Assembly (NCBI GenBank): GCA_025463055.1
Contig: JAOAPV010000065.1
Coordinates: 1-64,000 of the forward strand
Direction of reading: 5' to 3'
Length of the DNA stretch: 64,000 bases
Origin: Candidatus Acidiferrum typicum
Lineage (GTDB): Bacteria; Acidobacteriota; Terriglobia; Acidiferrales; UBA7541
Shown here: positions 1 to 64,000 of the stretch, piece by piece
Numbering within the stretch: the first letter of the stretch is position 1
How the letters are laid out: each line of letters starts with the position of its first letter
The notes under the pieces: generated by a model
What the model saw: only the letters and a program-made list of their open reading frames with translations
What the model was told of the DNA's origin: nothing
Database searches by the model: none
Translations under genes and position numbers: made by a program

Positions 1-795
1 GACCTCGACGGCTGGGTCACGCTAGCCAACAACAGCGGCACCGCGTTCCATAACGCGCGCCTTCAGCTCGTTGCTGGCGACCTGAATCGCCTTCCTCAGG
101 CCGCTGTTGTCGGCGCCATGGCTGCTAAAGAGATGGTCATGAGCCGTGCCAAGGCGGATCAGTTCCAGCAGGAAAGCTTCTCCGAGTACCATCTTTACTC
201 GCTCAGCCGCCGCACCTCCGTTGAAGACAAAGAAACCAAGCAGATCAGCCTCCTGCAAGGAACCGGTGTTCCCGTTCAAAAAGTTTTCGTCGTCAATGGT
301 CAGAACTTCTACTACCACAACCAATACAATCCGGGCTCCCCGCAAAAAGATCCGGTCATGGTCTTTTACAAATTCAAGAATGAAGAGAAAGCCGGCTTAG
401 GCATGCCTTTGCCCGCCGGTAACCTGCGCGTCTATCAGCAAGACTCAAAAGGCGGCGTGCTCTTCGTCGGTGAAGACCACATCGACCACACGCCCAAAGA
501 CGAAAACGTCACCGTCCACATCGGCAACGCCTTTGACGTAATCGCGGAGCGCAAACAGACCGACTACAAGCGCATCGACACGCACGTCTGGGAAATGGAA
601 TTCGAGATCACCCTCCGCAATCACAAAGACACGCCCATCACCGTCGAGGTCAACGAGCCTATAGGCGGCGACTGGGAAATGCTCTCCTCCTCCTACAAAT
701 TCACAAAGACCGCCGCCTTCGCCGCCCAATTCAAAGTCCCAGTCGACAAAAACGGCACCTCCGTACTCAAGTACCGCATCCGCGCCCACTGGTAG
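1..795 (+). CDS. DUF4139 domain protein, C-terminal part
   Basis: The open frame runs in from the window edge, so the start is missing. It reads from base 1 without interruption to TAG at 793-795. The first residues (L-x-G-W-V-T-L-A-N-N-S-G-T, then L-Q-L-V-A-G-D-L-N-R) match the beta-rich signature of DUF4139 proteins, which often carry an N-terminal DUF4140 domain and a signal peptide upstream. The C-terminus contains the usual N-x-x-D-T-P-I-T-V-x-V-N-E-P strand pair. Function in the family is poorly defined; members are mostly predicted to be secreted or periplasmic. A strong terminator follows at about 858. An ATG inside this frame at 118 is internal to the domain, not the true start. Confidence 0.85.
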   Translation, partial: DLDGWVTLANNSGTAFHNARLQLVAGDLNRLPQAAVVGAMAAKEMVMSRAKADQFQQESFSEYHLYSLSRRTSVEDKETKQISLLQGTGVPVQKVFVVNGQNFYYHNQYNPGSPQKDPVMVFYKFKNEEKAGLGMPLPAGNLRVYQQDSKGGVLFVGEDHIDHTPKDENVTVHIGNAFDVIAERKQTDYKRIDTHVWEMEFEITLRNHKDTPITVEVNEPIGGDWEMLSSSYKFTKTAAFAAQFKVPVDKNGTSVLKYRIRAHW

Positions 796-857
796 CGCAT
801 GTGACTGCCGGATTTACCTTGACTGCAATCTAATCGCCTGGTAAGCTATTCTCAGGT

Positions 858-895
858 AAAAAAGCGCCAAGACATCTTGGCGCTTTTTCTTTTTG
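858..895. terminator. Rho-independent terminator, bidirectional
   Basis: A near-perfect stem GCGCCAAGA / TCTTGGCGC (864-872 with 875-883) is flanked by an A-run on the left and a T-run on the right, so it can end transcription from either side. It lies about 65 bases after the DUF4139 stop. Confidence 0.85.
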
Positions 896-1044
896 CTTGT
901 CTTTGGCGGTCTCTAAAGTGACCGTCGGTCTTGCGGCCAGCGCCACCATCTTGATTGCGAGTCACCCAGCCGCGGTGAGCGGCTTTTTGCGACTGAAGCC
1001 ACGTTGCGCCACGGTCAAAATCTGCACTATCTTCGTGCACTTCT

Positions 1045-1118
1045 AAGTCCCTTTAGAATCAACACTTGTAGAAGTGTTGTATCTAAAGGACTTTAACTAC
1101 GTTTAGAATGAACACTTA
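1045..1118. repeat. Long inverted repeat plus a third half-site
   Basis: The left arm (1045-1067) and right arm (1072-1093) are reverse complements over about 22 bases apart from one bulged base and a two-base swap, with a 4-base spacer. The core is TTTAGA..CAACACTT. A third, direct copy (GTTTAGAATGAACACTTA) lies at 1101-1118, exactly 50 bases after the first. No convincing gene occupies 796-1268 apart from this and the terminator. It could be an operator array or a structured RNA; the sequence does not decide. Confidence 0.7.
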
Positions 1119-1268
1119 CGAAAAATCGGGGGGGAGGGGTAACCGATTCCACTGGGTACGGACCGGGCATCCCTGACAGAAATGCTTGCTACAGCCCATG
1201 AAAATTTCAGGGAAAGCTTCCAATCAGAGTTGCACAGAATCAGTAGATCCTCGCGAGAGACGCGCTGA

Positions 1269-1658
1269 TCACTCTCCCACGATGGCGTCGGCTTCCACTT
1301 CCACCAGCATCTCAGTCGAAATCAGGCTGCTCACCTGCACCATGCTGGTCGCGGGCCGTATCGCTCCAAAAAATTCACCGTGCGCCCGCCCAACCTTCTC
1401 CCATTCCGCAATGTTCGTCACATAAATCCGCGTCCGCACCACATCATTCAAGGTAGCGCCCGCCTTCGCCAGCGCCGCCTCAATATTCCGAATCGTCTGC
1501 ACCGTCTGCGCATACGCATCGCCCACGCCAACAATCTTGCCGTCCGGCCCGGTAGCGGTAGTCCCAGACACGCTGATCACATTCCCCACGCGCACCGCCC
1601 GCGAGTACCCCACAATCGGCTCCCACGGCGCCCCACTCGAAATATTCTGACGAGACAC
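1269..1658 (-). CDS. RidA family (YjgF/YER057c/UK114) protein
   Basis: A 129-residue protein of the RidA fold. Typical members deaminate reactive enamine/imine intermediates produced by PLP enzymes. Visible signatures are [10 protein letters not shown] near residue 25, the [12 protein letters not shown] helix, V-V-R-T-R-I-Y-V-T with the conserved Arg, and a C-terminal E-V-E-A-D-A-I. The GTG at 1656-1658 is chosen as start because AAGGAGAT sits just upstream and the protein then begins S-R-Q-N-I-S-S-G; an ATG 21 bases further upstream has no such site. It is divergent from a PLP-dependent cystathionine beta-synthase, which fits a RidA role. Length is normal for the family. Confidence 0.9.
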
Positions 1659-1722
1659 GCCTATCTCCTTCGCGGGCACTCGGCTACGTGGCTGCGCGAG
1701 CGCATGCTAGACTGTACAAATT

Positions 1723-3162
1723 ATGGCACAGGCTTCGCGCACACTTGGCGCGCAGCCTCGCCGCTCAAAATACATGAAATGTAACAACATTCTGGACGCG
1801 GTCGGCGGCACGCCCTTGGTGCGCCTCAATCGCATTAATCAGGGGCTGAAGCCGAAAATTTACGTCAAGGCTGATTACATCAATCCTGGCGGCTCGGTGA
1901 AAGACCGCATCGGCATCACCATGATTGACGACGCTGAGAAAAAGGGTTTGCTCAAGCCGGGCGGCACGATTATTGAAGGAACTTCCGGCAACACGGGAAT
2001 GGGCCTTGCCCTCGTCGCGGCCGTGCGCGGTTACAAAATGGTTTTCACCATCACGGACAAGCAATCCAAAGAAAAAGTGGATTTGCTCAAGGCCCTCGGC
2101 GCGGAAGTGATTGTTTGCCCCACCGCGGTCGAGCCGGAGGATCCGCGCAGTTATTACTCCGTAGCAAAAAAACTCGCGCGCGAAATTCCCAATTCCTACT
2201 ATCCCAACCAGTACGACAATCCCATGAATCCCGAGGCGCATTATCGCAGCACCGGCCCGGAAATTTGGGAAGACAGCGAAGGCAAAATCACGCACTTCGT
2301 GTGTGGCATGGGCACCGGCGGCACCATCAGCGGCGTCGGCAAATTTCTGAAGGAAAAAAATCCCGATATCAAGATTATCGGCGTCGACCCTTACGGCTCG
2401 CTCTACTACGATTTCGTAAAGCGCGGCGAAACGGTGAAAGCCAAAACCTACGTTGTGGAGGGAATTGGCGAAGACTTTTTTCCGAGCACGATGAACCTGA
2501 AAATTGTCGACGATGTGATTCAGGTCAACGACGAAGAGTGCTTTGTAGTCGCGCGCCGTTTGGTAAAAATGGAAGGCCTGTTCACCGGAGGCTCGGGAGG
2601 CGGCTGCATCTCCGCGACGCTGCAGCTCGCCAAAAATCTTGGACCAGAGGCTTTCATCGTTGCGTTCCTACCCGACACTGGAATGCGCTATCTCAGCAAA
2701 GTCTATAACGACGAGTGGATGCGCGAGCGCGGCTACGTGGAAGCTGCCGTGAAAATTACCGCCGGCGAAGTGGTGAATGCCAAGCACCAAAGCGGAAAAG
2801 TCCGGGAACTGGTTATCGCGCGCCCCTATCAAACCGTCTTCCATGCGCTAAAAACCATGCAGGATCAGGACATTTCGCAAATTCCCGTCTTCGAGGAAAA
2901 CATTCCCATCGGCACCATCTATGAGGACCAAATCTTGACCATGGCGCTGCAAGGCAAAGATTTGCGCAAGCTCGTGGTCCGCGAAGTGATGAGCAAGCCG
3001 TTGCCGCAAGTGCCGCGCAGCGCACCAGTCGAACGCATCACCTACATTCTCAGCCACGAAAATCCCGCTGTCTTCGTGGAAATGGGCGACGCGCGTTTCG
3101 AGATCCTTACCAAATACGATTTGATGAGCACCGTCGCGAGCCTGATGGAGCCCAAGCGCTGA
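1723..3162 (+). CDS. Cystathionine beta-synthase with C-terminal CBS pair
   Basis: A fold-type II PLP enzyme of up to 479 residues. It is expected to condense serine with homocysteine to cystathionine, the first step of transsulfuration. The PLP lysine lies in N-P-G-G-S-V-K-D-R (about residue 60), the phosphate and substrate loop is E-G-T-S-G-N-T-G-M-G, and a second glycine loop G-M-G-T-G-G-T-I-S-G follows. Two CBS motifs fill the last 120 residues, a likely regulatory module. The start is uncertain: ATG 1723 gives an atypical basic leader without a ribosome site, and ATG 1774 begins M-K-C-N-N-I-L-D, where the domain starts. The next gene acts on homocysteine, supporting this assignment over O-acetylserine sulfhydrylase, a close relative. 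Confidence 0.88.
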   Translation: MAQASRTLGAQPRRSKYMKCNNILDAVGGTPLVRLNRINQGLKPKIYVKADYINPGGSVKDRIGITMIDDAEKKGLLKPGGTIIEGTSGNTGMGLALVAAVRGYKMVFTITDKQSKEKVDLLKALGAEVIVCPTAVEPEDPRSYYSVAKKLAREIPNSYYPNQYDNPMNPEAHYRSTGPEIWEDSEGKITHFVCGMGTGGTISGVGKFLKEKNPDIKIIGVDPYGSLYYDFVKRGETVKAKTYVVEGIGEDFFPSTMNLKIVDDVIQVNDEECFVVARRLVKMEGLFTGGSGGGCISATLQLAKNLGPEAFIVAFLPDTGMRYLSKVYNDEWMRERGYVEAAVKITAGEVVNAKHQSGKVRELVIARPYQTVFHALKTMQDQDISQIPVFEENIPIGTIYEDQILTMALQGKDLRKLVVREVMSKPLPQVPRSAPVERITYILSHENPAVFVEMGDARFEILTKYDLMSTVASLMEPKR

Positions 3163-3200
3163 AGGGCTGCCACGCAATCCATACATAGGACAATCAAGTC

Positions 3201-5027
3201 TTGAGAATTCAGGATTTCAACGAGCGGTTGAAAGATTCCATCCTCATCGCCGATGGCGCTATGGGCTCGATGCTGCACGAATCCGTGGGTACGCAGCGCT
3301 GCTTCGACGAGCTAAATTCCACGGAGCCGGAGGCGGTCTTTCGGGTACACCAGGCTTACATTGAGGCCGGCGCGCAAATCATCGAAACCAACACGTTCGG
3401 CGCCAATCGCTTCAAGCTCGAACCGCTCGGCCTCGCCGACGAAGTGCAACGGCTTAATGGTCGCGGAGTAAAAATCGCCCGCGAAGCGCGTGATTCCGCC
3501 ACGCGCGAAGTGCTCATCGCCGGTTCCATGGGCCCGCTCGGCATCGGCGTGCAAGCCCGCCATCCGGAGCCCGACGAAATCCTGGGCATTTTTCGAGAGC
3601 AAGCGCTCGCTCTCGAGGAACGCGGCGTTGACCTATACATTCTCGAGACATTTAACTACATCGAAGAAATTATTCTTGCCATCGACGCAATTCGCTCCTT
3701 CTCTGGCCTCCCGATAATCGCGCAACTTACCTACTCCGAAGAGGGCACGATTTTCGGCGACATGCGTCCCGGCGCGGTGGCCGCGCTGCTGAAAAGCAAA
3801 AACGTGCAGATTATTGGCGCGAACTGCACGCTTGGCCCGCAATCTCTGCTTCCTATTCTTCAAGAACTTGCGGGAATTGATGATCTGCGCATCAGTGGCA
3901 TGCCCAACGCGGGCTTTCCGAAGCGAGAAGGCGATCGCATCGTGTACCCCAAATCCTCACCGGAGTATTTCGCCCTTTTTGCCCGCGAAGCTGCCGCCCT
4001 CGGCACGAGGATTCTCGGCGGCTGCTGCGGCACAACGCCCGCGCATATTCGTGCCATGGCGGAAGCGGTGAAGGCGTTAAAACCTGTGAAGGCGGCATCG
4101 GTCGCGCACGTCCAGACGGTAATCAAGCCGGTGCCGGTTTTAGATCGCGAACCGGAAAGCAAATTTTGGAAAAAGCTGCAGAAGAATGAATTCGCCGTTT
4201 GCGTCGAAATCGATCCGCCGAAAGGTATTGCGTTAGACAGGGTCTACGAGCAGGTCGACAAAATCATGGCCTCGCGCAAAGTCGATGCGATCGACATCAA
4301 CAGTGGCGCGATGGCCCGCGTTGGCATGGACGCGCTAATCACGGCGGGCGCGCTCGAAGCGCGGGGCGTGGAAACCGTGCCGCACCTGACCACTCGCGAC
4401 TACAACATCATCGGCCTGCAGGCCATGCTTCTCGGAGCTTGGACGGTAGGCGGCGTTCGCAACGTGCTCGCCATCACTGGCGATCCTCCGTCCGTTGGAG
4501 ATTATCCGGAAACCAGCGGCGTCTACGAAGTTGATTCCGTAGGCCTCGTGAAAGTTCTGCATCGCTTAAACCAGGGCACCGACTGGGCGGGAAAAACGTT
4601 GGGCGGCGCTACAAACTTTGCGATTGGCGTCGCTGTCAACCCGGTCGCCGATGATCTCGACGGTGAGATCGAACGCTTCCGCGCCAAGATCGAAGCCGGC
4701 GCCCACTTCGCGATGACCCAGCCGCTCTTCGATCCCGAACACTGGTACGCCTTCTTGAAGAAAATCGGCGGGACGCCGCCCATTCCGGTGCTCATCGGGA
4801 TTTGGCCGCTGAATAGCTACAAACAGGCGTTGCGCCTCAATAATGAAGTTCCGGGCATTGTCATTCCGCAGCCGCTCCTGAAATCTTTGGAAGCTGCGGG
4901 CGCCGCTGCGCGCGATCGTGGCTTCGAGTGCGCGCGCGAAATGCTGGCTTGGTCGCGTACAGAAATGGCCGGCGCGTACCTAATCGCGCCCTTCAAACGC
5001 TACGAAGAAGTCCTCGACATCTTATAG
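3201..5027 (+). CDS. Bifunctional homocysteine S-methyltransferase / 5,10-methylenetetrahydrofolate reductase
   Basis: A 608-residue two-domain protein. Residues 1-290 form a homocysteine S-methyltransferase barrel with the zinc-binding Cys209 (G-A-N-C) and Cys275-Cys276 (G-G-C-C-G-T-T). Residues from about 325 form a MetF-type reductase, with N-E-F-A-V-C-V-E-I-D-P-P at its start and A-I-T-G-D-P-P in the flavin/folate site. The fusion resembles Bacillus YitJ and would link methyl-THF formation to methionine synthesis. The start is TTG at 3201 with AGGA ten bases upstream. It follows the cystathionine beta-synthase by 38 bases, so the two probably form an operon controlling homocysteine fate. 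Confidence 0.9.
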   Translation: MRIQDFNERLKDSILIADGAMGSMLHESVGTQRCFDELNSTEPEAVFRVHQAYIEAGAQIIETNTFGANRFKLEPLGLADEVQRLNGRGVKIAREARDSATREVLIAGSMGPLGIGVQARHPEPDEILGIFREQALALEERGVDLYILETFNYIEEIILAIDAIRSFSGLPIIAQLTYSEEGTIFGDMRPGAVAALLKSKNVQIIGANCTLGPQSLLPILQELAGIDDLRISGMPNAGFPKREGDRIVYPKSSPEYFALFAREAAALGTRILGGCCGTTPAHIRAMAEAVKALKPVKAASVAHVQTVIKPVPVLDREPESKFWKKLQKNEFAVCVEIDPPKGIALDRVYEQVDKIMASRKVDAIDINSGAMARVGMDALITAGALEARGVETVPHLTTRDYNIIGLQAMLLGAWTVGGVRNVLAITGDPPSVGDYPETSGVYEVDSVGLVKVLHRLNQGTDWAGKTLGGATNFAIGVAVNPVADDLDGEIERFRAKIEAGAHFAMTQPLFDPEHWYAFLKKIGGTPPIPVLIGIWPLNSYKQALRLNNEVPGIVIPQPLLKSLEAAGAAARDRGFECAREMLAWSRTEMAGAYLIAPFKRYEEVLDIL

Positions 5028-5041
5028 TTATTTGAGTTTTT

Positions 5042-5869
5042 TTACGTTTGCCGCGGCACGAAATAGTTGGCGGCTTCTTTCTTCGGAAACCACGGAATAA
5101 ACGTGCTCGTGGTCCTTTGATAGGCGCGATACTCGACACCACGCGTGCGCAGCGCTTGCGCTTCCGTGGCGGCAATGCCGGTAGCGCCAAGCAGGAAGTA
5201 GAGCATCAACGCCGGCGAAATCATTCCAAGCCAGCCCCACGGCGATCCCAGCGCGAAAATCGCATATCCCACCCAGATCATCCACTCGAAGAAATAATTC
5301 GGGTGCCGCGAATAAGCCCACAAACCTCTTCGATACGTTTTTCCGCGATTCTCGGGTTTTTTCCGGAATCGATTAAGCTGGAAATCCGCTACAGCCTCTC
5401 CGCAAATGCTCACCAGCCAGATGGCTGCTCCAATTTTCTCGAGCCTGCCCAGCGGCGCGGCGGGGTTGAGGCTCGCCAGCAAGAACGGCAGCGACAGCAC
5501 TACAGTCAGCACCGCCTGAAATTCATAGAAAAACAAAAAGCGCAGTGCCAGGTGCGTTTTCCATTCTTTACGCAACTGCACGTAGCGCCCTTCCTCCGGC
5601 TTACCAGCCACGCGGGAAAAAAACAGGTAAGCCGCCAGCCGCAATCCCCAGAAGCCGGCCATCGACGCGATCGCCCATTTGCGCGCGTAGTACCCCGGCC
5701 CCTCGACGGCGTAAAAAATTGCAAGCGTCGCCAGCCCAGCGGCCCAGCCCACATCCACAATCGCGGCGTTGCGAATGAGTAGATGAACGATCCAAAGAGC
5801 GAACATCATCACGGCGATGATCGCCAGGCCGCTTAGCGCTAGATGTAGTGCGCTTGCTAGCATTCGCAA
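5042..5869 (-). CDS. DUF1295 / steroid 5-alpha-reductase-like membrane protein
   Basis: A 275-residue integral membrane protein with about six hydrophobic segments. The C-terminal half carries the DUF1295 signature: R-K-K-P-E-N-R-G-K, then G-L-W-A-Y-S-R-H-P-N-Y-F-F-E-W, and late G-I-A-A-T-E-A-Q. That motif is shared with sterol reductases and isoprenylcysteine methyltransferases and forms the cofactor pocket. The substrate in bacteria is not established. The gene converges on the methionine gene with only 14 bases between stops. Confidence 0.85.
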   Translation of the reverse strand: MRMLASALHLALSGLAIIAVMMFALWIVHLLIRNAAIVDVGWAAGLATLAIFYAVEGPGYYARKWAIASMAGFWGLRLAAYLFFSRVAGKPEEGRYVQLRKEWKTHLALRFLFFYEFQAVLTVVLSLPFLLASLNPAAPLGRLEKIGAAIWLVSICGEAVADFQLNRFRKKPENRGKTYRRGLWAYSRHPNYFFEWMIWVGYAIFALGSPWGWLGMISPALMLYFLLGATGIAATEAQALRTRGVEYRAYQRTTSTFIPWFPKKEAANYFVPRQT

Positions 5870-6018
5870 CCCTTTACGATGTATCCGGATTCACCGCTGA
5901 GCTTCAAGACGTACACGCTTTTCGCACCCAAAGGCCTTCTACGCACCCCGCAAAAACCATGCTACTTAGATGAATTAGGCTGGTGTTAGGTAACGTTGGC
6001 GCTCCGCTCTGCCTGCCT

Positions 6019-6495
6019 TTACTTGGGTTTGTCGACCGTGCTGGTGTGATCGTGAATAATGCGCCAGCCTTCCGGAAAACGCTGCCACACCAAAGAGAAA
6101 ACTCCCCCGACATCGCCCTGCGAACGGGCTAAATGCCAATGCCCGAGCACGAGCGCGGCATCGTTGCCGAGAAAACGAAACTCGAGACCGGAGAAATCGA
6201 GTTGGCCCATCGTGGCGCGATCGGGATAATTTTTCTTGTAGCGCGCAAGCACGCCATCCCATCCGCGGGCAATGCCGCCGCTCCCGGAAAACGTCAGATC
6301 CGGAGAATGCCAGTAGCCCTCCAGAAACGCATCCACGTTGCCCTGGTTCCAATTGTTCTGCTGCGTTTCGAGAATTTTTGTAATGGCAGCGCGGTCGCTT
6401 TGGTGTTCGTCATCAGCGGCGCTGAGTTTTGACATGGCCAAAGCGGAAAGCGCTATTAGAAGTGCCGGGACAACAATGATTCGGTAAATGCGCAT
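6019..6495 (-). CDS. Secreted SnoaL-like / DUF4440 protein (NTF2 fold)
   Basis: A 158-residue protein with a cleavable signal peptide (basic start, A-L-L-I-A-L-S-A-L-A, probable cleavage after L-S-A-A). The mature part has the NTF2-like pattern: an N-terminal helix with I-L-E-T-Q-Q-N-N-W-N-Q-G-N-V-D-A-F, the H-S-P-D-L-T-F strand, and a C-terminal G-W-R-I-I-H-D-H-T-S motif typical of the SgcJ/EcaC-like family. The ATG at 6493-6495 is chosen because GGAGGT precedes it at ideal spacing; an in-frame extension to 6579 lacks this. No enzymatic role can be assigned. Confidence 0.85.
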   Translation of the reverse strand: MRIYRIIVVPALLIALSALAMSKLSAADDEHQSDRAAITKILETQQNNWNQGNVDAFLEGYWHSPDLTFSGSGGIARGWDGVLARYKKNYPDRATMGQLDFSGLEFRFLGNDAALVLGHWHLARSQGDVGGVFSLVWQRFPEGWRIIHDHTSTVDKPK

Positions 6496-6699
6496 TGACG
6501 TACCTCCAATGTAAACCGTGGGCAGGAGGATATAAGGAGCAGGCAGAAACAAGCAAGCACAGGCGGCGGCCGCCCGCATGGAAATAACCTCAGCGTATCA
6601 AGTCACTTACCTAGTTCTACTCGGCTGGTACTCCGGGCCTATTGGATAAAGATGGGTGCGCAGGCAGACTTATGCGTGCAAAGAGAAAGAGGCTGAGGG

Positions 6700-7104
6700 A
6701 TGCTCGCCGCTATGCTATTTGCAATCTCGATTGTGGCCTTGACGCAGTTCGCCGCCTACTACTGGCGAGCCATGCTGGCCGGAGCTGCGGCCCAGCCGGT
6801 CTCGGAGCGTGTGTTAGCCGCTGCCGGGGTGCAAAATGGTCAGGTCACCGGACAGGATTTTCCGGCGCTGGTGGGCCTTCACAATCTGACCCCAGAGTTG
6901 CGTTCGGGCGGCAATGGCTTGGGTCTCGTACGCGTCTATTACAACCTGGTTGACGGCATAAAGTCGGTGGTCGGGCGCAGCTTGCCGGCGGTTGGCGCGT
7001 GGAGCGAGCGCGAATTGGCAGTCTGCGCGCGCTACGCTGCGGTGCAGATTGATCGTCGGTTGCAAGCGAATCTTGAGTTGGCCGCATCGCTGCGCTCCTG
7101 CTAA
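6700..7104 (+). CDS. Hypothetical protein with N-terminal membrane anchor
   Basis: A 134-residue protein of unrecognised family. Residues 1-30 are hydrophobic (a signal anchor ending at Y-Y-W-R) and the rest is soluble, alanine-rich and helical, with a single C-terminal cysteine. The ATG follows GAGGCTGAGGG, an acceptable ribosome site. Codon use resembles that of the flanking genes, and the opposite-strand frames are less convincing. It stands alone between divergent and tandem genes, so context gives no hint. Confidence 0.6.
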   Translation: MLAAMLFAISIVALTQFAAYYWRAMLAGAAAQPVSERVLAAAGVQNGQVTGQDFPALVGLHNLTPELRSGGNGLGLVRVYYNLVDGIKSVVGRSLPAVGAWSERELAVCARYAAVQIDRRLQANLELAASLRSC

Positions 7105-7112
7105 GCAGCCTA

Positions 7113-7188
7113 GTCCCTACAGGCCGTTCCTACAGTCAGTACCTACAACTGGTCTACAATTATTCCCTACCGCCAGTCCCTACAGTTA
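7113..7188. repeat. Degenerate 13-bp tandem repeat, six units
   Basis: Six consecutive units with consensus GTCCCTACAGNNN start at 7113, 7126, 7139, 7152, 7163 and 7176. Five units are 13 bases and one has lost two bases. The array begins 8 bases after the stop of the hypothetical gene, outside any coding frame with support, and about 130 bases before the carboxymuconolactone decarboxylase-like gene. Confidence 0.75.
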
Positions 7189-7318
7189 CCCTGCGCAGCT
7201 GCGTCGGGGACCGTCGCTGAATTCAACTCTTAAGCCATGCGCTGGATGCGGGGCAGGATTATTGGCCGAAGTTCAGGCTTCCTGCTAATTTTAAAAAGTG
7301 CAATTCAGGGGAGACTTT

Positions 7319-7726
7319 ATGGCGACGTTCAAACTGATCGAATACCAGGATGCCAGTCCAGAGGTTCGGGCGGTGTACGACGACATCATGGCAACGCGGA
7401 AGATCGATTGGATTAATAATTTCTGGAAGGCCATCGCGCACGATCCCGCGACGCTGAAGCGCACGTGGGAAAGCATCAAGCAGGTCATGGCGCCCGGCGC
7501 GCTGGATGCGCTCACAAAAGAGTTGCTCTACGTGGCAGTCAGCGTAACCAATAATTGCTCCTACTGCATCGCCTCGCACACGGCGTCTGCTCGCAAGAAG
7601 GGCATGACGGACGCGATGTTCCACGAACTGCAAGCGGTCATCGGCATGGCCAACGAAACGAACAAGCTGGTCACAGGATATCAGGTCGAGGTCGACGAGC
7701 AGTTCAAGGTTACACTCGACAAATAA
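7319..7726 (+). CDS. Carboxymuconolactone decarboxylase family (AhpD-like) protein
   Basis: A 135-residue helical protein with the redox motif C-S-Y-C-I-A-S-H-T (C-x-x-C followed by the conserved His), as in AhpD-like peroxidase-related members. It probably takes part in peroxide detoxification or thiol redox chemistry in the cytoplasm; the true substrate is unknown. The ATG at 7319 is chosen for the GGGGAGA site upstream; an in-frame ATG at 7298 adds seven unlikely residues. It is a single-gene unit. Confidence 0.88.
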   Translation: MATFKLIEYQDASPEVRAVYDDIMATRKIDWINNFWKAIAHDPATLKRTWESIKQVMAPGALDALTKELLYVAVSVTNNCSYCIASHTASARKKGMTDAMFHELQAVIGMANETNKLVTGYQVEVDEQFKVTLDK

Positions 7727-7889
7727 ATTTGTTCGTCGCAAAAACCTGTACGAACGGCCAGTCTGTTTCCAGCGTAGTACGCGGGTACTATAGCTGGCTC
7801 GCTTGCATCACCCTGAACATATAAATGTTCGCGCACAGCTCTGCGCCTGGCAGAGGTCAGCGAAACTTTCTTTCGCAAGCGAGTAAGAC

Positions 7890-9938
7890 ATGCCTCCGAC
7901 GCTCAAAGACGGCTCTTCACTTTCAACATCATCCGAAAAGCCGGAGCGCGCCTCCGAGAACCCACGAGCCAGCGAAGGAATCAGCAGCGCGCAGCCTGTT
8001 ACGCTGGAAGTGCCGGTGACGGTGAACGGCGCGCGGGCAGTGGAAGGCAGCGAAAAGCGCGAGCCATTTTCGGAAACCACGAACACGGTGTTAGTGCTCG
8101 CAAACGGCGCGGTGATCCGTCTTTCCTCGTCTGTTGCACCGGGGCAGCTTCTTTTTCTGACCAATGAAAAAACGAAAAAGGAAGTTGTATGCCAGGTAGT
8201 GAAATCCAAAAATTATCGGAATGTCAGCGGTTACGTGGAACTGGAATTCACCGAGCCGGTGCTCGGATTCTGGGGCATGCGGTTTCCCGGCGAGCGTCAG
8301 ATAGGTCACGCCGGCTCGACTTCGCCTGTCGCCCGTAAATCGGATTTCGTTGCGCCGGGGAAAAGCGCCGAGCCGAAACCCGCTACGTATGCGGATGCGA
8401 GCCCCGCAGCCGCAAGCATCAATTCCAATCTTGCTGACGCGGTGCAAGAGTTCAAAACCGAAATCAAGGCGGATTCGCGCCCGACGAGCAAAGCGGATTT
8501 CCTCGCGCCTGCAGAGACCTCCATTGACGGGCTGAAGCTCGAAGCGAATCGCTTGCAGGAACAGCTTTCTGCCCTGCTCTTTGCCGACCAGAAGGAGAGC
8601 GAAGCGAAGCCGAGTGTCTCGGTGGCCCCGCCCTCCAAGCAGGAGCTTGGGGATGCCGCCGCAAAAATTCTCGACATGGCAAGGGAAGAACCGGCAATCA
8701 GCAAGCTCGAGAAGCCGGCCAAATCTGACCTGGATGGTTCGGAGCAGACTCCGCCGAAGAATGCAGGGGGAGCGGCAAAGTTCAGCTTCGACAATGAAGA
8801 ATCGAAAATTCCGGCGTGGCTCGAGCCTTTGGCGCGCAACGCGGCCGTTCACGTGCCACAGGCAGAAGAAGGCGCAGCGGATTCAGATAACCAATTTGAA
8901 GAATGGCAGGCGCCGGTAGCAGCCGAGTCAGTTTCTCCACAAAAGCAGGCCGCAGCACCGGCAAAGAGCGTAACCAGTTCACCAAAACCCACGCCTTCTG
9001 CTCCACTATTTGGAAACACGCTGCTCGGCGAAACCAATGCAGAGCTGACGAGACCGAGCGGAAGCGGCAAGGGAATATGGATCGGGATCGCCGCTGGCCT
9101 GATTGTCGCTGCGGCGAGCGGAGCGTGGTACTTCCGTGATTCGCTGGCGTCTTTGGCGCCTGTGCACACAACTTCTCGAACGAATATGTCGCCCGCTTTC
9201 TCTGCGGCTCCGGCGTCTTCTTTGCCATCGGTTGATAGCGCTTCGACTGTCACGCCTTCGTTGCCTGCGGTCCAAACGTTGGAACCCTCCTCTCCTGAGA
9301 CGAAAATCAGTCCTGCAAACGGGGTCACAGAAACGCCTCCACCCGCTGTTTCCTCTTTGACTCAGGGCAAGATGCAGGCTGCGGCGATTACCGAGCGCAT
9401 CCCCAAACCGAGTGTCAGTAAAGATGTGATTAACGCGCCGGCGAAGTCAGCCGAGTCCGTTGAGGCAGAAATCAAGAGGCCTTCTCTGGGGACAGTCCGG
9501 CTGGCTAAGCCGAAACTGGGTCACTCCGCGAGTGCACAGCCAAGTGGTGAGATGGAGCCGGCGCTGGAGTTAAACAGCGAAACGCTTTCCGCGCAGAACT
9601 CGCTGAGCACGGATTTTGGGGAAAGCTCGAAACCGCCGGCCGCTCCAGCGGCGGTTGTAATGGTGGGCGGAGACGTGAAGCCCGCGCGTATGATTTCTTC
9701 GGTGCCGCCTGTTTATCCAGCGTTGGCGAAAACACAACACGTAGCCGGCGACGTACGCGTCGATGCATTGGTTGATGCTACGGGTCGCGTGACCGCGATG
9801 AAGGTTGTCTCCGGCCCTTCGTTGCTGCACCAGGCGGCTATGGACTCGTTGCGCCAGTGGAAGTATCAGGCGGCCACCCTGGATGGCAAGCCAGTTCCCA
9901 TGCACCTCACCGTTACGATCCAGTTCCGCTTGCAGTAG
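7890..9938 (+). CDS. PilZ-like domain / membrane anchor / TonB C-terminal domain fusion
   Basis: A 682-residue protein of unusual layout. Residues about 35-140 resemble a PilZ-like beta barrel (V-T-L-E-V-P-V-T-V, later V-S-G-Y-V-E-L-E-F), but no clear R-x-x-x-R is seen. A long Ala/Pro/Glu-rich low-complexity stretch follows to about residue 390. One transmembrane helix (I-W-I-G-I-A-A-G-L-I-V-A-A-A near 392) is followed by a Pro/Ser-rich periplasmic linker and a TonB C-terminal domain (P-P-V-Y-P-A-L-A-K, G-R-V-T-A-M-K-V-V-S-G-P). A large cytoplasmic part before the anchor is atypical for TonB. No ExbB/ExbD genes are in the window. Confidence 0.8.
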   Translation: MPPTLKDGSSLSTSSEKPERASENPRASEGISSAQPVTLEVPVTVNGARAVEGSEKREPFSETTNTVLVLANGAVIRLSSSVAPGQLLFLTNEKTKKEVVCQVVKSKNYRNVSGYVELEFTEPVLGFWGMRFPGERQIGHAGSTSPVARKSDFVAPGKSAEPKPATYADASPAAASINSNLADAVQEFKTEIKADSRPTSKADFLAPAETSIDGLKLEANRLQEQLSALLFADQKESEAKPSVSVAPPSKQELGDAAAKILDMAREEPAISKLEKPAKSDLDGSEQTPPKNAGGAAKFSFDNEESKIPAWLEPLARNAAVHVPQAEEGAADSDNQFEEWQAPVAAESVSPQKQAAAPAKSVTSSPKPTPSAPLFGNTLLGETNAELTRPSGSGKGIWIGIAAGLIVAAASGAWYFRDSLASLAPVHTTSRTNMSPAFSAAPASSLPSVDSASTVTPSLPAVQTLEPSSPETKISPANGVTETPPPAVSSLTQGKMQAAAITERIPKPSVSKDVINAPAKSAESVEAEIKRPSLGTVRLAKPKLGHSASAQPSGEMEPALELNSETLSAQNSLSTDFGESSKPPAAPAAVVMVGGDVKPARMISSVPPVYPALAKTQHVAGDVRVDALVDATGRVTAMKVVSGPSLLHQAAMDSLRQWKYQAATLDGKPVPMHLTVTIQFRLQ

Positions 9939-10095
9939 GTCCTTACCCCCCATAAGCAGCGGTCGAATAGACATAAATTTGACAAGTTTAGGCACCTCAA
10001 CCGCTAGGCTCATTCGTCTATCGGCTAATAAGCTGAAGCGGCGCGTCATCGGTGGCTTGAACCCGATCGGCGGCGGGAGCAAAGGATCCTAAGCT

Positions 10096-10752
10096 ATGAG
10101 CACACAGATCAGCCCCATTGCGGAACACGAGAGCAGCGAGAGGTCTCCTTCGAGGTTGTTGGCGTTTCCGGCGCGGTACGCACGTTTCGGAACGTTTCAG
10201 GCCGACTTCGAGCGCGAGGAGCTATATCAGAATGGCCAACGTGTCCGTGTCCAGGCCAAGCTCTTCCAGGGGCTGCTGCTGCTCCTGAGTCGCGCGGGAG
10301 AGGTTGTCACTCGCAACGAAGTGCGGCGGCACCTTTGGCCGGACGCGTTTCTGAGCAACCTCGATGCGAATGTCAACACCACGATGAATAAGCTGCGCCT
10401 GGTGCTCGGTGATTCTCCGGAAAGCCCCGTGTATATCGAAACGATTCCGCGGCGCGGGTATAGCTTCATTGCGGCAGTTGAGTTCTCAGACGTTGCGGCC
10501 GAATCGTCCGCGGAGGTCGCGAAGGCGGCTTCGGGTCGGGTGAGTGAAGCTGAAGGACCGAGCGCGTTTTGGTCGAACGAGCGCCTGCACAGGGTTGCGC
10601 GTGTGGCCGCCTTGCTGTTCGCGGGGATGATTTTTGGCGCACTTCTGGCATCCGTGTGGTTTGTCATACAGGCAAAAAATCCGCATCGGGCGAATAACGC
10701 AAATACCGGCGCGTTGCTCTCCGAATGCGCATACCGGGTGGTATCCCGGTAG
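10096..10752 (+). CDS. Membrane-anchored winged-helix (OmpR/CadC-type) regulator
   Basis: A 218-residue protein. Residues 28-130 form an OmpR/PhoB-type winged helix (F-G-T-F-x-A-D-F, V-V-T-R-N-E-V-R-R-H-L-W-P, I-E-T-I-P-R-R-G-Y-S-F). A transmembrane helix lies near residues 175-195 (A-A-L-L-F-A-G-M-I-F-G-A-L-L-A-S-V-W-F), leaving a short tail of about 20 residues. This is a CadC/ToxR layout with almost no periplasmic sensor. Longer relatives often carry TPR or WD repeats after the helix, so this may be a shortened version. Targets are unknown. Confidence 0.85.
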   Translation: MSTQISPIAEHESSERSPSRLLAFPARYARFGTFQADFEREELYQNGQRVRVQAKLFQGLLLLLSRAGEVVTRNEVRRHLWPDAFLSNLDANVNTTMNKLRLVLGDSPESPVYIETIPRRGYSFIAAVEFSDVAAESSAEVAKAASGRVSEAEGPSAFWSNERLHRVARVAALLFAGMIFGALLASVWFVIQAKNPHRANNANTGALLSECAYRVVSR

Positions 10753-11043
10753 CTGGCGCGCCTAACTGAACGCGCGACCTGTTTCTATTCGCGCATCCCT
10801 CCGTCCACAATTGTACGTGCGCAAAATCGCAATGTGCTGCGGTCTCCTGCTTGCGAGTGGCGAAGCAGGTTCGTATACTGGCGGCCCGGCCAAGTGACAG
10901 GTCAGCGGGTGGGTAGCCCGCCGAATTCACCTCTTTCTTGGCTCTCCAGGTCGCCTTCTGTGCCGCAAATCGCCCAGGGCGAACTACGAACGCGAACGGA
11001 TGACGTGCCGGTTGGGCGGCCTGGTCCAAAGGAGATTCTTCGA

Positions 11044-12321
11044 ATGTCGCAATCGCAAGCGCCTGCACCGGAAGAGATGAATGTTTACCAGAACGCGGAA
11101 GCGCGCTTCGAAGTGGCGGCCAATAAATTGGGGCTCGAGCAAGGGCTTTACCGCTATTTGAAACATCCCAGCAAAGAAATCACGTTATACATTCCGGTGG
11201 GCATGGACAACGGCCAACTCGAAGTCTTCATTGGCTATCGGGTGTTGCATTCAACGGTGCGCGGCCCTGGCAAGGGTGGGATTCGCTTTGCTCCCGACGT
11301 TTCGCTCGATGAAGTGCGCGCGCTGGCTACATGGATGACGTGGAAATGCGCGGTGGTGAATATTCCGTTCGGGGGAGCAAAGGGCGGAGTGATTTGCGAC
11401 CCACGCAAAATGTCGCGAGGGGAACTGGAACGGCTGACGCGGCGCTACACAGCGGAACTGGCGAACTGGCTTGGTCCGGAGCGCGATGTGCCAGCTCCCG
11501 ACGTGGGTACGGGCGAGCAAATGATGGCATGGGTGATGGATACGTATGCGATGCACGTGGGCCAAGCGACCACTGCTGTCGTCACTGGCAAGCCGATCGA
11601 ACTAGGTGGTTCGCGGGGACGCCGTGAAGCTACCGGGCGAGGCGTGATGATCTGCTGCGACAAAGCAATCGCCAAATTGGGGATGAAGCGCGAAGGAAGC
11701 CGCGTAGTGATCCAAGGTTTCGGCAACGTCGGCTCGCTGGCGGGGCTTTTGATGCAGCAGGCGGGATACAAAATTGTGGGTCTCGCCGATATCGGCGGCG
11801 GGCTATACAACGACAAAGGCTTCGATATTCCCAAAGTCATCGATTGGGTGTACACACAGAAGAAGCCGTTGCACGAATTTCCGGGCGGCGGGACGAAGAT
11901 GAGCTCGCGCGACGTGCTTTTTCAGCCGTGCGAAATCGCGATCCCGGCGGCGATTGAAAATCAAATTACGGAGAGGAACGCCAACCAAGTCCAGGCAAAA
12001 ATTCTATGCGAAGGCGCGAATGGCCCGACCACGTGGCAAGCGGACGCCATCATCGACGCTAAGGGCATCTTTACCGTGCCGGATATCCTCGGTAATGCAG
12101 GCGGCGTTACGGTTAGCTATTTCGAGTGGGTGCAGGACCGGCAAGGCTTCTTCTGGCGGGAGAGCGAAGTGAATGAGCGGTTGTTCGACATAATGGATAA
12201 TGCATTCGATGAAGTGGTACGCTACGCGGAAACGCACAAGGTCAACAATCGCATTGCAGCGTATATGCTGGCCATCGATCGCGTAGCCAGTGCGCTAAAA
12301 TTGCGCGGCATTTACGCTTAA
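11044..12321 (+). CDS. Glu/Leu/Phe/Val dehydrogenase (glutamate dehydrogenase type)
   Basis: A 425-residue NAD(P)-dependent amino-acid dehydrogenase, most likely interconverting glutamate and 2-oxoglutarate with ammonia. The substrate region shows G-P-G-K-G-G-I-R-F and the catalytic-lysine segment [16 protein letters not shown] is conserved, and the Rossmann loop is Q-G-F-G-N-V-G. Length matches hexameric GDHs. ATG 11044 is chosen because AAAGGAG precedes it; the frame is open about 210 bases upstream but lacks family character. A link to the nitrogen-control genes at 25969-30452 is plausible but not adjacent. Confidence 0.9.
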
Positions 12322-12327
12322 GATTTT

Positions 12328-12358
12328 GCGAATGCGCGGCACTTGCCGGTACGCGCAT
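12328..12358 (+). terminator. Possible hairpin after the dehydrogenase gene
   Basis: ATGCGCGGC (12332-12340) can pair with GCC and GCGCAT (12345-12358) around an ACTT loop, with a small bulge. It begins 7 bases after the stop codon. There is no immediate T-run, so intrinsic termination is uncertain. Confidence 0.3.
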
Positions 12359-12425
12359 CGCACGACAATTTTCTTGGTCCCCGAACGGCTCGAGGAAACC
12401 TTCGAGCCAGGAAGGAGTCCGCGCC

Positions 12426-13232
12426 GTGCTTCCGGACTCACTTTTGCCGGGCAGTTGTAAAACTGAAATGCAGCATCGCCTGGATATTTGCATCGCCGGG
12501 CGTTGGATGTACGAGCAAGGCTACAACGTGGCGTGCGAGGGAAATGTGTCGGTGCGCCTGGACGAGAAGCGCATTCTGACCACGCCGACGTGCATGAACA
12601 AGGGGATGCTGGCTCCTGAAGACCTGGTGGTAACGGATCTCAATGGCCGGCAGCTTTCCGGCGAGCGGAAATTCTCCTCGGAGCTGGCCATGCATCTTCT
12701 CTTTTACAACATGCGCCCGGATGTAAACGCTATTTGCCATGCGCACCCTCCGACCGCTACGGGATTTGCAGTTGCTGGGCGCGGCCTGGACCAGGCTTTG
12801 CTTCCCGAAGTGATTGTGGGACTTGGGCGTATTCCGCTCGTCCGTTACGCTACGCCCGGGACGGTGGAGCTTAGCGCGGCGCTTGAGCCTTACGTGCCTC
12901 ATTACGATGCGCTGCTGCTGGCTAATCACGGCGCGGTCACCTGCGGTCCGGATTTACTAACGGCGTATTTTCGGCTGGAAACCATCGAGCACGTAGCGAA
13001 AATCACGTTGGCCGCAGAGACGGCGGGCAATCCGACACTGCTCTCTGGCCGTGAAGTCGCGAAACTCATGGCGGCGCGATCGCGCTACTTCGTCACGCCG
13101 CCCCCCGGTGGAGGAGCGGAGTTGCCGATAACCTCCGACGGAAATGAGAGCGGCGACCCCGTGCGGCTCACGCGCGGAGAATTGGATGCGCTGATCGATG
13201 AAGCGGTCCGCAAAGACCGCGCCCGCCGCTGA
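12426..13232 (+). CDS. Class II aldolase/adducin family protein
   Basis: A 268-residue protein of the zinc-dependent class II aldolase family (L-fuculose-1-phosphate aldolase, L-ribulose-5-phosphate epimerase and relatives). Metal ligands are visible as H-A-H-P-P-T-A near residue 104 and the later A-N-H-G-A-V; the N-terminal N-V-S-V-R and the S-S-E-L-A-M-H segment are typical. The start is GTG 12426, eight bases after an AGGAAGGAG ribosome site. The last 50 residues (Gly/Pro-rich then acidic helix) extend beyond the core. The sugar substrate cannot be told from sequence. Confidence 0.88.
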   Translation: MLPDSLLPGSCKTEMQHRLDICIAGRWMYEQGYNVACEGNVSVRLDEKRILTTPTCMNKGMLAPEDLVVTDLNGRQLSGERKFSSELAMHLLFYNMRPDVNAICHAHPPTATGFAVAGRGLDQALLPEVIVGLGRIPLVRYATPGTVELSAALEPYVPHYDALLLANHGAVTCGPDLLTAYFRLETIEHVAKITLAAETAGNPTLLSGREVAKLMAARSRYFVTPPPGGGAELPITSDGNESGDPVRLTRGELDALIDEAVRKDRARR

Positions 13233-13282
13233 CCTATTCGGTATCCCTTGCTTGAGAGTAGAATAGCTGCACGGGTGTTGTC

Positions 13283-13486
13283 ATGAAAGCGAAACCCGCC
13301 CGCGAGAATCCGAACGAAGAAGCAAAGCCTCAGTGTGAAGCTGTCTCCCAGTTGGACGAGCCGTGCAATCAATCTGCTGAAATCTTCTGTGACAAGTGTC
13401 AGCGTTGGTTTTGCGCTGCGCACGTGCAAGATGATCTTGGGCACGCTTGTGGACTCGGGGCTGGAGACGAAGGCGGCGAAGGCTGA
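13283..13486 (+). CDS. Small cysteine-rich, probably zinc-binding protein
   Basis: A 67-residue protein with Cys18, Cys28, Cys36, Cys39, Cys44, His47, His54 and Cys56. The pattern C-D-K-C-x4-C-x2-H-x6-H-x-C recalls treble-clef or B-box-like zinc sites. The N-terminus is charged and the end is Gly-rich. The ATG has only a weak ribosome site. The frame is compact and its cysteine spacing orderly, so it is probably a real gene. It converges on gltX with 26 bases between stops. Function unknown. Confidence 0.55.
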   Translation: MKAKPARENPNEEAKPQCEAVSQLDEPCNQSAEIFCDKCQRWFCAAHVQDDLGHACGLGAGDEGGEG

Positions 13487-13512
13487 GGTCCCCGCTACTT
13501 CGTTATGGCGGG

Positions 13513-15003
13513 TTACCCTGCGGCTTGTGCCGGCAACGCGCGGCGGAGGCGGTTAACTACGCGGTCGCGAGCCAGGACAACCATGGTGTCGAACAGGGGC
13601 GGGGCCACGGCTTGGCCGACGATGGCAACGCGGGTGGCGTTGATGAGCAGGCCGGCTTTTATGCCTTCGGCTTCGGCGAGGGCGCGGAGTGCGTGGTCGC
13701 AAGCATCGTGATTCCAGTCGGATGGGGCGATGGCCGCCAACTTTTCCGCGAGCTTGGCGAGCAGCTCCGGAACTTTCGGATCCTTCCAGAATTTGGCTTT
13801 GGCTTCCGGGTCAATCTCGAAATCGTCGGAAAAAAAGGCGCGGGACCACGAAGAAAAATCAGGGAGGAGGCGGATACGTGGGCGCAGGAGGTCCACTGTT
13901 TTCGCGAACCACTCACGGCCGGCGCCGCTGGCCCACTCGTCTTTCCATAAATGACTGCGCTTTAGCTCCGCTTCTACTTCCGGAAGCAAATCTTCAATGG
14001 GCAGCTTTTGAAGATACTGTGTGTTGAACCATTCTAGTTTGGGGCGATCGAAAACGGCATTGGTGCGGCTGACGCCTTCAAGTGAAAATTTTTCGAGCAG
14101 TTCTTTTGTGCGGAGAAATTCTTCATCTCCGCCGGGCGCCCAGCCGAGCAGGGCAAGAAAATTGCGGAAAGCTTCTGGCAGAAAGCCTTCGGTGCGATAC
14201 ATGTTTACGTCAGTGGCGCCGTGACGCTTGGAGAGGCGGGATTTGTCCGGACCGAGGATGAGAGGTACGTGAGCGAATATGGGTGCCTCCGCGCCGAGCG
14301 CGCGGTAGAGCAGGACTTGCTTGGGAGTGTTGGAGATGTGATCGGCGCCGCGAATCACGTGGGTGATGCGCATGTCGATGTCGTCGACGACGACACCGAG
14401 CTGGTACATGGACTGACCGAATTCTTCGTCCCCTTTGCCGGAGCGCAAGAGGACGAAATCCTCGATCTCGTCATTGGAGAATTCGCGTTCGCCGAATACG
14501 GCGTCGAAGAATTTGGTGGTGCCGCCAATGGGGACGCGAAAGCGAAGGGCGGGCTTGGTTCCGGGTGTCGATGGCTTGCCGTCGCGACAGGTGCAGCGCA
14601 CGATACGTCGGGCACCGGGGGCCTTCGGTTCGTCATCCTGAGCCTCAACGGCATGGTCGCCGCCGGCGTAGCGCTCTGCCGGGCAGTAACACAGAAACGC
14701 GGCGCCGCTGGCGAGCAGTTTTTTGCCCGCCGCCTGGTATAAATCGGTGCGCTGCGATTGATAAAACGGGCCTTCATCCCAATCGACGCCGAGCCAGCGG
14801 AGCCCTTCGACAATACCCTGAACGAGTTCGGGCTTGTTGCGCTCGGCGTCGGTATCCTCGATGCGCAGGATCATGGCGCCGCGCTGGTGCCGTGCGAAAA
14901 GCCAGTTAAACAGGGCGGTGCGCGCACCCCCGACGTGGAGATAGCCGGTGGGCGATGGCGCAAAACGCACGCGTACTGGGCCGATTTTAGTGTTTTCACT
15001 CAT
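13513..15003 (-). CDS. gltX: Glutamyl-tRNA synthetase
   Basis: A 496-residue class I aminoacyl-tRNA synthetase that charges tRNA with glutamate (or tRNA-Gln in species using transamidation). The HIGH-type motif is P-S-P-T-G-Y-L-H-V-G-G-A-R at residues 15-27 and the KMSKS-type motif is K-S-R-L-S-K-R-H-G. A C-Y-C...C-T-C cluster around residue 105-140 may bind zinc. The C-terminal anticodon-binding helical domain is complete. The ATG at 15003 is the natural start. Confidence 0.95.
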   Translation of the reverse strand: MSENTKIGPVRVRFAPSPTGYLHVGGARTALFNWLFARHQRGAMILRIEDTDAERNKPELVQGIVEGLRWLGVDWDEGPFYQSQRTDLYQAAGKKLLASGAAFLCYCPAERYAGGDHAVEAQDDEPKAPGARRIVRCTCRDGKPSTPGTKPALRFRVPIGGTTKFFDAVFGEREFSNDEIEDFVLLRSGKGDEEFGQSMYQLGVVVDDIDMRITHVIRGADHISNTPKQVLLYRALGAEAPIFAHVPLILGPDKSRLSKRHGATDVNMYRTEGFLPEAFRNFLALLGWAPGGDEEFLRTKELLEKFSLEGVSRTNAVFDRPKLEWFNTQYLQKLPIEDLLPEVEAELKRSHLWKDEWASGAGREWFAKTVDLLRPRIRLLPDFSSWSRAFFSDDFEIDPEAKAKFWKDPKVPELLAKLAEKLAAIAPSDWNHDACDHALRALAEAEGIKAGLLINATRVAIVGQAVAPPLFDTMVVLARDRVVNRLRRALPAQAAG

Positions 15004-15392
15004 TTTGCCGGGACCGTTTGGGGGTTCCGTGATTCTCTCGATGACAGTGTGATTGCCTAGTGTAGCGAAACACGGGTGGATGGTCCAACTGTGGGGCTAC
15101 CAGAAGCCTGGCATCGCTTGGAGAGCTATTTACTCAAGTCGTTACCTCTGCGATGGTTACCTCTGCTCTGCTACCTTTTTGGCCACCAGTACCGCGGTAC
15201 GCTTGCTTCGGCAAAAATCCATGCTCCATAATGCAAGTGCTTTATTTTGTGTGTCCATGACGCTTTTTGCGGGTGGTGCGAGGTGTGCGCGCCGTCCGCA
15301 ACGATGCGCATACATTACCAAAGGGCCGCTAAACTGTTTATTTTGGGGCAGGCGCGGCAGGTAGTTCCGCGCATTAGCGGAAGAATCGACGC
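15004..15392. other. Divergent intergenic region
   Basis: A 389-base gap between gltX and the GGDEF/HD-GYP gene. It should hold both promoters. The only structure seen is a direct repeat GTTACCTCTGC at 15141-15151 and 15156-15166. A 103-codon frame on the plus strand (15053-15364) has no domain character and is not called. Confidence 0.5.
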
Positions 15393-18300
15393 GTGTTGGT
15401 CTACAACAACTTCATAGCGCTGGCCCTGTTAGCGGCAACTTCGCTGGTGGCAGGGTTTTTCGCGTACATTTATAGCCTGAAGCGGCAGGCGTATCTGCTG
15501 CTGTGGACGGGCGGATGGACGCTATTTGCATTGCATTACCTGGGGCCGGCGGTGGCGCAATGGGTGCCGGGTACACCATTGCAGACGGCGCTGGACCGCT
15601 GGCTGTATGCGATGGCGGCAGTGTTTTTCTTTTTGGGCGCGCAACTCTATGCACAGCGCAAGCCGTGGAAAGTGGGGGCGGCAGCCTCGGCGGTGGTACT
15701 CGGCGCATGGGCCGTTGCGAACGCGCTACATCTTTTTAACATTTCGGCGGTAGTCCCGGCGGGGCTGCTATTTGGCGCGGTGGGGGTGATCTTTTGGCAG
15801 GAGAGCAAGCGGCAAGAAACACTTGCTGACCGCCTGCTCGGCCTGTCGTTCATGGCGTGGTGCGTTTTGCAGCTTGCCGTATTCCTATTGATGCGAAGCG
15901 CGCCGGCAGAATTGGCAATCGATAGCCCTATATCAGCAGTGCCTTCCGCATTCGTGGCCATGCTGATGGTGATGGCTTCGTATGAGGAAGAGAAGCGGCG
16001 CATCGAGCGCAACATGCTAGCGCTGTCGAATCTGAATCTGGCGACGTCGAGTTTCGTCGGCGGCGAGATTCAGCGAATGTTGTCGCAGGCTTTGGACCGC
16101 GTGCTGGGAGTGGTGCGATTGCCGGCGGGTGCGCTGTTTCTGCATCATGGCGATCCGCAAGGCCCAACGTCGGTGGTGGCGGTTGGGCTGAACGACGATT
16201 TCTGCCGCGTCGCGCAAAACGAAGGGCTGGACGATTATCTGGTGAGCTTAGTGTCGCGGCTCGGAGGCCTTCTGGGTTTTCGCGATTTGCGCAACGCGGA
16301 ATCCGTGGCGGCGCTGGAAAGAGAAGAGCCGATCAAGAGATTCAGGCAGCTTGCGATGGCGCAGGGACTGCGCAGCGTTGTAGCCATTAGCCTTCAGGCG
16401 AAGGAGCAAGCATTCGGCGTGCTGCTGTTGGGAACGCCGGACAGCCGGAGATTCGCGCCGGCGGAATATCGCTTGCTGTTGGCCTTGGGACACCAGATCG
16501 GCATGGCGGTGGAGAACAGTTACCTGGTGCAGCAGACTTCGCGCCGCTCGGAAGAATTGCACGTATTGAATGAGATTGGGCGCGCTCTTAGCTCGACGCT
16601 GAACAAGGAAGAATTGTTGGTGAAGATCTGGGAGGAATTGCGGCGATTGTTTGATGTGGAGAACTTTTATATTGCGGAGCTCGATCCGGTTCGCGACGAG
16701 ATGCGCTTCCACCTGGAAGTGATCGGAGGTACGCGCGTGCCGCGACGCAGCCGTCGCGCCGGGAATCATTTGACGGAGTACGTGATCCGAACGCGCCAGC
16801 CGGTGCTGATTCGTGACAACTACCTTGCGGAAGTGAATAAGTTGGGTGTGGTGCCGTTGCGCGAGGGCGGGTGTTTCTGCTGCGTGCCGCTGGTAGCTTA
16901 CGATCGCGCGATTGGGGCGATGGCCGTTTTCTCGGACCAGGAACATGTATTCGATGAGGGGCACCTGGAGTTGCTGCGCGTGCTAGCGAGCGAGGCCAGC
17001 ATCGCGATTGAAAATGCAAGATTGTTCCAGGAAGAGCGAACAAAGGCGCGGCACCTTTCGCTGCTGAACACGATTTCGCGGAATGCCATTGCGACGCTAA
17101 ATCCAGATGAAATGCTGGCGAAGATTACGGAGCAGCTCGAGTCCGGACTGATGTACGACCACATCGGCATCGGGCAATTGGAGTATTCGACGCGGGAGAT
17201 CGTGATTCAGGCGGAAGCAGGCAAGCGGCGGGGCGCGCTGGGGCGGCGAATTCCGCTCGGCACGGGCCTGATCGGGCAGGTGGCACGCAACGGTCAATTG
17301 GCGGCATACAACGCGAACGTCCCCGCGGATGCCGGGTTTAAGCCACTGCTGCCGGACACGCTAGCGGCAATTGCGCTGCCTGTGTTTTATGCTGAGCAAC
17401 TCCACGGGATTCTGTACGTGGAATCCTCGCAGCCTGCCGATTTTTCCGAGGAAGAAGTACTGCTGCTGCGCACGCTGGCGGACTTGATTGCCGGCGCTTT
17501 GCACAACGCGCTTTCCTTCCAGAAGGCGCAAGAGCAAGCGATTACGGACGGACTCACGGGCGTTAAGACGCATCGTTTTTTCATGGAGGCGTTGTCGGCC
17601 GAGTGGAAGAGATCGACGCGGGCAGGACGTTCGTTTGCGCTGGTGCTGATGGACCTTGACCGCTTCAAATTCGTGAATGATTTTTACGGGCACCTCGAGG
17701 GCGACCTGGTCCTGCAGCGTGTGGGTCACATTCTGGAGACAAACTGCCGGCGCTCAGATGTAGTGGCGCGATATGGCGGCGACGAATTCGTGATCTTGAT
17801 GCCGGAAACGAATATGGAGCACGCGCGGCAACTGGCGTCGAAGCTGCGCGGCTGGGTTTCCGCGGACCCGCTGCTGAGGGAGAAAAATATTAGCGCGAGC
17901 TTCGGCATCGCGTGCTATCCGCTGCATGGCTCGTCGCCGCAGGAATTGATCCAGGTCGCCGATGCTTCGATGTATATATCGAAGCATCAGGGCGGAAACG
18001 CGGTTTCGACGGCCGATCATTTCGACCCGAACGAAGCGAAGAAATGGAAGCGTGACGTGCTGGAAGCATACCTGGGCGTGACGCTGAAGCGTTTGTTTGC
18101 TACCGGACCGGAAGCGTTTGAGGAAATTTATTCGAGGCTGAAGCAATTTACGGAATCGCTGGCGGCAACAGAAGGGACGAACGGCACAGCGGGAGCGGCC
18201 GTTTCGGAAGGACCGCAGGCTCTGCCGCAGGCCGTGCTCGACACAGTCACTTCGCTGGCGTTTGCGATTGACGCAAAGGACCACTACACGCAGGGGCATT

Positions 18301-18827
18301 CGCAAAAGGTATCCGCCTATGCGGCATTGATCGCAGAGGCGTTGGAATTGAACGATCTGGAGATTGAGGAGATTCGCCTGGGAGGAGTGCTGCACGATAT
18401 CGGAAAAGTGGCCATCCCAGAGAACATTTTGAACAAGAATGGGCCGCTGAATCCCGACGAGTGGGACACGATGAAGTCGCACGTGACGTTTGGCGCGAAG
18501 ATCTTGGAGCCGCTGACGCCTCTTGCGCGCATACGAGAGATGGTGGAGCACCATCACGAATTTTTCGACGGCTCGGGATATCCGCATGCCCTGTCAGGCG
18601 AGAAGATTCCGCTGGGCGCGCGGATCATCGCGGTGGCGGACGCTTATGACACGATTACAAGCGACCGCACGTATAAGAAAGCGCGCGCGGCTGCGGAAGC
18701 GCTGGCGGAACTGGAACGCTGCGCCAATGCGCAGTTTGATGCGAAGGTAGTGGCTGCGTTTGTGCGTACGATGAAGGCGATGCCCAATCCGATCATTGAA
18801 GTGGCCTCAGTCACCAGAAGCTCGTAG
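15393..18827 (+). CDS. Membrane GAF-GGDEF-HD-GYP c-di-GMP protein
   Basis: A 1144-residue protein with both c-di-GMP synthesis and degradation modules. The first 200 residues have about six or seven hydrophobic segments. Three GAF-like domains follow (roughly 215-390, 400-560, 560-720). The GGDEF domain has an intact G-G-D-E-F at about 795 preceded by an inhibitory-site R-R-S-D five residues upstream. The HD-GYP domain has L-H-D-I-G-K near 1000 and H-H-H-E-F-F-D-G-S-G-Y-P near 1055, both intact. The start is GTG 15393. Whether net activity is cyclase or phosphodiesterase cannot be told. PilZ genes at 46084-46865 are possible downstream effectors. Confidence 0.92.
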   Translation: MLVYNNFIALALLAATSLVAGFFAYIYSLKRQAYLLLWTGGWTLFALHYLGPAVAQWVPGTPLQTALDRWLYAMAAVFFFLGAQLYAQRKPWKVGAAASAVVLGAWAVANALHLFNISAVVPAGLLFGAVGVIFWQESKRQETLADRLLGLSFMAWCVLQLAVFLLMRSAPAELAIDSPISAVPSAFVAMLMVMASYEEEKRRIERNMLALSNLNLATSSFVGGEIQRMLSQALDRVLGVVRLPAGALFLHHGDPQGPTSVVAVGLNDDFCRVAQNEGLDDYLVSLVSRLGGLLGFRDLRNAESVAALEREEPIKRFRQLAMAQGLRSVVAISLQAKEQAFGVLLLGTPDSRRFAPAEYRLLLALGHQIGMAVENSYLVQQTSRRSEELHVLNEIGRALSSTLNKEELLVKIWEELRRLFDVENFYIAELDPVRDEMRFHLEVIGGTRVPRRSRRAGNHLTEYVIRTRQPVLIRDNYLAEVNKLGVVPLREGGCFCCVPLVAYDRAIGAMAVFSDQEHVFDEGHLELLRVLASEASIAIENARLFQEERTKARHLSLLNTISRNAIATLNPDEMLAKITEQLESGLMYDHIGIGQLEYSTREIVIQAEAGKRRGALGRRIPLGTGLIGQVARNGQLAAYNANVPADAGFKPLLPDTLAAIALPVFYAEQLHGILYVESSQPADFSEEEVLLLRTLADLIAGALHNALSFQKAQEQAITDGLTGVKTHRFFMEALSAEWKRSTRAGRSFALVLMDLDRFKFVNDFYGHLEGDLVLQRVGHILETNCRRSDVVARYGGDEFVILMPETNMEHARQLASKLRGWVSADPLLREKNISASFGIACYPLHGSSPQELIQVADASMYISKHQGGNAVSTADHFDPNEAKKWKRDVLEAYLGVTLKRLFATGPEAFEEIYSRLKQFTESLAATEGTNGTAGAAVSEGPQALPQAVLDTVTSLAFAIDAKDHYTQGHSQKVSAYAALIAEALELNDLEIEEIRLGGVLHDIGKVAIPENILNKNGPLNPDEWDTMKSHVTFGAKILEPLTPLARIREMVEHHHEFFDGSGYPHALSGEKIPLGARIIAVADAYDTITSDRTYKKARAAAEALAELERCANAQFDAKVVAAFVRTMKAMPNPIIEVASVTRSS

Positions 18828-18913
18828 CGATTGCCTGCTTTTCCTTCCCCGGAGTCTTGGTCCAGTGGGCACGAGTGTGTTCGTTTGAAGCGCAAGCCTC
18901 GAGGTTGACCGGA

Positions 18914-19663
18914 TTATTTGCAAGCTGCGGAGGCCGTGGTGATCTTCGGCAACTGATTGGAAGCGTAGTGGCGCACCTGGTGCAAGAGCTCGCGCAGGCG
19001 CTTGCGAGCTTTGTGCAATTGCGATTTCGAATTGCCCACCGAGCAGCCGAGCATCGTGGCAATTTCGTTATGCTCGTAACCGTGCACATCATGAAGAAGG
19101 AACATGGACTTATAGCCTTCCGGCAATTGCGCAAGGGCGGCGTGAAGATTGACGCGGTCGAAGAGGCCGGCGAGCCGCAGGTCGGGAGCACCGATTTCAA
19201 GAGCAGGGCGTTCTTTTTCATCGTCGGGCCGAATCAACTCGTCCAGGGAGACGGCGGCTAGCCTTTTCTTTCGGAAGCGCATGAGCACGATATTGGCGGT
19301 CAAGCGGTGCAGCCAGGAGGAAAACGCAGATTCGCCGCGAAAGGTGTGAATCTTGCGGAAGAGCTGCAGGAAAGCTTCCTGAGTCAAGTCCTCGGCTTCC
19401 TCAGGGTCACCCACCATGCGAAGACAGAGAGCGTAGACGCGGCGGCTGTGCATCTTGTAGATGGTTTCAAACGCTGCTGCATCGCCCTGCTGGGCCAAGC
19501 GGATGAGCTCCTTGAGAGAAGCGGCATCCGGCTTGAGCGGCTTTCCCGGTTGCGGCGTGCCAGATAACGCAACCGGCTGGGCTGGGAAGCGGCGGGTCTT
19601 AAATTTGCGCTGGACTTGCCCTGTTCTTGGATCGGCGTAAGCGATTTTTGTTGCCGTATTCAT
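18914..19663 (-). CDS. ECF-type RNA polymerase sigma factor
   Basis: A 249-residue sigma-70 family protein of RpoE type. Region 2 includes Y-x-L-C-L-R-M-V-G-D-P-E-E-A-E-D-L-T-Q-E-A-F; region 4 has A-L-A-Q-L-P-E-G-Y-K-S-M-F-L-L-H-D and the helix-turn-helix H-N-E-I-A-T-M-L-G-C-S-V-G-N-S-K-S-Q-L. About 50 N-terminal residues are extra and basic. No obvious anti-sigma gene adjoins it. It is divergent from the OsmC-like gene with 159 bases between starts. Confidence 0.92.
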   Translation of the reverse strand: MNTATKIAYADPRTGQVQRKFKTRRFPAQPVALSGTPQPGKPLKPDAASLKELIRLAQQGDAAAFETIYKMHSRRVYALCLRMVGDPEEAEDLTQEAFLQLFRKIHTFRGESAFSSWLHRLTANIVLMRFRKKRLAAVSLDELIRPDDEKERPALEIGAPDLRLAGLFDRVNLHAALAQLPEGYKSMFLLHDVHGYEHNEIATMLGCSVGNSKSQLHKARKRLRELLHQVRHYASNQLPKITTASAACK

Positions 19664-19822
19664 ATCAATTTCTTCTATTTTGACGCCTCATATCGCAAAA
19701 GCGTGTCACTCAGGCGTCAACTCGATGTCATCTTTGTGCGGCGGCATAAATGCGAGCCGATCGTCTTCGGGCGTGCAAGCGGCGCCCGGCAATTTGTTAT
19801 TCTTGGTCAGGTTGGAGGCCTC

Positions 19823-20236
19823 ATGCAGACAGCTTCCGTGAAATGGATCGACGGGCAGAGGCTTGTGGCGACTGGTCCCGCGGGTCATGCGATCGTGATC
19901 GATTCCGATCGCGAGACTAACAGCGGGCCAGGTCCGATGGAGCTGTTGCTCATGGCGCTTGGAGCTTGCACAGCGACGGACGTCGTAAGCGTGCTGAAGA
20001 AGAAACGGCAAAAATTGGAATCGCTGGAAGTGGTTTGTTCCGGGGAACGGGCTACGGAGCCGCCAACCGTGTGGACGAAGCTGGAGATCGTGTATCGGTT
20101 GCGTGGCGAATTGGACGACGCGGCGGTGAAGCACGCCATTGAACTGAGCGAAGAGAAATATTGCTCCGTGGCGGCGATGCTGAAGAAGACAGCGAAAATT
20201 ACTTGGCGCTACGAGATTTTGCGGGGCGGGACCTAG
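19823..20236 (+). CDS. OsmC family peroxiredoxin-like protein
   Basis: A 137-residue OsmC/Ohr-type protein, expected to reduce organic peroxides through two cysteines. The first is in L-G-A-C-T-A-T-D (about residue 57) and the second in E-K-Y-C-S-V (about 117), at the expected spacing. ATG 19823 is chosen for the TTGGAGG site; the long upstream in-frame extension overlaps the sigma-factor promoter region and looks non-coding. It is closer to the YhfA-like branch than to Ohr. Confidence 0.9.
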   Translation: MQTASVKWIDGQRLVATGPAGHAIVIDSDRETNSGPGPMELLLMALGACTATDVVSVLKKKRQKLESLEVVCSGERATEPPTVWTKLEIVYRLRGELDDAAVKHAIELSEEKYCSVAAMLKKTAKITWRYEILRGGT

Positions 20237-20363
20237 GATGTCCCGCAGGCGTTAGCTGGGCGCTTGCCGGAATTGCGATGCGGCCTGGCAATTATTTTAC
20301 TTAGGTGAGTCCACTTAGTCCGGCGAGAGCTTGTGTTACCCTTTGGGAACTTCAAGGAGAACT

Positions 20364-21359
20364 ATGTCGCGCCGTATTGCTGCGAAGATTAGCGGGGTTG
20401 CGGGTTATGTGCCGCCCAAGGTGCTGACCAACGCGGACCTCGAGAAAATGGTGGACACGAACGACGAATGGATCCGCGCGCGGACGGGAATTCGCGAGCG
20501 GCACATCGCGGAAAATGGGACGGCGAGTTCGCACCTCGCTACTGAAGCGGCCAAGCTGCTGTTGACGAAGACGAATACCGATCCTTCTGAAATTGATTTG
20601 ATTATCGTGGCGAGCGTGACGCCAGACATGTTTTTTCCAGCGACGGCATGCCTGGTGCAGGACCGGTTGGGAGCAAAGCGCGCGTGGGGGTTCGATCTCT
20701 CGGCGGCGTGTTCCGGTTTTGCATATGCCTTGACGGTTGGAGCGCAGTTCGTGGGCTCTGGAGCGCACCGCAAAGTAGTGGTGATCGGCAGCGATGTGAT
20801 GAGTTCGATTTTGGATTACAAGGATCGCGCGACTTGCGTCCTGTTTGGTGACGGCGCGGGGGCCGTGCTGCTGGAACCAGCGAAAGACGGCGAAGGCATT
20901 CTGGATTTCTTGCACGACGTAGACGGCTCGGGCGGCCAGTATTTGTATATGCCGGCCGGCGGATCACTGCATCCTTCCACGCACGAAACCATCGACAAAA
21001 ACATGCACGTAGTGCATCAGGAAGGCTCGCAGGTGTTCAAGTATGCGGTGCGGCGGATGGCGGAGCTGGCGGGCTGCCTTCTAGAACGCAACGGATTTAC
21101 AAGCGACGATCTGGCGTTGGTAGTGCCGCACCAGGCGAATTTGCGGATCATTCGCGCGATGCAGGAGCGCTTGGGTGTCGAGGATTCCAAAATAATGGTG
21201 AATATCGACAAGTATGGGAATACGACGGGCGGGACGATTCCGCTGGGCTTGCGTGATGCGGTGGAGCAAGGCCGACTGCGTAAGGGAGATCTGGTCCTTC
21301 TTGCTGCGGTGGGAGCCGGCTATACGACGGGCGGGCTGCTGATGCGGTGGGCGTTTTAG
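20364..21359 (+). CDS. fabH: 3-oxoacyl-ACP synthase III (FabH)
   Basis: A 331-residue beta-ketoacyl-ACP synthase III that starts fatty-acid synthesis by condensing an acyl-CoA with malonyl-ACP. The catalytic triad is complete: Cys in S-A-A-C-S-G-F-A, His in V-V-P-H-Q-A-N and Asn in [12 protein letters not shown]. The ATG follows AAGGAGA. It stands alone rather than in a fab operon, so a role in a specialised acyl pathway is also possible. Confidence 0.93.
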
Positions 21360-21369
21360 ATATTGTTCG

Positions 21370-21686
21370 TTATGGGGAATCGGCTTCCTTTTGGATAGCG
21401 CCGTGTTTCAAGGCGTACGCAATAAAACCTTCCGGGGCGTTTTTCGCACCAAATACATTCGCGTTGTTAAGATCTGGGCTATCGCGCTATTTTAGATTGG
21501 AAAGATTGGCGTTGCGCAAGTCTGCGTTTGCGAGGAGTGCGCCGGATATATCCGCGCCGGTGAGGTTTACGCTGACAAGGTCGGAATCCGTCAAGTCGGC
21601 GCATTCTAAATCGGCGTCGGGGCAGGATTCTATTCCAACATGCAGGCGAGCGCGAGAAGAAACACAGGGAACGCGTCGAACAGCAT
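21370..21686 (-). pseudogene. Broken pentapeptide-repeat protein gene
   Basis: Reading the minus strand from ATG at 21684-21686 gives a signal-peptide-like start (M-L-F-D-A-F-P-V-F-L-L-A-L-A-C) that soon stops. In another frame the sequence continues as pentapeptide repeats: A-D-L-E-C, A-D-L-T-D, S-D-L-V-S, V-N-L-T-G, A-D-I-S-G, A-L-L-A-N, A-D-L-R-N, A-N-L-S-N. A TAG interrupts this frame, after which it resumes (D-L-N-N-A-N-V-F-G-A-K, then F-I-A-Y-A-L-K-H-G-A-I-Q) to TAA at 21370-21372. So there is one frameshift and one nonsense codon. It lies just after yvcK on the same strand. Confidence 0.75.
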
Positions 21687-21710
21687 CTTCAGTCGATCGA
21701 GGAGGGCAAC

Positions 21711-22754
21711 TTAGTGGCGGGAATGGCGCGGGCGCGACAAGAATTCCTCAAGGAGGAGACGAGCCAGCCGATTCGGGTTATGGCGAATAACACCATGTTC
21801 TTCGAGGAGATTGTCGAGCACGACGCGGTACCCGAGTTTCTGCAGCTCGGGAATATCGATCTTTACAGGTTCAGCGCCTTGCGTGCGGTAGCGCCTGGCG
21901 ACTTCGGGCGAAACCGGCTGGCGATTGGCGACGACCCAATCGATGACACGGTGCGGGGTGTGGCGTTGAATGGCACGAAGATGATCGGCCAGCGCGTACC
22001 CAGAGGTTTCGCCTGGCTGGGTCATCAGGTTGGCGATGTAAACGCGCGGCGCCTTGGATTTTGTAATGGCGTTGGCAATTTCAGGAATGAGCAGGTTGGG
22101 AAGAATGCTGGTGTAGAGCGAACCGGGGCCGAGCAGGATCAAATCAGCCTGCTGAATGGCTTCAAGAGCTTTGGGTAATGGGCGAACGGTATGGGGCAAG
22201 AGAGTGAGTTTTTTAATTGGTTTGCGGCTGGCAGTTATACGCGTTTCTCCGTGGACTTTGCCTCCGCCTTCCATAGTGGCGACAAGAGAGACGTTCGAGA
22301 CAGTCGATGGGAAAATTCTGCCGCGAATAGCGAGGACTTTGCTGCTGACGCGCACGGCTTCGGCAAAATCGCCAGTGACATGCGTGAGGGCGGCGAGAAA
22401 GAGGTTTCCGAAGTTGTGGCCGATAAGACCGCGGCCGGCATGGAACCGATACTGAAACAGCCGGCCCAACAAAGCCTCATCTGTTGATAGCGCGACCATG
22501 CAGTTGCGAATATCGCCAGGCGGAAGAATGCGGTTCTCGCGGCGCAGGCGGCCGGAGCTACCGCCGTCATCCGTTACAGTGACGATGGCGGTGAGATCGC
22601 TTACCGGTCTCTCGTGGTTTGCGGGGCCGTCGCGGCGTCGGGTCACATACTCCTTGAGGCCGCGTAATAAAGTAGATAGCCCCGTTCCACCGCCGAGAGC
22701 AACGACGTTGAGGCCGCGCACGTGGCGCTTCGAATTGGGAGTGTGTTTCTTCAC
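21711..22754 (-). CDS. YvcK/CofD-like gluconeogenesis factor
   Basis: A 347-residue protein of the YvcK branch of the CofD-like family. YvcK of Bacillus binds UDP-GlcNAc and affects carbon flow and cell-wall shape. Visible are the nucleotide-binding start V-A-L-G-G-G-T-G-L-S-T-L-L-R-G-L, T-D-D-G-G-S-S-G-R-L-R, G-D-I-R-N-C, and the L-G-P-G-S-L-Y-T-S-I segment. RapZ and WhiA partners common elsewhere are not adjacent here. Confidence 0.9.
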   Translation of the reverse strand: MKKHTPNSKRHVRGLNVVALGGGTGLSTLLRGLKEYVTRRRDGPANHERPVSDLTAIVTVTDDGGSSGRLRRENRILPPGDIRNCMVALSTDEALLGRLFQYRFHAGRGLIGHNFGNLFLAALTHVTGDFAEAVRVSSKVLAIRGRIFPSTVSNVSLVATMEGGGKVHGETRITASRKPIKKLTLLPHTVRPLPKALEAIQQADLILLGPGSLYTSILPNLLIPEIANAITKSKAPRVYIANLMTQPGETSGYALADHLRAIQRHTPHRVIDWVVANRQPVSPEVARRYRTQGAEPVKIDIPELQKLGYRVVLDNLLEEHGVIRHNPNRLARLLLEEFLSRPRHSRH

Positions 22755-22854
22755 AGCAAACGACGATTCATCCTAAAAGTAAGGATTGAAGACAGATAGC
22801 GAGAGGAACTGGCTAACCTCTATTATTATGCCGAGAAATTGGTCGAGATTCGAA

Positions 22855-23490
22855 TCAGCCGGCGGTACCGTCTTTTTCGGGATAGAGCAGTTCCGTGAAG
22901 CGCGGGTCTTCCTGAAGAAAGGCGAAATCCTCGTCGTTGCGGGCGTGATAGCGATTTTCCGGCCGGAGCTCGATGGCAACTTTCAGATTTTTCATGGCGG
23001 AATCGGCTTCGCCGGTGAGGCAATCGAGAGCCGCAAGCGCGTAATGAATGTAGTCGGCTTTGGGAGCGGCCTTGCGCGCTTTATCAAGACTTTCCCGGGC
23101 GTCGTCCCAGCGACCAACATTCATCATGGCCACGCCGCGTTGGTAATGCTCGTCCGCGGTGCGGGGATTTTGTTCAGCAACGGGCTTCATGCGTTGCTCG
23201 GCAATTTTGACGTGCATACGCGCACGGTCAGAGAGTTCTTTGCTGGGCCCCTCGAGAACCTTTTCGAGCTCCTGCTTAGCGCGGGAGAATTTTTGCTGGT
23301 GAAAGAGGGCAAGGGCCTCGTCGTAGAGTTTGAGCTGAGCCTGGACGCGGGGATCAACCATTTCGACTCCGCCACGCTGCGGCGGGTGAGGAGCAGTTAA
23401 GTTCTTTTTCTTCATGATCTTAGATGGAGCGGAGCTGGATGCTTTGGCCCGGCCGGATGAGCCCGAGGAGGGCTTATGCGCTTTTGCCAT
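22855..23490 (-). CDS. TPR-repeat protein
   Basis: A 211-residue protein (221 if the upstream ATG at 23520 is used). The first 50 residues are basic and Ser/Lys-rich. Two or three tetratricopeptide-like helical pairs follow (L-Y-D-E-A-L-A-L-F-H-Q-Q-K, H-Y-Q-R-G-V-A-M-M-N-V-G-R-W-D-D-A-R-E, Y-A-L-A-A-L-D-C-L-T-G). It probably mediates protein contacts in the cytoplasm. Neither start has a clear ribosome site; M-A-K-A-H-K is preferred as a typical basic start. It is divergent from the MglA-like gene. Confidence 0.8.
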   Translation of the reverse strand: MAKAHKPSSGSSGRAKASSSAPSKIMKKKNLTAPHPPQRGGVEMVDPRVQAQLKLYDEALALFHQQKFSRAKQELEKVLEGPSKELSDRARMHVKIAEQRMKPVAEQNPRTADEHYQRGVAMMNVGRWDDARESLDKARKAAPKADYIHYALAALDCLTGEADSAMKNLKVAIELRPENRYHARNDEDFAFLQEDPRFTELLYPEKDGTAG

Positions 23491-23715
23491 GGCGCGAATG
23501 TAGCAGAGCACGTTTCGCACGTCAACGAGGGCTCGAGGGCCGCGATGACGATAACGTCACCTCCCGAGCGCAACGCAGTCAAAATCTTACCTACGCCGGC
23601 AGGATTTCGCGGAAAATAGAAGCGAGTACAGAACACGCGACACCCGCTGGCGAGATGCTGGCCTGCCCTCGACGCGTGTGCTATAAGTTTCTGACCGGGT
23701 TCGGACCAACGACAC

Positions 23716-24303
23716 GTGCCTTTCATCAATTTTCCTGCGCGCGAAATTAACTGCAAGCTGGTGTACTACGGTCCAGGTCTGGGCGGAAAGACCGCCAACC
23801 TGCAGTGGATCTATGATCACACCGGTCAAAATCAAAAAGGCAAGATGGTTTCGCTCGCGACGGAGACAGACCGGACGCTGTTCTTCGACTTTCTGCCCCT
23901 CGATCTAGGAACTGTGCGCGGTTTCAAGACGCGCTTTCATTTGTATACGGTGCCTGGGCAGGTGTTTTACGAAGCTAGCCGCAAGTTGATCCTAAAGGGC
24001 GCAGACGGAGTCATCTTTGTGGCCGATTCGCAGGAAGAGCGGCTGGATGCGAATTTCGAGACGATGGAAAATCTGCAGGAGCACCTGAAAGAACACAACC
24101 TGAAATTCGAGACCATCCCGTACGTCCTTCAACTGAACAAACGCGATCTGCCGAACGCCATGGCCGTGCCGGAACTCACCAAGCAACTGCAGAAAAAAGG
24201 GGAGCCGGTGCTAGAAGGCGTCGCCGTGACGGGACAAGGCGTATTTGAGACCCTGCGCGAAGTGGCGAAACTGGTCCTTGCTGAACTGAAGAAAAGCGGA
24301 TAG
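23716..24303 (+). CDS. MglA-like small GTPase
   Basis: A 195-residue Ras-superfamily GTPase of the MglA type, which sets cell polarity and motility direction in Myxococcus. The P-loop is [11 protein letters not shown] (family form G-P-x-x-x-G-K-T), the switch II region reads Y-T-V-P-G-Q-V, and the base-recognition motif is L-N-K-R-D-L. The start is GTG 23716, giving M-P-F-I-N-F as in relatives. No MglB/Roadblock partner gene adjoins it. It converges on a TonB-domain gene 3 bases away. Confidence 0.9.
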
Positions 24304-24306
24304 CGG

Positions 24307-25281
24307 CTAGAATTTGGTGCCGGGTGATTTTGCGACGTCGGCAGCTATCGCCGAGCCAGCGGGGCTTGTCAAAGCCGGCGGTGCGGGACGGCGTGGTATC
24401 ACATCAAGGCGAAACGCTACAGCAACGTCGACTATTACCGGAACGGATTCCCCTTGGACATTGTGAGCTGGCTTGAAGCGCCAATTGTGCACTGTGCGGA
24501 TGGCGGCGTTCGCAAGAGCTGGGCTCGGCGTGCGAACGATTGTCACGTTCTCCACCGCTCCATCCGCACCTACCGAGACTTGGGTAATCACGACTCCTTG
24601 TAATTTCTTGGCTTTGGCCACATAGGTATACTCCGGCGCAGGACAGATTTCGCAAAGAGGCGAGCTGATGCCGGCCATGCTGGCCCTAAACACTCCTTGC
24701 AGCGCCGCACGCGGAGGCAGCGGGCTCGTCAGAACGGCCTGCATTTCCGTGGTGATTGGAATCTCCGCCAAGGTCTCGAACCGCGATTCGCCGCCGGCGA
24801 TGCGGTCGCTGGCGATCAGCGTGACGCCTATGCCGCCTGGAACTGCCGCAAAGTTTCCCTGAACCAAGACTTCCGCACCTAGCGATTGCGCCCGTCGCTC
24901 ATTTTGGGCGTATTCCTGGTTGCGATCGTGGGCGAACTCCGCAGGCCCACGCGCGGAACTCCAGCGATCGCGGGCAATAACCTCGAGCTCAGGATGCGCT
25001 TGCGCGAGCGATTCGGAAATCCTGTCGGCGAACCAGGCACCCAGTGGGCAAGGCAGATCGTTCGGAAGGCTCAAATCTAGAATGAAAGGTTTCTTCTTGT
25101 TTGCGGCGAGAAGCTGGACACCCAGGCGCTCAGCTAATGCGGCAACTGCCGCGCGGGGCTGTTCGGTCGCATCGGGAAGAAGCTGTGGAGCATTGACTTG
25201 GGCACAAGTCGACCAGGCCATCCAGACGAGAACGAAGACGGCGCGACCCACAACACAACCTGTTGAACGGTGTGCGGACAC
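24307..25281 (-). CDS. TonB C-terminal-domain periplasmic protein
   Basis: A 324-residue protein with a signal sequence or anchor (V-G-R-A-V-F-V-L-V-W-M-A-W-S), a middle domain of about 150 residues (I-L-D-L-S-L-P-N-D, later A-E-V-L-V-Q-G-N-F) resembling a periplasmic ligand-sensing module, and a TonB-like C-terminal domain (V-V-I-T-Q-V-S-V-G-A-D-G-A-V-E-N-V, W-R-F-K-P-A). Stand-alone TonB domains of this kind are common in acidobacteria. It is uncertain whether it energises an outer-membrane receptor. Confidence 0.8.
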   Translation of the reverse strand: MSAHRSTGCVVGRAVFVLVWMAWSTCAQVNAPQLLPDATEQPRAAVAALAERLGVQLLAANKKKPFILDLSLPNDLPCPLGAWFADRISESLAQAHPELEVIARDRWSSARGPAEFAHDRNQEYAQNERRAQSLGAEVLVQGNFAAVPGGIGVTLIASDRIAGGESRFETLAEIPITTEMQAVLTSPLPPRAALQGVFRASMAGISSPLCEICPAPEYTYVAKAKKLQGVVITQVSVGADGAVENVTIVRTPSPALANAAIRTVHNWRFKPAHNVQGESVPVIVDVAVAFRLDVIPRRPAPPALTSPAGSAIAADVAKSPGTKF

Positions 25282-25334
25282 GGTGCGATTGCGGCGGAGA
25301 CTATCACAGAGTTAAATTGCTGAGAAGGGGAACG

Positions 25335-25715
25335 CTAAAGTTTTTTGTGCGTTTGTGCGGAATCGAACTGAGAAATGGCCGACGACTCAGATTCGTATGT
25401 GGGAATTGCTTCGACCAGGCGCGTAACGGTGAGCGCATCTCTCACGCGTCCCGGCCCGCATACGAGGTGGACAGCGCCGCCTTCTCGAGCAAGCTGGATA
25501 GAGATGCGTACTAGGGAGGAGATCCCTGAGCTGTCAATCTGCGGAACTCCGTTGAGGTTGATAATGACTTTGCGGCCGCCGTTCTTCACGATGGATTGCA
25601 GCGCCTCGTTCAGTTGCTCACTGGGCTCGCCGATGGTCAGGCGGCCGCGAACCTCCAGCAAGTTAATGCCGTTTTCCTGCCGGACGGAAATCTCCATGGG
25701 TAGGTGCTCGGTCAT
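25335..25715 (-). CDS. STAS-domain anti-anti-sigma factor homologue
   Basis: A protein of 126 residues with a single STAS domain. The phosphorylatable serine sits in P-Q-I-D-S-S-G-I-S-S-L, the hallmark of SpoIIAA/RsbV-type anti-anti-sigma factors controlled by a serine kinase. ATG 25715 is used (AAAGAGAT upstream); a longer version to 25763 is possible. No RsbW kinase or PP2C phosphatase gene is next to it, so its partner lies elsewhere. Confidence 0.88.
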   Translation of the reverse strand: MTEHLPMEISVRQENGINLLEVRGRLTIGEPSEQLNEALQSIVKNGGRKVIINLNGVPQIDSSGISSLVRISIQLAREGGAVHLVCGPGRVRDALTVTRLVEAIPTYESESSAISQFDSAQTHKKL

Positions 25716-25968
25716 AAGAGATCTCTTTAGGGCCTCTCGAGAGTGAACAAACGCCTGGGGCACAAAGCAAGACCGTTTGGATTATACGACCGCTGACCGG
25801 TTTTGGATAATCACTGCATCAGAATTTTGAATCCTGCGGATGAAAATTTATAAGACGGCCATATGCAAGCGCGGCGCGTATAATCGCGCGTCGAAGTCCC
25901 CCGGAAAAGAGCGGCTGCTGGGGCCGCCGCTACGCTGTCATTCTCATGTAGGGGAGCGGATAGAGATT

Positions 25969-27408
25969 ATGAAGCACATGGTGTGGAAGTGTTGTTTGCT
26001 CTTTGCCATCGTGCACGTAGCCGTACCGCTCCATGCGCAGCAAGCTTCGCCCGCCGCAGCGGCCTCCTCACAAAGCTCACCTTCCAGTACGCAAGCTGCC
26101 AATCCCGTAAACGACAAACTGGCTCAGCTGGATCAGCGCGTAACCGCGGCGCAGTCGTCTGCAGATAACGCGTGGATGCTGGTGAGCGCGGCGCTCGTAT
26201 TGATGATGACCGGACCGGGGCTGGCCCTCTTTTACGGCGGTCTCGTGCGACGGAAAAATACCCTCGCTATCATGATGCAAAGCTTCATGCTCATGGCGGT
26301 GATTACTGTGTTGTGGGCATTGGTCGGCTACAGCCTATGCTTTGGCGGCAGCGGCCCAGTAATTGGCGGGTTTGAGCATGCGCTTTTGCGGGGCGTAGGC
26401 GCGGAGCCGAATGCCGATTACGCCGGAACGATCCCGCAGATGACCTTCATGGTCTATCAGCTGATGTTCGCTATTATCACGCCGGCGCTGATCACCGGCG
26501 CGACTGCGGAGCGCATGAAGTTCAGCGGCACCGTGCTGTTTCTGGTGCTATGGTTTTTGGTTGTATATGCGCCCCTGGCCCACATGGTGTGGGGAAAGGG
26601 CGGGCTGCTGAATGCCGCGCTGGGGGGAAGATTTCCAACCCTGGATTTCGCCGGCGGGACAGTTGTGCACATCAGCTCCGGAGTTTCGGCATTAGTGTGT
26701 GCGCTCTATCTTGGCAAGCGCACCGGCTTCCCAAAGCAGCCCATGCCGCCGCACAGCTTAGTGCTGAGTTTTATCGGCGCGTGCCTGCTATGGGTCGGAT
26801 GGTTTGGCTTTAATGCAGGGAGCGCGCTGGCTTCGAGCCCGTTGGCGACAAGCGCGTTTGTGGCGACGCATTTTGCAGCCGCCGCAGCGGCGCTGAGTTG
26901 GAGCGCCGCGGAATGGATCAAGAACGGGCGAGCGAGCGCACTGGGCGCAATCTCCGGAGCGGTCGCAGGGTTAGTGGCTATCACGCCTGCGGCTGGATTT
27001 GTGGCGCCGATGCCTGCGTTGGTGATTGGGCTAGTCGCCGGCGCGTTTTGCTACTGGATGGTGACGCGAGTGAAGGCCATCTTCGGGTATGATGACGCGC
27101 TTGATGCATTCGGTGTGCACGGCGTGGGAGGAACGATTGGTGCTCTGCTCACCGGCGTTTTTGCTTCGCAAGTGGTCAATCCGATTTTCGGGCCAGGAAA
27201 AGCGGTTGGCGGCGGCGACGGACACTGGGGACAAGTGGGAAATCAGCTTGTGGGCATATTGATCGCGTGGGGCTTCGCGCTGGTCGGAACGCTGGTGCTG
27301 CTGAAGATCGTGGATTTGATTACCGGCTTGCGCGTTACGGAAGACGAGGAGATCGAAGGGTTGGACATCACGCAGCATGGTGAAGAGGCGTACAACCTGG
27401 AGTCGTGA
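25969..27408 (+). CDS. amt: Ammonium transporter (Amt)
   Basis: A 479-residue protein with a signal peptide (C-C-L-L-F-A-I-V-H-V-A-V-P-L-H-A-Q), a periplasmic linker of about 50 residues and eleven transmembrane helices. The conserved pore histidines are visible in T-H-F-A-A-A-A and H-G-V-G-G-T-I-G-A-L. Y-G-G-L-V-R-R-K-N is the typical first loop. The start at ATG 25969 follows a purine-rich stretch; the 43-residue upstream extension is not expected. It is followed 51 bases later by glnB, the usual amt-PII pair, whose product blocks the channel when nitrogen is ample. Confidence 0.95.
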   Translation: MKHMVWKCCLLFAIVHVAVPLHAQQASPAAAASSQSSPSSTQAANPVNDKLAQLDQRVTAAQSSADNAWMLVSAALVLMMTGPGLALFYGGLVRRKNTLAIMMQSFMLMAVITVLWALVGYSLCFGGSGPVIGGFEHALLRGVGAEPNADYAGTIPQMTFMVYQLMFAIITPALITGATAERMKFSGTVLFLVLWFLVVYAPLAHMVWGKGGLLNAALGGRFPTLDFAGGTVVHISSGVSALVCALYLGKRTGFPKQPMPPHSLVLSFIGACLLWVGWFGFNAGSALASSPLATSAFVATHFAAAAAALSWSAAEWIKNGRASALGAISGAVAGLVAITPAAGFVAPMPALVIGLVAGAFCYWMVTRVKAIFGYDDALDAFGVHGVGGTIGALLTGVFASQVVNPIFGPGKAVGGGDGHWGQVGNQLVGILIAWGFALVGTLVLLKIVDLITGLRVTEDEEIEGLDITQHGEEAYNLES

Positions 27409-27423
27409 GAGCAGGTGGAATGA

Positions 27424-27798
<375 letters not shown>

Positions 27799-27803
27799 AC
27801 GAC

Positions 27804-30452
27804 GTGACGACCGCAGCTCGCCCCGGTCTCCATCCGGAAAGCCGACCTGATCGAAAAATGCAAGGTTCTCTTACGCCTTTATCCGTACTCGGCCCACAAG
27901 CCGATGACGAACGACAACGTATCCGCGAACAGTTCGAAGCGGGCGCGGGCGCGAGGGAGACTTTGCGCTCGCTCTGCGAGTTAGCCGACAATAACATCCG
28001 GCAAATTTTTGGCGAAGTGTTGCGCGTACACAACGCGCCGGGCTCAGGCCTCTGCCTGCTGGCACTCGGGGGCTACGGACGCAAACTCCTTTTCCCCTAT
28101 TCCGACCTCGATATCCTGTTTCTCTTTGGCAATGACAAGGCCGAGGAAGAGTTTCGGCCTCTTATTTCGGATTTCGCGCGGACGCTGTGGGACTTGGGTT
28201 TTCGCGTCAGCTCCGCGGGGCGCACTATGGAAGAGTGCAAGCGAATTGAGGAGGATAACGCGGAGTTTCATTTGGCGTTACTGGACCGGCGCTTTTTAGC
28301 AGGCGATCAAGAGCTTTTTGAAAAGCTCGACAAACGCATTCTGCCAGGTTCGGAAAAAGCCGCTCGACCCTTTTTACTTACACAGCTCCACAAACTGACG
28401 AAAGAGCGGCTCACGCGTTACGGCAATACAATCTTTCACCTCGAACCCAACGTTAAGGATGCACCAGGCGGACTGCGCGATTATCAGGCGGCGGTGTGGC
28501 TGCGCCAAATAGGCGGAGAGAAACGCGAACCGCTGAGCAGCAGCGCTGCGGAAGAGGAATTAGCCTCCGGTGCAGTGGATTTTCTCAGCGCGATTCGCTG
28601 CTTTCTGCATTACAGCAACGCGCGCAATGACAATACTCTGACTTATGAGTTGCAGGCGGCAGCCGCCGGGCGTTCTTTAGGAGTTACCGACGGGTTGCCG
28701 CGCGATGCCGCGGAGTGGATGCGCCTCTATTTTCGGCACGCACGCACGCTGAACCGCCAACTGCTGCGCTATCTCGAGCAGAAGGCCCCGATTCCGCAAA
28801 CCTTGCGGCAGCGGCTTTTCAATGCGGCGCGCGCGGCAAAGTCCGAACCGGGGAACGGGAAGCCATTTGCCGTGCGCGACGGACTGTTCGAATTGCTGGA
28901 TGCAAAAGAGCTTTGCGATCGTTCCGTCCTGTTTTCACTTTTCACCGAAGCTGCGCGCGCGGGCATTCCGCTCAGCCGGCGCACTGAACGCGGCATCGCG
29001 TACATCATGAAGCATCCGGAATTGCCGGTGAAAAATGCTTCCGTGACCTGGACAATGCTTCGGGACATTCTTAGCGCCGACTATCCCGGTGTGGCGCTGC
29101 GGCCCTTGCAGCGGCTGGGGCTGCTCACGGAAATCCTGCCGGAGTTTGGGCGGATCGATTCCCTCGTGGTTCGCGATTTTTATCACCGCTACACGGTGGA
29201 CGAGCATACGTTGCGCACCATCGAGCACTTGCAAGAATTGACGGAGTCGGCGGACGCTCGCGGCGCCCACTTCAAAGAACTATGGAAGACCGCAGAGCGC
29301 CGCGATCTGTTGATCCTGGCGCTGCTGCTGCACGATGTTGGCAAGGGCATGAATGTCGAAAACCATGTGACGGGCAGCTTGGAGGCCCTGGACACTGCTG
29401 CCACGCGACTTGAACTTTCTGCGGAAGAAAAGGACGAAGTTCGGTTTTTGATCGAGCGCCACTTGGATATGTCCGCAACGGTGCAACGGCGAGACATTTT
29501 CGATCCTGCTACCGTTTCTGCGTTTGGCGCGACCGCGGGAAGTCAAGAGCGGCTGCAAAGGCTTTGCTTGCTGACCTATGCGGACATTCATGCAGTAAAT
29601 CCAGAAGCGTTGACGCCGTGGAAGGCTGAGATGTTGTGGCAACTGTACGTAGCAACTTCGAACCACTTTAGTCGCAGTCTGGATACCGATCGCTTGCACG
29701 CACACGATGAGGTTTCAATTTTGGAGCAGGTGCGGGCGCAAACGGCTGGCGCGAGCACGGAAGAGATCGAACGATTTCTTGAAGGATTTCCGCGGCGTTA
29801 TCTGGCGGTACATTCAGCGGCCGAGATTGCCGCGCATTTCGCCCTGTATCAAAACCTTGGCACGCAACCCGTTCAGACTGAGCTGCAGGTGCGCAAGCAC
29901 GCATTTTCCCTCACCTTATTGACCGCCGATCGACCTGCTTTGTTCGCTACGATTTCCGGCGCGCTGGCCGGTTGGGGAATGAACATCATTAAGGCCGACG
30001 CGTTTGCCAATGCCGCCGGGAACGTCCTGGACACGTTTCACTTTTCGGATTTGCACCGTACGCTCGAGTTGAACCCCTCCGAAATCGAAAGATTCCTTCA
30101 GAGTCTGAAAGATGTGGTGAATGGAAAGGCCCCGCTGGAACCTCTGCTGAGTGGGCGGGAAAGCGCGAGCCGGGCGCGCCCGCCGAAGGTCGCGATCGAG
30201 ACGCGCACGGGTTTCGACGACGGTTCGTCCGAGCACAGCACTCTGCTGGAAATCGTGGCGCAAGACCGGCCAGGATTGCTCTATGACATCGGTTCGACGC
30301 TCGCGCGGCTGGGATGCAACATCGAAGTCGCTCTAATCGATACGGAAGGTCAAAAAGCGATCGACGTGTTCTATCTCACCGACCGAACGAAAAAGCTAGC
30401 TGCGGAAAAGCAGGAATTGTTGCGCGATTCCCTCAAAAACGTGCTGGCCTAA
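27804..30452 (+). CDS. glnD: [Protein-PII] uridylyltransferase / uridylyl-removing enzyme
   Basis: An 882-residue four-part enzyme that adds UMP to PII when nitrogen is low and removes it when glutamine is high. The nucleotidyltransferase site is G-G-Y-G-R-K-L-L-F-P-Y-S-D-L-D; the HD site is L-L-H-D-V-G-K-G near residue 513; two ACT domains (L-T-A-D-R-P-A-L-F and A-Q-D-R-P-G-L-L-Y-D-I) bind glutamine. The start is GTG 27804, five bases after the glnB stop. A run of non-conserved residues precedes the core, so ATG 27858 is an alternative. Confidence 0.95.
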   Translation: MTTAARPGLHPESRPDRKMQGSLTPLSVLGPQADDERQRIREQFEAGAGARETLRSLCELADNNIRQIFGEVLRVHNAPGSGLCLLALGGYGRKLLFPYSDLDILFLFGNDKAEEEFRPLISDFARTLWDLGFRVSSAGRTMEECKRIEEDNAEFHLALLDRRFLAGDQELFEKLDKRILPGSEKAARPFLLTQLHKLTKERLTRYGNTIFHLEPNVKDAPGGLRDYQAAVWLRQIGGEKREPLSSSAAEEELASGAVDFLSAIRCFLHYSNARNDNTLTYELQAAAAGRSLGVTDGLPRDAAEWMRLYFRHARTLNRQLLRYLEQKAPIPQTLRQRLFNAARAAKSEPGNGKPFAVRDGLFELLDAKELCDRSVLFSLFTEAARAGIPLSRRTERGIAYIMKHPELPVKNASVTWTMLRDILSADYPGVALRPLQRLGLLTEILPEFGRIDSLVVRDFYHRYTVDEHTLRTIEHLQELTESADARGAHFKELWKTAERRDLLILALLLHDVGKGMNVENHVTGSLEALDTAATRLELSAEEKDEVRFLIERHLDMSATVQRRDIFDPATVSAFGATAGSQERLQRLCLLTYADIHAVNPEALTPWKAEMLWQLYVATSNHFSRSLDTDRLHAHDEVSILEQVRAQTAGASTEEIERFLEGFPRRYLAVHSAAEIAAHFALYQNLGTQPVQTELQVRKHAFSLTLLTADRPALFATISGALAGWGMNIIKADAFANAAGNVLDTFHFSDLHRTLELNPSEIERFLQSLKDVVNGKAPLEPLLSGRESASRARPPKVAIETRTGFDDGSSEHSTLLEIVAQDRPGLLYDIGSTLARLGCNIEVALIDTEGQKAIDVFYLTDRTKKLAAEKQELLRDSLKNVLA

Positions 30453-30475
30453 TGCAGGTCGCAGGATTCTGGCAA

Positions 30476-32083
30476 TCAAGAACCCTGGACAAACGCGTCA
30501 CCGGCCTGTAGTACCGCCTGGCGGTCGATTGTACCGTCGGCGGCGAGAGGCAAAGCGTCCAGCAGGATCAGAGCTTCGGGCCACAAATCGTTAGACAGTC
30601 GCGATTTGCAGTGATCCAGTATCTGATCGGCCAGTCTTTGGCGCTGTACAGCTCTACCTGGCATGTTTGCGTAGCGTTCTACATCCTCACTACCTAATTC
30701 TGGCCTGGGCCAATCAACGATCGGGCCGGCCAATTGCTCGTCGGGACCCATCTTTTGAAAGACAGCCTCATAGCTGCCGTCGCTACGACAGGACGTCCAA
30801 CTGAGATTGACCCGATAACGGAGCTCTTCGCCGACAGACCATAAGTTCCCGGGATCGATGGCTCGCGGAACGAGAGTGTCGAGTCTCTTTCTAAGGTCGT
30901 CGACTGTATCTTGGTCATCTGGATTTTCCAGAGCCGCAAGCGCGTGCATGTCCCTCTCTATCCGCGCGTTTCCAATTCTCTTTATCGCCAGAAGCTCGGG
31001 CTTTTGGTCGCGCAGTAGTTCGGCAATGTTTTGCAAGGTGAGCGGCTGCTCGACCCAATCGAGCCATGAGAGTGCGACGGGCCCCGACGATGGAGTTCCC
31101 ACATGAAGGGTAACGTTGAAGCGAAAACGCGTGAGTTCGTTATCGCATCGGCCTCGTTTCGGCCGGACTTCGACCTTTGAGATCTTCGGGATTCGCCGCT
31201 GCAGAGCCATAAAGAAGGCGGGAGATATTACCAATTGTTCCTCGAACTCGGTTCGCCGAAAAGCACGTTGGCGGAGCTCGATAAGCTTCATGTGCGGCGG
31301 GGCCTGGTACAACTCGACAGAAGCCGCATAGAGGTCAAGGAGCGCGAGATTGCGCACATCCCCAACAAAGATCCTCCCGCCTGGCTTGACTACTCGACAT
31401 GCTTCCTCCAGCACTTTCGCCAGATAAGCAGCACTCGGAAAATGTTGCAACACTGAGTTGAGTACGATTGTATCGAAGGAAGCGTCGCCAAATCCTTCGA
31501 AGTTGTCGGCAGACCGCTCGAGCAGGGTAACGCCGTTCCAGTCCGCGCCGATTTCGAGCATCTGTTGTTTGAGTTTCCCGAGCACAGTGGGGGCAAAGTC
31601 CATCCCGACGTAACGCCTGACGCCGCGAGCGATCCGCAGCAGAAGCAGTCCCGTGCCGCAGCCGATTTCTAAGATTTCCCGCGGACAGAAGGACAATATC
31701 TCCTGAACCGTGAGATCGACCCACTCCAGCATCTGATCAGCCGGTATCGGCATTCTGGTATAACTGCTGTTCCATCCGGCAATATTGAAGCCGGGTTCGG
31801 AGGCGCCCGCCTGTTTGCCAAGCTGCGCAAGATCGAACGTCTTGCGCCATTTGTAGACTCGTTTCTCTTGATTGTCTGGATCGGCCAAGGCCCGGCTGAT
31901 GTAATTTTCATCCGGGACGATGCAGGCCACGAGATTACTTGTTCTCAGATTGGCATCCTCGCGGAAGGCAGCCGCAGCTTGTCGCACACCTTGATGTGCT
32001 AATAGAGTGGCCTCCAGTTCCCGCAGCTTGGCTAATTGAGAATCATGCATGGGATAGCGGCGCCGGCTTGTTGGAAGGGGCAA
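30476..32083 (-). CDS. Free-standing NRPS-type methyltransferase within an adenylation-domain C-terminal fragment
   Basis: Up to 535 residues. The N-terminal 50 residues look like the end of an A8 region (E-A-T-L-L-A-H-Q-G-V-R-Q-A). A class I SAM methyltransferase of the NRPS-embedded kind follows: F-N-I-A-G-W-N-S-S-Y-T, then I-L-E-I-G-C-G-T-G-L near residue 138, L-N-S-V-L-Q-H-F-P, and V-K-P-G-G-R-I-F. The end returns to an A10-like motif (L-P-L-A-A-D-G-T-I-D-R-Q-A-V) in which the catalytic lysine of N-G-K is threonine. There is no A-core, so it cannot adenylate alone. The start is TTG 32083 or ATG 32050. Last gene of the operon. Confidence 0.85.
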   Translation of the reverse strand: MPLPTSRRRYPMHDSQLAKLRELEATLLAHQGVRQAAAAFREDANLRTSNLVACIVPDENYISRALADPDNQEKRVYKWRKTFDLAQLGKQAGASEPGFNIAGWNSSYTRMPIPADQMLEWVDLTVQEILSFCPREILEIGCGTGLLLLRIARGVRRYVGMDFAPTVLGKLKQQMLEIGADWNGVTLLERSADNFEGFGDASFDTIVLNSVLQHFPSAAYLAKVLEEACRVVKPGGRIFVGDVRNLALLDLYAASVELYQAPPHMKLIELRQRAFRRTEFEEQLVISPAFFMALQRRIPKISKVEVRPKRGRCDNELTRFRFNVTLHVGTPSSGPVALSWLDWVEQPLTLQNIAELLRDQKPELLAIKRIGNARIERDMHALAALENPDDQDTVDDLRKRLDTLVPRAIDPGNLWSVGEELRYRVNLSWTSCRSDGSYEAVFQKMGPDEQLAGPIVDWPRPELGSEDVERYANMPGRAVQRQRLADQILDHCKSRLSNDLWPEALILLDALPLAADGTIDRQAVLQAGDAFVQGS

Positions 32084-32089
32084 GCAACT

Positions 32090-32350
32090 CTACTCTGCTC
32101 TGCTTGGAGACTTCGCGGTTCGGATTAGCAACTGAATCGCATCAATACTGTCGATTTGTGTTTCATCGAACCCGGTCTCGGTGAAATCGATTCCAAATTT
32201 CTCCTCAAGGAGGACGACAACCTCCACAGCCTCGACCGAACCGAGCCGTCCGCTCAGAAAAAGAGAACTTTGGTCGGAGAACGACTGCCTGTCGCCCCTG
32301 AGCGCCAGTAACTTTTTGAAGAAGACACGAATTTCCTCGATGCGGTCCAT
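32090..32350 (-). CDS. Acyl/peptidyl carrier protein
   Basis: An 86-residue carrier protein. The phosphopantetheine serine is predicted as Ser38 in G-R-L-G-S-V-E-A-V-E-V, followed by the classic helix L-L-E-E-K-F-G-I-D-F and I-D-S-I-D-A-I-Q-L-L. The usual D-S is G-S here, as in some specialised carriers. It lies 7 bases after the MBOAT stop and 6 bases before the methyltransferase gene. In the operon it would hold the acyl group activated by the adenylation enzyme; DltC is the closest functional parallel. Confidence 0.88.
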   Translation of the reverse strand: MDRIEEIRVFFKKLLALRGDRQSFSDQSSLFLSGRLGSVEAVEVVVLLEEKFGIDFTETGFDETQIDSIDAIQLLIRTAKSPSRAE

Positions 32351-32357
32351 TAGTTCC

Positions 32358-33788
32358 TCACAAGTTCAGGTTGAATAAGTGCGCAAAAAAGCGGAAGTGC
32401 TCGGTCAAGGGGTAGTTCCTCTCCGTGGAACCAAATACGTCCAGCAGACAATAGACGAGCACTACCGAGAAGGACGGCAGGAGTCGAGCTCGAATGAATC
32501 CGGGCGGCATCGGGCTGCGTGGACGCAACCGTGAGATGCTGATTGCGGTCGCAAGGGCGAAGCAATAAAAAAGGTAAACCTGATAACCCTGGAGAGCGCG
32601 CGCGAGCCCCAAAGAATAAACGAGGTTCAGATCTCGTGAAAAATGGTAAAACGCGTTACCAAAGCAGGCAGCGGCGAATATAGAAACGACAAGGCGGAGC
32701 TTCTGGTTCTTTCTGAAACAACGTAGAAAGATCGGATAAAAGAAAAAGTCCACCAGCAGTTCTTTGAAATAAAAATAGTAGCGATTAAAGAATTCGGCGA
32801 CCGTACGAGAGGACAGCGGCCGGTACGTGTTCCGCAGCGCATTGAAGCCTGCCATACGGCAGCAGGCGATGATGGTGTGTCCAAAAATGGAGAGCGAAAT
32901 AATGCCGCCGAAGAAGTTTCCGATCAAACTGGCCCAGCAGACATACCAGGGCAAGTGAACGTGGCTGGCGCTAAGAGACAAAGCCTGAGAATAGGTGGGA
33001 ATCGGGAAAGACTCGTAAATGTAGTGCTGGTAGAAATTGGAAAACAATGAAATCAGACTAGCCCACGCTAATAGCTTTAAGCCCTTTAGCTGTGTGATCG
33101 CGAGTTGCTCCGCGTTGCGGGCTTCAATCCGGCGCAAATAGGCGGCTCCCTTCGCGAACGGCGTATTCGTCGAGCCCCAGAAAGGGCGGTAGCAGCCCAG
33201 TTGAAGGCCGAACCTATCGTGGTCCTCGAGCTTTGCGTCGAGTAGAGAATAGCCGATGAACCACATGTAGGTGGACAGCATATAAGTGAAATCCCATAGA
33301 GGATGACTAAACCAGACGTTCTGCGGGGCGGTTGCGGCAATCAGCACGAGCGCCGCAAAGCCAGAAAGAAAGATTAGAATCGTGTTGCGACCATACCAGG
33401 ATCGAGGCCAGCGTGCCGCCGACCAAAACAAGAAAGCACCCAGCAACAGCGTGAGACAAAGAAGAGTAACGACGTAAAGGGGTCTCTTAAAGCTGGTCCA
33501 AGTCACTAAGAACGCGAACGCCAGCGTACTCAGTGTTAGCAGTATCCGCCGCTGGCCCGGCAAAAACGTAATCAGCGCCAGGAACAAAATCAGAGGTTCC
33601 CAAGATTGGTGGTTGTACGCCAAACCGAGGCCGAAGAGAGCCAGCAGCACGAGTTTGCCAGCTAGTGTCTGGGCAAAAGCAACCACTGCTGGGTAAGTCT
33701 CAATGCGTGGGATTAGACGAAAATTTGCAAGCGCGCCGGCGGGTAGCGGCGCGAGTTCCCGAGGCGTTGTTGGCAGTGAGACGCTCAA
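32358..33788 (-). CDS. Divergent MBOAT-like membrane acyltransferase
   Basis: About 476 residues with ten or more transmembrane helices, of MBOAT (DltB-like) type. The region equivalent to the canonical R-x-x-H-I-S-x-x-x-x-x-D-Y motif reads F-F-N-R-Y-Y-F-Y-F-K-E-L-L-V-D-F-F-F-Y-P. A candidate catalytic histidine is in G-N-A-F-Y-H-F near residue 381 instead of G-L-W-H-G. The TTG start at 33786-33788 overlaps the upstream stop TGA and is preceded by GAGGG, implying translational coupling to the adenylation gene. It likely moves the carrier-bound acyl group across the inner membrane onto an envelope acceptor (inference). Confidence 0.75.
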   Translation of the reverse strand: MSVSLPTTPRELAPLPAGALANFRLIPRIETYPAVVAFAQTLAGKLVLLALFGLGLAYNHQSWEPLILFLALITFLPGQRRILLTLSTLAFAFLVTWTSFKRPLYVVTLLCLTLLLGAFLFWSAARWPRSWYGRNTILIFLSGFAALVLIAATAPQNVWFSHPLWDFTYMLSTYMWFIGYSLLDAKLEDHDRFGLQLGCYRPFWGSTNTPFAKGAAYLRRIEARNAEQLAITQLKGLKLLAWASLISLFSNFYQHYIYESFPIPTYSQALSLSASHVHLPWYVCWASLIGNFFGGIISLSIFGHTIIACCRMAGFNALRNTYRPLSSRTVAEFFNRYYFYFKELLVDFFFYPIFLRCFRKNQKLRLVVSIFAAACFGNAFYHFSRDLNLVYSLGLARALQGYQVYLFYCFALATAISISRLRPRSPMPPGFIRARLLPSFSVVLVYCLLDVFGSTERNYPLTEHFRFFAHLFNLNL

Positions 33789-35359
33789 ATTTTTCCCTCG
33801 TCCAAAAGTGCCACCAACTCCTTCCGGTTCACTTTGCCATTGGCATTGAGCGGCAGCGAATCGATGCGATGGATTGTGCTCGGAACCATGTAGCTGGGTA
33901 CCTGGCTCGTGATCCGCGCCTTTACGTCGGGGGCGTCCATTCCAATCTGCCCGCTTACGAAAGCCACAATTCCGTTTGCTGATCCGTGGTCCACCGGCCA
34001 CGCTACCGCTGCGACGGAATCAGTTCCGCAAATTTCCCGTAGATATGCCTCAACTTCTTCCAATTCCACACGCAGCCCGCGAACCTTAACTTGGTTGTCG
34101 ATCCTTCCCAGGTGGTGAAACGTTCCGGTCGAATCGCGGTAAGCAAGGTCGCCGGTGCGATACCATCGTTTTCCCTTTAGCACCGGAAAGCTCTCAGTAG
34201 TTAAGTTTTCTTCGCGGAAATATCCGGAACTGAGCTGCGGTCCACCGAGCAGCAATTCGCCTTGCTCGCCTTCTGGAAGAAACTGGAGAGAAGAGCCTGC
34301 GATGGCCGCCTCCATTCCTGGAAACGGAACGCCGATGGCCACGACTCCGCGGTTAGGCGTCGCGTTCTGGGATCCGAGAAATCGCTGTCCGATGCACACG
34401 ACGGTGGCTTCAGTGGGGCCGAAAAGGTCATCGACCACACTGTTGTGTGCAGCATCCTTCCACGCCTGCGCAGAGGTTACCGGGAGCGGTTCGCCGGCAA
34501 ATAACGAGTAGCGCAGCGTTGGCATCAGGCCAGCGCGCATCATTTTCATTCTGCGCATGCCGCTGATGACGGAGGGAACCGTGAAAATAACCGTGCACTT
34601 TCGATCCTGGACGAAACGAACCGGCGCCATCAATTGCGTTGACGGAACAACGTGGAGCGACCCCCCAGAACTCCAGGTAACAAACACATCAAATACCGAG
34701 ATGTCGAAGGTCGTTTCGGTCATTCCTGCGACGCGGTCAGAAGGTTCGAGAGCGTAACGCCTCTGCATGACGGAAACGAAGTGAGCGACTGCGCCCGCCG
34801 TGATCATCACTCCTTTGGGAATGCCTGTCGTGCCGGAAGTGAAGATGATGTAGGCGAGATCATCGGCTTTGATGGGCACAGGCTGATCCTGGGGGTCGAA
34901 GGCTGGAAGTGCATCTCGGCCTGCGATCATTGCGTTTTGCCGATGGGGCGTTGCTACAGAAGTGGCAAACTCCGGAGACAAGATGAGAAGCGGACAGTGA
35001 GCCAATACGCGCTGCGAGAGCAAGGGCAAGCTCTCGGAATCGACCACCAGAACGTCGGCTTGAATTCGGCTCAGGAGTTGGATCAGCCGATCCTCCGGAA
35101 GCTTGGCGCTGATCGGCACATAAGCGCCGCCGGCCCAACAAGTTCCAAGGATACCCACATACGTCGAGAGGCTTCTGGAAGCGAGAATACCCACCTTGGG
35201 AGCCGCCGACCGGATATTGCAGCGAAGCCAGCCGGCGAAGGGCTGAACGAGGCGGCACAATTGACTGTAGCTCACTTCCTGGGTACCGATCGAAAGAGCA
35301 AGATGGTCCGGAAATTTGAGACAGCTCTCGCGGAATCCGTGGGCAAGGTTTAGGTTCAT
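33785..35359 (-). CDS. Stand-alone amino-acid adenylation enzyme (DltA-like)
   Basis: A 524-residue complete adenylation domain that would activate a carboxylic or amino acid with ATP and load it on the adjacent carrier. Core motifs in order: A3 Y-I-I-F-T-S-G-T-T-G-I-P-K-G (about residue 172), A4 T-F-D-I-S-V-F-D, A5 L-F-G-P-T-E-A-T, A7 Y-R-T-G-D-L-A, A8 G-R-I-D-N-Q-V-K-V-R-G-x-R-V-E-L and A10 N-A-N-G-K-V-N-R-K-E with the catalytic lysine. No carrier or condensation domain is attached. It is first in the operon. The F-D-I-S-V pocket suggests an amino acid, but specificity is unresolved. Confidence 0.9.
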   Translation of the reverse strand: MNLNLAHGFRESCLKFPDHLALSIGTQEVSYSQLCRLVQPFAGWLRCNIRSAAPKVGILASRSLSTYVGILGTCWAGGAYVPISAKLPEDRLIQLLSRIQADVLVVDSESLPLLSQRVLAHCPLLILSPEFATSVATPHRQNAMIAGRDALPAFDPQDQPVPIKADDLAYIIFTSGTTGIPKGVMITAGAVAHFVSVMQRRYALEPSDRVAGMTETTFDISVFDVFVTWSSGGSLHVVPSTQLMAPVRFVQDRKCTVIFTVPSVISGMRRMKMMRAGLMPTLRYSLFAGEPLPVTSAQAWKDAAHNSVVDDLFGPTEATVVCIGQRFLGSQNATPNRGVVAIGVPFPGMEAAIAGSSLQFLPEGEQGELLLGGPQLSSGYFREENLTTESFPVLKGKRWYRTGDLAYRDSTGTFHHLGRIDNQVKVRGLRVELEEVEAYLREICGTDSVAAVAWPVDHGSANGIVAFVSGQIGMDAPDVKARITSQVPSYMVPSTIHRIDSLPLNANGKVNRKELVALLDEGKI

Positions 35360-35581
35360 GAGCGACGGCTTTCAGATCAAGATTTTAGCAGGTGGGCGCG
35401 CCTCCATTCCGGCCCCCGGATGACTATGTGTTGGAAGGGTACAGATGACAGATGGCTGGACTAGTCGCTACGGCTGTCCGGTCCGGCTTAAGCGAGATGG
35501 CAACGAAATGCGCGGATCTCACACATGCGAGCCTGTATTCATTTCCGGCAACTCGTTTGCCGCGACGGTGCAGCTCGCCGA

Positions 35582-37300
35582 TTAGGCGGGAGCGGTGTAA
35601 TGTTTGCGGATGGCGTCGAGAATTTGTGTGCGGCTTTCCGAAGGTCCTAGCTGTCCATTCTTCTCGATTTTTGCAACTTCCTCGGCGACGGCAGTGTCCT
35701 TCACGGAATTGCGCAGCCACTGCGAATAATCTGCCTGGCGGAGATGGTGAGCCCAAGTATCTTCGTCCACACCTTCGGCGATTTGCGTAAATGTTTTGAG
35801 ATTTTGCGCGCGCAGGTTGAGCTTGCCGTCGGCCCCACGGAAGTAAAAACTCTTGTCTTCTCCCAATTCCCCCGTTGCATATTTGCGGCGGTGGCGGCGA
35901 AGCTCTGTTTTTGCCGGTTCTACTTTCACTTTTACGGGTTGCGGCGATTCGCAAAACCACCACGCGACGACTTCGCCTGCTTCTCGAGGGGGATCCGGTA
36001 GCGATTGCGGCCGCAAATCCTTGCCAGCGCCGGCGCTAAACTGCTGGATAACGCTGGCTGGATTTGGCCCGACAGCGATTAATCCATTAGTGGAACTCAG
36101 AATTGCGCGCGCGACCTGATCAAGATGCACCGTGACGAGAGCAAAACTCGCCAGCTCTTTGGGTATAGTCAAACCGGCTGAATCCAGTGTGGCGGGCAGT
36201 AGGTGATGCGCTTCGTCGATGATTATCCAATGCGGCCGGCCTGTTTTGGCGCGAAGCTCCTGAATTCGCGAGAGGAAACTCATGAACACGGACGGACGGT
36301 CCGCCAGCGGAACGCCCAAGAGATTGACACTTACTGAGTACTCCATGGCGTTTAAAACTTCGAGGACTTCGGAAATGCCGGGCACTTGCTGAGGGCCGCC
36401 GAGCGTTACAAACCGCTCAAACTCGTCATAGTCGCCTTCGGGATCAAATATACAGACCTGATATTTCTTTTCCACCAATCGTTCCACGATTGCGGCTACG
36501 GTCGTCGATTTGCCGCTGCCAGACGGTCCTGCAATCGCCAATCGCGAGTCATAGGGATCCAAAGCGAAATCGCCGCCCTGCTCCGTGCGTCCCAGAAAAA
36601 TGCGACGGCGTTTTAGACGCGGTGCCAAACTTGCCAAATCTTCCGAAAGAAGCTTTTCGATCAGCTCTTCCACCCCGGCGCCATGCGAGCCGGCGGTTAC
36701 CAGATCAGCGCGCTCCTTCAAAGCAGGCAAAGCATTTGCTACGGCCACGCTGCATTCGCACATGCTAAGGAAAACGTGATCGTTTTCCGCGTCGCCCACG
36801 CCCACCGCGTTGTGCGGCGAGAGATGCAATTCCTTCAAAGCAACTTTCAAGCCCGTTGCTTTGTTAATGCCGGAAGGCAGCACCATTACAGCGTCTTTGT
36901 TGAAGATAACCTGTAGTTCGAGGCCAAGGTCGCGAATCACCTCTAGCACCGTGGATTCATGAGGGTGCCATGTCGCCACGATGCATTTCCCTATTGATAG
37001 TGGCTTCACCCCGCGCCGACGCAATTCATCGACAAACTCCGGTGCTGGTGGGTCGGCGAGTGCTTTGCAGTCCTTACTCTCCGGCCGATAAAGAATCGCG
37101 CCATTTTCCGCAACGATTCGCTCGAAGATGGAGTGCTCGGGGAAAACCTCTTGTAATTCGGAAAGCTGCCGCCCGGTAGCTAAAATTAGTTTCCTGCCCG
37201 ACGCACGTACGCGCTTGAGAGCGTCGATGGTGCTGGGCGCACAGCGTCCATCGTGGGCGATGGTGCCGTCGTAATCGCAAACGAGACAGAAATAGCGCAT
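35582..37300 (-). CDS. HAD-IIB phosphatase fused to HerA/DUF87-like ATPase
   Basis: A 572-residue fusion. Residues 1-225 are a Cof-type HAD phosphatase with C-D-Y-D-G-T (both aspartates), L-I-L-A-T-G-R and G-D-A-E-N-D-H. Residues from about 240 form a HerA/VirB4-like ATPase with Walker A G-P-S-G-S-G-K-S-T (about 257) and Walker B W-I-I-I-D-E-A-H-H (about 357). A charged C-terminal domain of about 120 residues follows. The HAD half suggests sugar-phosphate or nucleotide-phosphate hydrolysis; the ATPase half is normally a DNA or protein pump. The combined role is unknown. A single-gene unit. Confidence 0.85.
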   Translation of the reverse strand: MRYFCLVCDYDGTIAHDGRCAPSTIDALKRVRASGRKLILATGRQLSELQEVFPEHSIFERIVAENGAILYRPESKDCKALADPPAPEFVDELRRRGVKPLSIGKCIVATWHPHESTVLEVIRDLGLELQVIFNKDAVMVLPSGINKATGLKVALKELHLSPHNAVGVGDAENDHVFLSMCECSVAVANALPALKERADLVTAGSHGAGVEELIEKLLSEDLASLAPRLKRRRIFLGRTEQGGDFALDPYDSRLAIAGPSGSGKSTTVAAIVERLVEKKYQVCIFDPEGDYDEFERFVTLGGPQQVPGISEVLEVLNAMEYSVSVNLLGVPLADRPSVFMSFLSRIQELRAKTGRPHWIIIDEAHHLLPATLDSAGLTIPKELASFALVTVHLDQVARAILSSTNGLIAVGPNPASVIQQFSAGAGKDLRPQSLPDPPREAGEVVAWWFCESPQPVKVKVEPAKTELRRHRRKYATGELGEDKSFYFRGADGKLNLRAQNLKTFTQIAEGVDEDTWAHHLRQADYSQWLRNSVKDTAVAEEVAKIEKNGQLGPSESRTQILDAIRKHYTAPA

Positions 37301-37393
37301 GCGTGGCTCTATTCGTAGATGCTTCGCGCCGAAGATTAGTACGCAGGATGAAATATTCTCGGCAAAGTCCCTGCACGAAGATCGTAAGCCGAA

Positions 37394-38017
37394 TTATGGG
37401 TTTGCGGGCGCGGGAGCAGGAACCTGCCCGGGTGCCGGAGTTTTTTGCTTATCAAAGTTGACCTTGGGAGCCTGTCGAGCGCCCTCATCGGTCTTGAAGT
37501 ACGCGTCGTTCCTGGCAAAGCCGCTCATTCCGGCCACCAGGTTGTTCGGGAATAGGGAAAGATAGGTGTTGTAGTCTTGCAGCGTTTCGTTATATCGGCG
37601 GCGTTCCACCGCAATTCGGTTTTCGGTGCCGGCCAGCTCATCTTGAAGCCGCAAGAAGTTTTCATTCGATTTCAATTGTGGGTAATTTTCAACCACAACT
37701 AAGAGCCGTCCTAATGCCGAATCAAGCCTCTGGTTAGCGGCGATTTTGTCGCCGGGAGTACTGGCGTTAAGCAACGCGGAGCGCGCCTTGGCGATGTCCC
37801 CGAAAACAGCTTGCTCTTGCGCCGCAAACCCTTTCACCGTTTCTACCAGGTTGGGAATCAGGTCCGCGCGCCGCTGCAGCACAACGTCCACCTGCGCCCA
37901 TGCCGAGCTCACTGTTTCTCGTTTTACCGCCATTTGGTTTCTGCGGCCAACAAACGAGCTGCCCAGCAGCAAGCCAAGCACCAGCAGAACCGCCAGAATC
38001 GCGAGAGCTATTTTCAT
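37394..38017 (-). CDS. LemA family protein
   Basis: A 207-residue protein with an N-terminal transmembrane helix and the LemA helical core: N-Q-M-A-V-K-R-E-T-V-S-S-A-W-A-Q-V-D-V-V-L-Q-R-R-A-D-L-I-P-N-L-V and Y-N-E-T-L-Q-D-Y-N-T-Y-L-S-L-F-P. The tail is Pro/Ala-rich. LemA proteins are membrane-linked and of unclear function, and are often next to TPM-domain genes, as here. It is the last gene of a three-gene operon with 21 bases to the upstream gene. Confidence 0.92.
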   Translation of the reverse strand: MKIALAILAVLLVLGLLLGSSFVGRRNQMAVKRETVSSAWAQVDVVLQRRADLIPNLVETVKGFAAQEQAVFGDIAKARSALLNASTPGDKIAANQRLDSALGRLLVVVENYPQLKSNENFLRLQDELAGTENRIAVERRRYNETLQDYNTYLSLFPNNLVAGMSGFARNDAYFKTDEGARQAPKVNFDKQKTPAPGQVPAPAPANP

Positions 38018-38038
38018 TACGCCTTGCCTCCTCAGAAA

Positions 38039-38794
38039 CTAAGAACTTGCTTTGCCGGCTCGCTGCCATTGATGTTTTGGCAGATGATGGTTTAGAGCAG
38101 CAATCACTTTCTCCAGCGCCCCGAGATAGCCATCATACACAGGCAGCAACGTATCCTCGTCCACGCGTTTGGCCTCACGGAGGCGCCAGACGGCTTCAAA
38201 TGCGGATGCGTCGGCGGCCGTCAGAGCGGCAACGCGCGCGAAAATGTCTCCCCGAGCGCTTGGCGGTTGCTCGTTGAAAGCAATCAATGTGTGCCGAAGA
38301 AGCGTAACTGTGCTCGACACCGACTTCGCCAGAACGGCCGCGAGCTCCTGCCGGTTTCCCGATTCCCGCAACAAATGCTGCCGCAGCTTGAGGAGCAGTG
38401 TGCGAAGCTCGTGCTCGACCTGGATGCGATGTAAGTTCATCGGGACATGGATGCCGGCCACGAGGTCTGAACCGTATAGGACGCGATGGCTCTGCTGCAT
38501 ATCCAAAAGCTCAATCGTGAAAACGTCAGCTGATTGGCGAAGCTCTTCGGGCGCGAAGAAAAGTGGAGGGGGCTGACGCTGCGAGGTCGTCCACCACTTC
38601 ACCACAGGAGTGACGCGCGACAGTTCCGCCACTCGAAGCGAGCGCAAAATACACAAGATGTTTAGATCGGAGTGCGCCTCGTGAAAATCGTCGCGCGCGG
38701 CGGAGCCATACAAAATAATCGATTCAAGGTTATCCCGCGCCGCTTCATGCAGCCGCTCGACCAGGTTTTTCAACGCTTCATGTACATCGGCCAT
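38039..38794 (-). CDS. Nucleotidyltransferase-fold protein
   Basis: A 251-residue protein with an N-terminal polymerase-beta-like nucleotidyltransferase domain: L-Y-G-S-A-A-R-D-D-F-H-E-A-H-S-D-L-N (G-S then D-x-D-like, here D-L-N, so the second metal ligand is changed). The rest is helical, like the substrate-binding part of kanamycin nucleotidyltransferase-type enzymes. The altered metal site leaves activity in doubt. It sits between TPM and LemA genes with gaps of 26 and 21 bases, an unusual insertion in that pair. Confidence 0.8.
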   Translation of the reverse strand: MADVHEALKNLVERLHEAARDNLESIILYGSAARDDFHEAHSDLNILCILRSLRVAELSRVTPVVKWWTTSQRQPPPLFFAPEELRQSADVFTIELLDMQQSHRVLYGSDLVAGIHVPMNLHRIQVEHELRTLLLKLRQHLLRESGNRQELAAVLAKSVSSTVTLLRHTLIAFNEQPPSARGDIFARVAALTAADASAFEAVWRLREAKRVDEDTLLPVYDGYLGALEKVIAALNHHLPKHQWQRAGKASS

Positions 38795-38820
38795 CGCAAC
38801 CCCGCCTATTCCTCAAAGCT

Positions 38821-39618
38821 CTACCAACTCCCGGAGGCGCCACCCCCTCCACTGCTGCCTCCACCGAAGCCGCCAAATCCTCCGCCTCCGGAATAACCAC
38901 CCGAGCTACCACCGAAACCGCCGCCTCGCCAGCCACCACTCATTCCCCCGAGCAGGGGCCAAATCCACCAGCCGCCGCTTCGCCCGCCGCCGCCTCGGCC
39001 CGATTTGGCCAAGAAGAAAACAATCAAAATGATGGCGAGCCAAATCAAAGGACCCAGCGGAGTGGACGCTTCGTGTCTTGTACGGCGTTGAGGGTGCGGA
39101 GGCTGGCCTGACAGCGTAACAACGCGGTCGTCCGCAATGTATTTCGCCAACGCCCATGTCGCGGCATCGATTCCCGCGCTGTAATTCCCCTGCCGCAACC
39201 ACGGAATCATCGCGCGGCCCGCATCACCGGCACGGGCATCATTGATCACCGGTTCCAATCCATAGCCAACTTCAATGCGGTACTTGTGCTCGTCGGGCGC
39301 AACCAGCAGGAGCACCCCCCGATTGTCGCCTTTGCTTCCAATTCCGAACTGCTTGTACAGATCCACCGCATAGTCCTCGACGCTTTGCCCGTCCAACGAG
39401 CGCACCGTCACCACCGCGATCTGCGCTCCCGTTTTCGTCTCGACCTCCAGGCAAAGCGCTTCGAGACGCGCCTTAGTGTCAGGCGCGATTACACCTGCAA
39501 GGTCCGTCACATAGCCGCTAGGATGAATATTTTTCGGGTTTTCCGCCTGTGCAGGAAACGCCGCCAACAGGACCAGAACGGAAAGAAGGCTAAACGTGAA
39601 GGAGCGAAAGCGGTTCAT
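38821..39618 (-). CDS. TPM-domain (YgcG-like) membrane protein
   Basis: A 265-residue protein with a signal peptide (cleavage near A-Q-A-E), a TPM domain (Y-V-T-D-L-A-G-V-I, T-G-A-Q-I-A-V-V-T-V, D-N-R-G-V-L-L-L-V-A, Y-G-L-E-P-V-I-N-D), one transmembrane helix (W-L-A-I-I-L-I-V-F-F-L-A) and a Gly/Ser-rich tail ending in G-S-W. Such proteins are implicated in photosystem repair in plants and are uncharacterised in most bacteria. First gene of the operon with a nucleotidyltransferase and LemA. Confidence 0.92.
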   Translation of the reverse strand: MNRFRSFTFSLLSVLVLLAAFPAQAENPKNIHPSGYVTDLAGVIAPDTKARLEALCLEVETKTGAQIAVVTVRSLDGQSVEDYAVDLYKQFGIGSKGDNRGVLLLVAPDEHKYRIEVGYGLEPVINDARAGDAGRAMIPWLRQGNYSAGIDAATWALAKYIADDRVVTLSGQPPHPQRRTRHEASTPLGPLIWLAIILIVFFLAKSGRGGGGRSGGWWIWPLLGGMSGGWRGGGFGGSSGGYSGGGGFGGFGGGSSGGGGASGSW

Positions 39619-39730
39619 CTAGAAAGTCGCGGCTTGGGCCTCGATACTGTTTCTACGCAACAGACGCCGAAAGATAACGGCTACACGATTCGTCCATCCC
39701 ATTGTATCCTGCGCCGCGATTTTAGCCGGT

Positions 39731-41827
39731 CTAGTAGTTTTCTCGCCTGGCGTGCGCTGCCTGTTGTTCGCCTCTATATGCTTTCCAGGATTGCGCGATA
39801 ACGTATGCGTGGATCGCGTCCGCGTCCTGCACCGTCATCTTTGCATTGGGAAAAGCAAACTTCGGAGGATCGGCAAAACCGGGCATGCCTTTGTCCCAAT
39901 GCGAGCCGCCCAGCACAATCGCATACCAATCGTTGTGAACATCCGCGGGCATGTAACGTAGGTCTGGAATCGCGCCGTCGAGCACCCACGCAAGGCTGCC
40001 GTCGGTACCTGGTGAGTGGCAGCCATCGCAGACGAATTTTTGGTACAGCACTTCGCCCTTGTGAATGGTCTCCTTGCTGGCTGTTAGCTTTGGCGGCTCA
40101 GGAACTGGTGGAATCACGATCGGCGGAGCGGTGTAGGTTGCGGTCGCACCCAGCTTAAACGCCAGCAGCCGAACCGGACCGCGTGCCGATTCAGGAGTGA
40201 CCATCGTGCGCGCGGGCGCAAATAGTCTTGAACCTGAGCCCCATCCGATGGGAGTAATCACGTATTGTTCGCCCTTGACGGAAAATGTGACTGGAATGGA
40301 TTCAATCGCCGAGCCGGTCTTGATTGACCATACTTTGTTTCCGCTGTCAGCTGCGTAGGCCGCAAACTCTCCCGTCCCCTGCCCTTGAAAAACCAAGTTA
40401 CCCGCCGTCGACAACACTCCACCATTAGTTGCAATCTGCTCTTCCACCGACCAGCGCGCGGACTGGGTGATCGGATCCCATGCGATCAGTCGGCCCATTA
40501 GGCCTACTCCGCTTTCTCCGGATTCCACCGCAGCTTTGGCATCTGCGCGACGGTCCGTCGTGGGCACGTAAACCAAACCAGTCTGCGCGTTGTAGCTCAT
40601 TGGCCACCAGTTGTGCACCGTCCACTGCCGGCCGCCACCCGCTAATTTTGGAGTTTCCACCGCCCGCCCGGTTTGCAAATCAATCGCGCTAGCCCAAACC
40701 GTTTTCACCAGCGGCTTTGCGGAAATAAGCTTGCCTGTCTTGGCATCCAGTACATAAAAAAAACCGTTCTTCGGCGCCGTCATTGCCGCGTGCCGCTTCT
40801 CGCCGTTAATGGTCAGGTCCGCAATCAAAATGTGATTGTTTTCCGTTTGCATCCCCGGCGAACTTGTCTGGAAGTGCCAGACGTACTCGCCCGTGTCCGC
40901 ATTCAGCGCGATTATGCATCCCGAAAACAGCTTCTCTCCTCCTACCTTAATAGAGGACAGCTCTCCGTAGTCAACACCGGCACCCGCTGTGCCGAAAATC
41001 ACTAAGCCAGTTGCTTCGTCATACGTAATCGCGTTCCAAGCGTCGCCTCCGCCGATTCTCCACGAATCTTTTCCGGACCACGTTTTGGCGGCCATCTCCA
41101 GCGCCTTCGTTTCAAAAGGTTTGGATGGATCGCCGGGCACCGTCCAGAAGCGCCACACTTCTTTCCCGGTGCTCGCGTCATACGCAGCCAGTGCGCCGCG
41201 CACACCATCGTCCGAACCGTTGTACCCGATCAAGACTTTGCCCTTGGCAATGTGCGGTGCGCCGGTGATTCCGGTTTGCGTCGGCTCGCAAACGGTAGCC
41301 TCCCACAACTGCTTGCCCGCTGCAGCGTCGATAGCGATCAGGCGACAATCGCCAGTACCCACGTAAACTTTTCCTTCCCACACCGCGACGCCGGCATTGA
41401 CGCGCGCCGAGTACGAACCGTTAATGGCCATGTTCAGTCGTATATGCGGATCGAATTTCCAAATCACTTGTCCGGAAACCGCGTCCACCGCATACACTCG
41501 CGATTGCGGCGCGCTCACATAAATCACTCCGTCCACCGCGATTGTCTCTGCCACCACGCCCATCGCGCCATCAATATCCAGATACCACGCGAGTCCGAGG
41601 CCGTTCACGTTCTTATCTGTGATTTGCGTGAGCGGGCTAAAGTGCGCTTCATCAAATGTGCGCCCATTCAGAAGCCAGTTCGTGCCTGCCCCTGATTCCG
41701 ACGCCACTCGCGCCTCCGTCACGTCGCCGGGCTTCGCAGCCGTTTCAGCCGCAGGGGCCTTGCATCCGGCGCCAATTCCAAACGCAAGACACGCACTGGC
41801 CACACCAAGGACTTGCAATCTCTTCAT
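39731..41827 (-). CDS. PQQ-dependent alcohol dehydrogenase with C-terminal cytochrome c
   Basis: A 698-residue quinohemoprotein. The lipoprotein-like start has G-I-G-A-G-C as lipobox. An eight-bladed PQQ propeller follows (repeats such as G-K-V-Y-V-G-T-G-D, then W-N-A-I-T-Y-D-E-A-T-G-L-V-I-F-G). The heme site C-D-G-C-H is near residue 598 with an axial Met candidate in K-G-M-P-G-F. It would oxidise alcohols in the periplasm and pass electrons to the respiratory chain. ATG 41827 is chosen for the AAAGGTGG site. The substrate is not predictable. Confidence 0.9.
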   Translation of the reverse strand: MKRLQVLGVASACLAFGIGAGCKAPAAETAAKPGDVTEARVASESGAGTNWLLNGRTFDEAHFSPLTQITDKNVNGLGLAWYLDIDGAMGVVAETIAVDGVIYVSAPQSRVYAVDAVSGQVIWKFDPHIRLNMAINGSYSARVNAGVAVWEGKVYVGTGDCRLIAIDAAAGKQLWEATVCEPTQTGITGAPHIAKGKVLIGYNGSDDGVRGALAAYDASTGKEVWRFWTVPGDPSKPFETKALEMAAKTWSGKDSWRIGGGDAWNAITYDEATGLVIFGTAGAGVDYGELSSIKVGGEKLFSGCIIALNADTGEYVWHFQTSSPGMQTENNHILIADLTINGEKRHAAMTAPKNGFFYVLDAKTGKLISAKPLVKTVWASAIDLQTGRAVETPKLAGGGRQWTVHNWWPMSYNAQTGLVYVPTTDRRADAKAAVESGESGVGLMGRLIAWDPITQSARWSVEEQIATNGGVLSTAGNLVFQGQGTGEFAAYAADSGNKVWSIKTGSAIESIPVTFSVKGEQYVITPIGWGSGSRLFAPARTMVTPESARGPVRLLAFKLGATATYTAPPIVIPPVPEPPKLTASKETIHKGEVLYQKFVCDGCHSPGTDGSLAWVLDGAIPDLRYMPADVHNDWYAIVLGGSHWDKGMPGFADPPKFAFPNAKMTVQDADAIHAYVIAQSWKAYRGEQQAAHARRENY

Positions 41828-42323
41828 CGCAGACCACCTTTCATCGTGCGGGCTGACCGAAACTTTCCCCAAAAGTTTGCGCGGATTTCTTCGCCGTTAT
41901 GTTAGAGGTGCGGCGGAAATAAAGTCAAACTCCGTCTGATTGTATCAACTACGGCGCGAAAAAAAGGCGAGAAGAGGCAGGATTGATGACCAAGCACGAA
42001 GGCAAATCCGCGGCATGGTTCGTGCCTGAAATGTGTTGTCGATGCCTTCGACGGGAGGTTCGTTACAGCCATATTCGATACCTTCTACACACGCGACCGG
42101 ACAGAGGGCCTAGAACGCCGCGGATATAACGAGAACGTGAGTTGTTTGTACGTTGGCGGTTCTTGCTTTGAGCCTCATGCGTGCAGGACAAGGTACGTCT
42201 AGTCAGGTAGGCCGTATTGTTACGCGACGCAGCGCAGCAATTCCGCCCGAGCATTACGCGAAAATCAGTAAAGTCCTGAAGAAACCCAGAACACAAAAAT
42301 GGATAAGCAATTAACCAGAGAAT
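41828..42323. other. Intergenic region, no gene recognised
   Basis: About 495 bases between the PQQ dehydrogenase start and the 3' end of tRNA-Ala. It probably contains the dehydrogenase promoter. I see no supported coding frame or repeat. Confidence 0.5.
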
Positions 42324-42399
42324 TGGTGGACGTGGCCGGGCTCGAACCGGCGACCCCCTGCTTGCAAAGCAGGTGCTCTCCCAACTGAGCTACACGCCC
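42324..42399 (-). tRNA. tRNA-Ala (anticodon TGC)
   Basis: The minus strand reads as a 76-base tRNA with acceptor stem GGGCGTG pairing with CACGTCC, D-arm TAGCTCAGTTGGGAGAGC, anticodon loop CTTTGCA giving TGC, T-arm GGTTCGAGCCC and an encoded CCA end at 42324-42326. All arms pair normally. Confidence 0.97.
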
Positions 42400-42466
42400 A
42401 CAGTTGAAGTCACATTCATTCTAAAGCATTTGCACCGATTCCAAAATCCACTCCTTCGCATTTTCA

Positions 42467-43474
<1,008 letters not shown>

Positions 43475-43688
43475 TTAGGGGCGTTTCTCTCACCTCCAGC
43501 CTAAGGTCGAGCGTCGTGGAACCGGTATCCTGATCCTTCCGATTCATTGCCTATTCCTGTCGCTGCCTACGATTTCGTGCAGATCTATTCACGATTCAGC
43601 GGTATTCTTGATCCACAAAGGAGCACTTCGTGGTACGCGCGGGAAATCAGAAGATTACAAACAAAGAGCAATCTGCACGCGTAGGTGA

Positions 43689-43917
43689 GTTGCCGCAAGG
43701 ATAATCAAACAGCACCAGCCCGACATTCCCATCCTCTTTTTTTTCGATCTATGACACTGAAGAAATATTAGAAGAGGCGAGGTTGGTGGGAGACGGGTTC
43801 ATACTGAAGGAGAAAATTGTAGAGATGCTACCGAATGCGATAACGCACTCCACAATAGGCAGCAGTTCTTTCCCCCGGAGAATCAAACGGAGCCGAGCAT
43901 CTGATTTTTCGCTGTAG
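43689..43917 (+). pseudogene. Response-regulator receiver remnant with homopolymer slip
   Basis: Frame 1 (43689 on) reads A-A-R-I-I-K-Q-H-Q-P-D-I-P-I-L-F; after a run of eight T at 43737-43744 the homology moves one frame to S-I-Y-D-T-E-E-I-L-E-E-A-R-L-V-G-D-G-F-I-L-K-E-K and E-M-L-P-N-A-I. This is the last half of a receiver domain, including the K of the conserved L-K. One T too many explains the shift. There is no start codon or phosphorylation site, so it is a remnant. Confidence 0.7.
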
Positions 43918-43992
43918 CTGGCCTGCCTTGGGAGGCGGCGGGCTCAACTGTCGGATTGCAGGGGTCTCGGGCGGAAAGGCAAATCTCAGATT

Positions 43993-44424
43993 TCAGGAAG
44001 TCGAACCGAGCAGCGATTGGACACAGCGAAGCAGCGGAACGAGGCCGTCGAACTTGGACAACACAGCGGTAACTCCAAACGTGGCGGACTTTAGACCGTA
44101 GATTTGCTCGGCGTACAGCGTAAGCAAGACTATGGGAACTCCGGGCAGTGCATTCTTGATTACCGTTGCCGCTTCAAGCCCGTTCATAAGCGGCATGGCC
44201 AAATCCATGACAACCAAGTCGGGTTTTAGCTCGACTGCTTTCTTGATGCCTTCCGCACCATTCGAGGCTTCGCCGCACACTCGAAAATTTGTAAGACCCT
44301 CCACAGCCGAGCGAATAATGACTCGCTCAAATTCACTGTCATCCACGAGGAGGATGTTACGAACTTGCGGGTCCCTTTGCGACTGTGGCGCGGAGTCCTT
44401 GGGGGACTGTGAGGAATCCGACAT
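43993..44424 (-). CDS. Single-domain response regulator
   Basis: A 143-residue protein with about 20 polar N-terminal residues and one receiver domain: L-V-D-D-S-E acidic pocket, D-L-V-V-M-D-L-A-M-P phospho-acceptor Asp near residue 73, V-L-L-T-L-Y with the Thr and V-L-S-K with the Lys. There is no output domain. It would be phosphorylated by a histidine kinase not in the window and act by protein contact. The remnant receiver at 43689 and the LuxR genes downstream make this a regulator cluster. Confidence 0.9.
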   Translation of the reverse strand: MSDSSQSPKDSAPQSQRDPQVRNILLVDDSEFERVIIRSAVEGLTNFRVCGEASNGAEGIKKAVELKPDLVVMDLAMPLMNGLEAATVIKNALPGVPIVLLTLYAEQIYGLKSATFGVTAVLSKFDGLVPLLRCVQSLLGSTS

Positions 44425-45047
44425 TTAGCCACATTCTACGGCTGGTCTACCCAAGACAATACAGATGACCCTGTAGGGTAAGTACCCGATTCATCCGGCC
44501 CGCACTTGATCCATAACATGTTAGTAACGAAGCATACGGCGAGGTTGTGAGAATCCTCGGGTGCCGCTTCCATTGCACCCCACTCAACATGGCACCTGTC
44601 CCCCCCAAGAAAAACGACAAAGAGCGATCCGTCCGTTCAGTTCCGGGAATCCTATCTCTTCCATTCATTCGGGATAGCTTTGAGCGAAAAGCAGATGCCC
44701 CGATTTGTTGGAAAGATTGATAGTTAGAAATATTGGATGGAGTTGTTGGAGCCGGAGGCCGCGCTTAGAAGGCAGGCGGTCGGATTGATATGGGAAGCGG
44801 ATGTCTTGCGGAGTAACGAACCGGACTGTGCCATAACTGTGACACAAAACCTAGTTTCCCTGGCAAAACTGACTTCTTTGACCGTTTGTGTTTGAGCAAG
44901 GTCGATAATGTCAGAATACTTTGCCTGGTAACGACAATGTGCTCGGCCTGAATCGGAGAAGCGATCATCCGGTCAGCCTGTTGATTTCCGGCGAATCGGC
45001 TTCGCAAACTGCATGATAACCCGGCCGAACTGCAACCTTTGCTTGGC
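44425..45047. other. Intergenic region with no supported gene
   Basis: A 623-base gap between the response regulator and LuxR-type genes. Its frames look like noise. It contains the second copy of the ACTGTGCCA repeat near 44825 and may be degraded mobile-element sequence. Confidence 0.45.
44825..44851. repeat. Possible direct repeat copy 2 (ACTGTGCCA-N-AACTGTG)
   Basis: ACTGTGCCATAACTGTGACACAAAACC resembles 42474-42498 in the same orientation, 2.35 kb away. The interval contains the chimeric AKR/integrase, the receiver remnant and the intact response regulator. Confidence 0.35.
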
Positions 45048-45758
45048 TTAGATTTGTTCGCGAGAGCAAAGGGAAGTAACCAATTCAGCCGATCGTTGGG
45101 TCGTGAGAATTTTTCCCACAATCGCCGAACGCGAAGAGACTCCCGTCTTGATCATGATCAGTCGCAGAAAGGCCCTCACTGTGTTAGAGCTGATATTCAT
45201 CCGATCTGCAATTTCCTTGTTTCTTATGCCTTGCAACAAGTGCACCAGCACTTCTTGTTCGCGTAGCGTGAGCTTGAATTGCTGGCAGACTTGCGACAAG
45301 GGAACTGGTCCGAGGGGCGCTCGTTCCAGTAAAACGGCTGTGGTGGGCTGACAAAGTTCTTCAGCATGTGAATCTATGGGAAACGCGCGGCAACAATAAC
45401 GCCGGGGTCCCGACTGCAACTCCTTGACGAAGACCGATTCACCCGCAGGTGACGTGGTTAGCAACCTCGACCGAATCGTTTCCGTGAGGAGGAACTCCGA
45501 GCTTGCCAGGCTCTCGACATTATCTGGATAGCCTAGAATCTGAACAGCTTCGCGATTGAACCACATCGGGCTTAATGAGGTGTCCAACAGAAGTAGTCCG
45601 GCCGCAGATTTGAGCGTCGACACCTCCTTGTTCGTCGCCAACCCTTCCGATTCGGTTGACGTTGCTCCAGCTCTTCGGGGCCTGTTTTTGACGCCCATTT
45701 GACTCAAACAGAAGTCAGTGATGCCAGAGTTCGCAGCAGTAATGGATGCGGGTTCCAT
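45048..45758 (-). CDS. PAS-like/LuxR-type transcription regulator (copy 1)
   Basis: A 236-residue protein. Residues about 50-160 resemble a PAS-like sensor (L-D-T-S-L-S-P-M-W-F-N-R-E-A-V-Q-I-L-G-Y-P). Residues 165-225 form a LuxR helix-turn-helix: L-T-L-R-E-Q-E-V-L-V-H-L-L-Q-G, N-K-E-I-A-D-R-M-N-I-S-S-N-T-V-R-A-F. The DNA-binding half is nearly the same as in the gene at 47281. AAGAGGAA precedes the ATG. It is divergent from the PilZ pair, with a repeated TTGGACTAAT motif in between. Confidence 0.85.
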   Translation of the reverse strand: MEPASITAANSGITDFCLSQMGVKNRPRRAGATSTESEGLATNKEVSTLKSAAGLLLLDTSLSPMWFNREAVQILGYPDNVESLASSEFLLTETIRSRLLTTSPAGESVFVKELQSGPRRYCCRAFPIDSHAEELCQPTTAVLLERAPLGPVPLSQVCQQFKLTLREQEVLVHLLQGIRNKEIADRMNISSNTVRAFLRLIMIKTGVSSRSAIVGKILTTQRSAELVTSLCSREQI

Positions 45759-46083
45759 TCAGCAGTTCCTCTTTGTGGCACTGGATTCGGACGGACCGGT
45801 GCACGCCCGTTCTCCTCAAAAGGGCGTGGCTCCGCATTGAAAATATAGGTAGAACGTTGAATTCTGTACCGATTGGACTAATTCTTTTGGACTAATGGTC
45901 TTCTTTTTGAGGGAGAAGCCTGTCTTGGATTTCGGGTATATTCCGGATTGCGACGGCCGGTAGTATAAGGCATGTTCCTAGCGCGAAGACTGTCCTCGCT
46001 TCGACGATGATTGATTTTTAAGGTCTTATCGGGCGAAAAGTGGAAATACGGTCTCGCGCAGGCGTACAACGGGAACGATAACC
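45759..46083. promoter_or_regulatory. Divergent control region with repeated TTGGACTAAT
   Basis: A 325-base gap between the LuxR-type gene and the PilZ pair. TTGGACTAAT occurs at 45873-45882 and again at 45887-45896, 14 bases apart and so not quite on the same helix face. Related motifs are upstream of the antiterminator gene at 48102-48124. These are candidate binding sites for the LuxR paralogues (inference). Confidence 0.4.
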
Positions 46084-46542
46084 ATGCCTCCTGCACGAAT
46101 CTCCAGCGACATCATAAATGCGCCTGCTGACCGCGATGCGCGCCAAAAGAGGCAAAAGCCGGCCGGGAGGCCTGCGCTGCGGACTGCCTCACCCTTGGAC
46201 CTATGGGTCTATTGGCACTCCGAAAGTTATGGAAATCTTTCGCGGGTTCGTGAAATAAGCGTTCAGGGCCTTGTAATTGAAACGCCTCAGGCAATTCCTG
46301 TCGGAGAGACAATCAACCTAAGTTTTCTATTGGAAAAAGGGCAGCTCAGGACTCAGGCTGTCGTACGGTACGTAAAACCGGGCTTCGGACTGGGACTAAA
46401 ATTTAGGACAGAAGTTGAGGACCGCACGGGTCTAACAGCCTTGCTGACGAACATTCGCGTTTCGTGTCAGTTACAAGACCAACCTAAGGAAGCAGAGAAT
46501 TTATCCATTCTTGCCGGAAAGCAGGTGGCACAGTGGCGTTAG
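46084..46542 (+). CDS. PilZ-domain protein (copy 1)
   Basis: A 152-residue protein with one PilZ-type barrel. An R-P-A-L-R (R-x-x-x-R) lies at about residues 29-33 and the second c-di-GMP motif reads R-E-I-S-V-Q-G, where the usual D/N is E. Later strands include I-N-L-S-F-L-L and G-F-G-L-G-L-K-F. Binding of c-di-GMP is possible but not certain. The next PilZ gene overlaps its end by 10 bases. Confidence 0.8.
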   Translation: MPPARISSDIINAPADRDARQKRQKPAGRPALRTASPLDLWVYWHSESYGNLSRVREISVQGLVIETPQAIPVGETINLSFLLEKGQLRTQAVVRYVKPGFGLGLKFRTEVEDRTGLTALLTNIRVSCQLQDQPKEAENLSILAGKQVAQWR

Positions 46543-46865
46543 ACCCCACACCATCGAAGCAGAAGCTGCCTGCCGGAGACGCGCGATCAGAAGCGCGAAT
46601 TGCAGTGATGGAGCGCGTAGAGTTGTCGAGCCTGGACCGGCCGGCAATTACAGAACCCACGAACACGCAAAACATCAGTTCTCATGGAGCTCGCGTGATG
46701 ACGCAGCGCATTTGGGAGCCGGGAAGCCGCTTGCTCATCAGGTCTCTGCGGAGCGACTTCTGGGCTCGGGCGCGTGTAGTTTATTGGAGGTCGTTCTCAA
46801 GCACGCGATATGCGGTGGGGTTGGAGTTCCTCGCAAAAACAGGGAAATGGCCGGAGGAAAATTAG
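46533..46865 (+). CDS. PilZ-domain protein (copy 2)
   Basis: A 110-residue PilZ protein with the canonical c-di-GMP signature R-S-E-A-R and N-I-S-S-H-G, followed by V-G-L-E-F. The start is GTG 46533, overlapping the previous gene by 10 bases with AGGTGG in front, so the two are translationally coupled. Together they may pass a c-di-GMP signal to the polysaccharide locus downstream. Confidence 0.82.
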   Translation: MALDPTPSKQKLPAGDARSEARIAVMERVELSSLDRPAITEPTNTQNISSHGARVMTQRIWEPGSRLLIRSLRSDFWARARVVYWRSFSSTRYAVGLEFLAKTGKWPEEN

Positions 46866-47280
46866 TGGCGGCCTAAATGGATGGACTCGGATGCTCCGTA
46901 GTTCCCCCAGGCGAACGCTCGCTTAAGTTTCCGGAGCATTTTCAACTACGATTCAGTTCTGGTTTCGCAACAAGCGTTCGCTGCGATCTACTCCGGTCCG
47001 AGCGCGTTGCGCATACGGTATTCACCTGGTGTTCATAGGGTTTTTCACCTAGGCAAAAATGGGTATATCACCCGTTTGCGTTTTCCACCCGACAGACTAG
47101 TGTTGCTCTCTGCGAACGCAGACGCTGGTCGTTTATGGTGCGGCTGCTCGATGGGCGTTTTGGCGTTTGATTGCAGCATCGAGGAGCGTGCACCAATTTT
47201 GTTTCAGCTATTCAACAGTAAGCACAGAATTGGACGTGGAGGCTTTGCGCTTGGAACCACACGATGCAAGTAGAGCTGCC
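46866..47280. other. Intergenic region before LuxR copy 2
   Basis: A 415-base gap. It contains an ACTAGT palindrome at 47096-47101 and a small GGGT/ACCC hairpin near 47061-47073. A plus-strand frame from 47167 joins the LuxR gene but lacks family character before ATG 47281. Confidence 0.4.
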
Positions 47281-47889
47281 ATGACCGTGGTATCTCAACG
47301 GGGAAGACTGAAAAATGTTTCAATTGGTGAAAGCGATGAATACCCGACGGAGAAACTGACTCCACCCAGGTCGGCCGCGGGATTTCTCCTGACAGACTTC
47401 TTGCTGAACCCGATCTCGTTCAACGCCAACGCCATCCAGATTCTGAGTTATCCAGAGAAGCTTGCAGATTTAGCGCACTCGGAGCTCTTCCTCGCGGAAA
47501 AGATCCGATCGACCTTGATAAGCCCTCGGCCCTCAGGTGAATCAACTTTTGTCACCGAGTTTCGGTCAGGCAGGAGGCGCTATTTCTGCCGTGCCTTCGT
47601 CATTGATTCCGGCGCCAAAGAACCTTTTCGACCGAGCATAGCGATGCTACTCGAAAGAGGACCCTCCGGATTGGTCCCGTTGTCGCGAGTCTGCCAGCAA
47701 TTCAAGCTCACGCAACGAGAGCGAGAAGTATTGGAGTTTTTGCTGCAAGGTATGAGCAGCAAAGTGATCGCTAGTCGGATGAATCTCAGCCCTAACACAG
47801 TGAAAGCCTTTCTACGATTGATCATGATCAAGACTGGTTCCTCTTCGCGCTCGGCGCTGGTTGGGAAAATTCTCATGACCCAGCCATAG
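47281..47889 (+). CDS. PAS-like/LuxR-type transcription regulator (copy 2)
   Basis: A 202-residue paralogue of the protein encoded at 45048-45758. The sensor part has L-L-N-P-I-S-F-N-A-N-A-I-Q-I-L-S-Y-P and the LuxR domain has L-T-Q-R-E-R-E-V-L-E-F-L-L-Q-G, S-K-V-I-A-S-R-M-N-L-S-P-N-T-V. Both copies share A-F-L-R-L-I-M-I-K-T-G and S-S-R-S-A. ATG 47281 has an AGTAGAG site. It runs toward the exopolysaccharide locus, whose first gene starts 440 bases later. Confidence 0.87.
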   Translation: MTVVSQRGRLKNVSIGESDEYPTEKLTPPRSAAGFLLTDFLLNPISFNANAIQILSYPEKLADLAHSELFLAEKIRSTLISPRPSGESTFVTEFRSGRRRYFCRAFVIDSGAKEPFRPSIAMLLERGPSGLVPLSRVCQQFKLTQREREVLEFLLQGMSSKVIASRMNLSPNTVKAFLRLIMIKTGSSSRSALVGKILMTQP

Positions 47890-48328
47890 TTTGGCTTGAT
47901 CACGCCTGCCTCGACTATTCAGCCTGCCAGTCCTAGGTTCTTCGTTTTAGCCGCAAAGCTCGCAGTTCTGCCTTAGAGATCACTTCATAGATCGGGGCCC
48001 CTTATTGGCGGATCCTGAGTTTTACCGCAGCGCAGTAATTCAGCTCCGCGAGACAGAGGCGGTGTTCCTTTTTGTGTCTGGCTGCTACTTGAACAAACGG
48101 ACTAGTCCAATGGATTAGGCCAATGAACTAGCTAGTCCGCCTAACTTAATCGGCTAAACCTTTTGTACGCAGTACTTTTCCTCGCACCGATTCGAGTAAG
48201 GACCGCATTGCACCTTACTCGGGTACTGGCTACTGTAGCCACGCAATTCAGCTACTGGTTGTAGCGCAGCTTTTATGCGGAGATCCTGCAGATGGGACTC
48301 GAAGGGCGGTAGCTTATCCAGATGAGAG
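47890..48328. promoter_or_regulatory. Leader of the exopolysaccharide locus with nested palindromes
   Basis: A 439-base gap. At 48098-48139 lie nested symmetrical motifs: CGGACTAG and CTAGTCCG as an outer inverted repeat, perfect palindromes GGACTAGTCC (48099-48108) and ACTAGCTAGT (48127-48136), and two copies of a Y-TAGNCCAAT motif at 48102-48111 and 48115-48124. Similar motifs occur at 45873-45896. A likely operator for the operon that starts near 48329 (inference). Confidence 0.5.
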
Positions 48329-48880
48329 TTGGGGGATTGGTTGAAGGCCGAAAACATAGATTCTAAATGGTACGCGCTGCGGGTCAGAAGCCGGCACGAA
48401 GATGCGGTGGCGAGGCATTTGGACGCCAGGGGCTGGGAATCGTTTCTGCCGTTGTACAGGAGCCAACGCCGATGGTCTGATCGTTTCAAAGAGATCGAGG
48501 TTCCTCTTTTTCCCGGGTACGTGTTCTGTCATTTCAACGTAATGAATCGGCTGCCAATTCTTACGATTCCTGGCGTGCTCCATGTGGTGGGAATAGGGAA
48601 GATTCCGGCGCCCATAGATGAAAGCGAGATTGCTGCCATCCAGGTTGCCGTCAAATCCGGATTACCCACCGGACCCTGGCCATCCCTGTGCGTTGGGGAT
48701 AGGGTGAGAATTGAGCATGGTCCCCTTGGTGGCGTAGAGGGAATCTTGTTGGGTGTTCGAGGGCACCAGCGTCTCCTGTTGTCTGTAACACTCTTGCAGC
48801 GATCCGTTGCCGTTCAGGTTGACGAGGCTTGGGTTCAGCCCATTGCGCTGCAACACCGGGCCTGCAGTGCTCTCCTTTGA
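48329..48880 (+). CDS. NusG-like (UpxY/RfaH-type) antiterminator
   Basis: A 183-residue protein with an N-terminal NGN domain (K-W-Y-A-L-R-V-R-S-R-H-E-D-A-V, L-F-P-G-Y-V-F-C) and a C-terminal KOW motif (G-D-R-V-R-I-E-H-G-P-L-G-G-V-E-G). Paralogues of this type at the head of capsule or EPS operons let RNA polymerase read through long transcripts. The start is TTG 48329 or TTG 48341. It precedes a polysaccharide cluster of nine genes, matching that role. Confidence 0.9.
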   Translation: MGDWLKAENIDSKWYALRVRSRHEDAVARHLDARGWESFLPLYRSQRRWSDRFKEIEVPLFPGYVFCHFNVMNRLPILTIPGVLHVVGIGKIPAPIDESEIAAIQVAVKSGLPTGPWPSLCVGDRVRIEHGPLGGVEGILLGVRGHQRLLLSVTLLQRSVAVQVDEAWVQPIALQHRACSALL

Positions 48881-49062
48881 CCTCTCAAGGTATTTCGATG
48901 CAGCCGATTGAGTAGAACGCATTTACCTTCGTTTGCGTGAAATTCGTTATCCATGTTTCCTTCTGGAATCGATCTCGTGACCGGTTCTTTTCAGCGCGCT
49001 GACCGTAGGCTCGGATGACAGCCGGTCGATTTTCAGAGCTACCGTAACAACAACGAAAAAGC

Positions 49063-50652
49063 ATGCAACTCATAGTGTTTGTAGCCGCGCTTCTAGCATC
49101 GGCAATGTTTACGCGGTGGGTCCGCAATTTTGCGATAGCGCGCGGGTGGTATTCCGCTCCGAGCTCGGAGCGCCATATCCATACGCGCCCGATACCGCGA
49201 ATAGGCGGGGTCGCCATCTTCCTGGCCCTGTGGTGCACAGTATTGCTGGGCCAGTTGGCAGGGCACTTTGGCGGCCGCGAATTTGTTTTTTTGAATCTAA
49301 CCCTCAAAATTCTGGGCCCGGCGACGATTATTTTCCTGCTTGGATTGATCGACGATTTTTGGGGAGTGAGCGCGTACACGAAGTTTGCGGTACAAGCGGG
49401 CGCAGCAGCACTCTTGTTCTGGAATGGTTTTGGAATATCTCGATTGTCGCTTCTGGCGGGTTATCCGCAATTAGGATGGCTGGTCGGACTGCCGCTGACA
49501 ATTGTTTGGGTCCTGTGGATCACCAATGCATTCAATTTGATTGATGGTCTCGACGGGCTCGCGGCGGGGTCTGCGCTTTTCTCAACACTGGTGACCTGTG
49601 TGGTTTCGATAGCATTCCACAATGAAGGGGTGCTTTTTCTGACGCTCGCCCTTGCGGGCGCGGTTACGGGATTCCTTCGATATAACTTCAACCCCGCATC
49701 GATTTTCCTCGGGGATTGCGGGAGTTTGCTGATCGGGTTCCTGCTGAGCGCCATCGCGCTCGCTGGATCGCAAAAAGCTCCAACCGTGGTGGCTGTGGCG
49801 ATTCCCATTGTTTCTCTGGGGCTCCCGATTTTGGATGTCGCCGTCGCGGTAATCCGCCGATTTCTGAGCTGCAAGCGCCTATTTGACGCTGATCGTGAAC
49901 ACATCCACCACAAGCTCCTCGGCCGGGGCATTTCCCATAAGCAAGCGGTCTTAGTGCTTTATGGAGTGAGCGCCTGCTTTGGTCTATTGAGTCTTTTCCT
50001 TCTGCATCCGGCAACCGCGGGGGCGATAACAGTTCTAATGGTGGTCGTTATAGGTGTCCTGATTGGGGTGCGGCAATTGCGCTATCACGAATTCGTGGAG
50101 TTGGGACGCGCGGCCAATCGCGCTCTAAATCAACGGCACGTGATCGCCAATGACATAAGCATTCGGCGGGCAGCAGATGCTCTCCAGTCATGCACAACGC
50201 GCGCACAGTTTTGCCAAATATTGCAGGAGCATCTTGAGCCGGTTGGGTTTGACGGTTTCGGTGTGTATTTATCGTCGGAATTGCCGGCGGGAGTTGAGGT
50301 TTACCCTTTTAGCCATGCCGGCGCGTCGAAACTGCAGTTTTTTTGGAATCACTCTGTGACTTCCACGGAGACGAATTGGAGTTTGAGTTTTAGTTTATTG
50401 AGACAAGACGGAAAGCGGCTCGGCGGCTTCACTTTGTATCGTAAGGACACGGGATCTCCGCTTTGGATGGATCCCGATGTTTTTACGGCAACTGGATTCT
50501 CGCGTGCGTTAGCAGCCGTTGTCGAGGGAAAGCTGGATTCCTGGTTCGTAACGAGTCACAAAGAACAGGCACAGCTGCCTGCGTTCGAAACAGTCGGAAC
50601 AGTTATAGCGTCAAGAGTGCGTCAGCCAATCATCATTCCGACGTCTGGTTAA
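49063..50652 (+). CDS. WecA-like undecaprenyl-phosphate sugar-1-phosphate transferase with C-terminal extension
   Basis: A 529-residue protein. The first 330 residues carry about eleven transmembrane helices and MraY/WecA motifs: R-H-I-H-T-R-P-I-P-R-I-G-G, L-I-D-D-F-W, N-A-F-N-L-I-D-G-L-D-G-L-A and the H-I-H-H-K-L-L metal site. It would load the first sugar phosphate on undecaprenyl phosphate. The last 200 residues are soluble and GAF-like in strand pattern (I-L-Q-E-H-L-E-P-V-G-F-D-G-F-G-V-Y-L), an extra domain absent from E. coli WecA. Confidence 0.9.
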   Translation: MQLIVFVAALLASAMFTRWVRNFAIARGWYSAPSSERHIHTRPIPRIGGVAIFLALWCTVLLGQLAGHFGGREFVFLNLTLKILGPATIIFLLGLIDDFWGVSAYTKFAVQAGAAALLFWNGFGISRLSLLAGYPQLGWLVGLPLTIVWVLWITNAFNLIDGLDGLAAGSALFSTLVTCVVSIAFHNEGVLFLTLALAGAVTGFLRYNFNPASIFLGDCGSLLIGFLLSAIALAGSQKAPTVVAVAIPIVSLGLPILDVAVAVIRRFLSCKRLFDADREHIHHKLLGRGISHKQAVLVLYGVSACFGLLSLFLLHPATAGAITVLMVVVIGVLIGVRQLRYHEFVELGRAANRALNQRHVIANDISIRRAADALQSCTTRAQFCQILQEHLEPVGFDGFGVYLSSELPAGVEVYPFSHAGASKLQFFWNHSVTSTETNWSLSFSLLRQDGKRLGGFTLYRKDTGSPLWMDPDVFTATGFSRALAAVVEGKLDSWFVTSHKEQAQLPAFETVGTVIASRVRQPIIIPTSG

Positions 50653-50669
50653 GCCAAGGTCACTATATT

Positions 50670-51767
50670 ATGAGAAATGTGTACCGACATCATGGATGCG
50701 AGCGCGCGAGATTGCAGCCGAATACTCTGCCGGGCTTAAAAGTTCAGGCGGCTCTACTGGTTCGCGTGGTCAGATCGATGATGATCACGAGAGTTGTCCC
50801 CGTCGGGCTGGCGGCTGTCTTCTTAATCGTGGGCGCTGGCGCGCAACTTCACGTTTCGCCAGATGAAGCCAAGGCAAAATGCGGCAACCAGATTCGCTCC
50901 ACTTACCTGCTGGGGCCTGATGACCAACTCGAGATTTCCGGCCCTGAATTAAGTGACCTACCCAATAAGCCCGTTCGCATTGACGGCGAGGGCGATATAC
51001 AGGTCCCGCTGGTGGGACGCGTCCATGTGGCTGGCCTGACGGTGCAGCAGACGGAGCAGGAGCTCAACAGAGTTCTGACCAAGTACATTCGTGAGCCGCA
51101 AGTTGTTGTCGGCGTGGCGGAAGTGCGCAGTCAGCCCGTTTCGATTTTAGGCGCAGTAAACACACCGGGGGTGCACCAGGTACAGGGACACAAGACGTTA
51201 TTGGAGATGTTAGCGCTGGCGGGAGGAATCCGGCCAGATGCGGGGTACAGCGTCCGTATTACGCGTCAGGTGGAGTGGGGGTGCATTCCATTGCCGAAGA
51301 CGGAGCTTGACGCCTCGCGCCGTTTCAGCGTGGCCGAACTGAACTTAAAAGACATCATGGAAGCCAAAAGCCCGGAAGAGAACATTCAGATTTTTCCGCA
51401 TGATGTTATCTCCGTTCCCAAAGCCGAAATGGTGTACGTGATAGGTGAGGTGAAGCGCTCCGGGGGATTCGTCCTTGGTGAACACGAGGTCATCTCGGTG
51501 CTCCAGGCGCTTTCGCTGGCGGAGGGCCTCAACACAACCGCTGACGCACGGCATGCCAGAATCCTGCGCCTGAAGCGCGACGCAGATCAGCGCGAAGAGC
51601 TGGCCGTCGACGTCAAGGACGTTCTGAATGGAAAGAAGGCGGACGTGCCACTTCGGGGCAACGATATTTTGTTCATTCCCGGCAGCACAGGCAAGAAGGC
51701 GGCCCTACGGGCGGTTGAGGCAGCTATTCAAACGGGAACGGGCATGGCCATTTGGCGCACGCCTTGA
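50670..51767 (+). CDS. Polysaccharide export outer-membrane protein (Wza-like)
   Basis: A 365-residue protein. The hydrophobic export signal is M-I-T-R-V-V-P-V-G-L-A-A-V-F-L-I-V, which may begin at ATG 50778 rather than 50670. The Poly_export domain follows (Y-L-L-G-P-D-D-Q-L-E-I-S, G-D-I-Q-V-P-L-V-G) and two SLBB domains (V-S-I-L-G-A-V-N-T-P-G and V-Y-V-I-G-E-V-K-R-S-G-G-F). It probably forms the outer-membrane exit for the polymer. It starts 17 bases after the WecA-like gene, with AAGG before ATG 50670. Confidence 0.9.
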   Translation: MRNVYRHHGCERARLQPNTLPGLKVQAALLVRVVRSMMITRVVPVGLAAVFLIVGAGAQLHVSPDEAKAKCGNQIRSTYLLGPDDQLEISGPELSDLPNKPVRIDGEGDIQVPLVGRVHVAGLTVQQTEQELNRVLTKYIREPQVVVGVAEVRSQPVSILGAVNTPGVHQVQGHKTLLEMLALAGGIRPDAGYSVRITRQVEWGCIPLPKTELDASRRFSVAELNLKDIMEAKSPEENIQIFPHDVISVPKAEMVYVIGEVKRSGGFVLGEHEVISVLQALSLAEGLNTTADARHARILRLKRDADQREELAVDVKDVLNGKKADVPLRGNDILFIPGSTGKKAALRAVEAAIQTGTGMAIWRTP

Positions 51768-51787
51768 GGTTTTATCTGGGACACAGA

Positions 51788-54109
51788 ATGAAAGATTCCG
51801 AATTTCCAATCGAAAGATCTAACGGACGCTCAAGCAAACTCAGCCGAAAGGGGGTGCAATCTCCCACGGTTTATAGGTATGTCGAGCAGCCTTCGGCAGA
51901 TCTCGGCGCGGGAGAAAGCTACGACAGCCTGCTGGATTACTGGCACATTCTGCTGCGCCACAGGATGACGCTGCTCAGCTTTGCGGTCGTGGGGCTGTTC
52001 GCAGCCATTTTGATAAGCCTGGTGCAAACACCAATTTACCGGGTCAGGACTTCGCTCGAAATCCAAAGCCCCAACTTTTTGGAGATAAAAGGCACCAATG
52101 ATTCCACCGGGAGCTACGCATCACCAGAGTCCTACGTCGAGACGCAGGTCAAGCTTCTCCAGAGCGAATCGCTGCTCGAATACGTGATCGATAAACTGAA
52201 GCTGCATACGGACCGGTCCACGACCAGGTGGGGAGGATTCGCGTCTGGTGTCCGGCGAATTTTCAATTGGTCCAAAAACTCAAATGTTCCGGAGAAAGAA
52301 GAATTAATCCGGCAGATCGAGCGGAATCTGACTGTCCGGACATCGGGCAACTCGCGGTTGCTAGAAGTGCTATATGAGTCGCCCGACCCCAAACGCGCGG
52401 CCGAGTTCGCGAATACGCTGGTCAGCGACTTCATCGAGCTAAGCCAAGAAGAAAGATGGAAGTCCGCGCAAGGCACAGCGGAATGGCTGACAAATCACCT
52501 GGACAAAATGAAGGCGCAGCTGGAGGCGTCAGAGGCGCAGCTCCAGGATTACGCGCGCACCTCCGGACTGTCGTTTACTTCTGAAAAGGAGAACTTGGCG
52601 GAGAGCCGGCTCAAAGAATTACAAGATGAGCTATCCAAGGCCGAAGCCGACCGCATCACCAACCAGGCGAAATTTGAAGCGGCGAAGAGCAGGGCGCCGG
52701 ATTCCTTACCGGACGTGTTGCAAGACCCCACGATGCGTGAGTATCGGCAAAAGTTGAGTGAATTGCAGCGGCAATATGCCGAACTCAGCGCAACGCTAAC
52801 TCCAGAACATTACAAAGTACAGCGCGTGCAAGCAGAGATCAACGAACTGAAGTCCGAGATGCAGAAGGAACGCGATAACGTGCTGCGGCGCATCGGGAAC
52901 GAGTACTTAGCCGCGTTACGCCGCGAGCGACTTTTGTCTGAGAATCACGCCAATCAGGAGAAAGTTGTTGCGGACCAATCGAGCAAGGCGATCCATTACG
53001 ACACCCTTAAGCGCGACGTGGATTCCAACCGCCGACTGTACGAAGTCATGCTGCAGAGAGTGAAGGAAGCCAGCCTTGCTACTGCCATGCGGGACAGCAA
53101 TGTACTAGTGGTCGACCGCGCCAAGCCGCCGCTGCTCCCTTATCGTCCAAATCTGGCAATGAACTCGGCCATCGGGCTGTTCAGCGGCGTGCTGCTAGGA
53201 TTTGGATTCGTGTTATTCCGGGAACGCGTTGATCGCAGGATCGTTGCCCCTGGCGACGCACAGGTCTACTTAGATTTACCCGAGTTGGGTGTCATCCCTG
53301 TGGACGAGGCCGCTATCGCGTGGCAGATTCCTAATCGGGTGCAGGCGCATCACGCTGCCCCGGCCTTTCCGTCGAAAAGCGCCCTGGCATCCGCTCTTGG
53401 AGATTGTCCTGAACTAGCGACGTGGAAGCGCAAACCTTCTTTGCTCGCTGAATGCACGCGCACCACGCTGACTTCTATTCTCTTGCCTAGCCAGAATGCA
53501 GATGGTCCTCGGATCCTTGTGCTCACAAGTCCATGCGCAGGCGATGGGAAAACAACGGTGGCCTGTAATCTTAGTATTGCGATTGCAGAGATCGGCCGCA
53601 AGGTGCTGCTGATTGATGGCGATCTGCGGCGCCCCAGACTGCATAAGGTTTTTAACACGGCGAACAGCGGGGGATTAAGCGACGTGCTTTGGGCAGAGGG
53701 ATCTCTTGAAACGGCTCCGCTCTCAGACCTGGTTCGCGAGACCGAAGTGTCCGGGCTTTGGCTCCTGCCAGCCGGCAGCTGTGGCGTAACACCATCGAAT
53801 CTTTTTTATTCTCCTCGAATGTCGCGGCTTTTGAGGCGGCTACGGACGGAGTTTGACATGATTCTGATCGATGCGCCGCCGATGATCCACCTCGCGGATG
53901 CACGGGTGCTGGGCCGCCTCGCCGACGGCGTCATTTTGGTGGTTCGGGCCGGGCAAACGACAACGGAGAGCGCGCTGTTAGCAACTCAGCGATTCGCCGA
54001 GGATGGGACACATGTGCTCGGCACGGTTCTAAATAGTTGGGATCCAAAAACTAGCCGAGACTACGGTTACGGAAGTTACAGCGACCACAAAGCGTACGTC
54101 GCCCAGTAA
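51788..54109 (+). CDS. Wzc-type chain-length determinant / tyrosine autokinase
   Basis: A 773-residue protein. Two transmembrane helices flank a coiled-coil periplasmic part (Wzz domain; first helix near residue 75, second near 460). The cytoplasmic BY-kinase has Walker A A-G-D-G-K-T-T, Walker A' L-L-I-D-G-D-L-R-R-P and Walker B M-I-L-I-D-A-P-P. The C-terminus is a tyrosine cluster (Y-G-Y-G-S-Y). It controls polymer length and export with the Wza-like protein. ATG 51788 is preferred over the frame's earlier TTG. It is a fused co-polymerase and kinase, as in proteobacterial Wzc. Confidence 0.92.
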   Translation: MKDSEFPIERSNGRSSKLSRKGVQSPTVYRYVEQPSADLGAGESYDSLLDYWHILLRHRMTLLSFAVVGLFAAILISLVQTPIYRVRTSLEIQSPNFLEIKGTNDSTGSYASPESYVETQVKLLQSESLLEYVIDKLKLHTDRSTTRWGGFASGVRRIFNWSKNSNVPEKEELIRQIERNLTVRTSGNSRLLEVLYESPDPKRAAEFANTLVSDFIELSQEERWKSAQGTAEWLTNHLDKMKAQLEASEAQLQDYARTSGLSFTSEKENLAESRLKELQDELSKAEADRITNQAKFEAAKSRAPDSLPDVLQDPTMREYRQKLSELQRQYAELSATLTPEHYKVQRVQAEINELKSEMQKERDNVLRRIGNEYLAALRRERLLSENHANQEKVVADQSSKAIHYDTLKRDVDSNRRLYEVMLQRVKEASLATAMRDSNVLVVDRAKPPLLPYRPNLAMNSAIGLFSGVLLGFGFVLFRERVDRRIVAPGDAQVYLDLPELGVIPVDEAAIAWQIPNRVQAHHAAPAFPSKSALASALGDCPELATWKRKPSLLAECTRTTLTSILLPSQNADGPRILVLTSPCAGDGKTTVACNLSIAIAEIGRKVLLIDGDLRRPRLHKVFNTANSGGLSDVLWAEGSLETAPLSDLVRETEVSGLWLLPAGSCGVTPSNLFYSPRMSRLLRRLRTEFDMILIDAPPMIHLADARVLGRLADGVILVVRAGQTTTESALLATQRFAEDGTHVLGTVLNSWDPKTSRDYGYGSYSDHKAYVAQ

Positions 54110-54146
54110 ACCAAGAAACTAATATTGCGGTTCACGACCTTACACC

Positions 54147-55580
54147 ATGCTCTTTGACTCGCCCGCCTACTTTATTTTTCTGATTCCGGTTGTGATTATT
54201 TATTGGCGCCTCAATCGCCAGCAACAGAACGTCTTTCTGTTGCTGGCGAGTTACCTTTTTTACGGCTGGTGGGACTGGCGCTTTCTTGCGCTGATGATCT
54301 GCAGCACAACGGTGGATTTTCTCATTGCGCAGAAGATTTCCGCCAATAACGGGGATACAAATCGCAAAAAGTGGCTCATCTTCTCGCTCATACTGAATTT
54401 CTCCGTTCTCGGAGTCTTCAAATATTTCAATTTCTTTGCGGATTCGTTATCAACCGCCCTAGATACGCTGGGCGTGCATAATATTCCTCTGCCCGTCATA
54501 CGTATCCTGCTTCCGCCGGGCATATCTTTTTATACGTTCCAGGAAGTCGCGTACATCGTGGACGTCTATAAGGGAAGGCTCGAGCCCGCGAAATCTTTTA
54601 TCGAGTATGGACTATTCGTCAGCCTGTTTCCGCACCTGATTGCGGGCCCAATTCAAAGGCCGGGGCACCTTGTCCCTCAGGTACAAACGGATCGCCGCTT
54701 TGACGCGGACCGATTTTTCGATGGGCTGATGCTGATTTTTTCCGGGCTGGTACGCAAGTGCGTGGTCGCGGACAATTGCGCTCTGCTGGCAAATGCGGCT
54801 TTTGGCGGGCAACTCGGAGCACCGAATCTCTGGGTTGTTCTGATCGGAACGTATGCGTTCGCATGGCAAGTATATGGAGATTTCAGCGGCTACAGCGATA
54901 TCGCCCGCGGCAGTGCACGATTGCTGGGCTTTCATTTCATGATCAACTTCCGGCAGCCGTTTCTGTCCCGGCGGCTGCAGGACTTTTGGCGGCGCTGGCA
55001 CATTAGCTTGAGTACCTGGCTCCGCGATTACTTGTACATTCCCTTGGGTGGTAGTGCCGGTGGGGAATGGAAAACGTCCGTGAATCTACTGAAGACAATG
55101 ATCCTGGCTGGCCTTTGGCATGGCGCAAATTGGACGTTCGTCATCTTTGGTGCGATTCATGGCGTGGTCTTGGGCCTGGAACGGAGGCTTTTCCCAACGG
55201 CTGTAAAGCCCGGTGATGCGGCTCAGCCTCGACCCGTTGTTGCTTTCTTCTCGTTGTGGGGACAGCGGATCTTAACGTTCAACATTTTTTGCTTGAGCTT
55301 GGCTTTCTTCCGGGCGACATCCTTGCACGCGGCGATACAGTTTCTGTCTGGATTATCTAATTTCGCATGGCGCAGCGAATATGCATCCGCGTTATTCATG
55401 CTTAGCATTTTCTCGATGCCTTTATTCGCAGTGGACCTGTTGCTGGAAGCCAGCAACCAGGAATACCCGTTTGCGAACGCCTCGTACGCATTTCGCACCG
55501 GACTCGCGAGCGTCGCGCTCGTCCTACTGACACTATTTTCGGGGAACGCTTTCAATGCCTTCGTCTATTTCCGATTCTAA
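54147..55580 (+). CDS. AlgI-type MBOAT O-acyltransferase
   Basis: A 477-residue membrane protein of the MBOAT family with the full signature: F-W-R-R-W-H-I-S-L-S-T-W-L-R-D-Y-L-Y-I-P-L-G-G and the catalytic G-L-W-H-G-A-N-W. In alginate synthesis AlgI moves acetyl groups to the periplasm for transfer to sugars. It overlaps the next gene by 26 bases, suggesting that the two act together to acetylate the exopolysaccharide. It differs clearly from the degenerate MBOAT at 32358. Confidence 0.93.
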   Translation: MLFDSPAYFIFLIPVVIIYWRLNRQQQNVFLLLASYLFYGWWDWRFLALMICSTTVDFLIAQKISANNGDTNRKKWLIFSLILNFSVLGVFKYFNFFADSLSTALDTLGVHNIPLPVIRILLPPGISFYTFQEVAYIVDVYKGRLEPAKSFIEYGLFVSLFPHLIAGPIQRPGHLVPQVQTDRRFDADRFFDGLMLIFSGLVRKCVVADNCALLANAAFGGQLGAPNLWVVLIGTYAFAWQVYGDFSGYSDIARGSARLLGFHFMINFRQPFLSRRLQDFWRRWHISLSTWLRDYLYIPLGGSAGGEWKTSVNLLKTMILAGLWHGANWTFVIFGAIHGVVLGLERRLFPTAVKPGDAAQPRPVVAFFSLWGQRILTFNIFCLSLAFFRATSLHAAIQFLSGLSNFAWRSEYASALFMLSIFSMPLFAVDLLLEASNQEYPFANASYAFRTGLASVALVLLTLFSGNAFNAFVYFRF

Positions 55581-56562
55581 ATCGCGCTGCCTGCTCTATT
55601 GCAAAGTTTTGGCGGGGATTTGCGCGAGCTTGCTCGCGGTGATCGAAATTTCCTCCATTTATCTGCTCAAGCGTCACTCGCCCACGTACGCGCGAATTTC
55701 CCGGCAATACAGCGAAGCAGGGAAGATCCGCCCTGCTGGACCTGGCGAGCCGGCAAATGTGCTGATGGTGGGCAATTCTCTGCTGCTGCATGGAGTTGAA
55801 CTGGATCGTTTGCGGACGTTGACTTCCGCGAGAATGAACATCTATCCCATTTTTCTTGAAGCTACGGGCTACTACGATTGGCTGTACGCGCTACGTGAGC
55901 TATTCCGGCAGGGGGCTAGACCGCAGGCGGTCGTTCTCGGTGTGGGTGTCAATTATTTTCTCGCGGATGGCGTGCGTCAGGATTATGCCCCCATGCTTTT
56001 CTTTAGCGCTGGAGACACGCTCGCCGTTTCTTCGGATTTACATCTGGACCGGACGGCGACAAGCAATCTACTGCTTGCGCATTCCAGCACTTTCTGGGAT
56101 ACGCGGAGCGCCATTCGAACACAGGTTCTTAGTCACGTGGTTCCTCACCTAGAAGACCTCTTCATGCTGGTCAATCAGAGGCCGACCGTTCCAGAGGGCA
56201 GGGAGTTTGAAGAGATTGTTATGCCCCGATTGCGGAGGATGCAGGAACTGTGTGAAGCGCACGGAGCCAAACTGATTCTGCTGGTCCCGCCGACGCTCTC
56301 CGCGGAGAGTGCGATCGGCGAGATGGCTTACGCAGCGCACAAGGCAGGGGTCGATGTGTCAGTGCCAATTGATCCAGCGGCCCTTTCCGCAAACTTTTAC
56401 CAGCGCGACGGAATGCATCTCAATAGCCAAGGTGCAGTTGTTTTCACATCAGCGCTGGCTAAGGATCTTCCCGACAAGGTTGCGACGCACAATACACTTG
56501 CCTCCCGCCCCGTGCGGCAAAGTTCATCTCTAGCTCCGGAGATTGCTGACCGTGAGCACTGA
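55555..56562 (+). CDS. SGNH-like acyltransferase/hydrolase partner of AlgI
   Basis: A 335-residue protein with an N-terminal membrane anchor (L-A-G-I-C-A-S-L-L-A-V-I) and an SGNH-like pattern: block I G-N-S (Ser75 in V-G-N-S-L-L-L-H) and a late D-x-x-H in R-D-G-M-H-L-N near residue 285. The middle blocks are divergent. It is probably the periplasmic acetyl-transfer enzyme working with the AlgI-type protein, like AlgJ/AlgX. The start at 55555 overlaps the algI-like end by 26 bases. Family assignment is moderate. Confidence 0.7.
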   Translation: MPSSISDSKSRCLLYCKVLAGICASLLAVIEISSIYLLKRHSPTYARISRQYSEAGKIRPAGPGEPANVLMVGNSLLLHGVELDRLRTLTSARMNIYPIFLEATGYYDWLYALRELFRQGARPQAVVLGVGVNYFLADGVRQDYAPMLFFSAGDTLAVSSDLHLDRTATSNLLLAHSSTFWDTRSAIRTQVLSHVVPHLEDLFMLVNQRPTVPEGREFEEIVMPRLRRMQELCEAHGAKLILLVPPTLSAESAIGEMAYAAHKAGVDVSVPIDPAALSANFYQRDGMHLNSQGAVVFTSALAKDLPDKVATHNTLASRPVRQSSSLAPEIADREH

Positions 56563-57877
56563 AGCTCCAGGCGTATTTGCCGTGGAACAAGGCAAACGTG
56601 CTTCTCTGCGCGCCGATTTCAGCTGGATGTTGGTGGGGAATGCAATTTATGCGGGCGGGCAGTTTGCGACGCTGATGCTGCTGGCCAAGATGGTTCGGCC
56701 GGAACTAGTCGGGCAGTACGCTTTGGGCCTCGCCATCGTATATCCCGTGATGATGCTCACGAACATGCAACTAAGGGCCGTTATGACCTCGGGGGCTCGG
56801 CAGCAAACCCATTTCGGCGATTACCTGAGTTTGCGCCTGCTGACGACGTCGCTGGCAATTGTGATTATCTTCGCGATCACCCAAGTTCTAGGCTATCGCG
56901 GGGACCTGACAGCGGTGGTGCTGATGGTGGGCGTAGGTTATGGCATCGAGACCATCAGTGACGTCTATTACGCGCGGCTTCAGTTGCACGACAAAATGGC
57001 TGAGATCTCCAAATCATTGATTGCGAGGGCAGTGCTATCCGTGCTTGGACTGGCAATCGCAACCTATATCAGCGGGAGCGTTCTATGGGGAATCGCGGGT
57101 GTTGTGCTTGCGCGTGCAATCGTTTTCATCGGTTACGACATTAGCGAGTCTACGCACGGCCTGGGCAGGCAATCCAATTGGTTTTCTCGAACTGAGGAGC
57201 TGACGCCTCGTTTCAACCTCAAAGTGCAAGGCGAATTACTGTGGCTCAGTCTTCCCCTTGGCATCGTGGTGCTCCTAACGTCCCTAAACTCCAACGCGCC
57301 GAGCTATTTCATCCAGCATGCACTCGGGGACCGCGATCTGGGTATTTTCTCGGCAATGGGATTCATGATTTCGGTGGGAAACATGGCTGTGGTCTCGCTT
57401 GGGCAGTCGGCGTTCACGCGCCTAGCGAGGTCGTATGCAGATGGAAACCTCATAGCATTTGGTTCGTTATTGGGAAAGCTCCTCGCGTTTGGGGCAATGC
57501 TGGGAGTCTCTGGAATGGCTGTTTCCAAATTAGCAGGGCGCGAGATCCTTACGATCGTATTCCGGCCCGAATACGCCGAACGCGCAGATCTTCTTCCCTG
57601 GTTCATGGCGGCCGGAGGAGTCCTGTTTATGGCGCAGTTTTTGGGATTTGGAATGACTGCGGCGGGGTATTTCAAATCGCAAGTCGTACTTAATATTTTG
57701 GCAAACCTAAGTCTTTTCGCTGCCTGCTATTGGTTCGTCGCACGGCAAGGGCTGTTGGGTGCGATCATTGCGATGCTAATTGCTGCGATTGTGCAGCTTG
57801 CCGGGAGCGCGATGGTTCTCGTCAGAAGCATGCGACTCCACACTCAGGTGTGCGCCCGAAACGTCGAAACCGCATGA
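56552..57877 (+). CDS. Polysaccharide flippase (Wzx-like, MATE/MVF superfamily)
   Basis: A 441-residue protein with about twelve to fourteen transmembrane helices, starting with a 20-residue polar N-terminus. Residues such as N-A-I-Y-A-G-G-Q-F-A-T-L and V-G-Q-Y-A-L-G-L-A are typical of lipid-linked repeat-unit flippases. GTG 56552 is preferred because GGAGA lies nine bases upstream; TTG 56543 would sit directly on that site. It overlaps the previous gene by 11 bases and the next by four. Confidence 0.85.
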   Translation: MSTEAPGVFAVEQGKRASLRADFSWMLVGNAIYAGGQFATLMLLAKMVRPELVGQYALGLAIVYPVMMLTNMQLRAVMTSGARQQTHFGDYLSLRLLTTSLAIVIIFAITQVLGYRGDLTAVVLMVGVGYGIETISDVYYARLQLHDKMAEISKSLIARAVLSVLGLAIATYISGSVLWGIAGVVLARAIVFIGYDISESTHGLGRQSNWFSRTEELTPRFNLKVQGELLWLSLPLGIVVLLTSLNSNAPSYFIQHALGDRDLGIFSAMGFMISVGNMAVVSLGQSAFTRLARSYADGNLIAFGSLLGKLLAFGAMLGVSGMAVSKLAGREILTIVFRPEYAERADLLPWFMAAGGVLFMAQFLGFGMTAAGYFKSQVVLNILANLSLFAACYWFVARQGLLGAIIAMLIAAIVQLAGSAMVLVRSMRLHTQVCARNVETA

Positions 57878-59208
57878 AGCCGCGCATTACCACCAGTTTC
57901 ATCGGAACGAACTTCAGTGTCGTTGCCACAGAAGACTTTTCCGGGCTAGGCAAGCTAGCGTTCGCTTCCCTTTGGCTCTTTGTGTTCGCTATTCCATGGG
58001 AAGACGCGGTCACGATCTCTAATTTTGGCACAAGCGCACGTTTAATTGGGGTGCTCACGGGAGGTCTTGGCGTCTTCGCGATCCTCGAAAGAGGGAGACT
58101 CAGACGGCCAGCTCCCGGCCACATCCTAATGGGTCTATTTGTGTTGTTGGCGGCGATAAGCTACCTCTGGAGTCTCTATCCTGAGGGAACGCTTACGCAA
58201 GTTTTCACGTACATCCAGCTCTTCACGTTGGTGTGGTTGATTTGGGAACTCGCCCCTCAAGCCCGGGAACAGGTACGGCTGATGCAGGCTTACGTGTTCG
58301 GGACTTTCGTTTCGGGTGTAGATACGGTCTATCTGTATCTTTCACACCAAGAATCGGCGTATCAGCGTTATGCAGGCGCGCGCCTAGATGCTAACGACCT
58401 GGGGCTGATGATGGCTCTGAGCATTCCGGTTTCCTACTATCTGCTCGTCCAAAGCAAAGGGCGAATCGTTTGGGTCTACAGACTGCAGCTTGTCTTGGCA
58501 GGAACGACGGTGTTGCTGACTGCCTCCCGGGGAGCCACGTTGGCGAGCCTTGTAGCCCTCTTTATTGTGCCCTTGACTCATGCACGGCTGAAGGCGCGTC
58601 AGAAAATTGCCGTGATCTTGACAGTATCACTGCTCGTGTGCGGCGCTCTTTTCTTCGTACCATCGACCTCATGGGAACGTCTGTCGACGACGCCCAACGA
58701 ATTCGCACAGGGTACCCTCACAGGGCGGACAGTGATCTGGAAAGCAGGCTGGGAGCTTTTCCGATCGCATCCTTTCGTGGGTATAGGAGCGAATGCGTTC
58801 CGGGTTCTGGTCAGCCGTGTTTTGGCTGAACCGATTCGCGCCGGTAACGACATGCTGCCTCCGGCGCCACCTGCGCACAACACTTTCTTGTCGGTCCTCG
58901 TTGAGCAGGGCGTAATTGGATTTTCGCTTTTTTGCGCTTTACTAGGTGTCCTGGCGCTGTCAGTGAGGGCGTTACCTCCGTTCCCGCAGAAGCTGTGGAT
59001 TGTGTGTCTAGGAGTTTGGGTGGTAGGAGTATCCAGCTTGACTTGGGAAATGCGGAAACCCACATGGTTTTTCTTCGCCTTGTTAATGGCGCAATGCGGC
59101 AGCATGGCCCAACGGCGGCAAACGCGCAGGTATGCTCCCTCTTTTGGTGGAACGCATCATCAAAGTCGCATTCTCGTCGCGGATCTTGAATGTGGCGCGC
59201 CTGGTTAG
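57874..59208 (+). CDS. O-antigen ligase / Wzy-like polymerase family protein
   Basis: A 444-residue integral membrane protein with about twelve helices and a large periplasmic loop in which R-T-V-I-W-K-A-G-W and H-N-T-F-L-S appear, the usual Wzy_C/O-antigen ligase signature. It would polymerise or ligate repeat units on the periplasmic side. The start at ATG 57874 overlaps the flippase stop as ATGA, so translation is coupled. Confidence 0.85.
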   Translation: MKPRITTSFIGTNFSVVATEDFSGLGKLAFASLWLFVFAIPWEDAVTISNFGTSARLIGVLTGGLGVFAILERGRLRRPAPGHILMGLFVLLAAISYLWSLYPEGTLTQVFTYIQLFTLVWLIWELAPQAREQVRLMQAYVFGTFVSGVDTVYLYLSHQESAYQRYAGARLDANDLGLMMALSIPVSYYLLVQSKGRIVWVYRLQLVLAGTTVLLTASRGATLASLVALFIVPLTHARLKARQKIAVILTVSLLVCGALFFVPSTSWERLSTTPNEFAQGTLTGRTVIWKAGWELFRSHPFVGIGANAFRVLVSRVLAEPIRAGNDMLPPAPPAHNTFLSVLVEQGVIGFSLFCALLGVLALSVRALPPFPQKLWIVCLGVWVVGVSSLTWEMRKPTWFFFALLMAQCGSMAQRRQTRRYAPSFGGTHHQSRILVADLECGAPG

Positions 59209-59253
59209 CTCCTGATTCGATCGAAAACACCGCAACAACCAACAAACGCCGAG

Positions 59254-60429
59254 ATGAACAAGGTCAAGGTAGTCCATATCGTTCCGATGTTGAGCCCGGG
59301 CGGAGCCGAGCGCGTGGCGGTCCATATCGTTAGAGGATTGAACCGCCAGCGGTATGAACCAATCGTCATTTCATTCACGGAGCGGCTCGGATGCGACCTC
59401 GACAGTTTGCTCGATGAGGCCGGCATTGAGGTTCGATACTTGGGCAAACATCCTGGATTCGATTACCGCATCTACCCCAGGTTGCACCACGTTCTCAAAT
59501 ACTATCGACCCGATATTGTTCACACCCATCTGCACGTGCTTCGGTACGCGTTGCCATTTCTGCTGTTTTTGAAACGCACCTCGGTATTGCACACGGTCCA
59601 CAACCTCGCCAAGCGCGAGATTGAACCCAGGGCGCGCTGGATCCAGCGCTACGCACTGAACCGCGGAGTTGTACCTGTAGCAGTCGCGCAAGAAGTAGCA
59701 GTAAGCGTGGAGCGCCTTTACGGAATTCAACGGTGCGGCGTGATCCCGAACGGCATTCCGACTAGCCTCTATGCCTCTCCACAAACGTCTCGGAAAAAGT
59801 GGCGGGCGAGGGCCGGTTTCGGCGAGGAAGACTTTCTTTTTGTTTGCGTGGCACGTTTTGCTCCGCAGAAAAACCACGCGCTGCTGCTGAAAGCGTTTGC
59901 CCAAGGCCCCGCTTCCGATCCGAAGGCGCATTTAGTCCTGGTTGGGGAGGGCATTTTGCAGGAGGGACTGGAAGAACAAGCAAAGAATCTCGGGTTAGCC
60001 AACCGAGTCCACTTTTTAGGACTACGCAGCGATATTCCGGACGTACTGGGCGCGACGGATGTTTTCGTGCTGAGTTCCGATTGGGAGGGCAATCCGCTCT
60101 CGGTGATGGAGGCAATGGCTTCTGGCCTGCCTATCGTGAGCACTGATGCGGGCGGTGTGCCGACACTTTTCGAGAGCGGGAAGGAAGGTTTTATTGTGGC
60201 GCGGGGCGATGCTCAGGCTCTCGGCAACTCTATGGCATCTCTGTTACGACACCGAGAAACGCGAGAATCTCTTGGGAGGGCAGCCGCACGCCGCGCGAAG
60301 CAAAATTTTGACGTATCGACTATGGTTCAGGCATACGAGGAACTCTACGAGAAATTGGTCAATCTTCCGCATGGCTTGAAAGCGGAGACCGTGCTTGGAC
60401 GGCAAGGTGTGTCGGTACCCCAAGTTTGA
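59254..60429 (+). CDS. Glycosyltransferase family 4 (copy 1)
   Basis: A 391-residue GT-B glycosyltransferase with I-V-P-M-L-S-P-G-G-A-E-R at the N-terminus, a C-terminal donor site R-F-A-P-Q-K-N-H, and S-D-W-E-G-N-P-L-S-V-M-E-A-M-A-S-G-L-P. It builds the lipid-linked repeat unit in the cytoplasm; sugar specificity is unknown. The ATG has a weak purine-rich leader. The stop overlaps the start of the next glycosyltransferase. Confidence 0.92.
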   Translation: MNKVKVVHIVPMLSPGGAERVAVHIVRGLNRQRYEPIVISFTERLGCDLDSLLDEAGIEVRYLGKHPGFDYRIYPRLHHVLKYYRPDIVHTHLHVLRYALPFLLFLKRTSVLHTVHNLAKREIEPRARWIQRYALNRGVVPVAVAQEVAVSVERLYGIQRCGVIPNGIPTSLYASPQTSRKKWRARAGFGEEDFLFVCVARFAPQKNHALLLKAFAQGPASDPKAHLVLVGEGILQEGLEEQAKNLGLANRVHFLGLRSDIPDVLGATDVFVLSSDWEGNPLSVMEAMASGLPIVSTDAGGVPTLFESGKEGFIVARGDAQALGNSMASLLRHRETRESLGRAAARRAKQNFDVSTMVQAYEELYEKLVNLPHGLKAETVLGRQGVSVPQV

Positions 60430-61616
60430 AGACCAACATGATCAAGGTCATGCATGTCATTACAACGCTCGGCCCCGCCGGAGCCGAAACCATGCTCTGC
60501 CGAATCGCTTCCGGCATGGACGGAACACGATTTGAAAATGAGGTTGTGTCGCTTACCGGCATTTTGGACCTAGCGGAGCGAATGCAAGAAATCGGTGTAC
60601 GCGTACGCACACTCGGCATGAGAACAGGGATGCCTAACCCGTTGCTGGTGATGCGTCTTGCACAATGGATTCGACAATCGAAACCAGACGTGATTCACAC
60701 CTGGATGTATCACGCAAACCTAATCGGCGCTCTCGCCGCGCGCCTAGCTGGTAATGTGCCAGTAGTTTGGGGCATTCACCATAGTGCACTCGACCCGCGA
60801 GTTGATAAGCGGCGCACCTTGTTGGTCAATCAGGCCTGTGCACTCTTGTCGCGGGAATTCCCCGCCAGGATTGTATGTTGCTCAGAGGCAGCGCTGCTCA
60901 TCCACAAGAGACTCAGGTACGCCGCCGAAAAAATGGAGGTTATACCCAACGGCTTTGATCTGGAGCAAGTCAAACCAAGCGCTTCCGCACGCGTGTCGGT
61001 ACGTGACGAGCTGGGCATTCCTGGAAATGCACCTCTAATTGGAATGGCAGCCCGCTTCCATCCCCACAAGGATCATCGCAATTTCGTCCGGGCGGCTGAG
61101 CTGTTATGCAAACAAATACCCGATGTACATTTCCTGCTCTGCGGTATGGACGTCAGCTGGCAGAACTCACAGCTGGCAGGATGGATTGAATTAGCGGGCA
61201 TACGTGAACACTGTCATCTCTTAGGCCAGCGCGGAGATGTTTCTCGTCTCTTTGCCGCAGTGGATATTGCTACTACTGCTTCCCGCAGCGAGGCGTTTCC
61301 CGTTGTAGTCGGTGAAGCCATGGCGTGTGGAACCCCGTGCGTCGTGACTGACGTGGGGGATTCCGCGATGATTGTTGATCAGACCGGTGTGGTCGTCGCT
61401 CCTGGAAATCCTGACGCCTTGGCTGGAGCATGGCGAAAGCTCATAGACGCCGGACCGGAAGTAAGACGCCGTCTCGGGTTGGCCGCCAGGCAGCGGGTGG
61501 AGCAAAATTTCGCGCTCCCTGCGATTGTGGACCGGTATCAGGCCATCTATGCGAGGTTGGCAGCCAAACGATTAGAGAGTGTCCCTTCCCCAAGCCTCTC
61601 GGAGTGTGCCCGGTAG
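60426..61616 (+). CDS. Glycosyltransferase family 4 (copy 2)
   Basis: A 396-residue GT4 relative of the previous gene, with V-I-T-T-L-G-P-A-G-A-E-T, R-F-H-P-H-K-D-H and S-R-S-E-A-F-P-V-V-V-G-E-A-M-A-C-G. The start is TTG 60426, overlapping the upstream stop, or ATG 60438. It is the last gene of the polysaccharide cluster; the gap of 177 bases to the next gene shows no clear terminator. Confidence 0.92.
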   Translation: MKTNMIKVMHVITTLGPAGAETMLCRIASGMDGTRFENEVVSLTGILDLAERMQEIGVRVRTLGMRTGMPNPLLVMRLAQWIRQSKPDVIHTWMYHANLIGALAARLAGNVPVVWGIHHSALDPRVDKRRTLLVNQACALLSREFPARIVCCSEAALLIHKRLRYAAEKMEVIPNGFDLEQVKPSASARVSVRDELGIPGNAPLIGMAARFHPHKDHRNFVRAAELLCKQIPDVHFLLCGMDVSWQNSQLAGWIELAGIREHCHLLGQRGDVSRLFAAVDIATTASRSEAFPVVVGEAMACGTPCVVTDVGDSAMIVDQTGVVVAPGNPDALAGAWRKLIDAGPEVRRRLGLAARQRVEQNFALPAIVDRYQAIYARLAAKRLESVPSPSLSECAR

Positions 61617-61793
61617 TCCGGAAATCCGGAAATTTCAGGTCGGAAATTCTGACCATGCTCGCTTGATGTCGCTCAACCCGTACCCATCAAACGTTCGTTC
61701 AACCTAGTGTCCTCACCGTCATCCGTCAATCCTAGGCGGATTCGTTGAGAACAAATGACAGATTCAGCCGCTCAGGCCGCAAGTGGAGAAAAA

Positions 61794-63902
61794 ATGCACA
61801 AAATAAATGTTCTTCTGCTCCTGTGTTTTGCCTTCCTTTTTGCTTCGACGGTTCATGGCCAGACCAATACCGGCGTGAACAACTCCGAGTTGAATGGCAA
61901 CTACGCATTCACTTTCAGAGGGAGCAGCAGTAATGGAAACGTCTCGTCGGTTTATGCCGCTGTAGGAAGGTTCACGGCGGACGGCGCCGGCACTCTCACC
62001 AACGGCGAACTGGACGCAAACGGCGCAGGTGCCGGAGTCGCGCTCGTGGCTCAAACGTTCACCGGGACCTATTCGATTGGCGCGGACCATCGTGGTGTGA
62101 TGAACCTGAATATTGGGGGTAGCCCGGCGAGGCTCGCCTTCGCGATGATGGCCAATGGCAACGCCGAGTTTATCAAGTTCGACGCATCGGGAGGGGTGGG
62201 AACGATCGGCTCAGGGACCATGGAAAAGGCGGATGCTACCGCATACAGCACCGCCAAAATAACCGGTGACTACGCGTTTGGCGCCGCCGGCTTCGATAAT
62301 GCAAACAATCGCGCTGCCATTCTAGGCCGATTTACTTCGAACGGAACAGGCACGCTCACAAACCCAGTGGGGGACGTGAACGCCTACGGAACTGATTATG
62401 CGATGAACTTTACGGCGGCGAATTACACGGTGTCCAACCCGGCCACCGGCCGGGGTGCGATGCACTTCACATTTACGTTTGGCGGAGCACCGGCAAATTT
62501 GAATTTCGTTTTTTATGTCGTCAACTCAGGAAAGCTGTTTCCGATGGAGAGTGATGCGGTCACAACAGCGACCCCACTGCTAAATGGAGTTGTGCTGCAG
62601 CAACAAATTCCCAGCGGCGGATTTTCCAATGCCTCGCTGAGCGGCAACACGGTGATTTCTCTGACGGGGCTATCCATGTGCGGAAGTGGATCAGGAGTGC
62701 CCAAAGCTGTCGCAGGTTTACTCACTACCAATGGGAACGGCGCTCTTTCGCTTACTTACGACGAGAACTACTGCAGGGCACCTAATTCCGTCACCGCTGC
62801 GGCGGGAACATACGGTGTGGCCGGCAATGGTCGGGCGTCGATCACTATCGGAGGATATAGCCTGGTCGCCTATCTGGTGAGCCTGAATCAGGTTTTCCTC
62901 TCGGTCTCGGATGCGAATGTTTTGTTCGGGTTCGGCGAGCCGCAGATCGCAGGTTCATTCAACAATAGCGCCCTGAAGGGTACCTATGCCGGCTACGCGA
63001 CTAACCCCGCGACATTCTCAGTGGCTGCCTTCTCGGGCGAATTCTCGGCGGACGGCGCTGCCTCCGTAGGCAATATCAACGGTACCGAAGACACCGGCGC
63101 GCCGAGCGGACCGGTTTCGGGCGCGGCCTTCAAAGCCAAGTACTCTGTAGCCTCGTCGCCGACAAATGGCAAAGGCACGATGACGATTAGTTCCGGCGCG
63201 GGGGGCAACGCTGTCATTTATATGATTTCCGCCTCCAAGTTTGTCGTGCTTCCGCTGAACGATCCCAATCCCGCAATCTGGAACTTCGAGCTAGCATCTG
63301 GTTCTGCGCCTGCGCCCACCTCACTTGCTTCGGTTTCAGTGAACCCCCCGAGTGTTACGGGTGGGAACTCATCGACGGGCACTGTGACATTGAGCGGCCC
63401 TGCTCCGTCTGGTGGCGCACAGGTTGCGCTTTCCAGCAGCAATACAACTGCGGCCAGAGTTCCTGCCAGTGTGACGGTTGCGGCTGGCGCTACGAGCGCA
63501 ACATTCGCAGTCAGCACCAGTGCAGTAGCTTCCTCCACCAGCGTGGTTATCTCTGGCACTTACGGCGGTGCGACGAAGACGGGCTCGCTCACCGTGACGC
63601 CCACGCCGGCGCCCTCATCCACTCTCTCTTCGCTGACGCTAAACCCTTCGAGCGTTGTTGGCGGCGCGCAATTTTCCACGGGCACGGTCACGTTGAGCGG
63701 GCTAGCCCCGGCGGGGGGCGCGCAAGTCATGCTTTCCAGCAGCAACGGCGCGGCTAGCGTGCCCGCCAGCGTGACGGTTCCTGCCGGAGCAAGCAGCGTA
63801 ACCTTCAGGGTAAATACGTCCGCAGTTCTCGTCCCCATTGCCGCCACGATTTCAGCCTCATACAACGGCACGACTCGGACGGCAGATCTCTCCGTGTACT
63901 AA
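61794..63902 (+). CDS. Large secreted repeat protein with Ig-like C-terminal domains
   Basis: A 702-residue protein. The signal peptide is V-L-L-L-L-C-F-A-F-L-F-A-S-T-V-H-G-Q. About four Gly/Ala-rich beta domains of 110-150 residues follow, each opening with a motif like L-N-G-N-Y-A-F (also I-T-G-D-Y-A-F and L-K-G-T-Y-A-G). The last 190 residues are two Ig-like units starting V-S-V-N-P-P-S-V and L-T-L-N-P-S-S-V. ATG 61794 follows GGAGAAAAA, better than ATG 61755. It may be an adhesin or matrix protein associated with the polysaccharide locus (inference). No enzyme motif is seen. Confidence 0.8.
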   Translation: MHKINVLLLLCFAFLFASTVHGQTNTGVNNSELNGNYAFTFRGSSSNGNVSSVYAAVGRFTADGAGTLTNGELDANGAGAGVALVAQTFTGTYSIGADHRGVMNLNIGGSPARLAFAMMANGNAEFIKFDASGGVGTIGSGTMEKADATAYSTAKITGDYAFGAAGFDNANNRAAILGRFTSNGTGTLTNPVGDVNAYGTDYAMNFTAANYTVSNPATGRGAMHFTFTFGGAPANLNFVFYVVNSGKLFPMESDAVTTATPLLNGVVLQQQIPSGGFSNASLSGNTVISLTGLSMCGSGSGVPKAVAGLLTTNGNGALSLTYDENYCRAPNSVTAAAGTYGVAGNGRASITIGGYSLVAYLVSLNQVFLSVSDANVLFGFGEPQIAGSFNNSALKGTYAGYATNPATFSVAAFSGEFSADGAASVGNINGTEDTGAPSGPVSGAAFKAKYSVASSPTNGKGTMTISSGAGGNAVIYMISASKFVVLPLNDPNPAIWNFELASGSAPAPTSLASVSVNPPSVTGGNSSTGTVTLSGPAPSGGAQVALSSSNTTAARVPASVTVAAGATSATFAVSTSAVASSTSVVISGTYGGATKTGSLTVTPTPAPSSTLSSLTLNPSSVVGGAQFSTGTVTLSGLAPAGGAQVMLSSSNGAASVPASVTVPAGASSVTFRVNTSAVLVPIAATISASYNGTTRTADLSVY

Positions 63903-64000
63903 GAGCCAGGTGCGCGTCCCGAACAATGTCCTATCGGAAACAGTGTAGTGCACGCAGAGCAAGTTGCTGGCGCAAACATGAATGAGAATTTGGCGCGGCC

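Follow-up and report, generated by a model that had tools for sequence, protein, structure and literature searches.

What a Dlt-like set of genes does in a diderm bacterium is the question raised by four genes on the minus strand (30476 to 35359) of a 64,000-nucleotide stretch of Candidatus Acidiferrum typicum DNA, the whole of which is here called the window. The genome to which the window belongs, as contig C115, spans 5.33 Mb in 146 contigs and is 98.9% complete. An LpxC gene was found in that genome; this indicates a diderm host able to synthesize lipid A precursors and bears out the Gram-negative setting named in a preliminary description of the locus. A PPTase-family gene was found as well. 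We refer to the four genes as A (adenylation), MBOAT-like (B), ACP (carrier, C), and MT (methyltransferase) and to the set as the cassette.

Layout and products of the four genes

The A gene encodes a stand-alone amino-acid adenylation enzyme of 524 amino acids (33785 to 35359, minus strand; the open reading frame runs from 35359 to 33788 and the stop codon extends to 33785). The next gene encodes a predicted MBOAT-fold membrane acyltransferase of 476 amino acids (32358 to 33788, minus strand, with the stop codon extending to 32358), and its TTG start at 33788 overlaps the A stop codon by 4 bases (ttga). After a gap of 7 bases, the ACP gene encodes an 86-amino-acid carrier protein with a PP-binding domain (32090 to 32350, minus strand; open reading frame from 32350 to 32093, stop codon to 32090). 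The MT gene encodes a core-less interrupted adenylation domain of 535 amino acids (30476 to 32083, minus strand, stop codon to 30476) and begins 6 bases beyond ACP if translation starts at TTG 32083, or 39 bases beyond it if translation starts at the in-frame ATG at 32050, which is perhaps more likely. The four minus-strand genes are packed as originally described, with the same reading-frame ends, an overlap of 4 bases, and gaps of 7 and then 6 bases, and no adjoining NRPS, named there as grounds against an operon, was found beside the cassette. Also on the minus strand, at 35582 to 37300, lies a 572-amino-acid open reading frame in which, as judged by eye, a HAD-type phosphatase and a HerA-like P-loop ATPase domain are apparently fused.

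The A protein matched both Pfam AMP-binding (5e-68) and AMP-binding_C. Against NCBIfam models, A barely exceeded the cut-off for general amino-acid adenylation (TIGR01733, 318.0 bits versus 317.4) but fell below those of the DltA models TIGR01734 (233.9 bits versus 559.85) and PRK04813 (241.9 bits versus 476). In GrsA, the amino group of an alpha-amino acid is bound by D235 and its carboxyl group by K517, and both residues, in GrsA numbering, were retained in all 19 aligned A sequences. The specificity code read as DIFFLALVVK in the window, DPGGSGLVDK in three beta-proteobacterial loci, and DLHMICIVVK/IK in two Alphaproteobacteria, with the code positions placed by hand against the GrsA sequence, such that the alpha-amino-acid anchors can be read and the amino acid cannot be named. 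Prediction of adenylation specificity, which had been proposed as a check, pointed to the class of substrate but not to its identity. As the pocket code varies by clade, one substrate common to all A proteins is unlikely. At one deltaproteobacterial locus (L026, 4590 to 9563), two adjacent A genes with the codes DPFYLVVVVK and DLFFLCLVAK accompany one ACP. The window ACP exceeded the cut-off for Pfam PP-binding (26.4 bits versus 20.8) but not that for the DltC model TIGR01688 (16.2 bits versus 52.35), and the phosphopantetheine-site residue Ser38 was invariant in 20 of 20 aligned sequences.

The MBOAT-like protein matched no Pfam or NCBIfam model, such that the suggested search of profile databases succeeded for A, ACP, and MT (all matched in Pfam) and failed for this protein. 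Moreover, its profile found no match up to an E value of 10 among the sequences of solved structures. An AlphaFold model built with 22 homologues had a pLDDT of 89.7, and the best solved structure for that model was DltB (Foldseek E value of 1.2e-5; VIA-align Z of 23.7 and rmsd of 3.8 over 367 aligned residues), with PORCN, HHAT, and MBOAT7 ranking below it (Z of 18 to 20). We conclude that the likeness to DltB is a match of predicted fold and not family membership by sequence.

When the MBOAT-like profile was compared to a profile of 14 canonical MBOATs (97% probability, E value of 7.9e-11), the segment RTIAEFWNRYY was paired with the canonical SRxIxDFWxRWH motif. The histidine of the canonical RWH is replaced by Tyr or similar in the MBOAT-like proteins, and this replacement upholds the earlier statement that the MBOAT motif is divergent. 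A different histidine, H382, was kept in 21 of 22 homologues (the next best, H304, was at 86%) and probably occupies the place expected of the second, catalytic-type MBOAT histidine. We note that H382 was equated with H336 of DltB from motif order and from the offset, about 49 residues, at which the aligned range ends, as the profile alignment left the histidines unpaired. Both the fold and the conserved histidine that mark the MBOAT superfamily were thus found.

The MT protein contains Methyltransf_11 (2.8e-17) and an AMP-binding_C fragment. Residues 22 to 522 aligned with residues 450 to 920 of PDB 5wmm (E value of 9.8e-56), which we take to be the interrupted adenylation domain TioS A4. Consistent with the NRPS-type methyltransferase first proposed, Methyltransf_11 lies inside the AMP-binding_C subdomain, and MT resembles TioS A-Mb-A (PDB 5wmm, PMC11355689) in covering the M domain together with the adenylation C-terminal pieces on either side of it. 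Unlike TioS A-Mb-A, the window MT is a separate gene and the adenylating core is absent; MT does not join core, M domain, and C-terminal pieces in one protein as an interrupted adenylation domain does. An AlphaFold model of MT made from three sequences was poor (pLDDT of 51.3) and was left out of the evidence. We conclude from its alignment that MT is an interrupted NRPS adenylation domain reduced to its C-terminal half, without the adenylating core. Inserted M domains methylate the carrier-loaded residue and not the free substrate, and TioS A4 is listed with main-chain N-methylation (PMC11355689).

Linkage of A, MBOAT, and ACP across lineages

A scan of genome contigs for relatives of the MBOAT-like protein with a single sequence found none. 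A profile from a four-sequence alignment recovered 21 loci from GTDB genomes with titles in the Acidobacteria and in the Alpha-, Beta-, Gamma-, and Deltaproteobacteria, and a search within the phylum added two more. The closest titled relatives were Acidobacteria MAGs. Of 36 genomes of the genus, four contain the MBOAT-like gene; A and ACP accompany it in all four and MT in two. In the order of Bosea, the MBOAT-like gene was present in 3 of 397 genomes, Bosea included; the two new loci were found by the MBOAT profile alone, and both have A and ACP. The named strain among the carriers is Bosea sp. Root381, which is culturable. A collection of plasmids held no match to the Bosea MBOAT.

A, MBOAT, and ACP occurred together at 21 of 26 distinct loci from Acidobacteriota and Proteobacteria, a frequency well beyond chance. 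Two of the remaining loci have ACP without A (one on a short contig), and at three (L019, L021, and L051) neither A nor ACP lies near the MBOAT. In the Burkholderiales loci L019 (7932 to 9434) and L021 (7953 to 9488), the MBOAT gene lies between a PEP-CTERM gene and scpA/scpB, and a different donor is possible there. Where the three genes are linked, their reading frames mostly overlap or nearly overlap. The order is A-B-C at most loci, B-C-A at L016, B-C-other-A at L017, and C-A-A-B at L026, and A-C lies on the strand opposite to the MBOAT gene at L024. The strongest argument for treating the three genes as one unit is that they stay linked despite such rearrangement. Moreover, the pairwise distances of A, MBOAT, and ACP correlated (r of 0.60 to 0.72, with none of 5,000 permutations as high), a correlation that partly reflects common descent.

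MT was present at 4 of the 26 loci, all from Acidobacteriota and each time after ACP. It was full-length at three and broken into two open reading frames at the fourth, L012, where the split over two reading frames (3169 to 4814) reflects either decay or sequencing error. No full-length MT homologue was found away from a cassette in the 36 genus members or in 15 other genomes with a cassette. Counted across relatives, as had been proposed, co-occurrence thus held for A, MBOAT, and ACP, in varying order, and not for the operon of four. We conclude that the conserved unit consists of three genes, A, MBOAT, and ACP, and an optional fourth, MT.

The four genes might instead be trans-acting parts of an NRPS encoded elsewhere in the genome. 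MT derives from an NRPS module, and condensation domains were matched four times in the genome, on contigs C8, C118, and C71. None of these matches is on the contig of the window, however. Both in Acidobacteriota and in several classes of Proteobacteria, the A-MBOAT-ACP linkage is kept while the order changes, and every locus that has A also has ACP. We regard service to a distant NRPS as highly improbable. We conclude that the cassette is genuine and thinly spread, across soil Acidobacteria and a scatter of Proteobacteria, and that its MBOAT family is missed by current profile libraries.

Shuttle parts, neighboring genes, and the acceptor

Dlt is, to our knowledge, the only MBOAT system fed by a carrier protein. 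The cassette shares with Dlt (DltA to DltD and DltX) the A-B-C order, an adenylation enzyme, a DltB-fold MBOAT, a stand-alone carrier, and, presumably, a carrier-bound aminoacyl donor. It differs in that the cut-offs for DltA and DltC lie far above the scores of A and ACP, the MBOAT-like protein is unmatched by DltB and MBOAT models and has Tyr for the RWH histidine, neither DltD nor DltX was detected, the hosts are diderm, and an optional methyltransferase is added. The likeness to Dlt first drawn from gene order thus extends to the logic of the three components and stops short of the DltA and DltC families. We conclude that, as far as the membrane step, the cassette probably operates as Dlt does, yet it is not a member of Dlt.

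In characterized bacterial envelope MBOAT pathways, a Tyr shuttle and an SGNH protein relay the acyl group to the outside, and an FXYXXF shuttle motif is common to PatA, similar MBOATs, and DltX (PMC12148441). DltD (PF04914) had no match anywhere in the 98.9% complete genome, whereas the Bacillus and Lactococcus controls were positive, and the reported lack of DltD was thus confirmed genome-wide. The C-terminal FXYXXF motif was found in 0 of 22 MBOAT-like proteins, no DltX-like small membrane open reading frame ending in FXYXXF was found near the window operon or at 21 related loci, and no SGNH protein was found in the window operon. The window cassette therefore does not have the terminal motif and SGNH partner of an MBOAT-SGNH pair. 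PatA/PatB-type systems resemble the cassette in MBOAT fold and conserved histidine and differ in their use of acyl-CoA, a terminal FXYXXF, and an SGNH partner (PMC12148441), none of which was found in the cassette.

The window contains a control. The only PF03062 match in the host genome (54594 to 55289) lies about 20 kb from the cassette in a canonical MBOAT gene on the plus strand (54147 to 55577), the product of which ends in FVYFRF. That gene is overlapped by an SGNH-like gene, recognized by eye, and followed by a flippase-like gene (54147 to 56563 in all), and the arrangement suggests a pair for exopolysaccharide O-acylation. A terminal FXYXXF is carried by nearly all canonical MBOATs that came up as weak matches and whose C terminus is intact. 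Because canonical MBOATs are positive, the motif test is sound, and its negative outcome carries weight as regards linked parts. An export route could still be completed by an SGNH protein that is unlinked and diverged or by a microprotein, as the genome-wide search covered PF04914 alone.

Such an export route would be needed if the cassette aminoacylated an envelope polymer, with an undetected shuttle and an unlinked SGNH protein delivering the group to LPS, capsule, or another surface glycan. Consistent with a polymer acceptor, the MBOAT fold is closest to that of DltB, a canonical MBOAT with an SGNH-like neighbor is present in the same window, and three loci have suggestive neighbors: L020 lies among clustered genes for a surface polysaccharide (WbuX amidotransferase and MurJ-like flippase), L014 has a CptA-type phosphoethanolamine transferase nearby, and at L052 a membrane protein of the sulfatase/LtaS superfamily adjoins A. 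Polysaccharide genes are absent beside most cassettes, however, that of the window included, and DltD was not found in the genome, the FXYXXF motif in any of the 22 MBOAT-like proteins, or a DltX-like frame near any cassette examined. We consider modification of an envelope polymer unlikely, though a serious contender.

Another product could be a secreted, lipid-like natural product, in which a diffusible molecule, for instance a fatty alcohol, would be esterified or amidated as the acceptor and the product exported. At L017 (3172 to 16557), the cassette is surrounded by an AMP-ligase/thioester reductase, a membrane spermidine-synthase-like protein, an FkbM methyltransferase, and an MMPL transporter, a set that looks like a lipid metabolite cluster with its exporter. 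Three Burkholderiales (beta-proteobacterial) loci have a fatty-acid desaturase in common on the opposite strand, and the clade-dependent specificity code would also suit varied products. Most loci are nonetheless bare cassettes of three or four genes with no other biosynthetic genes or exporters, and no polysaccharide, biosynthetic, or exporter genes lie beside the window cassette. A natural product is, in our judgment, improbable. Neighbor families other than MT recur at no more than two or three related loci, and neighboring genes were dropped as a guide to the acceptor because they differ between lineages.

A proposed pathway and its meaning

As the Tyr shuttle motif, DltX, and DltD or another SGNH protein were not found, a membrane-resident acceptor is most likely. 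With the shuttle parts missing from the vicinity of the cassettes, an acceptor embedded in the membrane is no less likely than the envelope acceptor across the inner membrane favored by the preliminary description. DGAT, LPCAT, and PORCN transfer directly to an acceptor inside the MBOAT, and transfer of this kind, without a shuttle, points to an acceptor resident in the membrane. We give roughly an even chance to a self-contained aminoacyl-transfer cassette in which the MBOAT transfers directly to a membrane-resident acceptor.

For direct transfer within the membrane, we infer the loading, the donor, the methylation, and, weakly, the acceptor. A would activate an alpha-amino acid as the adenylate and load it onto the phosphopantetheine arm of ACP, as its family suggests. 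In some Acidobacteriota only, the window included, MT would act as an M domain in its own right, mounted on an adenylation C-terminal subdomain that has become detached, and would methylate the aminoacyl group attached to ACP, with the alpha-nitrogen as the most likely site. On the strength of fold and linkage, the DltB-fold MBOAT may then take the aminoacyl thioester from ACP at the cytoplasmic face, and its conserved histidine may transfer the aminoacyl group to the acceptor. The acceptor would most likely be a membrane lipid or a lipid-linked molecule that presents its hydroxyl or amine within the MBOAT itself, and the product would be an (N-methyl)aminoacyl lipid or envelope modification.

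The open-access literature, which leaves out most subscription papers, contained no description of the cassette and no biochemistry of any member that we could find. AlmEFG of Vibrio, which glycinylates lipid A, is likewise Gram-negative and combines an adenylation enzyme, a carrier, and a membrane acyltransferase, but AlmG is not known to be an MBOAT. We tentatively propose, with a little less than even confidence, a carrier-dependent and SGNH-independent family of DltB-fold MBOATs that aminoacylate membrane lipids or lipid-linked molecules in diderms, in which an exchangeable A sets the substrate and Acidobacteriota N-methylate by way of a detached NRPS methyltransferase. If so, a Dlt front end without shuttle or SGNH protein would constitute a different pathway ending and possibly a further route to aminoacyl modification in Gram-negatives, and the split interrupted A domain would be a natural trans-acting NRPS methyltransferase.
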